The notes under the pieces are model-generated. The model worked only from the letters and a program-made list of their open reading frames with translations, ran no database searches and was not told the DNA's origin. Below, piece by piece: positions 1 through 34,737 of a DNA stretch of 34,737 nucleotides. The translations under genes and the position numbers were made by a program. Origin of the DNA: Bacteroidales bacterium (GTDB lineage Bacteria; Bacteroidota; Bacteroidia; Bacteroidales; M50B96); assembly GCA_018401015.1 (NCBI GenBank), contig JAGYLP010000019.1, positions 1-34,737 of the forward strand, given 5' to 3'. Numbering within the stretch: the first letter of the stretch is position 1; each line of letters begins with the position of its first letter.

Positions 1-3000
1 ATCTTGCAATCGAATGTAATCGATCCTGCCGCCCCGGATTACTACTGTACCTCAGGACTCAATAATCCGGTGCAAAACCTCAACACACTCGTTACCTATA
101 CCACCATCCAGGCCGCCATTGATGCTGCCACAGCCGGCGATGTGATTCAAGTGGCTCCGGGAACGTATGGAGAGCAACTCTCTATTGATAAGAAAATCAC
201 TCTCAAGGGACCTAATTTTGGAATTGCAGGACACGGTACCCGTGTAGATGAGGCAATTGTTACATTTCCAGAAAACCTTACCGGAAATCAGGATTTGGTG
301 ATTATTACAGCAAACGATGTAATCATAGATGGTTTTACATTTGATGGTGAGAACTATACCCCTGAAGACGGTGCCTCAGGACTTATTGGCTATGCTGATA
401 GGACCGTGGTGAAAAATACTATTATCAGCAATTTCAATTATGTGTCAGTTTGGTTTTCATCCTATTCACCTTATTATCCCAACCCTTCCGGCTATGGTTT
501 CTACAGAAAAGATATTGTGGTTGAAAATAATTACATCCATAATGCAGCTATTTTTAATGAATCCAACGGATCGGTAATAGGTTACGGAATTTACATGCAA
601 GGTGCTTATGGCACAGTTACATGCAATGTTGTAGAAGATACCAAAGATGCCATTCAAATACAACCATACAACCATCCCAATACAGGTGATGTAACAGGTA
701 CTGTTAGCAACAATACCTTTGAAGGATATCGTGAGCCAGTTTGGTTCAATTACAGTGAAAATACAAAAGCCAAATGGGCAATCACCAATAACACGCTAAA
801 CGGCATTGCGCCACCTACTACAGGTTATACTGAAATTGAATGGCGCGGATTCCGCATTCAAACCTGCGCCGCCGTTGGTACTTTTGATTTTTCTGGTAAT
901 ACTATTAATATAGGTACAGCTAATGCAACCTCAATGGTTGCCCTTAAGAAGTTTGCTAATGTAGTCGAAGGCATGGTTGATCTGGATGAAGTATTCACAA
1001 ATAACACTTGGGAACGCTGCGCTGTAATTTCCGATGGCACAAACATTCTTGAGCCGTCTGGATCTGATGTTTATTTTTATCTTAACATCCAACCTGCAAT
1101 CTACACTTCCGCCACAGGCAATGTAGTTCGAGTGGCTCCGGGCAATTATCCGCAATCGACGACTTTATACATAAATAAAGCGATTAGTTTAATCGGCGAT
1201 GGATCGGCTACTACAACTATCGATTTAACTGCGCTCGAAGGCACCACTGCATACGGAATAACCACAACAGCCAGCGACATAACATTTTCTGGTTTTACCA
1301 TTCTACATGTGTCTCACGCAGATGCTACCAATGGCTTTACCTTAAAAGCTGGCAATACTGCCGCCAATCCTCTCAACGAAAACTTGGTCCTATCGGATTT
1401 AGTCGTCGTTGGTGCTCACCGAACGCCATTCGATTTCCATGGTATAAACAACATTACGGTTTCAGGATTAGTTGCCAAAAATACAGTGGCTGGTAATGGA
1501 ATGCAGTTTACCGGTTGCCACAATGTTACGGTTAATAGTTTTACAGACGAAAACAATGCCTGGGGAGCAATAGCGGTATATGCTTCCAGAGTTGTTGTAA
1601 GGGCCTCGCAGAATGTCTCCATCAGTGGCTCCGGTTTGAACATAACCGGTAATATTTACAGTCAGGACGATATCGATGGATTAAATAATTTATACAATTC
1701 AAATGTTCAAGTAACCGATTGGAATTTTATTGTTCAGAATAGCGCTTTCCGAACCCAGAACGACTCAGAAGAGTACACTTTCTTCGCAGAGGATTTAAAT
1801 GCTGCCGAAGCAATTGGCTCGGCCTTAAACGTCATGAACAATGGAAATACGAAGTCGGTCGTTAAGGAACTAAGTTCCGGGATTTGGATGGTGCCTATGG
1901 GTTTATCCATCCAATCGGCCATCGATGCTGCTACAGCTGGTGATGTGATTCAGGTGACTGCCGGGTCATTTGATGAGACGATAGCCATTAACAAAGCTAT
2001 TTCGCTTCGTGGAGCGCAACATAATGTGGATCCAGGTGAAAATGGCTGGGCAAGTGATATAACCGAACTTTCACCTGCCACGAATGGGGATAACGCAATT
2101 ACCATCACTGCTTCGAATGTGAGCGTAAAAGGATTTAAAGTGACCGATGTCAGCCTCGCCAGCGCTACAATTTATGCCGGTGGTGGAATCATTGCTCAAG
2201 GGGCAGATGCCAATAACTTGCTCTCAGGAATCGACCTATCCAGTAACTGGATTACGGAAAACCAATCGAATGGTGTGTGGATGACAAATGTTTCGAACCC
2301 AACCATTCAAAATAACCTTATTACCGATAATACTGGTAGCAATGTGGCTGGTATCAGTTTATATGCCGCAGGTACCAATAAGATTACTGGTGGCTTGGTC
2401 CATGGGAATACCATTAGTGGCAGTGATCAAAGCTATGGTATCTACCTGGCTTCGGCTGTGAATGCAGAAAACTCAGTTACAGGGCTTACCATAAGCAATA
2501 ACACACTCAGCGAAAATGGTAAGTATGGTTTGCAAATTTTGAGTCATAATTTCAATAATGCGGTGAATAACATCGATGTTGTAGGTAATACCATTTCCGG
2601 TAATACTCGTAATGGTTTGAAACTAGTCGATGTAAACAGCATTCGAGTTAATTCCAATACCATTTCTGGTAATGGCGATAGTAATAATGATCCCAAATAT
2701 AATTATGGTATCATGGTCGAGAACCAAGCTGGAACTCGCCAAGCTAGGAATAATAGCTTTACCGGTAATAGCTTCAATGGTAATGTCTTGGGTAGTGTTA
2801 TTTATCTGGGTAGTGGTGATATAGACGGAAATGTTTTCCGCGACAATAGATTTAGCGAAACCATTGCTAATCCTCAGGTGAAGTATGGAATCAACAATAC
2901 GAATACTAATTCCATCAATGTAGATGCTTATCAAAACTGGTGGAATGCACCAACTGGTCCAACTCACTCAGGTAATAGCTTAGGTACGGGTGTAAAAGTC

Positions 3001-6000
3001 TCTGATGATGTACTGTATAATCCCTTCTGGGTCGATAGTACCTTTAGTCAGCTAAGTCCGGTTGAAGTGACAGGTGATCCGAATGGTAATGCTGAGTTTG
3101 AAGCACCTGGAACGAATGTGTCCGGAACCTTCCAAACCGCGGGTACGCTTTCAATTACCTATATTAATGATGAGCCTGCTGGGCAACAAACCAAAAACAG
3201 TTCAAATTTCGGTTCTAACTATGAGATTCTGGAGGGATATTGGGAAGTAGAAAATACCACCGGTAGCGTAGTTACGGTTGATCTTAGTTTCGACTTGAGC
3301 AACAAAACCGGCTTGAAGAATTTGAAGCGTGTTCTTCTGCTTTCAAGAGAGTATAATGCTAGCAACCCCAATGTATGGACGCTAAAGGGTGCCGCCGACG
3401 TAATTGATGGTCTTGAGCTAACTTGGGAAGGTCTTGATATAGCGGCTTACTCAACTTATGAGTTTGCGGTTGCGAATGGCGATCAAGTCGATATCGAAGT
3501 AGTTCGAACCGCTTGCGAAAGCTATGATGTAGTGCTTAAACCAACGGTCGATATTACGAATGGGACCATTAGTAATATCCAGTTTACGCTCAAGTGGGAT
3601 AGCTCATCTGCACCTGCAATCACCTTCAACAATGCCAATGCATCTGTTGAACAGCAAGGGTCCAATGCAATCTCTGGTGATTATACCTATGCAACCTTTG
3701 CGGCAGCACCTTTAAGTTCTTCGTCATTATTAAATGCAGGAACAACAGTACTTACCTTTACGCACAATCAAACAGGTTCGGGTACGGGTAGTTTTACCAT
3801 TATGGCAGATGATGATAGTTATGCTACCCCTGGCAATGTTTTCTATGTGGAAGTTGGTGGGACCGAATACACTGGAATGAATACCGCCAATGCTGAGGAT
3901 GTACCTTATGGTAAATGCGAAGTGAGTATTGCAAGCTTTACTGTTACTAATAAAACTTATGATGGTAATACAACGGCAACATTCTCATCAGAGCCAAGCC
4001 TTGCCGGAGTAATTGGAAGTGATGAGGTTAGCGCTACTGGTTTGTCGGCAGTTTTTAGCAATAAAAATGCGGGTACCGGCAAACTCGTTAGTTTGGAAGA
4101 TAATAATAATTCCAATTTAACTAATAACCTGGAAGGGGCAAACCTTGAAAAATACACACTTGTATCCATCGCTGCCACTACCACGGCTGATATAACTCCT
4201 AAAGAGTTAACAGCAAGTATAAGCGGTAATCCAACAAAAGTGTACGACGGCACCACAGTTGCTACCCTCAGTTCAGCTAATTATTCAATGCAAACAGATG
4301 TTGGCTCAGAAAGTATCCTGATTACCAAGACTAGTGGTACGTATGCAATCGCCGGTGCAGGAACACGCATTGTAACCGTGGAGCTCGACAATACGCTTCC
4401 CACAGCCGATTTCGCAGCGCAAGGGGCTACTTTGTTGTCGAATTATTCCTTACCTACTTCTGCCACAGGCAATGGCACTATTACTAAAGCTCCGCTTACC
4501 GTAACTGCCGACGATAAGTCCAAAGTTTACGATGGCGTGGTTTTCTCTCCTTTCACTGCTAGTTACAGTGGATTCGTGAATAATGAAGGAACTGAAGTTT
4601 TAGTGGGAAGCTTAACCTTTAATGGCAATGCAGTTGACGCAACCGCTGTTGAATCCTATACCATTACCCCAGTAGGGTATACGGCAGATAACTACGCTAT
4701 CACTTATGTGGATGGTACCTTAACCATTAGTCCGGTTAGCTTTGCTCTCAAAACCTTCCTTCAAGGAATGTTCGATGCAACAAGTGGTGCCTTATCTACT
4801 AGCTTACGCTCGAAAAACCAAGTGCCCATTGCTCATCCATACACAGGTGCACCCTGGAACTATTCCGGTACAGCAGAGAACTATGCTGTTATTGGCGATA
4901 TTCCTGCAAACGCAGTGGATTGGATTCTGGTAGAATTCCGCGGTGATAATAACGAAAGTCTAGGTAAGGCTGCGGGCATGCTTCGTGCTAATGGTAGCCT
5001 CGATGTGCTTGTTAGTGCTGCTAATGTGAAAGCTGGTAGTGAATATGATCTGATTCTTTATCATCGTAATCACTTGCCAATTCGTATCGAGAACGTTACT
5101 GCTCCTCTTACTGTCCGAAAAGACTTAACCACTACTAATTCAACCGGTGGAATACAGCTAGGTGCGGATGCTCCTTATGGAATGGTTGCGGGGAATGTTA
5201 ATCCGGATAATCGCTTGCAATATTCTGGTCCTGGGAATGACCGAGGTCCTATCCTTGCAAAAATCCTTGCCAATGGCGGAAGTGGTTTTGCTGATGTATA
5301 TACTGGAGAACCTGGATTTTACTTCCTGGAAGATGTGAATGCCGATGGTACGATTAGCTACACTGGTGATAACAATGACCGGGGTATTATCCTTACCAAT
5401 CTGGGCTCTTTAACCAACAACCAGCAATTGAATGCGATTTACTATACGCCGGTTGATGGAAATCAGGCTAAGATTAAAGCTCGAAACGATGGTCCTATAG
5501 GTATCGACTGGTTGGGTAGTGAGTTAGTTTTAGCCCCCGAATACGATGTTCCCGGCACTTTGTTGGATAATATCCAGTTCACCCTGGCTTGGGATGCCGA
5601 TGATTCCGATGTTACCTCGATTGTTGAGAGCTTTGAATCCGATTATGGATTATTACCACAGGGCGAAGCGCTCAATATTGAAGGAGTAATGCATCAGACT
5701 TTCGTAAGCTTAGCTCTGAATAGACTTCCCGAAGTTTGGAATGCAGGTGCTACGATTAGTATTATGCGATTCGACGAGTCTATAGCCGATAGGGTTTGGA
5801 TTGCCGATAATTTCTACACTGAGTTGAACAACGGAATGTACTATGTTTCACTGCGAGGCGAAGACCAAACCGGTAGTGTTAAGATTGGTTCCGATGTCAA
5901 CGAAGCAATGCAGTTGGGGGACTTAACGATGACTGCTTATCCAAATCCGGCACAATCCGGTCAGATTAAGCTTGCTTTCTCGGCTGTAACCGACACACCA

Positions 6001-6171
6001 GCGACTATTGAGTTATTGGATATGCAAGGAAACCGCTTGCGTAGCTTTACAACCACGTTGACTCAAGATTTGCCGGTAAATGTTAGTGATTTAAGTTCAG
6101 GAATGTATTTAATTCAGGTTCAATTGGGTGACCACTTCTATCAAACGAGGGTGGTTTTAATTAAGCAATAG
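1..6171 (+). CDS. Giant secreted right-handed beta-helix protein with MBG/YDG, cohesin-like and dockerin-like modules and T9SS tail (5' partial)
   Basis: The frame is open from the first base, so the true start and signal peptide lie outside the window. The visible part is about 2,056 residues. Nucleotides ~100-3000 encode beta-helix repeats of the NosD/pectate-lyase type. Three times a segment like IQAAIDAATAGDVIQV opens a helix block (near 109, 1090 and 1912), so the gene grew by internal duplication. A cohesin-like beta domain follows (~3480-3930), then two YDG modules with KTYDGNTTAT and KVYDGTTVAT (~3930-4490), an MBG module (~4490-4735) and a domain containing LYHRNHLPI (~4740-5100). 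Two Asp/Asn-rich dockerin-like segments follow (~5170-5430, e.g. EDVNADGTISY), then a second cohesin-like region. The C-terminus (~5930-6168) is a T9SS type A sorting domain with AYPNPAQSG and SSGMYLIQV. It is probably a cell-surface adhesin or a carbohydrate-associated protein. No catalytic residues could be assigned. Confidence 0.9.
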   Translation: MLQSNVIDPAAPDYYCTSGLNNPVQNLNTLVTYTTIQAAIDAATAGDVIQVAPGTYGEQLSIDKKITLKGPNFGIAGHGTRVDEAIVTFPENLTGNQDLVIITANDVIIDGFTFDGENYTPEDGASGLIGYADRTVVKNTIISNFNYVSVWFSSYSPYYPNPSGYGFYRKDIVVENNYIHNAAIFNESNGSVIGYGIYMQGAYGTVTCNVVEDTKDAIQIQPYNHPNTGDVTGTVSNNTFEGYREPVWFNYSENTKAKWAITNNTLNGIAPPTTGYTEIEWRGFRIQTCAAVGTFDFSGNTINIGTANATSMVALKKFANVVEGMVDLDEVFTNNTWERCAVISDGTNILEPSGSDVYFYLNIQPAIYTSATGNVVRVAPGNYPQSTTLYINKAISLIGDGSATTTIDLTALEGTTAYGITTTASDITFSGFTILHVSHADATNGFTLKAGNTAANPLNENLVLSDLVVVGAHRTPFDFHGINNITVSGLVAKNTVAGNGMQFTGCHNVTVNSFTDENNAWGAIAVYASRVVVRASQNVSISGSGLNITGNIYSQDDIDGLNNLYNSNVQVTDWNFIVQNSAFRTQNDSEEYTFFAEDLNAAEAIGSALNVMNNGNTKSVVKELSSGIWMVPMGLSIQSAIDAATAGDVIQVTAGSFDETIAINKAISLRGAQHNVDPGENGWASDITELSPATNGDNAITITASNVSVKGFKVTDVSLASATIYAGGGIIAQGADANNLLSGIDLSSNWITENQSNGVWMTNVSNPTIQNNLITDNTGSNVAGISLYAAGTNKITGGLVHGNTISGSDQSYGIYLASAVNAENSVTGLTISNNTLSENGKYGLQILSHNFNNAVNNIDVVGNTISGNTRNGLKLVDVNSIRVNSNTISGNGDSNNDPKYNYGIMVENQAGTRQARNNSFTGNSFNGNVLGSVIYLGSGDIDGNVFRDNRFSETIANPQVKYGINNTNTNSINVDAYQNWWNAPTGPTHSGNSLGTGVKVSDDVLYNPFWVDSTFSQLSPVEVTGDPNGNAEFEAPGTNVSGTFQTAGTLSITYINDEPAGQQTKNSSNFGSNYEILEGYWEVENTTGSVVTVDLSFDLSNKTGLKNLKRVLLLSREYNASNPNVWTLKGAADVIDGLELTWEGLDIAAYSTYEFAVANGDQVDIEVVRTACESYDVVLKPTVDITNGTISNIQFTLKWDSSSAPAITFNNANASVEQQGSNAISGDYTYATFAAAPLSSSSLLNAGTTVLTFTHNQTGSGTGSFTIMADDDSYATPGNVFYVEVGGTEYTGMNTANAEDVPYGKCEVSIASFTVTNKTYDGNTTATFSSEPSLAGVIGSDEVSATGLSAVFSNKNAGTGKLVSLEDNNNSNLTNNLEGANLEKYTLVSIAATTTADITPKELTASISGNPTKVYDGTTVATLSSANYSMQTDVGSESILITKTSGTYAIAGAGTRIVTVELDNTLPTADFAAQGATLLSNYSLPTSATGNGTITKAPLTVTADDKSKVYDGVVFSPFTASYSGFVNNEGTEVLVGSLTFNGNAVDATAVESYTITPVGYTADNYAITYVDGTLTISPVSFALKTFLQGMFDATSGALSTSLRSKNQVPIAHPYTGAPWNYSGTAENYAVIGDIPANAVDWILVEFRGDNNESLGKAAGMLRANGSLDVLVSAANVKAGSEYDLILYHRNHLPIRIENVTAPLTVRKDLTTTNSTGGIQLGADAPYGMVAGNVNPDNRLQYSGPGNDRGPILAKILANGGSGFADVYTGEPGFYFLEDVNADGTISYTGDNNDRGIILTNLGSLTNNQQLNAIYYTPVDGNQAKIKARNDGPIGIDWLGSELVLAPEYDVPGTLLDNIQFTLAWDADDSDVTSIVESFESDYGLLPQGEALNIEGVMHQTFVSLALNRLPEVWNAGATISIMRFDESIADRVWIADNFYTELNNGMYYVSLRGEDQTGSVKIGSDVNEAMQLGDLTMTAYPNPAQSGQIKLAFSAVTDTPATIELLDMQGNRLRSFTTTLTQDLPVNVSDLSSGMYLIQVQLGDHFYQTRVVLIKQ

Positions 6172-6179
6172 GGAAGATT

Positions 6180-6217
6180 GAGAGCAGCTTTTAAAGGGCT
6201 GCTCTCTCCCTTTTTTT
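6180..6217 (+). terminator. Rho-independent terminator after the first giant gene
   Basis: A perfect 9-bp stem, GAGAGCAGC (6180-6188) and GCTGCTCTC (6198-6206), closes a 9-nt loop. It is followed by TCCC and seven T residues (6211-6217). It begins 8 nt after the stop codon of the upstream gene. Confidence 0.85.
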
Positions 6218-6219
6218 AG

Positions 6220-6262
6220 CCGAAAAAGTTGCATTTGTTGGATGCAACTTTTACGGTTTTTT
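6220..6262 (+). terminator. Second, back-to-back Rho-independent terminator
   Basis: An 11-bp stem, AAAAGTTGCAT (6224-6234) and ATGCAACTTTT (6242-6252), is extended by CCG/CGG (6220-6222 and 6254-6256) across one A/A mismatch. Six T residues follow (6257-6262). It lies directly behind the first terminator, so the two giant genes are probably separate transcription units. A TTG inside this hairpin (6229) could be taken for a start codon, but the gene downstream more plausibly begins at ATG 6292. Confidence 0.8.
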
Positions 6263-6291
6263 CAGTAAAAACTCATATAAAATCTAACCCC

Positions 6292-6489
6292 ATGATTGAT
6301 TCTATGATAACCAGGCTGATTCTTTTCTGGCTCTTTGTATTGGGCACTTCTTGCCTTGGGAGCAGTGCATTCGGTCAGTCGATACCACAACCTCCTATTT
6401 GGCAGGAAAGTTCTGCTAGCAATGGAAATACAGCAGGCATAAGTTTCAGTGTTCAGCCACTACACAGGAAGGAGATTTGCTTCTCTTAG
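6292..6489 (+). CDS. N-terminal fragment of frameshifted giant T9SS protein (piece 1 of 3)
   Basis: ATG 6292 starts a convincing signal peptide, a hydrophobic run around ILFWLFVLGTSCLG ending near SSAFGQS. The reading frame continues as mature protein to about 6458 and then breaks. Downstream, the natural continuation (TTQEGDLLLLVISFEK) lies in another frame from nucleotide 6459. A single missing base near 6457-6459 explains the shift. The residues from 6459 to the stop at 6489 are out-of-frame readthrough. Restoring one base here and one near 8640-8700 gives a single protein of 1,855 residues ending at 11857. The gene is either a recent pseudogene or carries two sequencing/assembly errors. 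Confidence 0.75.
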   Translation: MIDSMITRLILFWLFVLGTSCLGSSAFGQSIPQPPIWQESSASNGNTAGISFSVQPLHRKEICFS

Positions 6490-8729
6490 TAATTTCCTTC
6501 GAAAAAGGATTATTGAATATCATATCCCCTTCTATCGGTTGGAGTCCAATCATTATCAGCTCCAATACCACCGATGTGGGGTTAGCTGTTTATTACAAAC
6601 GAGCCGATGCAAATGATGCTGGAGGGAACACGTATACCTTTCATTCTAATTTGTTTGAATCGTGGTCGGCTGTTGTGTCAAGGATAACACAGACCGATGC
6701 ACTCGATCCTATTCAAAATATATCCATCAGTTTAGGACAAGGAGGTTTAGCTACCTTTTCCGGGATTGGAACCAATAAGCCACAAACACTTATCATGTCC
6801 CTGTTGGCTCATCAAGCGGATGTTACTTATGAGGCTTTCCCTACCACACCTGCTAATACGAGCTTTCGATATAACGAGTCTCGCCCCGATTTAAGTAACC
6901 TTTTGTTTACTTATTTGCTCGAAACACCCACCTATTCCGGGAATAAAACGGTTCAAACGATCCCTGCAACCACCTCGCGATATATTGCCATGCAGTTGGC
7001 AATTAATCCATGTTATACTCCTGAAATAACAACGCAACCTGTTTCGAATGAGATTACTTATGGTGAAACAGCAACCTTTGAGGTTGAAGCGATAGGAACC
7101 GGATTAACTTATCGTTGGCAACGCGATAACGGGAATGGTTTTGAAGATTTGGCCGAATCCGATCAATGGAACGGCGAAGAGACGGCCTCTTTGGAAATTA
7201 TCCGTCCGGGAGTTGAATGGAATACCTATTCCTTGCGTTGTGAGGTGAACGGATCATGTGGAAATCTCATTTCGAGTACGGTAACACTGAGTGTTGCCCC
7301 CAAGTCCATTACGATACTGCCAGAGAGCAATCAGCAAAAAACTTACGGTTCATCCGATCCGGGAAACTACTTATTTCAAAGTCAACCGAACTTGCTTACT
7401 GGCGATTCCTATTCAGGATCAATCGGACGCGAGTCTGGGGAAAATGTAGGAACCTATCCATATACTTTGAATAGCCTCAGCGCTGGAGATAACTATGAAT
7501 TAAGCATGAGTGAATCGGCTCCAATTTTCACTATTGTAAAGCAGAGCTTAACCATTCAAGCCAAGGATGCTACCAAAGGCGCCAATGCTCCCGATCCTGC
7601 CTTTTCATCAACCTTTAGTGGATTTGTTTTTAATGAAACCATTCAAACCCTTGGGGGTGAATTAGTCTATATCCGTGCTCCAGGTATCAATCCTGGCACC
7701 TATGCTATTACTCCTTCAGGATTAAGCTCCATGAATTACGAATTGGTGTATTTAGACGGTAGCCTAACAATACTCGCAGCTCCAGAAACCGTTTATGTCG
7801 ATGCTCAATGGCTTAATCAGGATTATTTCAATGAGATTGAACCAAACAGAATTTATGGATATAATGCTTTTTCCGGAATTCAGGAGGCTATAAATGCGGT
7901 AGCCACTGGTGGAACGGTGTTAGTGTATTACGGAACCTATAGCGAGAATTTGCTTATCGAAAGGCAAAATTTGAACATCCAAGGCATTTCAAATCTTAAT
8001 TCTGATTTTCCTGTAGTAATCGGTGGGAATAACAACCCTACCTGGAACATCGAGGCTGATGGTGTCGAACTATCTGGTTTTGAAGTCAAGCACAGCAATT
8101 TGGGAATAGGTGTTTTAGCCCAAAATTCAACCCTACTAACTTTAGAGAATTTGCTTTGTTCGGAGGTGAGTCAGGCCATTGCTTTAATCGATATGAGCGA
8201 GGTTGATCTACTTTCTACCTCTGTAACTGGGGCGTCGGAGTCGGCCGTTTATGTGCAGAATGGTAGCCAAATTAGTTTAGAAGACAATATTTTTCAAACA
8301 AACCAATTGGGCGTTGAAATTAGTGGAGCAAATCAAGGAATTGTATTAAGTGGCAATGCATTCCTAAATAATTTGGGTTTAAGCCTTCAGTCGACAGGAG
8401 GGACAGAGATTGATGCTGAATCGAATCATTGGGGAAGTATCGACTATGCTGATGTTGCTTCTGAGGTTTCAGGACTAATCGATTTCGATCCCTGGTGTAA
8501 TGCCGATTTCACCCGGTGTGGCTATACCGAGACTTCAGGTATCTACAATGAAACCCAAGACCGATACTACATCAGCTGGCAGGCAGCTATCGATGATTCC
8601 GATCCACAGGATGTTATTCGACTTAGTGGTAGTTCGGTCGGCGTGTATCTACCGCCAATGCCGGAGGCCTCGTTTTTAAGATTGGAACTCCCATCGGTTG
8701 TTTTAATCTCGATGGTAATGTCGAATTAA
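6477..8729 (+). CDS. Middle fragment of frameshifted giant T9SS protein (piece 2 of 3): Ig-like, MBG and beta-helix modules
   Basis: This frame has no plausible start of its own; coding sequence enters from about 6459. It encodes an N-terminal beta domain (GDLLLLVISFEKG to about 7010), then an Ig-like domain (ITTQPVSNEITYGETATF ... YRWQRDN, ~7020-7290). Two MBG modules follow (QKTYGSSDPGNYLF, and LTIQAKDATKGANAPDPAFS; ~7300-7775). A right-handed beta-helix region then begins with GIQEAINAVATGGTVLVYYG (~7875-8450). After about 8640 the translation becomes unlike the family and stops at 8729. In the next frame the sequence resumes as AGGLVFKIGTPIGCFNLDGN, a dockerin-like motif. A one-base deletion between about 8635 and 8700 is therefore likely. 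The module order parallels the upstream giant protein, so the two are paralogues. Confidence 0.8.
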   Translation: MLLLVISFEKGLLNIISPSIGWSPIIISSNTTDVGLAVYYKRADANDAGGNTYTFHSNLFESWSAVVSRITQTDALDPIQNISISLGQGGLATFSGIGTNKPQTLIMSLLAHQADVTYEAFPTTPANTSFRYNESRPDLSNLLFTYLLETPTYSGNKTVQTIPATTSRYIAMQLAINPCYTPEITTQPVSNEITYGETATFEVEAIGTGLTYRWQRDNGNGFEDLAESDQWNGEETASLEIIRPGVEWNTYSLRCEVNGSCGNLISSTVTLSVAPKSITILPESNQQKTYGSSDPGNYLFQSQPNLLTGDSYSGSIGRESGENVGTYPYTLNSLSAGDNYELSMSESAPIFTIVKQSLTIQAKDATKGANAPDPAFSSTFSGFVFNETIQTLGGELVYIRAPGINPGTYAITPSGLSSMNYELVYLDGSLTILAAPETVYVDAQWLNQDYFNEIEPNRIYGYNAFSGIQEAINAVATGGTVLVYYGTYSENLLIERQNLNIQGISNLNSDFPVVIGGNNNPTWNIEADGVELSGFEVKHSNLGIGVLAQNSTLLTLENLLCSEVSQAIALIDMSEVDLLSTSVTGASESAVYVQNGSQISLEDNIFQTNQLGVEISGANQGIVLSGNAFLNNLGLSLQSTGGTEIDAESNHWGSIDYADVASEVSGLIDFDPWCNADFTRCGYTETSGIYNETQDRYYISWQAAIDDSDPQDVIRLSGSSVGVYLPPMPEASFLRLELPSVVLISMVMSN

Positions 8730-8740
8730 GTGAAGACGAT

Positions 8741-11700
8741 GTGCTTATCTACGACATTTTAGGCGACCAAGCTTGTTCGACGCACGATTTGCTCCAAGTT
8801 AGCGGTGTTTTTGATGCAGGTGGAGCCTCAATACAAATCATGAATTATGATTTTAATCCGATCGAAGGAGCCATTTTCCCCATTGTGCAGTCGGGCAGTT
8901 TTATCGGCAGCTTCGATTCGGCTAATCTTCATTCGGCCGAGCATTTTTATTCACTCGACTTGAATAATAATGAGTTGCGCCTCATTAGTTTGGCGGCCTT
9001 CAAAATCGATTTTGCTATCTACGAACTGGGTTGTGGTAGTTTTGAAGTTAGGCTTAAACCGAATCATAACGTAGAGTTAGATGGAAGCCCCGAGTTAACC
9101 AACTTGCAGTTCACATTGAAGTATCCTGCAACCTCTGGAACAATGAGTTTTGTTCCAGAGAATCCATACGCTCTTGTTGTTGGTCAGCAAGTAACCTATG
9201 AGTCGGCTTTTCGCATGGCTACCTTTTTTGCCGTTGATATTCCTGGAACCGAGTGGTTGGCAAACGAAGAGTATGTTGTGCTACGTTTTTCGCACAATCA
9301 GGAGGGTAGTGGTACGGGCAATCTTCTTTTTGTTGAGGATTCCGACCCATATATTGCTTATGCCGCCAATGCAGGTTATAGCGTAGAACGCTATGCCGAA
9401 TATTTGGGAGCCGATGTTACTGGATTAGTTTATCATGTGCCCTCCGCGTCAAGCTTTGATGCTTGCCCGGTTTGGAACGAAACCCAAGACCGCTTTTATT
9501 ACACCTTAGCCGATGCTTTAACCGATCCGGTTCTACAGCCAAACGATGAGATTCGCTTGAATAAGGCAGGAGTTTACCCTGCTTCTTCGCTCGCTGTCGA
9601 AACAGCTGGGTTAAGAATCTATGCTGAAGAGGAAGGGTTTGTGTTCGACGGAGGGAATCAAGCCGATCAGGTGTTGTGGATTAAGGCCGATGGGATTCAG
9701 TTGGAAGGATTTGAAGTGCGAAACGCTGGAGACGACCCGGGCGCTGTCGGAATTCTTATTGATGAAGTAGATGACTGCGTATTAAATAATCTCACCCTAG
9801 ATCAAAATCAGAATGGAGTTTTGATTCAAGGTGGGCAGAATCACAGCATCAATGCATGCACCTTTTCTTCCAATAGTCAGGTAGGGCTTGAATTGAATTC
9901 TACCAGCGGCTCGCAGCTTGATTGCTCAATCTTTGACCAAAATGGAAAGGTTGGTCTGAAGCTCGTTTTTGCAAGCAATATTAATATCGCTGGGAATCGT
10001 TTTCAGGGACATATCGGCAGCCTTGATGAGGATGGAATAGCAATAGCGTTGATGGTTTCCTCCAATAATATTATTCAAAATAATCGTTTTGAAAGTAATG
10101 AAATTGGGATGCACTATACAGGAGTCCTATCTAATTATAGTAACTCAAACGTTGTCTCATCCAATTTCTTTGATGATAATCTTGCACATGTCGAAGTAAC
10201 AGATAATGGTTCAGCCAATGTTGTCGTAACCTGTAATTATTGGAATGATAGTAATCCTAATGTAACTGATTCTAAGCTGATTGGAGGTAATATAATATGG
10301 TCTCCGCGCTTGGTTTCCAGCGATGAGTTATCTTTAGAAGAATTGCCAGAAGAGGCTTGTTCCACGGGATTTTATCCTTCCGGCCTGTGCCGAACACCGC
10401 TTCAGCTAAAACTTTTCCTACAGGCAAATTTTGATCCTGCCGTTAATGAAATGCATACCTTATTAGCATCTGCCGGAGTAGTTCCTCTTAGCCAGCCATA
10501 CAATACTGAGCCTTGGAATTACAATGGTTCGGAAAGTTTCGAAGAGCTTCCTACTGATGCAGTGGATTGGGTGTTGGTTGAATTGCGCTCCGACGATACC
10601 GAAGCTTATCAGGTTATAGATCGTTCAGCAGGAATGCTTCTGAAGGATGGAACCGTTTCTGTTAGTCTCGATGCCGAAGCGATAAAGGATTTTTTCTTGG
10701 TTGTTTATCATCGGAATCATTTACCTCTAATGTCGCGCGAATTACTGAGCCCGGAAGAAATCTTTCCTTTTGATTTTACTCAGTTATCCTCCTGTTATGG
10801 TCCCCAACTAACCCCGCCTGTAAGTCCCGGAATGATACTAACTGAGCAACCGGAGCAGATTGGAATGATCGCAGGGAACACGAATCAGAATAATGAACTT
10901 AAATACTCCGGTTTGGGAAATGATCGGGGGGAGATTCTTACACAAATTACCAACCTAACCAGTAGTTCCGACCTGAATACCGTTTACACTGACGGAGGTT
11001 ATTTTGCGGAGGATGTGCTGTTAAACAATGATTTGCGTTACAGTGGAGCACTCAACGATCGAGCAATTATTCTCTCAAACCTTTCAGCTTTAAGTGGTAC
11101 CGCGCTTCTAAATGCTATTTACACCTCTCCGGTACCGTTTCAGAATCAATCCAAATCATGGTCCGAACCAGATGGTCCCATCCGAATTCGACTAGTAGAT
11201 AATCGTATTGAACTAACGACTAATATACCCATCCGTAATGGTAAACTGGATAATCTGCAGTTTAGCCTTAGTTTGCCATCCGACAGGGCACTACCATTAA
11301 GTGAGTTAGAAACTTACACGAGTCAATTTGGATTAAGCAGGCAGGATGCTGTTTACCAGTCAAATATGCGACCTTACATCACGTTTGTGTCGGTGCAGTT
11401 AACTGATTTGCCTGAAAATTGGTTGCCAAATGAACCCCTGGTTGTGGCAGCTTTCGAAGCTAATATTCAATCGCTTGGCCTGCAGCTGGCCAATGCAGAA
11501 GAGGTAAGGCATTTTAACGGCGATTACTATGTGTCGTTGTATGGAAAGAATGTAACAGGAGGAATCATCCAACCCGAACAGGAAATGCCCACCGACCCTT
11601 TCGAGGACATGAAAGTCTTCCCTAATCCTTCGGCTACAGGTGTCATCAATATTGTCCTCCCTGAATTATCACACCCTGGCTCAGTTAAGTTAGAGCTATT

Positions 11701-11857
11701 TGATATGGCTGGGGTGAGGGTTTGGAGTAAATCTCAAAACGAAGGGTCAAAATACTTAAGGATTAATTTTGCAACCCTGCGGCCTGGTGTTTACAATCTT
11801 CAAATAATCACACCAGAACGAACCCTTAAAAAGCAACTAGTCCTGACAAATCACTAG
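8741..11857 (+). CDS. C-terminal fragment of frameshifted giant T9SS protein (piece 3 of 3)
   Basis: The first available start codon is GTG 8741, but it falls inside a dockerin-like repeat (FNLDGNVELSEDDVLIYDIL) whose reading frame extends upstream to about 8650. This is therefore a continuation, not an independent gene. Next come a cohesin-like domain (~9010-9400), a beta-helix block with many Asn-rich rungs (~9530-10290), the domain containing VYHRNHLPL (~10390-10740), two dockerin-like stretches with the GLGNDRGEIL/GALNDRAIIL pattern (~10850-11090) and a second cohesin-like region. The last ~80 residues are a T9SS sorting domain (VFPNPSATG ... RPGVYNLQI). The following gene begins 12 nt after the stop. 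Confidence 0.85.
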   Translation: MLIYDILGDQACSTHDLLQVSGVFDAGGASIQIMNYDFNPIEGAIFPIVQSGSFIGSFDSANLHSAEHFYSLDLNNNELRLISLAAFKIDFAIYELGCGSFEVRLKPNHNVELDGSPELTNLQFTLKYPATSGTMSFVPENPYALVVGQQVTYESAFRMATFFAVDIPGTEWLANEEYVVLRFSHNQEGSGTGNLLFVEDSDPYIAYAANAGYSVERYAEYLGADVTGLVYHVPSASSFDACPVWNETQDRFYYTLADALTDPVLQPNDEIRLNKAGVYPASSLAVETAGLRIYAEEEGFVFDGGNQADQVLWIKADGIQLEGFEVRNAGDDPGAVGILIDEVDDCVLNNLTLDQNQNGVLIQGGQNHSINACTFSSNSQVGLELNSTSGSQLDCSIFDQNGKVGLKLVFASNINIAGNRFQGHIGSLDEDGIAIALMVSSNNIIQNNRFESNEIGMHYTGVLSNYSNSNVVSSNFFDDNLAHVEVTDNGSANVVVTCNYWNDSNPNVTDSKLIGGNIIWSPRLVSSDELSLEELPEEACSTGFYPSGLCRTPLQLKLFLQANFDPAVNEMHTLLASAGVVPLSQPYNTEPWNYNGSESFEELPTDAVDWVLVELRSDDTEAYQVIDRSAGMLLKDGTVSVSLDAEAIKDFFLVVYHRNHLPLMSRELLSPEEIFPFDFTQLSSCYGPQLTPPVSPGMILTEQPEQIGMIAGNTNQNNELKYSGLGNDRGEILTQITNLTSSSDLNTVYTDGGYFAEDVLLNNDLRYSGALNDRAIILSNLSALSGTALLNAIYTSPVPFQNQSKSWSEPDGPIRIRLVDNRIELTTNIPIRNGKLDNLQFSLSLPSDRALPLSELETYTSQFGLSRQDAVYQSNMRPYITFVSVQLTDLPENWLPNEPLVVAAFEANIQSLGLQLANAEEVRHFNGDYYVSLYGKNVTGGIIQPEQEMPTDPFEDMKVFPNPSATGVINIVLPELSHPGSVKLELFDMAGVRVWSKSQNEGSKYLRINFATLRPGVYNLQIITPERTLKKQLVLTNH

Positions 11858-11869
11858 AAATATCCTGAC

Positions 11870-14308
11870 ATGAAAACGAAAAGTGAATGGCTAATTTCGT
11901 ACTTATCAATATCCTCCATACCCAAGTTAACCCTAATGCAACAAATTAGTATGCAGCGCTTATTAACTTCTTATCGCCTAATTCACATTAACTTCCTGTT
12001 AATGATCTTCCTTTCAGGAAATGCTTCTTTCATTTCTGCCCAAAGCATCGACATGGGCTTGTTTGAAGGTTCTTCCAATACGGTTGAAGTTCGAATGAAA
12101 ACGAATTATACGATACCAGGAAATCTCACTTTATCGGCAGCAATCGTAACCCTACGGTGGACTGACCCAACCGTTTCTTTTACAACTAATTATATTTATC
12201 CGTTCTTTTTAGCTGAACAGGGAGGAGTTCAATCTTCCGGCGACTATTATTATCAGGTTTTTGCCGCTGTTCCAATTCTACCGCTCGGTTCCGATTTCGT
12301 TTCAGGGACCGAAAGGCTCCTCATGTCGGTTACCCTTACCAACGGGTTATGTGCTACAATTGAAATAGCAGAGGATGCATTTGCTTTAGCGAATAATGCA
12401 ATTCCATATATCGAGGTGCAAGGTGCCAATCGAACGGGTGGATTATATAAGCCTAGCCTTAATCTAAACTCTCAACCTGGCACCTTATCAAGAGATCCGT
12501 TGGAAGGAATCGTATACAGTGGTGAAAGCATTGGTAACCTCAGTTTAAATGATCCATATGGGAATGTGCTGCAATGGCAAAAGCAGTTGAATGATGGGAA
12601 TTGGACTGACATTGCTCATACAGGGAGCAGTTATAGCGAGGCTTCAACTGATTATGGAGTGATGAGCTATCGGGTAGTGGTACAGAAACCAGGCTGCGAT
12701 GTTGTCTATTCGAACGAAGTCGATGTGTCGGTAATTGGTGGAAATATTTGGGAGGGCTCAATAAGTGCCGATTGGTTCGATCCATTCAATTGGTCGAAAG
12801 GTGTTGTGCCAGGAGAATACCTCCAAGCTGTCATTCCCTCAGTAGCTACTCAATATCCCATAATCAATCCTGGATCGGTTGCAAACTGTTACGATTTAGT
12901 CTTTTATTTGAACGCAATGCTAACCATTAGCGCTAATGCCAAGTTAGATGTTTTGAATCTGCTTAGTGGAAATACGCTTACCGAAGATTATCAGGTATTT
13001 ATTCAGTCCAATGCTGCCGGAACGGGTTCCTTAATCCATCAAGGTAACTATGGTGATGTTCAGGCCGAAGTGCAGCGGTACCTAACTGGTGGTTGGGGCG
13101 CCTGGGATGCGGGCTGGCATCACATTAGTTCTCCAGTCTTCAATCAGCTTATCGCTGATTTTGAAACAACTGGTGTCGGGAATGGCTACGATTTTTATGG
13201 ATGGGATCAGGAATCCGATACCTGGATTAATTATAAAGGAGGCAATTTTGAAGCATGGAATGGTGGGCTTGAGTTTAATTTAGGTCAGTCGTATCTTATT
13301 TCATACGAGCAAACGTTTGTTAATCAATCTTTTAAAGGGGTTTTGAATGTCGATGATGTAATAGTAACGGATTTAACTTACTCGCCCAGTCAAACGCATA
13401 CCGGATGGCATTTATTAGGAAATCCATTTTCAAGCGCTTTGCAATGGAATGGCGAGGATTGGAACATTCCCTCAACTATGGCTGAGAATGCCAAAATTTG
13501 GAATTCCCAAAATAAGTCATACACCGATGTGCTTCCAGGTGAGGTAATTCCTATGGCTCAGGGTTTTACAGTTGCTGTAGATGGATTTACCGAATCATTT
13601 ACCATTCCTGAGAAGGCACGACTACACGATGCAACCCCTTATTTTAAAAGTTCCATAGAGAAACTTCTCTCCATCACTGTTTACGATGAAAACAAACATG
13701 CGCTGCAAACTGTCCAGATTGTTAAAAACCCGATGTCAACTATGGGATATGATTTTAAAACAGATGCTCATTTTTTGCCAGGTTATGCTCCTCAACTCTA
13801 CTTCAATGTAGAACAGGAACATGTATCTACTAATTCAATTCCTCATTTGTTGGAAGAGCTTACATTCAATCTAGGGTTTATTAAAAATCAATTTGACGAG
13901 TTTGTAATGGAGTTTGAATACTCCGAGGATATCCGCGAAATCTGGTTGCGCGATCTGAAAACTCAAACCGAACATCCAGTCAAGTTAAACCGGTACTTTG
14001 CGTTTTCAGCCGATGAGTTTGATAGTCCCGAGCGATTTGAACTTTACTTTAAATCCCTTGGAGAATCAATATCCCCAAGTGCCGATTTCCCTTCGCTTTA
14101 TGCTTCGAAATCTACGGTTTATCTCAATGGATTTTTTGGGTTGACCTCGATGCAAGTATTCGATACTGGTGGCAAATTGGTTTATACAAATCAACTTCAG
14201 GCATCTGGTCAGGATCAACTTAAGCTGTCATTAGCTCCAGGCCTATATTTATTAAATACGCGCGATATAAATCACACGGTCAATGAGAAAATCTTTATTC
14301 AACCCTAA
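11870..14308 (+). CDS. T9SS-secreted protein with cohesin-like and Ig-like domains
   Basis: An 812-residue protein. ATG 11870 gives an unusually long N-terminal extension before the hydrophobic core INFLLMIFLSGN and the probable cleavage near FISAQS. ATG 11936 or ATG 11951 would give a more ordinary signal peptide. Residues ~60-200 match the cohesin-like module of the two giant upstream proteins (SGDYYYQVFAAVP, IPYIEVQGANRTG). An Ig-like stretch follows (LQWQKQLNDGNWTDI, ~240-290), then a large beta domain typical of Bacteroidota secreted proteins (HHISSPVF ... GWHLLGNPFSSAL, ~410-560). The last ~75 residues look like a T9SS tail (MQVFDTGGKLVY, APGLYLLN). It lies 12 nt behind the frameshifted giant gene, so the two are probably co-transcribed. 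The ligand is unknown. Confidence 0.9.
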   Translation: MKTKSEWLISYLSISSIPKLTLMQQISMQRLLTSYRLIHINFLLMIFLSGNASFISAQSIDMGLFEGSSNTVEVRMKTNYTIPGNLTLSAAIVTLRWTDPTVSFTTNYIYPFFLAEQGGVQSSGDYYYQVFAAVPILPLGSDFVSGTERLLMSVTLTNGLCATIEIAEDAFALANNAIPYIEVQGANRTGGLYKPSLNLNSQPGTLSRDPLEGIVYSGESIGNLSLNDPYGNVLQWQKQLNDGNWTDIAHTGSSYSEASTDYGVMSYRVVVQKPGCDVVYSNEVDVSVIGGNIWEGSISADWFDPFNWSKGVVPGEYLQAVIPSVATQYPIINPGSVANCYDLVFYLNAMLTISANAKLDVLNLLSGNTLTEDYQVFIQSNAAGTGSLIHQGNYGDVQAEVQRYLTGGWGAWDAGWHHISSPVFNQLIADFETTGVGNGYDFYGWDQESDTWINYKGGNFEAWNGGLEFNLGQSYLISYEQTFVNQSFKGVLNVDDVIVTDLTYSPSQTHTGWHLLGNPFSSALQWNGEDWNIPSTMAENAKIWNSQNKSYTDVLPGEVIPMAQGFTVAVDGFTESFTIPEKARLHDATPYFKSSIEKLLSITVYDENKHALQTVQIVKNPMSTMGYDFKTDAHFLPGYAPQLYFNVEQEHVSTNSIPHLLEELTFNLGFIKNQFDEFVMEFEYSEDIREIWLRDLKTQTEHPVKLNRYFAFSADEFDSPERFELYFKSLGESISPSADFPSLYASKSTVYLNGFFGLTSMQVFDTGGKLVYTNQLQASGQDQLKLSLAPGLYLLNTRDINHTVNEKIFIQP

Positions 14309-14385
14309 ATTGAGTAACACGAAAGTAAGTTGATCGAGTAAAGCGGTATCGTCTGAAGAACAAAAACTTTGTAAAACAAAATTAT

Positions 14386-14631
14386 ATGAAATGCTATAAA
14401 ATCATCTGCCTGCTGATTCTCTTCTGCTTTATCCAGCCCGCTCTTTGGGCTCAATCTGGAGGAATAGGTACTCCTCCTCCACCTCCCTTTGAGCACGGCT
14501 CTTCGTCCGATCTTACACCTGGAGCGCAGGGCGGGGGCGCACCAATTTCAGGGAGTGTTTACTGGCTAACTGCGCTAGGAATCCTATATGCCGGTGGTTC
14601 CTTAATCAGGTTGCGGTTTCGTGAAAATTAA
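14386..14631 (+). CDS. Small signal-peptide protein with C-terminal membrane anchor (PID-CTERM-like)
   Basis: An 81-residue protein. It has an N-terminal signal peptide (IICLLILFCFIQPALWAQ, cleavage after about residue 22). A Gly/Pro-rich mature region follows, with the run TPPPPPF (about 29-35), then a short PISGS motif (about 53-57). A single hydrophobic segment (YWLTALGILYAGG) and a basic tail (RLRFREN) end it. This architecture matches, from memory, the very small Bacteroidota proteins carrying a PID-CTERM-like sorting signal. The exact PID motif is replaced by PIS, so the family assignment is tentative. It may be a processed surface peptide. It follows the T9SS genes by 77 nt and is closed by a terminator at 14696. 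Confidence 0.75.
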   Translation: MKCYKIICLLILFCFIQPALWAQSGGIGTPPPPPFEHGSSSDLTPGAQGGGAPISGSVYWLTALGILYAGGSLIRLRFREN

Positions 14632-15100
14632 TTGCCTCCAATCTTGAATATTTTTCTCATCATTAACTGCATACTGTAGTTTATTTTATTGCTTTAAACA
14701 CCTCTTTGAGGTGTTTTTTGTTAAATAATGGCGAGTCGTAGTTCAGTGTCATTTGAAAGTGTACTTTAGGTGAAGGTTTAGCCCCCCCCAAATGAGCCAA
14801 TTTATGAAGGATATACCGAAATTCTTGTTACTAGTTATTGTGTTACTTCGCTATTAATCAAATGTGTGTAAGCATGAAGCTTATGATTATAAGTAATCTT
14901 ACTCATGGGTTTGTGTGGTTACTATTACATACAAAAGCATGAAAATACTTCGCTTTGTGTTGTAGTATGTTCCTAAATTGTAAGGGAATTTGATTGACAT
15001 GTTTATGGAAATTTACACGTGATTACTTTAAAATCTTAACAGGTTTTAGAGTAGTACGGTCGAGAAATAAGCTAATTACTTACCCTAAATGTACTAATCT
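14632..15100 (+). other. 469-bp AT-rich intergenic region
   Basis: No credible gene is seen on either strand. Apart from the terminator at 14696-14719 it contains an eight-C homopolymer (14782-14789) and AT-rich sequence. I found no exact TAnnTTTG element before the regulator gene at 15101, so its promoter is not assigned. Confidence 0.6.
14696..14719 (+). terminator. Rho-independent terminator closing the surface-protein cluster
   Basis: A perfect 9-bp stem, AAACACCTC (14696-14704) and GAGGTGTTT (14708-14716), closes a TTT loop and continues into a T run to 14719. The A-run on its left arm could also let it act from the other side, but no convergent gene is present. Confidence 0.85.
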
Positions 15101-15736
15101 ATGACGACCCCAGTTCTTTTACTTGTATCCGGTTTTCCTTTGTGGAATTACGCGGTAAAAACCCTTTTGCACGATCATTTGGCAGATGTTTCATTTTTAG
15201 AGGTTAAAACCGCCATTGAGGCGGCTAAATTGATTAAAGAAAAACAAGTTGATGCAGTTGTAATGCTGCCTGTTTCACTAGAGGAAAATTGGATGGAAGC
15301 ATTAACCCGAATGCTTTCTAACCATAATTTACCTATTCTAATGATGGGTAAATCGAATAACTTAACTTTCATAGTTCGTATGCTTCAGTCAGGAGCTAGT
15401 GGATATATTTCCTATCCAGCCGAGGTGAAAGAACTCGTGAATGCTGTTCAACGGGTAATTAAAAATGAACGTTTTATCTCCTCCGATTTAGCAGAGCAGA
15501 TTGTTATTAATCAAATTGATGAGAAAAATGAGGACCCTCATCACTTCTTGTCTAACAGAGAATATCAAGTGATGATAGAATTAGCTAAAGGAAAGAAACT
15601 AAAGGAAATTGCCGATAGTAATTTCCTGTCCGACAAATCGATTAGCACCTATCGCTCGCGAATCCTCAAAAAGCTTGGATTGGAGAATAATTACCAGCTT
15701 ATTCGGTATGCGCTGCAACATGGCCTGATCGATTAA
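15101..15736 (+). CDS. LuxR-type regulator with degenerate receiver domain
   Basis: A 211-residue protein with the length and layout of a NarL/FixJ-type response regulator. Residues 1-125 follow the receiver fold (VLLLVSGFPLW; VDAVVML; GASGYISYPAEVKELVNAVQ). The usual acidic pair is Ser10-Gly11, the phospho-acceptor Asp is Leu56, the Thr/Ser position is Gly83, and the conserved Lys is lost near 104-105. Residues ~148-211 form a LuxR helix-turn-helix (LSNREYQVMIELAKGKKLKEI, then KSISTYRSRILKKLGL). It probably binds DNA as a dimer without phosphorylation control. It stands alone, between the terminator at 14696 and the repeat region, with no neighbouring histidine kinase. Targets are unknown; the adjacent surface-protein genes are a possibility. 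Confidence 0.88.
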   Translation: MTTPVLLLVSGFPLWNYAVKTLLHDHLADVSFLEVKTAIEAAKLIKEKQVDAVVMLPVSLEENWMEALTRMLSNHNLPILMMGKSNNLTFIVRMLQSGASGYISYPAEVKELVNAVQRVIKNERFISSDLAEQIVINQIDEKNEDPHHFLSNREYQVMIELAKGKKLKEIADSNFLSDKSISTYRSRILKKLGLENNYQLIRYALQHGLID

Positions 15737-15745
15737 GAGGCTTTT

Positions 15746-15793
15746 GGCTCTTAGCTCTTGGCTCTTGGCTCTTGGCTCTTGGCTCTTGGCTGG
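15746..15793. repeat. Heptanucleotide tandem array (GGCTCTT)
   Basis: Six heptads occupy 15746-15787: GGCTCTT, AGCTCTT and then four further GGCTCTT, followed by a partial copy GGCTGG. The array starts 9 nt after the regulator's stop codon. Confidence 0.9.
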
Positions 15794-16016
15794 TTCGTTG
15801 TTGCTAATTTTTCCTTGAACCAGAATGAATGCCACGCGCCGGGGGTCGCGCGGCAGCTCGTTGTTGCTGGCTTTCGCTTCATCTCCTCATCGCCTTTTCG
15901 CTAAGTCGCCCATTCGCCCATTCGCCCTCTGGGTGACCCCCGTTCAGCATCGGTCGGGAAAAGGGCAAAGAGAGGGTGTTGAGATTTCCATTGGAGGCCG
16001 CGGAGGTTTAAAAGAA

Positions 16017-16319
16017 CGCTAAGGTTCGCGCAAAGTGCGCAGAGGACCCGCAAAGGTCGCGGAGTTTTACGCTTGAACCAGAATGAATGCCACGCGCCGG
16101 GAGTCGCGCGGCAGCTCGTTGTTGCTGGCTTTCGCTTCATCGCCTCTTCGCCTCATCGTCTTTTCGCTAAGTCGCCCAAATCGCCTCATCGCCTCAAGGG
16201 CGCTAAGGTTCGCGCAAAGTACGCAGAGGACCCGCAAAGGTCGCGGAGTTTTACGCTTGAACCAGAATGAATGCCACGCGCCAGGAGTCGCGCGGCAGTT
16301 GGTTGTTGCTGGCTTTCGC
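16017..16319. repeat. 184-bp direct repeat
   Basis: A block beginning CGCTAAGGTTCGCGCAAAG occurs at 16017 and 16201, exactly 184 bp apart. It runs through GGACCCGCAAAGGTCGCGG into the palindromic element at 16073 and 16257, also 184 bp apart. The spacer of the first unit contains octamer-like CATCGCCT runs. A related octamer run (TCGCCCAT) lies at 15906-15927. Confidence 0.85.
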
Positions 16320-16330
16320 CACTTGGCTTT

Positions 16331-16503
16331 TTCGCCTCTAGGCTAGTTCGTTGTTGCTTATTTTTCCTTGAAACAGAAAGAAGCCACGCGCCGGGAGTCG
16401 CGCGGCAGCTCGTTGTTGCTGGCATTCGCCTCTTCGCTCTTTCGCCTCTAGGCTAGTTCGTTGTTGCTTAATTTTCCTTGAATTAGAAAGATGCCACGCG
16501 CCG
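16331..16503. repeat. 110-bp direct repeat, second copy truncated
   Basis: TTCGCCTCTAGGCTAGTTCG begins at 16331 and again at 16441. The palindromic element inside recurs at the same 110-bp offset (16368 and 16478). The second unit is cut short by the TTTTCAC heptad array. A related copy of the GTTCGTTGTTGCTTA segment lies at 15792-15814. Confidence 0.8.
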
Positions 16504-16504
16504 A

Positions 16505-16546
16505 TTTTCACTTTTCACTTTTCACTCTTCACTCTTCACTCTTCAC
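16505..16546. repeat. Heptanucleotide tandem array (TTTTCAC/TCTTCAC)
   Basis: Three TTTTCAC units (16505-16525) followed by three TCTTCAC units (16526-16546), six heptads in all. It forms the right-hand border of the repeat region. Confidence 0.9.
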
Positions 16547-16560
16547 CTCCTTAAGCGACT

Positions 16561-16593
16561 TATCAACAGTTGTTTGTCAGTCTATTGTTGATA
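16561..16593. promoter_or_regulatory. Inverted repeat upstream of the dcw promoter
   Basis: Perfect 8-bp arms TATCAACA (16561-16568) and TGTTGATA (16586-16593) are separated by 17 nt. The left arm with its preceding T reads TTATCAACA, one base from a DnaA box, but the mismatch is at an important position. An operator for an unknown regulator is equally possible. Confidence 0.35.
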
Positions 16594-16657
16594 GTAAGTT
16601 GTTGTTGTAAAGGTAATTGTGTTTTGTGGGGTTGAGTTATTAAAATCTTGTTAACAC

Positions 16658-16688
16658 TTGTATGGTGTTTTATTAACAGGTATATTTG
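16658..16688 (+). promoter_or_regulatory. Bacteroidota-type promoter of the mraZ/dcw operon
   Basis: TTG (16658-16660), a 20-nt spacer and TATATTTG (16681-16688) match the Bacteroidota consensus TTG-N17-23-TAnnTTTG. Transcription would begin around 16694-16697, leaving a leader of about 85 nt before ATG 16781. TTAACA occurs twice around the spacer (16651-16656 and 16673-16678), together with a small inverted repeat AACAC/GTGTT (16653-16657 and 16665-16669). Confidence 0.65.
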
Positions 16689-16696
16689 TGTCATTG

Positions 16697-16735
16697 TCTG
16701 ACAGAGGGTGGAATTAAGAGTGAGAAAGTGTCAGA
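16697..16735 (+). promoter_or_regulatory. Inverted repeat in the predicted mraZ leader
   Basis: Perfect 7-bp arms TCTGACA (16697-16703) and TGTCAGA (16729-16735) are separated by 25 nt. Between and beside them GTG recurs at 16708, 16720, 16728 and 16738. MraZ is known to repress its own operon through spaced TGGG-type repeats. These GTG steps are irregular (12, 8 and 10 nt), so a role as the MraZ operator is only a guess. Confidence 0.3.
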
Positions 16736-16780
16736 TTGTGTAAAATGTTCTATTTTTACCTGAGCGAAACAGGCATTAGT

Positions 16781-17236
16781 ATGAGTATAGCATTCATAGG
16801 TGATTTCCCAGCAAAAGTCGATGAAAAGGGAAGAATCGTGCTGCCAGCCTCCTTCAAAAAAAAGATGGATAAGGCCGGGATGGATACCTTCATTGCCAGA
16901 AAATCGCACTTCGCCAATTGTCTTAAACTCTATCTCGAAGACGAATTCCTCAAAGAACATGAACTCCTCGAAGCAAACGCAGACCCCTTCAACGGAGAAC
17001 ATGAATCTATCCTCCGGGAAAAAAATAAAAACGTCTTTGAAATTCATCTGGCCGAAAACGGACGAATGACCATCCCCAACCGATTCCTTAAAATGATCGG
17101 TGTCGATAAGGAAGTGGTCATCGCCGGGCAGGTCCGAACCATCGAGATCTGGGATAAAGAGCAATACGATCAGGTAAATGACAAAGACATCAACTTCAAA
17201 GTCATTACCGGGGCAACTTCGCCGGGCAAAGAGTAA
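16781..17236 (+). CDS. mraZ: MraZ, transcriptional regulator of the dcw cluster
   Basis: A 151-residue protein, the usual MraZ length. It has two SpoVT/AbrB-like halves, the first with DEKGRIVLP (residues 14-22) and the second with ENGRMTIP (92-99). Each normally carries DxxxR; in the second the Asp is replaced by Ala91. ATG 16781 gives the canonical N-terminus MSIAFIGDFPAKVDEKGR; in-frame starts further upstream add residues unlike the family. MraZ binds DNA as a ring-shaped oligomer and represses its own operon. As first gene of the cluster it probably sets expression of everything downstream. Confidence 0.96.
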   Translation: MSIAFIGDFPAKVDEKGRIVLPASFKKKMDKAGMDTFIARKSHFANCLKLYLEDEFLKEHELLEANADPFNGEHESILREKNKNVFEIHLAENGRMTIPNRFLKMIGVDKEVVIAGQVRTIEIWDKEQYDQVNDKDINFKVITGATSPGKE

Positions 17237-17293
17237 TCCGCCCGGTTTCTTGTGGAATAATCCACTCGTAAAGCATAGTTAAACCAGTTTAGA

Positions 17294-18193
17294 ATGACCG
17301 CATACCACGTACCTGCACTGCTCAATGAATCAATCGATGCACTCGCTATCGACCCCAATGGAATCTATGTAGATGCTACCTTCGGAAGTGGTGGACATTC
17401 ATACGCTATCCTCGAAAAACTCACCAAAGGAAAGCTAATCGCTTTCGACCAGGACGCCGATGCGCTCACAAACCTTCGGGAACATCCAAACCTCCTCTTC
17501 GTTCAGCATAACTTTAAATACATCCGCCAATTTCTCCACTTCCTGGATATTAAGCATATCGACGGAATCCTCGCCGACCTCGGTGTGAGCTCCCATCATT
17601 TCGATGAAGCCGAACGTGGCTTCTCCATCCGATTCGACGGACCGCTCGATATGCGCATGAATAAAAATGCATCGATTACAGCAGCTACCGTCCTCAATGA
17701 ATATCCTACCTCACTCTTACACCCCATCTTCAAACAATACGGCGAAGTAGAAAATACGGGTAAACTGGTGAAACTCATCGATGAACGTCGTAAAGCAAAA
17801 CCATTCGATACTATCGCCGATTTTATCGAGGCGATTCAGTCGCTTATTCCTAAACGTTTGGAGAATAAATACCTGGCTAAAGTTTTTCAGGCTCTGCGCA
17901 TGGAGGTGAACCAGGAATTGCCTGCCTTAAAAGACCTCTTGATGCATAGCGTTGACCTGCTTCGCCCCGGCGGACGCTTGGCCATTATCACCTACCATAG
18001 TTTGGAAGACCGTTTGGTCAAAAATTTTATTCGAAGTGGAAACTTCGAAGGCCATACCGAAACCGATTTCTATGGAAATGTCTTATCTCCCCTCGAAGCC
18101 ATTAACCGAAAAGTAATTCAACCCTCCGAGGAAGAAATTGCCCGAAATAACCGGGCTCGTAGTGCTAAACTTCGAATCGCTCAGAAACGATGA
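17294..18193 (+). CDS. rsmH: 16S rRNA m4C1402 methyltransferase RsmH
   Basis: A 299-residue SAM-dependent methyltransferase. It opens with YHVPALLNESIDAL. The SAM-binding motif VDATFGSGGHS is at residues 26-36. The family signature DGILADLGVSSHHFDEAERG is followed by GPLDMRMN. The C-terminal part contains ITYHSLEDRLVKNF. It methylates N4 of C1402 in 16S rRNA, fine-tuning start-codon selection. It lies 57 nt after mraZ, and its TGA stop overlaps the ftsL ATG as ATGA. Confidence 0.97.
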   Translation: MTAYHVPALLNESIDALAIDPNGIYVDATFGSGGHSYAILEKLTKGKLIAFDQDADALTNLREHPNLLFVQHNFKYIRQFLHFLDIKHIDGILADLGVSSHHFDEAERGFSIRFDGPLDMRMNKNASITAATVLNEYPTSLLHPIFKQYGEVENTGKLVKLIDERRKAKPFDTIADFIEAIQSLIPKRLENKYLAKVFQALRMEVNQELPALKDLLMHSVDLLRPGGRLAIITYHSLEDRLVKNFIRSGNFEGHTETDFYGNVLSPLEAINRKVIQPSEEEIARNNRARSAKLRIAQKR

Positions 18194-18549
18194 AGGAGAA
18201 TAACGAAACCACCGGACCAAAGGAGGAAAAGCGTAGCAATATCCTCATAAGCATCCTCAATGGAAGTATTTTCACTCGGAGCGAAGTAAAAAATCAACTT
18301 CCCTATATCGTTACGCTCGTCTTTCTTATTATCGTGTACATCGGCAATCGATACCATGCCGAGAGCGTGCTGGCCGACCTTATTCGTGTGCAAAAAGAAC
18401 TCAAAGATACCCGTGCGGAATGGATTCTGATTAATTCCGACTTACTCGACCAAAAACGTCAATCCCATATCAAAAAACTAGTGCAGGAGAAAAACCTCGG
18501 ACTGCATCCTTTGCAAGAACCACCCAAAAAAATTACCCTCGATGACTAA
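18190..18549 (+). CDS. ftsL: FtsL-like division protein (Bacteroidota type)
   Basis: A 119-residue single-pass membrane protein: a cytoplasmic N-terminus, a hydrophobic segment around LPYIVTLVFLIIVYIGN (about residues 37-53) and a periplasmic helical part (SVLADLIRVQKELKDTRAEW) likely to form a coiled coil. Size, topology and place between rsmH and ftsI identify it as FtsL; sequence conservation in this family is weak. It should pair with the FtsB-like partner and FtsQ and activate FtsW/FtsI. It overlaps rsmH by 4 nt and ftsI by 8 nt, suggesting translational coupling. Confidence 0.85.
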   Translation: MKENNETTGPKEEKRSNILISILNGSIFTRSEVKNQLPYIVTLVFLIIVYIGNRYHAESVLADLIRVQKELKDTRAEWILINSDLLDQKRQSHIKKLVQEKNLGLHPLQEPPKKITLDD

Positions 18550-20725
18550 CACAGATGGAGGACATAAAAACGCATTGCGGTTCCGAATTAACGTGGTGTT
18601 GATTCTGGTGATTGGCGTTTTGCTGGCTGTGGTCGGTAAGGTTCTCTATATCCAAATCTTTCAGTTGGAATACTGGAAACAACGGTACTCGGAAACTATC
18701 CGCCAAGTGGAAGAATTGCCCAAAAGAGGAGAAATCCTCAGTAATAATGGGGAAATTCTAGTAACCTCTATCCCCATTTATCGACTCACGATTGATTTAC
18801 GCACCCCGGGTTGGAAAAATTACCTCGACCGAAACGGAATCCTTTCCAATTCGAACGAAGCTCGCCTGGATTCACTATGCCGAGCGCTAGTCCCCTTTGT
18901 CCCCGGGTTCTCTCCCTATCAAATTAAAGCAGAACTTATTGCGCGCTATAAACGCAAGGAACAATTTTATTTTCCAAAGTATTACAACGATTTAGAATAT
19001 AATCACATTAAATCCTTACCCATTTTACGCGACGGGAAGTTTAAAACCGGATTGGTTGCTAATTCAAACATGCGGAGGGTTAAACCCTTCAAACATTTGG
19101 CTTCCAGAACGCTGGGAACCTTAAACGAGAAGGAAATCGGGAATGTCGGAATTGAAGCAGCTTATCATACCGAGCTCCGAGGTAAACCCGGCGAGGTGAT
19201 AAAGCAAAAACTGCCCGGAGGAATTTGGATTCCGCGCGATGAGAACTTCTCTATTCAGCCTGAAGCAGGATACGATTTAATAACCACCATCGATGTCCAA
19301 CTTCAAGATATCACCCACGAAGCTTTAAAACGCCAAATGAAACGGCATCGGGTCCACCACGGATCGGCAGTGCTCATGGAAGTGCAAACCGGAAACATCC
19401 TTGCCATTGCCAATTTAACCGATACACTGGGCGATTACCTCGAGTTCTATAACTATGCTGTTGGCGAATCGACCGAACCTGGTTCAACCATCAAACTGCC
19501 CAGTTTTATTGCACTCTTAGAAGATGGTTACATCGAACTCGACGATACGGTCGATGCCGGAACAGGAGTCTGGGAGGTGTACGATCGTCAAATTCGCGAT
19601 ACCAAAGAAGATGGCTACGGAGTGCTTAGCCTGGAGGAAGCATTCAAAGTATCGTCGAATATCGGAGTCGTAAAAACTGTTTTGAAATATTACGAAAAGG
19701 ATCCGGAACAATTCATCGACCGACTCAAACAAATGGGTTTGCATGAGCCTTTGCAACTCGAGATTCCCGGTGAACCTGCTCCATACATTCGTACACCCGA
19801 GGATAAATACTGGTGGCAAGGTTCGCTCGCTCAGCTCAGCTATGGTTATGAACTCACCTTAACACCTTTACAAATACTGGCTTTTTATAACGCGATTGCC
19901 AACGATGGGAAAATGGTTAAACCACGTTTCGTCTCCGGACTGTCGCGCGATGGAAAGCTGGTTAAAGAATTTCAACCGGATGTTCTGCAACGATCGGTTT
20001 GCTCGCGCTCTACGCTTAAAAAGGCGCGTTTACTCCTTGAATCGGTCGTGGACAAAGGATGGTATCTCGACGAAAATGGCAAACGTGTGGATAAACCCCT
20101 GCGTGGAACAGCTTATAATTTGGATAATCCGCGTTACCGTATTGCCGGTAAAACCGGTACCGCTCAGGTCGCCTCCGGTACAACCGGATATAATCGAAAA
20201 ACTTACCAAGCCTCCTTCGTGGGGTATTTCCCCGCCGAAAATCCAAAGTATTCCTGCATCGTGGTTATTAATCGACCTCTTTCGGGAGTAATCTACGGAA
20301 ATGTACTTGCCGGTGGAGTTTTTAAAGAGATTTCCGATTACGTCATGGCTTACGATTTCGATGTTGCTGCCGAAAGACATGCATTACCCGTGGTCTATGA
20401 GGCTCCGGTTTCTGCCGATGGATACTATCCGCATCTGGAGCGCATTTTCGATGCCTTTGATATTCCTAACGAAGATGCGCTAGCGGGCGGCGACTGGGTT
20501 TCGACCTTCTCTCAGCCAAGTCGGGTTGCCATGAAAGAACGGGTCATCTCCAACGAAAACTTACTTCCCAATGTGATGGGGATGGGGCTGAAGGATGCGC
20601 TCTATTTGTTGGAAAACAAAGGGTTACGGGTAAGTATTGAGGGCTACGGTAGGGTTCGCCGGCAAATTCCAGAGGCCCAAACTCCCTACCGGCGCGGAAT
20701 GCAAGTAAAATTGATATTAAGTTAA
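18542..20725 (+). CDS. ftsI: Septal peptidoglycan transpeptidase FtsI (PBP3) with C-terminal PASTA domain
   Basis: A 727-residue class B penicillin-binding protein. A membrane anchor spans residues ~15-37, followed by the pedestal domain beginning RGEILSNNGEIL. The transpeptidase motifs are S315-T-I-K318, S371-S-N373 and K537-T-G-T540. A single PASTA domain occupies ~673-727 (LPNVMGMGLKDALYLLENKG). It crosslinks septal peptidoglycan together with FtsW. Extra length compared with proteobacterial FtsI (about 590 residues) comes mainly from the PASTA-bearing C-terminus, usual in Bacteroidota. Confidence 0.96.
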   Translation: MTNTDGGHKNALRFRINVVLILVIGVLLAVVGKVLYIQIFQLEYWKQRYSETIRQVEELPKRGEILSNNGEILVTSIPIYRLTIDLRTPGWKNYLDRNGILSNSNEARLDSLCRALVPFVPGFSPYQIKAELIARYKRKEQFYFPKYYNDLEYNHIKSLPILRDGKFKTGLVANSNMRRVKPFKHLASRTLGTLNEKEIGNVGIEAAYHTELRGKPGEVIKQKLPGGIWIPRDENFSIQPEAGYDLITTIDVQLQDITHEALKRQMKRHRVHHGSAVLMEVQTGNILAIANLTDTLGDYLEFYNYAVGESTEPGSTIKLPSFIALLEDGYIELDDTVDAGTGVWEVYDRQIRDTKEDGYGVLSLEEAFKVSSNIGVVKTVLKYYEKDPEQFIDRLKQMGLHEPLQLEIPGEPAPYIRTPEDKYWWQGSLAQLSYGYELTLTPLQILAFYNAIANDGKMVKPRFVSGLSRDGKLVKEFQPDVLQRSVCSRSTLKKARLLLESVVDKGWYLDENGKRVDKPLRGTAYNLDNPRYRIAGKTGTAQVASGTTGYNRKTYQASFVGYFPAENPKYSCIVVINRPLSGVIYGNVLAGGVFKEISDYVMAYDFDVAAERHALPVVYEAPVSADGYYPHLERIFDAFDIPNEDALAGGDWVSTFSQPSRVAMKERVISNENLLPNVMGMGLKDALYLLENKGLRVSIEGYGRVRRQIPEAQTPYRRGMQVKLILS

Positions 20726-20736
20726 ACCAGGATCGC

Positions 20737-22203
20737 ATGACGAAACAACTGAACTCGCTTCTAACAACTATAAGCCACCAACTCGTTTTGGATGGTCCGG
20801 AACCAGGCATTGAGCATCTGGCAATCGATTCGCGCGAGGTAAAAGCGAATAGCTTATTCTTCGCCATAAAAGGAGTGAGTGCCGATGGTCACCAGTTTAT
20901 CGGTAAGGCCGTCCAAGCAGGCGCTGTTGCCGTGATGTGCAGCGAACTGCCAGCTCAAACTCAAGCGGGAATTGCCTATGTCCTGGTGGAGGAACCCCAG
21001 GTAGCCATGGCAAATATCGCTGCCGCTTTCTACGATTATCCGTCGTCGAAATTGAAGCTTGTGGGCATAACCGGAACCAACGGTAAAACAACGAGCGTTA
21101 CCCTGCTCTACGATTTTTTTAGGGGTATGGGGATAAAGGTCGGACTCATCTCTACCGTTGTTTATCGTATTGGCGATAAGAAGCTTAGCTCAACTCATAC
21201 CACCCCCGATGTGGTCCGGCTCAACGCTTTGATGAACACGATGGTAAACGAAGGTTGCGAGTACTGTTTCATGGAGGTGAGTTCGCATGCAATCCATCAA
21301 GGACGAATCATCGGACTCGATTTCGATGCCGCTATGTTTACCAATCTAACCCACGATCACCTCGATTATCATGGAAGCTTTGCCGAGTATCTAAGAGTGA
21401 AGAAATCCTTCTTCGATGGATTGAAGAAAGATGCCCTTGCGATATACAATGCCGACGATCGGCATGGAAGCGTGATGGTTCAAAATACCCGTGCGAAAAA
21501 AGTAAGTTATTCTTTAACAAACATGGCCGATTACCGGGCTAGGATGATCGAAATGGGGATGCACGGAATGACGCTACACATCGATGGGGAAGAGGTGCAT
21601 ATCCGACTGGTAGGTCATTTCAATGCCTACAACCTGATGGGTGTGTACGCCTTGCTTCGTGAATGGGATTTCCCGAAAGAAGAGGCCCTTACCGGAATGA
21701 GTCGCTTAAAACACGTGAGCGGCCGCTTCGAAACCATTATCACTCCCAAAGGAGTTAAAGTAATTATCGATTATGCGCATACACCCGATGCGCTCAAACA
21801 AGTGCTCGATGCCATTATCAAAGTGAACGATGGGAAAGGACAAGTTCTCACCGTAGTGGGGGCTGGTGGCGACCGAGACCGAGAAAAGCGTCCGGTGATG
21901 GGTAAAATCGCTATTGATCGCAGCTCCCGGGTATTTTTTACATCGGATAACCCTCGAAGCGAAAATCCTTTCAGCATTTTGGAAGATATGAAGGCTCATC
22001 TGTCTCAAAATGAGCGAGGTAAAACCATTACCATCACCGAGAGGGCCGAGGCGATTAAAGCGGCCTTAATGCTCGCACAACCTGCCGATATCGTGCTGAT
22101 TGCGGGGAAAGGCCATGAAACCTATCAGGAGATAAAAGGGGTACGCTATCATTTCGACGACCGCGAAGTGGTGGAGGAACTTATTAAAGATCAACTCAAT
22201 TAA
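20737..22203 (+). CDS. murE: UDP-MurNAc-L-Ala-D-Glu:meso-diaminopimelate ligase MurE
   Basis: A 488-residue Mur ligase. The ATP-binding loop GTNGKTTS is at residues 113-120. The central domain has [10 protein letters not shown], and the probable carbamylated lysine lies at K222/K223. The C-terminal domain carries DNPRSENP (404-411). Arg in DNPR is the known marker for meso-diaminopimelate rather than lysine, which predicts mDAP-type peptidoglycan. GKGHE (457-461) is also conserved. It acts in the cytoplasm, adding the third amino acid of the stem peptide. It starts 11 nt after ftsI. Confidence 0.97.
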
Positions 22204-22217
22204 ATCAAAACTGCATC

Positions 22218-23465
22218 ATGCTATACTATCTGTTTGATTATTTAAACGACATCAATTTTCCGGGAGCAGGGCTGTTTAACTACATTTCTTTTCGGTCGGC
22301 TATGGCAGTTATTACTTCCCTGGCTGTTTCTCTACTCATCGGAAAACGAATCATTGCCTATCTGCAGTTGAAACAAATCGGAGAAACCATTCGCGATTTG
22401 GATCTTGCCGGGCAAATGGCCAAAAAAGGGACACCCACCATGGGCGGAATCATCATCATTGCTTCCATCCTCATTCCAACGCTCCTTTTTGCCCAGCTAT
22501 CCAATATTTATATCCTGCTCATGATTTTAACCACGGTTTGGTTGGGATTAATCGGGTTTATCGACGATTATATCAAAGTCTTTAAAAAGAACAAAGAGGG
22601 CTTACAGGGTCGAACCAAATTAATTGGTCAGGTTGGCCTCGGACTCATGGTCGGCATTATCCTTTACACGAGCGACGATGCAGTAATCCGACAAAAAATT
22701 AGCCCCAGCGAAACAACTACGGTGGTTACTGCTCAGAATCAAACTACTTCGGTCACCACCGAGGCGGTGTGGGGCGAAGAAATCAAATCGACCAAAACCA
22801 CCATTCCCTTTCTTAAAAACAATGAGTTCGATTATACCGATGTGGTTCGTTTTTTAGGCGATTCAGCCCAAACCTGGGGCTGGATTGTGTTCATCCTCAT
22901 AACCATTTTCATTATCACGGCCGTTTCCAATGGAGCTAATCTTACCGATGGATTGGATGGGCTGGCCACCGGCAGTTCTGCCATTATTGGCGCAACGCTC
23001 GGAATCCTGGCCTATGTGTCGGGTAATATGGTGTATGCCGATTATCTGAACATCATGTACATCCCCGATACAGGTGAGCTGGTGATTTTCCTCGCCGCTT
23101 TTATCGGAGCCACGGTGGGTTTCCTCTGGTACAACTCTTACCCGGCTCAGGTCTTTATGGGCGATACCGGAAGTCTTACCATTGGTGGAATCATTTCGGT
23201 AATTGCCATCATCATTCATAAAGAATTATTGATCCCAATTCTTTGCGGAATCTTCCTCGTGGAGAACCTTTCGGTGGTCATGCAGGTGAGTTATTTCAAG
23301 TACACCAAAAAGCGATTTGGCGAAGGACGTCGCATTTTCCTCATGGCTCCACTGCATCATCATTATCAGAAGAAGGGCTATCCTGAACCTAAAATTGTAA
23401 CCCGATTCTGGATTGTTGGAATCCTGCTGGCCGTGCTAACCATTGTAACCCTCAAAATTCGTTAA
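22218..23465 (+). CDS. mraY: Phospho-MurNAc-pentapeptide translocase MraY
   Basis: A 415-residue polytopic membrane enzyme making lipid I from UDP-MurNAc-pentapeptide and undecaprenyl phosphate. Signature residues are present: D116-D117 in [23 protein letters not shown] (241-250), MGDTGS (314-319) and the HHH loop (380-382). It is about 50 residues longer than the E. coli protein (360). The extra length lies mostly at ~152-215, a hydrophilic Thr-rich loop between membrane segments ([20 protein letters not shown]). From memory, long loops here also occur in other Bacteroidota MraY proteins. Confidence 0.97.
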
Positions 23466-23466
23466 T

Positions 23467-24804
23467 ATGAGTATTCAATTGGCAGTTTTAGGAGGAGGAG
23501 AGAGTGGCACAGGTGCCGCTTTGCTGGCTAAGAAGCTAGGTTTGCCTGTTTTTCTTTCCGAAAAGGGAAGTTTGAAGGCTGCCTATAAAGCTCGTTTGCA
23601 GGAGGCTGCCATTATATTCGAAGAGAACGGACACAGCGAAAAAATGCTCCTCGAAGCGAAGGAATGGATCGTGAGTCCGGGTATTCCCGATACCCTTCCT
23701 TTACTCCAAAAGGCACGCGAGATTGGAATTTCCATTATCGACGAAATCGAATTTGCCTTTCGTTTTTCAAAAGGAAAAGCCATCGCAATCACCGGCAGTA
23801 ACGGTAAAACAACCACTACTCATCTTATTTATCACTTGTTACAAAAAGCCGGATTATCCGTGGGTTTAGCCGGTAATGTTGGACACTCCTGGGCAGCGCA
23901 ACTTTGCTCGCAGGATTACGATTATTGGGTGCTGGAACTTAGCTCTTTCCAACTCGACCGAATTCAGGCATTTCGCCCTTATATCAGTGTTTTACTGAAT
24001 ATAACGCCCGATCATCTCGACCGCTATCACTATCAGTTTGAGCGCTATGCGGCATCGAAATTCCGAATTTGCCAAAATCAGGAAGAGTCCGATGCATTTA
24101 TCTATAACGCCGACGATCCGCTCATAAATGAATGGGTTCGTCATCATAATAAGCCCCTTCGGATGTATGGTTTCAGCCTCGATGCATCCATTGAAACCAC
24201 CGCCTGTATTAATGAAAATCAACTAGAAGTAACTATCGAACATAAGCTATTCAATATGACCATTTATGACCTAGCCCTACAAGGGAAACACAATGCCTAC
24301 AACTCCATGGCTGCTGCTATTGCCGGGAATGTTCTGAAAATTCGAAAAGAAATAATTCGCGAAAGCTTATCCGATTTTCAAGGAGTTGAACATCGCTTGG
24401 AGTATTTCCTCAAAATTCATGGCATTCAGTTTATTAACGATTCCAAAGCAACCAATGTGAATGCCACTTGGTATGCGCTCGAAAGCATGTCGGCTCCCAC
24501 CATTTGGATCGTAGGGGGAGTGGATAAAGGAAACGATTACTCCGAGCTATTCGATTTGGTAAAACAAAAGGTTAAAGCTATTATTTGCCTGGGAACCGAT
24601 AATGCGAAGCTCCTCGAAGCCTTTTCCGATAAAGTAGAGGTAATTGCCGATACCCACTCGATGGAGGAGGCCGTTAACCTGGCTTATTCGCTAGGGAAAA
24701 AAGGCGACCATGTACTACTATCTCCGGCATGCGCCAGCTTCGACCTGTTCGATAATTACGAAGCACGCGGAAGAGCTTTTAAAAAAGCTGTTCGCGACTT
24801 ATAA
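23467..24804 (+). CDS. murD: UDP-MurNAc-L-alanine:D-glutamate ligase MurD
   Basis: A 445-residue Mur ligase starting with a nucleotide-binding-like GGGESGTGAALLAKK. The ATP loop GSNGKTTTT is at residues 110-118. The central domain contains LELSSFQLD and NITPDHLDRY; the C-terminal part ends with LLSPACASFDLFDNYEARG. It adds D-Glu to UDP-MurNAc-L-Ala in the cytoplasm. It starts 1 nt after the mraY stop codon, so coupled translation is likely. Confidence 0.97.
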   Translation: MSIQLAVLGGGESGTGAALLAKKLGLPVFLSEKGSLKAAYKARLQEAAIIFEENGHSEKMLLEAKEWIVSPGIPDTLPLLQKAREIGISIIDEIEFAFRFSKGKAIAITGSNGKTTTTHLIYHLLQKAGLSVGLAGNVGHSWAAQLCSQDYDYWVLELSSFQLDRIQAFRPYISVLLNITPDHLDRYHYQFERYAASKFRICQNQEESDAFIYNADDPLINEWVRHHNKPLRMYGFSLDASIETTACINENQLEVTIEHKLFNMTIYDLALQGKHNAYNSMAAAIAGNVLKIRKEIIRESLSDFQGVEHRLEYFLKIHGIQFINDSKATNVNATWYALESMSAPTIWIVGGVDKGNDYSELFDLVKQKVKAIICLGTDNAKLLEAFSDKVEVIADTHSMEEAVNLAYSLGKKGDHVLLSPACASFDLFDNYEARGRAFKKAVRDL

Positions 24805-24825
24805 TCACTTACAAAACAACCAATC

Positions 24826-25953
24826 ATGCCCGCAATTTTTAAAGGTGATCGAATTTTATTAACAGTTGTAATAGCACTCATGCTTTTCTCCCTGCCTATC
24901 GTTTTTACTTCGATAAGCACTCTGGCTTATAAAAGCAATAGCTACCTCATGCCTTTTGTGAAGCACTTTGGTTTGCTGGCTGTTGGGCTTGCTGCTATTG
25001 TAATCGTGCATCGGATCCCTTTTAAATTGTATGCACGAATAGCTCCTGTTATTCTCGGATTAGCGATTATCTTGTTGATTCTTACCCTCCTATTCGGACA
25101 AAATCTGAATAGTGCCGTTCGTTCGCTACCAATCCTGGGAATCAGTTTCCAAACCTCCGATTTTGCAAAAATTGCCATGGTCATTTTCACAGCGAGCCTC
25201 CTGGCCCGCCATGAACGGGATATTAATAACCCAACTAAAGTCTTATTCCCGATTCTGGGGATGCTGTTTGTCGTGGACATCCTCATCATGATGGCCGACC
25301 TTTCCACTGCGCTTCTCCTTACCACAACTATTTTATTGATGCTCTTCATTGCCGGCGTAAAATGGTATTCGCTCATCCTCGTTGTCGTAGTTTCTGGGCT
25401 CTTCTTTTTTGGCACCACCCAGGTTATCGAGGCCGTTTATCCGAATAGCCGGGTTTCTACCTGGTCGAGCCGTATAGAAACCTTCTTAGGAATGGGTGAT
25501 ACGGTCGATTCCGAAAAGAATTTTCAATCGAACCAATCCCAAATTGCTATCGCTACCGGCTTTCCTTTCGGGAAAGGTCCTGGGCACAGCACCCAACGAA
25601 ACATTTTGCCGCATCCTTATTCCGATTTTGCCTTCGCAATCATTGTCGAAGAATGGGGCGTTTTTGGTTGGGTAATGGTAATAATCTTGTATTTCATGCT
25701 ACTGGCAAGGGCAGTAATTATTGCCCGCCAAAGCAAGCATTTCCTGGGCAGCCTTATGGTTATGGGGCTTTCCCTGGGGATCATCATTCAGGCTATTATC
25801 AACATGGCGGTTTGTACCAATCTGATGCCGGTTACGGGACAGCCGCTACCTTTTATTAGTATGGGTGGTTCGTCGATCCTCTTCACCAGCGTTGCTATAG
25901 GCATTATCCTGAACGTGGGGGCGCACTCGCTCGTAAATCCTAAAACTGCTTAA
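24826..25953 (+). CDS. ftsW: Septal peptidoglycan glycosyltransferase FtsW (SEDS family)
   Basis: A 375-residue polytopic membrane protein. SEDS hallmarks: QTSDFAKIAM (109-118, where many phyla have QPSE), the extracellular loop HPYSDFAFAIIVEEWG (263-278) with D267 the likely catalytic Asp, and TGQPLPFISMGGSS (337-350). It polymerises lipid II at the septum in complex with FtsI, FtsL and FtsQ. Its place between murD and murG favours FtsW over the related RodA. Confidence 0.95.
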   Translation: MPAIFKGDRILLTVVIALMLFSLPIVFTSISTLAYKSNSYLMPFVKHFGLLAVGLAAIVIVHRIPFKLYARIAPVILGLAIILLILTLLFGQNLNSAVRSLPILGISFQTSDFAKIAMVIFTASLLARHERDINNPTKVLFPILGMLFVVDILIMMADLSTALLLTTTILLMLFIAGVKWYSLILVVVVSGLFFFGTTQVIEAVYPNSRVSTWSSRIETFLGMGDTVDSEKNFQSNQSQIAIATGFPFGKGPGHSTQRNILPHPYSDFAFAIIVEEWGVFGWVMVIILYFMLLARAVIIARQSKHFLGSLMVMGLSLGIIIQAIINMAVCTNLMPVTGQPLPFISMGGSSILFTSVAIGIILNVGAHSLVNPKTA

Positions 25954-25955
25954 TT

Positions 25956-27074
25956 ATGGAACAACGACCCTATAAAATAATCATTTCCGGAGGGGGAACA
26001 GGCGGACATATTTTCCCGGCTATCTCCATCGCTCAAGCCTTACGCGAAAAGGATTCGTCGATTCAGATTCTCTTCGTAGGGGCATTGGGTAAAATGGAAA
26101 TGGAAAAAGTTCCGGCCGCCGGATTCGCTATAATCGGCTTACCCATTACCGGATTTCAACGCAGTTTGAGTAAACAAAACCTGGCTTTTCCGTTTCGCCT
26201 ACTTCGCAGTCTATGGAAAGCGAAACGAATAATCCGCGACTTTAAACCCGATGCAGCCGTTGGCGTAGGAGGCTATGCCAGTGGTGCTTTGCTGTATATG
26301 GCTGCTCGATCTGGAATTCCTTGCTTAATCCAGGAACAGAATTCCTATCCGGGAATAACGAATAAACTGCTAAAAAATAAGGCGAGTACGATCTGTGTTG
26401 CCTATCAAAATATGGAGCGATTCTTTCCAAAAGAAAAACTCATTCTTACGGGTAATCCGGTTCGTCCCAACCTCAAATCGACGCAACATCTTTTTGGAAA
26501 TGCCAAATTACAATGGGGAATCAAAAAGGAACAAAAAGTTATCTTGGTTCTGGGTGGGAGTCTGGGAGCCAGAAGCATTAACCAAGCTATTCTGAATCAG
26601 CTCGAAAGCATTCGGAATCAGGAAATTTTCCTGGTGTGGCAATGCGGTAAATTATACCTCGACGAACTTAAACCAAAGGTCGAAGCAATGGAATTGGATA
26701 ATGTGGTTTTACTCGATTTCATTCAACGAATGGATTATGCCTACGCAGCCGCCGATGTGATTATTTCCAGGGCCGGAGCAGGTACGATTTCTGAGCTTTG
26801 TCTGGTGGGGAAAGCAACCATTCTGGTCCCTTCGCCCAATGTTGCCGAAGATCATCAAACACAAAATGCGCTCGCTCTGAGCAATCTCCTCGCAGCTCGG
26901 ATGATACCCGATACCGAAGCCTCTGAAAAACTCCTGCCGGAAGCAATCGAATTACTAGAAAATGAGGCTGAACGAAAGGCCATGGGCAACGAAATGAAAA
27001 AGCTTGCCCTGCCCGATGCAGCCAATCAAATAGCCGACGAAGTACTTAAACTGATCCCTCGAACTTTAGCATGA
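25956..27074 (+). CDS. murG: Lipid II synthase MurG
   Basis: A 372-residue GT-B glycosyltransferase that adds GlcNAc to lipid I on the inner membrane face. The N-terminal loop SGGGTGGHIFPA spans residues 11-22. The C-terminal domain has GGSLGARSIN (200-209), SRAGAGTISE (271-280) and EDHQTQNA (298-305) for UDP-GlcNAc binding. It starts 2 nt after ftsW and overlaps murC by 4 nt (ATGA). Confidence 0.97.
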   Translation: MEQRPYKIIISGGGTGGHIFPAISIAQALREKDSSIQILFVGALGKMEMEKVPAAGFAIIGLPITGFQRSLSKQNLAFPFRLLRSLWKAKRIIRDFKPDAAVGVGGYASGALLYMAARSGIPCLIQEQNSYPGITNKLLKNKASTICVAYQNMERFFPKEKLILTGNPVRPNLKSTQHLFGNAKLQWGIKKEQKVILVLGGSLGARSINQAILNQLESIRNQEIFLVWQCGKLYLDELKPKVEAMELDNVVLLDFIQRMDYAYAAADVIISRAGAGTISELCLVGKATILVPSPNVAEDHQTQNALALSNLLAARMIPDTEASEKLLPEAIELLENEAERKAMGNEMKKLALPDAANQIADEVLKLIPRTLA

Positions 27075-28453
27075 AAACATTTACTCACCTCTATTTTTTA
27101 GGCATTGGCGGTATCGGAATGAGTTCCCTGGCCGAGTATTTTTTATCGGAAGGATATCAGGTGGCAGGCTACGACCGCGAAGCTTCAGATCGATGTAAAC
27201 ACCTCGAAAAGCTAGGGGTACAAGTCGTGTATGATGCTGCTGCCGAGGCTATTCCGGCTGCTTTTCGCGATGCTAAACAAACTCGCGTTGTTTTTACTCC
27301 GGCAGTACCTAAACATCATCCTCAACGAATCTTTTTTGCTGAAGGGGGATTTACCCTGAAAAAACGGGCAGAAGTGCTCGGAGCCATTGTCAACCCCCGA
27401 TTCGGCATTGCGGTAGCCGGTAGTCATGGTAAAACATCGGTTTCCTCATACATCGCTTATTTACTCTCCCTTACGGAAATCCCTTTTCATGCTTTCATCG
27501 GGGGAATTGCCCGAAATTTTAATAGCAACCTGGTGCTTAACCCGGGAAGCAATTGGGTATTAGCTGAGGCCGATGAATTCGACCGTTCCTTTCTGCAGCT
27601 CTTCCCAAACATAGCGGTGGTAACAAGCCTCGATGCCGACCACCTCGATGTGTACGGACATTGGTCGGATGTGAAAGCTGCTTTTCAGGATTTTGTCCGA
27701 CAAATAAAAGCCGATGGGGCTTTGGTAGTGCATCAATCGGTGGCCGATTATTTCGAAGCCGATTCCGAAATCGATTTGATTACTTACGGGTCCGGATCCG
27801 ATGCCGATGTAAGTATCCGGAATGTTCGGGTTGAACGAAATGCATATTGGGTAGATATTTACTTACCTGATAACGAAATTTGGAAGGATTGCAAGGTACA
27901 CCTTCCGGGAAGGGTAAACCTCGAAAATGCTCTGGCCATGATCTCCGTTGCCTGGTTACTCGATATTCCCGAGTCGGTCGTTCGGGAAACCTTGGCCGGA
28001 TTTATGGGCGTAAAACGACGCTTCGATTATCGGATTAAAACCCCACAGTTGATTTACATCGACGATTATGCGCATCATCCTGCCGAGATTCAAGCAAGCC
28101 TGGCTTCGGTCCGCGAACTATATCCCGATAAAAAAATCAGCCTGGTTTTTCAGCCTCATTTGTATAGCCGTACTCGCGATTTTGCCAGCGAATTTGCATC
28201 CGCTCTAAATACCGCCGATGAGGTTTTCTTGCTCGATATTTATCCGGCGCGCGAAGAGCCAATTCCTGGTGTGAGCAGCGAGCTTATCTTGAGTCAGTTA
28301 GATGCAGGCAAGGCTCACATAATTGCTCGCGAGGAGCTAATCGTAACCTTAAAGCAGTCGAACCTGGAAGTATTAATCACTATGGGGGCCGGAAATATCG
28401 ATGCCTTAGTTCAGCCCATCGTGCAGGAACTGAAAAAGGCATTTCATTTATAA
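27071..28453 (+). CDS. murC: UDP-MurNAc:L-alanine ligase MurC
   Basis: A 460-residue Mur ligase. It opens with the dinucleotide-like loop LGIGGIGMSSLAEYFL (residues 10-25). The ATP loop is GSHGKTSVS (117-125), where Ser replaces the more common Thr of GTHGKT. The C-terminal domain contains YIDDYAHHPAEI and FQPHLYSRT. It adds the first amino acid, L-Ala, to UDP-MurNAc. The start overlaps murG by 4 nt, and ftsQ begins 6 nt downstream. Confidence 0.97.
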   Translation: MKTFTHLYFLGIGGIGMSSLAEYFLSEGYQVAGYDREASDRCKHLEKLGVQVVYDAAAEAIPAAFRDAKQTRVVFTPAVPKHHPQRIFFAEGGFTLKKRAEVLGAIVNPRFGIAVAGSHGKTSVSSYIAYLLSLTEIPFHAFIGGIARNFNSNLVLNPGSNWVLAEADEFDRSFLQLFPNIAVVTSLDADHLDVYGHWSDVKAAFQDFVRQIKADGALVVHQSVADYFEADSEIDLITYGSGSDADVSIRNVRVERNAYWVDIYLPDNEIWKDCKVHLPGRVNLENALAMISVAWLLDIPESVVRETLAGFMGVKRRFDYRIKTPQLIYIDDYAHHPAEIQASLASVRELYPDKKISLVFQPHLYSRTRDFASEFASALNTADEVFLLDIYPAREEPIPGVSSELILSQLDAGKAHIIAREELIVTLKQSNLEVLITMGAGNIDALVQPIVQELKKAFHL

Positions 28454-28459
28454 AAAATC

Positions 28460-29230
28460 ATGAATAAGCAAACGAGAAGATATAAAGCATTGATCTTTTG
28501 GGCGGTAATTATACTGTACCTGGTCTTCTCGTATGGTAGTTTTGGCAAGGAAACAGAGCAAAAAGTGGTCAGTGGTATTGAAGTAAGAACGGTTGTGGAT
28601 TCGGATAAATCGCTCATCTCGCCCGATGATATTACCCGGAAAGTAAGACAATTTTACCCGGGAATCGATACCATGCAACTCCGCTCAGTCCGACTCGATC
28701 AATTGGAGCACTTTCTAGCCGGTCAGCCTGCTATTAAACGAATAGATGCCTACAAAACCTACTCAGGAAAGGTTATGGTGGAGGTGGAACAACGAACCCC
28801 CATCTTGCGAATTATTAAATCCGGACGAAATGCCTATCTCGACGAAAGCGGTAAGCTAATGCCTTTCTCCGGGAATTATACGCCACATGTCCCCGTTGCA
28901 ACCGGATTCATTCCCCTACCCGACGATTTTGCCGATACTGGCAAGTATTCAAACGTCCTCACAGAATTGTTCGAGCTCAGTAACTTTCTTCGAGAAAATC
29001 CGCTATGGGAGGCCCAAATAGAACAAATTTATGTCGATCGAAAGCAAGAGTTTTACCTGATACCGCGAGTTGGCCGACATCACATCCTCCTGGGAGGAAT
29101 CGACGATTACGAAACGAAGTTCAAAAAGCTGGAAGCACTCTATGCCCAAGCTTTCCGTGAAACAGGATGGAATACCTATCGACTAATAAATCTGAAGTAT
29201 AAAAATCAAGTTGTTTGTACCAAATTTTAA
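28460..29230 (+). CDS. ftsQ: Cell division protein FtsQ
   Basis: A 256-residue bitopic membrane protein. It has a short basic cytoplasmic N-terminus, a membrane segment at about residues 10-27 (ALIFWAVIILYLVFSYGS), a POTRA-like region (~38-110, ending VMVEVEQRTPILRI) and a periplasmic FtsQ domain (NAYLDESGKLMPF). Sequence similarity is low in this family; topology, domain order and position between murC and ftsA make the call secure. It scaffolds the FtsL-FtsB subcomplex and links the Z-ring to septal synthesis. Confidence 0.92.
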   Translation: MNKQTRRYKALIFWAVIILYLVFSYGSFGKETEQKVVSGIEVRTVVDSDKSLISPDDITRKVRQFYPGIDTMQLRSVRLDQLEHFLAGQPAIKRIDAYKTYSGKVMVEVEQRTPILRIIKSGRNAYLDESGKLMPFSGNYTPHVPVATGFIPLPDDFADTGKYSNVLTELFELSNFLRENPLWEAQIEQIYVDRKQEFYLIPRVGRHHILLGGIDDYETKFKKLEALYAQAFRETGWNTYRLINLKYKNQVVCTKF

Positions 29231-29242
29231 GGATCAATAATC

Positions 29243-30541
29243 ATGAATTCAAAGACCGAATATATTGCTGCTATCGATGTTGGAACCAGTTTTACCGTAG
29301 GGATAGCCGGAAAGAAAACCAACGATGGTAAAATGGAAGTGATTGCACTGGCTTCTACTCCCAGCGAAGGGGTGAAGCGAGGGGTGGTGGTGAATATCGA
29401 GGAAGCGGCTGCCGGCATTAAACGAGTTAGCGATCAGCTCTTTGCCGAAGCTCAAATGGGCTTCGATGCTGTCTTTGCAGGAATTGCCGGGCAACACATC
29501 CGATCCTTCCAAAATCATTGCTCCAAATACATCGATCGTTCCGAGAATGAAATTACGCGCGACGATGTAGAGGACTTACATGCCGATATGTTCAAACAAA
29601 AAATCGGTCCGGGCGAAACCATTATCCATGTAATCCCTCAAAGCTTTACGGTCGATCAGGAACCCGATGTGAAAAACCCGGTTGGCATGGCCGGTAAAAA
29701 GCTCGAAGCCGATTACCATATTTTGGTCGGACAGGAAACTTCGGTTCAGAACATCGAGAAATGTATCAATCGGGCCGGATTAGAATTAGTCGATCTGATC
29801 TTTGAACCGCTCGCTGCCTCCGAAGCGGTACTGAGCGAAGATGAAAAGGAAGCCGGTGTAGCACTGATCGATTTCGGCGGAGGCACAACCGACTTAATTG
29901 TCTATTACGATGGCGTTATCCGCCACACAGCAGTTATTCCTTTTGGAGGACAAGTAATAGCCACCGATATCAAGGAAGGGTGTTCCATTTTACAGCGTCA
30001 GGCCGAAACGCTGAAAGTAAAGTTTGGATCGGCGCTGGGCGACTTAGCCGATGAGAACAAAGTGGTATCCATACCCGGAATAACCGGACGTAAACCCAAA
30101 GAAATCAGTTTTCGAAATATTGCACATATCATCCAGGCTCGCATGGAGGAAATCCTCGATGCGGTGCTACTCGAAATTGAAAAATCGGGTGTTGCCGATA
30201 AACTCGGCGCCGGAATCGTTATTACCGGCGGAGGTGCTCAGCTCACACACTTACCGGAACTCATCAATTGGAAAACCGGATACGATGTGCGAATGGGAAC
30301 TCCCGATTTAAGCCAGATTCAAACAGAAGTGAAAGGGCTCGGTAACCCACGCTATGCGACCGCCTTGGGCTTAATGCTTAAAGGCTTCAAAAATCCGCAT
30401 TCGGGCCGCATTAAACCGCTGTTAACCAAAGAGAAGGAGCCAATGGAGGAAGAGGAAGTCAAGCCGGCCAAACGAGGACTGTTCCGCGAATGGGCAAAAA
30501 AAATTAGTAATATCCTGGAAACGCCCGCTCATGAATCCTAA
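29243..30541 (+). CDS. ftsA: Actin-like Z-ring membrane anchor FtsA
   Basis: A 432-residue actin-fold ATPase. Nucleotide-binding motifs: AIDVGTSFT (10-18), LIDFGGGTTDL (208-218) and VITGGGAQL (326-334). The SHS2/1C region lies between the first two. The C-terminus has an acidic linker (EPMEEEEVKP) and an amphipathic helix (GLFREWAKKISNIL, 412-425), the usual membrane-targeting element that tethers FtsZ. Its last 11 nt overlap the first ftsZ, so the two are translationally coupled. Confidence 0.97.
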   Translation: MNSKTEYIAAIDVGTSFTVGIAGKKTNDGKMEVIALASTPSEGVKRGVVVNIEEAAAGIKRVSDQLFAEAQMGFDAVFAGIAGQHIRSFQNHCSKYIDRSENEITRDDVEDLHADMFKQKIGPGETIIHVIPQSFTVDQEPDVKNPVGMAGKKLEADYHILVGQETSVQNIEKCINRAGLELVDLIFEPLAASEAVLSEDEKEAGVALIDFGGGTTDLIVYYDGVIRHTAVIPFGGQVIATDIKEGCSILQRQAETLKVKFGSALGDLADENKVVSIPGITGRKPKEISFRNIAHIIQARMEEILDAVLLEIEKSGVADKLGAGIVITGGGAQLTHLPELINWKTGYDVRMGTPDLSQIQTEVKGLGNPRYATALGLMLKGFKNPHSGRIKPLLTKEKEPMEEEEVKPAKRGLFREWAKKISNILETPAHES

Positions 30542-31769
30542 TCAAAAATATCTGCCCGACGAATTGCTCGATTTCGCCTTTCCTCCAGTGTATAACTCCG
30601 AGATTAAAGTGATTGGAGTAGGTGGAGGTGGCTGCAATGCGGTGAACCACATGTTCGCGAAAGGGGTTCAGGATGTGCAGTTTATCCTCTGCAATACCGA
30701 TGCGCAAGCTCTGAACGATTCCTTAGTGCCCACTAAAATTCAACTGGGCGAAAAACTTACCGGTGGACGGGGAGCCGGAACCAATCCCGAGGTAGGACGA
30801 AAAGCAGCCATCGAGAGTTTGCCGGATATTTTGCAATTGGTTGAACACGCTACCGATATGGTGTTTATTGCTGCCGGAATGGGCGGAGGAACCGGAACCG
30901 GAGCGGCTCCTGTTATTGCGCAAGCTCTCCGCGAAAAAGGAATCCTCACCGTTGGTATCGTCACTCTTCCTTTTAGCAGCGAAATCGGTTACCGAAGAAA
31001 AAATGCTGAAAAAGGATTAATGGAATTGAGCGATGTGGTCGATGCACTCGTGGTAATCGATAATGATCAGCTGCAGGTGAATTATGCCGATTATAAACTC
31101 TCGGAAGCATTTAAAAAAGCCGACGAAGTGCTCTCCGTGGCCGCGCAATCGATCGTCGAGATTATCAAGATTCATGGGAAAATGAACGTCGATTTCAACG
31201 ATGTGAAAACCGTTATGACCCAATCGAAACTTGCCATGATGGGAACCGGATATGCCTCGGGTAAAAACAGAGCGCAGGAAGTGGTGAAGAATGCCATTCA
31301 ATCGCCACTTATCAATTACCACGAAATGAAAAATGCAAAACGCATCCTTCTCAATATACTCTCCGGCGAAGATGAAATCCTCATGGGCGAATACGATAGC
31401 ATTTGCAAACAAGTGCAGGAAATAGCCAACCACTCCAGCGATCAGTTCATCATTGGTAGCGCACGCGATTTAAGCTTAAACGATCAGATCAAAGTAACCA
31501 TCATTGCTACCGGATTTGAAGCCCCGCTGCTGAAAGAATCACCGTCGGAAATGCTACCCGCCGATCAAGCCGATACCGCCATTGCACATATTCACGTGAA
31601 AGATGGAAGCGGCAAGGATCAAGTGTCGGAAAATCAAGTGGATACGACCTCTGAGACAGAGCCTGAACAGAAGCCCGCAAAGAAGAAATCATCCAAAAAA
31701 GAAAGCAATAAAAAACTGCAACAAGCCAAGCAATTCCTAATTAACTTTTTCGACGATCTCGAAGAATAA
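30531..31769 (+). CDS. ftsZ: FtsZ paralogue 1 (divergent, non-canonical C-terminus)
   Basis: A 412-residue tubulin-like GTPase. It has an N-terminal extension of ~24 residues, then GVGGGGCNAVNHM (29-41), the tubulin signature GGGTGTG (118-124) and the T7 catalytic loop NVDFND (219-224). E151 and R155 keep the nucleotide-contacting E-x3-R pattern, but the usual PFxFEG is PFSSEI. The segment IIWGNGxDESLGD found in the other two copies is replaced by FIIGSARDLSLND. After the core (~330) comes an acidic linker, a lysine-rich stretch (KPAKKKSSKKESNKK, 381-395) and a short hydrophobic helix, KQFLINFFDDLEE, at the C-terminus. The normal Bacteroidota C-terminal peptide is absent. Probably GTPase-competent. 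It is the most divergent of the three copies and is coupled to ftsA. Confidence 0.93.
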   Translation: MNPNQKYLPDELLDFAFPPVYNSEIKVIGVGGGGCNAVNHMFAKGVQDVQFILCNTDAQALNDSLVPTKIQLGEKLTGGRGAGTNPEVGRKAAIESLPDILQLVEHATDMVFIAAGMGGGTGTGAAPVIAQALREKGILTVGIVTLPFSSEIGYRRKNAEKGLMELSDVVDALVVIDNDQLQVNYADYKLSEAFKKADEVLSVAAQSIVEIIKIHGKMNVDFNDVKTVMTQSKLAMMGTGYASGKNRAQEVVKNAIQSPLINYHEMKNAKRILLNILSGEDEILMGEYDSICKQVQEIANHSSDQFIIGSARDLSLNDQIKVTIIATGFEAPLLKESPSEMLPADQADTAIAHIHVKDGSGKDQVSENQVDTTSETEPEQKPAKKKSSKKESNKKLQQAKQFLINFFDDLEE

Positions 31770-31782
31770 ACCATTTAATGCC

Positions 31783-33156
31783 ATGGATATGTCCAGCCAG
31801 TTAATCGATTCTCAATTTACCTCCAATGCAACCTCCGGAATAAAAGTTCTGGGAGTTGGTGGAGGCGGCAGTAATGCTGTTAATCACATGTTTAACCAGG
31901 GAATAGTCGATGTCGATTTTCTCATTTGTAATACCGATGCACAAGCCCTCGAAAACAGTCCAATACTGAACAAGCTGCACATCGGCTGGCATCTTACCGA
32001 AGGACGAGGAGCCGGCAATAATCCGGAGAAAGGGAAACTAGCTGCTCAGGAAAGCAGGGAAGAAATAAAACGGATTCTGGCACAGGAAACAAAAATGCTT
32101 TTTATCACAGCCGGTATGGGAGGTGGAACCGGAACAGGCGCGGCGCCCGTAATTGCCGACATCGCCCGCGAACTCGATATCCTCACCGTTGGGATCGTTA
32201 CCATGCCTTTTAAATTCGAAGGACGAACCCGCATCAACCAGGCAATTAAAGGAATCGAGGAAATGGAAAAACACGTCGATTCCCTGCTCGTAGTTAACAA
32301 TGAAAAATTGCGAAAAATGCATGGCGACCTCAAAGTGTCGGAAGCTTTTTCCAAAGCTGACGATGTGCTAACAGTTGCCGCTAAAGGAATAGCCGAAATA
32401 ATTACCGTTCACGGACACGTAAACGTCGATTTTGCCGATGTAAATACCGTGATGCGAAAAAGTGGTGTCTCGATTATGGGTGCTGCAACTGCTTCGGGCG
32501 AAAATCGTGGAATCAACGCTATCAAAAAAGCGCTCAATTCACCACTGCTCAATTCCAACGATATTAAAGGAGCTAAGAATATTCTACTCAACGTAACCAG
32601 CGGGAAAGAAGAATTTCGGCTCGACGAACTGGGAGCTATCACCGATTATGTGCAATCGCTGGTGCAAGAAGATGTGCAGATTATTTGGGGAAATGGCAAA
32701 GATGAAAGTTTGGGCGATGAAGTGCGCATTGTCATTATTGCTACCGGCTTTCAAAAATCGAGTATTCATGAAATTTTTGCGAACCAGGCCGAGCTCGAAA
32801 GTCGCAGCGTAATTACCCTCGAGGAAAAGAATGGAACCATTTCCTTCGATGAGCCCGATTTTGAGGTGACGAATAATCCTGAATTGGAAATGAAGGTGCG
32901 CGAAATCAATCCGGTTCAACAGCTACCCGATGAACAATGGAATGAACCCCGATTACTCTTCCCGGAGGAAAAGGATCCTCAATACAAAGAAGTGACCGAG
33001 CGCACCGTGAAGGAGAGAAAAGATCGGCTCCGTGAATTTCAGGAAAAAAATGCGGCCAAACGCCAAACGGATAAGTCGGAGGAACCGGCAGCATCTAAAA
33101 AATCCAATTGGATTCAAACCACTTTCGACGTGCTTTTTAATGCAGATGAAGAGTAG
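31783..33156 (+). CDS. ftsZ: FtsZ paralogue 2 (charged linker, hydrophobic C-terminal helix)
   Basis: A 457-residue FtsZ starting 13 nt after paralogue 1. It has VGGGGSNAVNHM (25-36), GGGTGTG (113-119), PFKFEGRTR (142-150) and the T7 loop NVDFAD (214-219), all canonical. One oddity is EGRGAG instead of the GGRGAG seen in the other two copies. The core is clearly closer to paralogue 3 than to paralogue 1. The tail differs from both: a long highly charged, probably helical segment (YKEVTERTVKERKDRLREFQ onward, ~401-433), then KKSNWIQTTFDVLFNADEE at the end. It lacks the FLHDxVD peptide used for FtsA binding in Bacteroidota. Starting at ATG 31783 or the in-frame ATG 31789 changes only two residues. 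Confidence 0.94.
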   Translation: MDMSSQLIDSQFTSNATSGIKVLGVGGGGSNAVNHMFNQGIVDVDFLICNTDAQALENSPILNKLHIGWHLTEGRGAGNNPEKGKLAAQESREEIKRILAQETKMLFITAGMGGGTGTGAAPVIADIARELDILTVGIVTMPFKFEGRTRINQAIKGIEEMEKHVDSLLVVNNEKLRKMHGDLKVSEAFSKADDVLTVAAKGIAEIITVHGHVNVDFADVNTVMRKSGVSIMGAATASGENRGINAIKKALNSPLLNSNDIKGAKNILLNVTSGKEEFRLDELGAITDYVQSLVQEDVQIIWGNGKDESLGDEVRIVIIATGFQKSSIHEIFANQAELESRSVITLEEKNGTISFDEPDFEVTNNPELEMKVREINPVQQLPDEQWNEPRLLFPEEKDPQYKEVTERTVKERKDRLREFQEKNAAKRQTDKSEEPAASKKSNWIQTTFDVLFNADEE

Positions 33157-33290
33157 CAGGCATGCATGAATTCGGGTGGTTCACCCGTAAACACCTTTTG
33201 CATGTACCTGGAATTGGATGTTCTCTCCAATCTGGCGGGCAAAGTACCAAAGCGAAAAATGAGACTTAACAACGTTTAAACACAAAAACC
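33157..33290. other. 134-bp gap between ftsZ paralogues 2 and 3 with inverted repeats
   Basis: This is the longest gap inside the operon. It contains a 6-bp hairpin CGGGTG/CACCCG (33173-33187, loop GTT) without a T-tract, and a second inverted repeat ATTGGA/TCCAAT (33213-33218 and 33226-33231). I found no exact TAnnTTTG promoter. It may be an attenuator, an RNA processing site or a weak internal promoter for paralogue 3. Confidence 0.4.
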
Positions 33291-34655
33291 ATGAGTGAAT
33301 CAATCATAAAAGTAATTGGAGTTGGGGGAGGAGGCAGTAATGCCGTGAATCATATGTATCGACAAGGAATACAAGATGTCGATTTTGTAGTGGCCAATAC
33401 CGATATTCAAGCTTTGCTCGATTCGCCGGTTCCGGTGAAAGTGCAGTTAGGGAAAGAACTTACTGGCGGACGTGGAGCCGGAAATCTCCCGGAGAAAGGG
33501 AAAGAGTCGGCGGTAGAAAGTTTAGTGGAGCTGGAACAGGTATTAAGCCCTAAAACACGCATGGTTTTTATTACTGCCGGTATGGGCGGTGGAACCGGTA
33601 CAGGTGCAGCTCCCATTATTGCTGAAGCAGCCCACGAGAAAGGGATTTTAACCGTAGGAATTGTAACGATTCCCTTTCGATTCGAAGGTCAAAAGCGCCT
33701 GAATCAAGCTATTGAAGGAATCAAAGCCTTGAAAGATCATGTCGATTCCCTGCTGGTAATTAACAACGAAAAACTGCGCGAGATACACGGCGATTTGACC
33801 TTGTCAGAGGCTTTTGCACGGGCGGACGATGTGCTCACCGTAGCTGCTAAAGGAATCGCTGAAATTATTACCGTTCATGGTTACGTCAATGTCGATTTTG
33901 CCGATGTGCAAACAGTCATGAAAAATAGTGGTGTCGCCATCATGGGCTCTGCACGTGCTGCAGGTCCGAATCGGGCTCAAGCAGCTATTTCGCAGGCTAT
34001 CAATTCGCCCTTGCTCAATAACAACAATGTATTTGGAGCCTCCAATGTGCTACTGCACATCACCAGCGGTACGGAAGAAGCCTCCATGGGCGAAATTGCC
34101 GAAATAAATGACTTTGTGCAGGATTGTGCCGGTTCAAATGCCAATGTAATTTGGGGGAATGGAACTGACGAATCGCTCGGCGATGATATTGCGGTTACGG
34201 TTATTGCAACCGGCTTTAACGCCGATGTAATCCCGGAACTCTATATTCGCGAAATTCGAAAACCCGAAGTGGTCGATTTGTACTCGCAGCAAGCGGCTAA
34301 AGCTCGCCTCGCAAACAGAGCTTCCTACACACGAATTGCCGATAGCAAACCTGCCGAAATACAGCCGGATAATCCACCTTCTTCCTACCACGAAAAAATG
34401 GATTTGAACCCGAGGCACTCAACATCCTATCACGAGGTTGATAACGCATTGGCGAATACCCAGGCAAGCCTCGATTATTCTAACCCGCAGCTTACCGACG
34501 AACTCGAATCGGTTCCGGCCTATAAGCGAAAAGGCGTACAAATCGACGATGGCCCAAAATCAGGTGGCCAATTCTCGCGCTATTCCTTACAGGAAGATGA
34601 AGAAGGAAATGTGCAGTTACGGAAAAATCCGTTTTTGCACGACAAAGTAGATTAA
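33291..34655 (+). CDS. ftsZ: FtsZ paralogue 3 (canonical Bacteroidota FtsZ)
   Basis: A 454-residue FtsZ with a short N-terminus (MSESIIKVIGVGGGG). It has GGGTGTG (99-105), PFRFEGQKR (128-136), the T7 loop NVDFAD (200-205) and IIWGNG-type VIWGNGTDESLGD. After a linker of ~80 residues comes the conserved Bacteroidota C-terminal region VPAYKRKGVQIDD followed by SRYSLQEDEEG and the last residues NPFLHDKVD. This peptide normally contacts FtsA and other ring partners, so this copy is the best candidate for the main ring-forming FtsZ. Only 82 bases follow before the window ends, with no gene and no convincing terminator. Confidence 0.97.
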   Translation: MSESIIKVIGVGGGGSNAVNHMYRQGIQDVDFVVANTDIQALLDSPVPVKVQLGKELTGGRGAGNLPEKGKESAVESLVELEQVLSPKTRMVFITAGMGGGTGTGAAPIIAEAAHEKGILTVGIVTIPFRFEGQKRLNQAIEGIKALKDHVDSLLVINNEKLREIHGDLTLSEAFARADDVLTVAAKGIAEIITVHGYVNVDFADVQTVMKNSGVAIMGSARAAGPNRAQAAISQAINSPLLNNNNVFGASNVLLHITSGTEEASMGEIAEINDFVQDCAGSNANVIWGNGTDESLGDDIAVTVIATGFNADVIPELYIREIRKPEVVDLYSQQAAKARLANRASYTRIADSKPAEIQPDNPPSSYHEKMDLNPRHSTSYHEVDNALANTQASLDYSNPQLTDELESVPAYKRKGVQIDDGPKSGGQFSRYSLQEDEEGNVQLRKNPFLHDKVD

Positions 34656-34737
34656 CTAACCAATCCGATCTCATCCAATTTGGCCTAGTTCCAGTGTGTG
34701 AACGGTAAGGCTCTTTTCGTTCAATTTCCGCTCGAGG

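Follow-up and report, generated by a model that had tools for sequence, protein, structure and literature searches.

A tandem cluster of GC-rich palindromes upstream of mraZ in a Bacteroidales genome: a probable REP family of the Bacteroidota kind

The repeat island between the response-regulator gene and mraZ

The window (the whole stretch of DNA that was analysed, 34,737 nucleotides of a Bacteroidales draft genome) contains a repeat island of ~0.8 kb, located between two genes of the plus strand: a LuxR-family response-regulator gene (15101-15736, Pfam GerE and Response_reg) and mraZ (16736-17236, Pfam MraZ), the first gene of dcw, whose likely start (ATG 16781) was assigned by eye. Upstream of the response regulator, positions 6477-14308 are occupied by large ORFs, which encode beta-helix and MBG domains together with Por secretion tails.

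Between positions 15803 and 16503, a GC-rich palindrome unit of ~55 bp is present on the plus strand in four full copies and one truncated copy, with an approximate consensus of TTGAACYAGAATGAAT-GCCACGCGCCGGGAGTCGCGCGGC-AGYTCGTTGTTGC. The first-pass annotation had described five copies of a ~63-bp element: repeated copies are indeed there, but they are not five equal ones. The palindrome arms (GCCACGCGC...GCGCGGC) start at 15831, 16089, 16273 and 16383, with spacings of 258, 184 and 110 bp. The full copies were delimited from the sequence and by profile match, as follows: 15803-15881 (palindrome 15831-15854), 16061-16140 (palindrome 16089-16112), 16245-16324 (palindrome 16273-16296) and 16356-16433 (palindrome 16383-16405/6). 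The fifth copy (16466-16503) was delimited by profile match and ends abruptly inside the palindrome.

The units are embedded in tandem composites on the same strand. Two copies of a 184-bp composite (starts 16012 and 16196; 92% identity over the 143 bp compared) occupy 16012-16379, and a composite with a period of 110 bp (TRF: 2.2 copies, score 396) occupies 16256-16503; both direct repeats had been proposed earlier. Three short arrays were also delimited by TRF on the plus strand: GGCTCTT heptamers at one edge of the island (15739-15791), a degenerate TCGCC-type tandem repeat (16131-16195) and TTCACTC heptamers at the opposite edge (16507-16546). The GC content is 57% at 15831-16503 versus 34% at 16504-16780 and 45% in the whole window, which bears out the contrast with the AT-rich neighbouring DNA reported at first pass. 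From the end of the island to the likely mraZ start there are 278 bp (235 bp when the TTCACTC array is counted as part of the island), and the AT-rich stretch is intact. In G002, a genome of the same family, a different low-complexity repeat of the ACTGCCAACTGCCGACT type is found upstream of mraZ at the place of the island (locus L052, 960-1150).

A dispersed family and its islands

The draft genome that contains the window comprises 84 contigs with a total of 2,876,689 bases and is 99% complete. With the 689-bp island as BLAST query, 76 matches were obtained in this genome at E≤0.001; profile nhmmer gave 78 hits at E≤0.01 in the 34 sequences of this genome that were scanned, and a covariance model gave 65 matches at E≤1, 56 of them at E≤1e-3 (150 of 810 candidates scored). 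The model was built from 46 copies, and 46 of the 65 matches are the sequences used in building it. Nearly all of its genome-wide matches fall in loci already fetched with the BLAST query; three of the 65 (C1:145689, C26:21200 and C26:21258), together with a further match at E 0.2, were not in the initial set of loci and were added later. The further copies expected at first pass are therefore present, and a chance origin is untenable because they are dispersed through the genome. Two matches in C44 of G001 (E 0.7 and 0.8) are likely to be chance matches: they fall in a repeated stretch that has no palindrome.

Like REPs, the element is a short palindrome in many dispersed copies, and it is extragenic: copies lie in 36 gene gaps, while the 9 further hits inside ORFs of at least 130 aa were judged to be in ORFs made by the repeats themselves. 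The gap census used copies at E≤1e-3, and 12 of the 36 gaps were at contig edges, leaving 24 to be scored. These comprised 13 convergent, 10 tandem and 1 divergent gaps, versus 14, 54 and 25, respectively, among 93 background gaps (convergent enrichment: p 1.7e-4; 0.016 for gaps of at least 200 bp). Repeat-made ORFs shift some of the 24 gaps (L009 would be convergent and L011 tandem), L032 counts three times, and L021, which is just above the E threshold of the census, would be divergent.

Six nhmmer hits are incomplete, ending inside the unit no later than the loop (window 16466, L021, L022 2036, L026, L029 5495 and L037 2065). Truncated copies in L021, L022, L024 and L026 (near 2030-2150) are followed by a common AACGGTCAACC-like sequence, which may be a terminator or a further repeat. 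Two contig ends (L039 1-120 and L041 2050-2174) have more than 100 bp in common, including a minimal palindrome with AACC...GGTAGTT flanks, and perhaps represent a second subfamily or a segment duplication.

Other short-repeat modules accompany the copies in 29 of the 35 islands (copies plus 200 bp on each side), the exceptions being L014, L034, L037 (first island), L039, L041 and L029 (second island). Four modules reach 1.4-2.3 per kb within islands versus 0-0.08 elsewhere, a co-occurrence that is partly built in, because the query used for fetching itself contained modules. The 14 background stretches were taken at round coordinates on long contigs where BLAST had given no copy, so that their freedom from copies says nothing on clustering. 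The islands read as mosaics of degenerate short tandem repeats of the TTGGC, CGCAAAG, TCGCC, TTCAC and ATCCGTG types (for example L032 2140-2400).

TRF arrays with a period of at least 25 and carrying REP copies were found in 12 of the 34 sequences of this genome (the window, L009, L010, L014, L016, L017, L018, L022, L027, L032, L033 and L035); arrays of 26-bp period repeat one arm only, the 3' arm. Neighbouring copies less than 600 bp apart have the same orientation in 34 pairs and opposite orientations in 3, and are thus for the most part not the inverted doublets of REPINs. No empty insertion site was seen. The array pattern and the orientation bias are consistent with slippage or unequal exchange, the route of local multiplication already suggested at first pass, and the island at dcw looks like a local duplication of the ordinary kind.

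A wobble hairpin common to distant genomes and RAYT loci

Read on the minus strand, the element has the form (A/G)CT-GCCGCGCG-8 nt-CGCGTGGC, with one wobble at base pair 4: counted from the base of the stem, this pair is G.T on the minus strand and an A.C mismatch on the plus strand. The common plan consists of a 3-base foot, 1 base, a stem with G.T as its fourth pair, 6 more positions and a loop of 3-4 bases. Among 45 copies of this genome, the foot is ACT in 34, GCT in 8, AAT in 2 and ACC in 1, and the canonical GT[AG]G foot was not found 5' of the hairpin. Pair 9 is formed in 10 of the 45 copies (mismatched in 35) and pair 10 in 42. When folded as DNA, the minus strand did better than the plus strand in all three copies tried, with modest z-scores (window copies: -1.26 and -0.97 on the minus strand, -0.15 and 0.36 on the plus strand; L031: -2.63 on the minus strand). 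Pairwise identity among copies is 92-95% in the stem versus 72-81% in the flanks. Covariation within this genome was not significant (95.8% paired cells versus 95.6% in shuffled columns, with one compensatory cell), and its copies by themselves give no proof of structure.

No close relative bears the family. A 144-bp query on 30 relatives gave, besides this genome, one weak match (G004), which lies in the flank and is without palindrome; the covariance model, run on 295 genomes of the order, matched this genome and G223 only (1 of the 294 others). G223 holds further palindromes on the common plan.

The plan was searched in 393 genomes of the order with two patterns, both of which fix the arms: a wobble form (CCGCGCGN{3,12}CGCGTGG) and a paired form (CCGCGCGN{3,12}CGCGCGG). 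Each palindromic site was entered once, and the backward pattern was used as control. The wobble form gave 205 sites in 42 genomes (control 23), including 61 in G365, 46 in the genome of the window, 26 in G223, 9 in G218 and 7 in G361. The paired form gave 20 sites in 13 genomes (control 47) and none in the genome of the window, G365, G223, G218, G361 or G308, the genomes rich in the wobble form being without the paired form. G037 matched both patterns and both controls and was treated as noise, and about one fifth of the listed wobble places are chance-like. Without selection, 71 of the 92 wobble places listed in 41 other genomes have a middle of 7-8 bases, and 66 of these 71 (22 genomes) close with two complementary pairs (A-T, T-A or C-G). 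For 29 automatically returned loci of other genomes, at least one GCT foot was present in 12 of the 15 with complementary inner pairs, versus 1 of the 14 without. In 20 hand-picked loci of relatives (49 copies), the foot is GCT in 45 copies, and pairs 9 and 10 are complementary in 49 and 48 copies, respectively, a biased inner-pair count because the loci were picked after the matched strings had been seen. G297 has the loop of the window family (AC-TCCC-G), but with pair 9 formed. Where folding of the repeat had been proposed at first pass, single window copies did not fold remarkably; further copies and a conserved structure both exist, the structure being backed by comparison between genomes and not within this one.

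Some features of the relatives are noted here. G365 is the richest of the 393 genomes and carries tandem arrays of wobble hairpins spaced by ~50-70 bp (L220 2495-2833 and L221 2127-2433). A run of C immediately precedes the GCT foot in several relatives (L217 5147, L229 2482, L230 2435 and L235 2489). In G041 (L216 1879-4394), HEPN, nucleotidyltransferase and YoeB toxin genes lie in a stretch enclosed by two wobble hairpins in inverted orientation, and a GmrSD gene is found beyond it; here REPs edge a toxin-antitoxin and defence region. No match was obtained in named genomes (by exact pattern), viral contigs, plasmids or phages, in searches that possibly left out this genome and very near ones, and no description of the palindrome or of the plan was found in the literature passages retrieved by motif or by subject.

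RAYT genes adjoin such hairpins in relatives. Two near-identical RAYT genes of G218 (L217) lie next to wobble hairpins with the arms of the window family (CCGCGCG...CGCGTGG): in the first set, a hairpin at 3183 is followed by a gene at 3231-3791; in the second, a hairpin at 5147 is followed by a gene at 5195-5755 and an inverted hairpin at 5844. The gene product matches Pfam Y1_Tnp (1e-8) and the NCBIfam model of REP-associated tyrosine transposases (91.7 bits, cut-off 80). The clade to which it belongs is present at 14 loci, 13 of which came from 20 weak Y1 places that were fetched; all five members tested were above the cut-off of 80 of NF047646 (REP_Tyr_transpos; 91.7 to 103.4 bits). A hairpin with a single 5'G.3'T wobble was present within 500 bp of the gene in 11 of the 14 loci, and none was found in L244, L246 and L251. 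In total, the flanks of the clade contained 22 G.T, 3 T.G and 9 wobble-free hairpins, versus 0.1 in shuffles. In 13 of the 22 G.T hairpins, GCT begins six bases before the wobble G; the distance from wobble to loop is exactly six pairs in 13 and seven in 7. In L237 and L241, the wobble occupies a different pair and the foot is not GCT. Adjacency of a RAYT gene to arms of the window's type was seen in one genome only, G218. The flanks of the 24 Y1 genes first fetched in relatives held 7 G.T hairpins (none with a GCT foot), 1 T.G and 4 wobble-free hairpins; some of these genes are flanked by short palindromes unlike those of the window (for example L073, L082, L086, L089 and L056), and L072 and L087 had no flanking palindrome at the score used.

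YIH[QN]NP and NH[LIV]H are each found in most members of the clade; WQ is found in some, others having WR or WT. All three motifs of TnpA-REP subclass 2.6 (NH[LIV]H, WQ and YIH[QN]NP) are present only in L242, L246 and L250. Because WQ is restricted to some members and G218 has NHMH (with WR and YIHNNP), this subclass is the nearest published one, and membership in it is not proven. The closest solved chains, E. coli TnpA-REP 4er8 (E 0.007) and 2ec2 (E 0.009), are weak matches.

In the genome of the window itself, the TnpA-REP gene expected by the first-pass annotation was not found. PF01797 had no match there, while 46 of the 60 genomes searched (this one being among the 60) have it; an intact RAYT of the clade should have matched, because known members score 3.8e-9 to 8.4e-6 in the same search. 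An HMM of the clade gave nothing below E 0.99 in 457 kb of this genome, including the REP loci. With the transposase of G003 as query, the best match was at E 0.3, a weak test because NCBIfam places this protein among the IS200-like transposases and not the RAYTs. An HMM built from 24 ordinary Y1 proteins gave no hit and also missed the G218 RAYT, later found by Pfam; with PF04986 no informative result was obtained, the controls being silent as well. A small contig with a RAYT gene between REP clusters could be missing from the draft, in which 12 islands lie at contig edges. The family is apparently an orphan, with an altered foot and inner pair, and it is from the negative searches that it would be taken to have outlived its RAYT.

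Origin of the family and relation to known REPs

We consider the island to be, with a probability of roughly 0.7, a tandemly expanded cluster of a REP family of the Bacteroidota kind, which goes with a divergent RAYT clade nearest to the published TnpA-REP subclass 2.6. It is placed in this kind because the hairpins of relatives carry the same plan with complementary inner pairs and adjoin RAYT genes in G218. The REP-type non-autonomous element of the first-pass annotation, its local multiplication and its copies elsewhere are borne out, with two amendments: the ACT or GCT foot and the fixed G.T wobble of the stem set it apart from classical GTAG REPs, and the TnpA-REP gene that had been expected did not turn up in the searches of this genome. 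Compared with the RAYT-flanking hairpins, the arms and wobble are as in G218, and the foot and pair 9 deviate in most copies of this genome. From the relatives we infer that a RAYT may have spread the element. A RAYT of the clade would once have copied it through folded single-stranded DNA, with the foot and wobble read on one strand; the cognate gene would since have been lost, have degenerated or have escaped assembly. The islands would later have been enlarged mainly by slippage or unequal exchange, aided by the adjacent short repeats, and would have been tolerated in the 3' regions of genes.

It is conceivable, although unlikely, that no mobile element is involved: the palindrome would be one module among others in low-complexity intergenic DNA that arose by slippage, and the heptamer and CGCAAAG repeats would be the sites of the recombination or template switching that carries it from island to island. 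The density of other modules in 29 of 35 islands, the REP-bearing arrays (with one arm alone repeated at the 26-bp period), the 34 to 3 excess of direct orientation and the failure to find a RAYT in searches of this genome would all suit such an origin; however, six islands carry no other module, the co-occurrence is inflated by the query, and the recurrence of the same wobble plan beside RAYT genes, in distant genomes and among different neighbours, is left unexplained. The convergent enrichment (13/24 versus 14/93) and a stem better conserved than its flanks would also agree with a structured RNA or a 3' element, acting in the termination or protection of transcripts or as an insulator between dcw and the gene upstream of it. 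We regard this as improbable: there is no T run after the hairpin on either strand, Rfam had no match at E≤1 in 14300-17300 and gave just two tRNAs in 20 island loci, and mraZ is without the element in G002 (600 bp read upstream) and G003 (330 bp, all that its contig holds). REPs generally favour 3' regions, moreover. The absence of a T run likewise rules against an intrinsic terminator. A MITE moved by a DDE transposase via terminal inverted repeats might be short, non-coding, dispersed and located in gene-free DNA, as this element is, but it is very improbable here: no inverted repeat of at least 16 was found in 15400-16900, and what is conserved is a hairpin lying centrally between asymmetric flanks.

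For the REP cluster that we favour, the closest published parallel is found in the REPs of subclass 2.6 of Bacteroidetes, called atypical and identified by eye (PMC6006769). In the part of that report considered here, these share with the window family a weak secondary structure and the lack of a GT[AG]G foot and, as in the relatives, form hairpins next to RAYT genes and recur elsewhere in the genome; the rule of foot and wobble is not given in that part, and the window family differs in having mostly an ACT foot and no RAYT found. REPs of E. coli, as described in sections of PMC8266576, have in common with it an imperfect palindrome, an irregular stem pair, a conserved 5' foot and strand asymmetry, but they combine a GTAG foot with a double-mismatch bulge, whereas here a GCT or ACT foot is combined with a single G.T at pair 4. 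REPINs (PMC8049555, PMC3116915) are likewise non-autonomous REP elements tied to RAYTs, but are inverted doublets, unlike the neighbour pairs of this genome, direct in 34 of 37. The CGTC-tagged REPs (PMC3733652, in the portion consulted) likewise form a palindrome family that has no transposase dedicated to it, but their tag is another one, and the kind described here has a linked RAYT in relatives.

More tentatively, it is possible, if somewhat doubtful, that a GCT foot, G.T at the fourth pair, six further pairs and a loop of 3-4 bases make up the recognition code of a RAYT clade of Bacteroidota. Two modes use GTAG, with either a bulge or a perfect stem, and this would be a third; the window family would then be an escaped variant (ACT foot, mismatch at pair 9) expanding without transposase. 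By analogy, the wobble and GCT may play the parts of the stem irregularity and foot that are required by E. coli TnpA-REP, according to the text seen of PMC8266576.

A role of the island at dcw is not supported, and the REP cluster reading needs no function there; for the dcw operon itself, the island is ordinary. In this genome, a population of REPs seems to have survived its RAYT; in the passages considered of PMC8049555, such a case is named as one that its model of REPIN persistence does not address. A plan as simple as this one (foot, fixed wobble and arm length) would make REPs of the subclass 2.6 type searchable, and would make RAYT recognition testable with few oligonucleotides.
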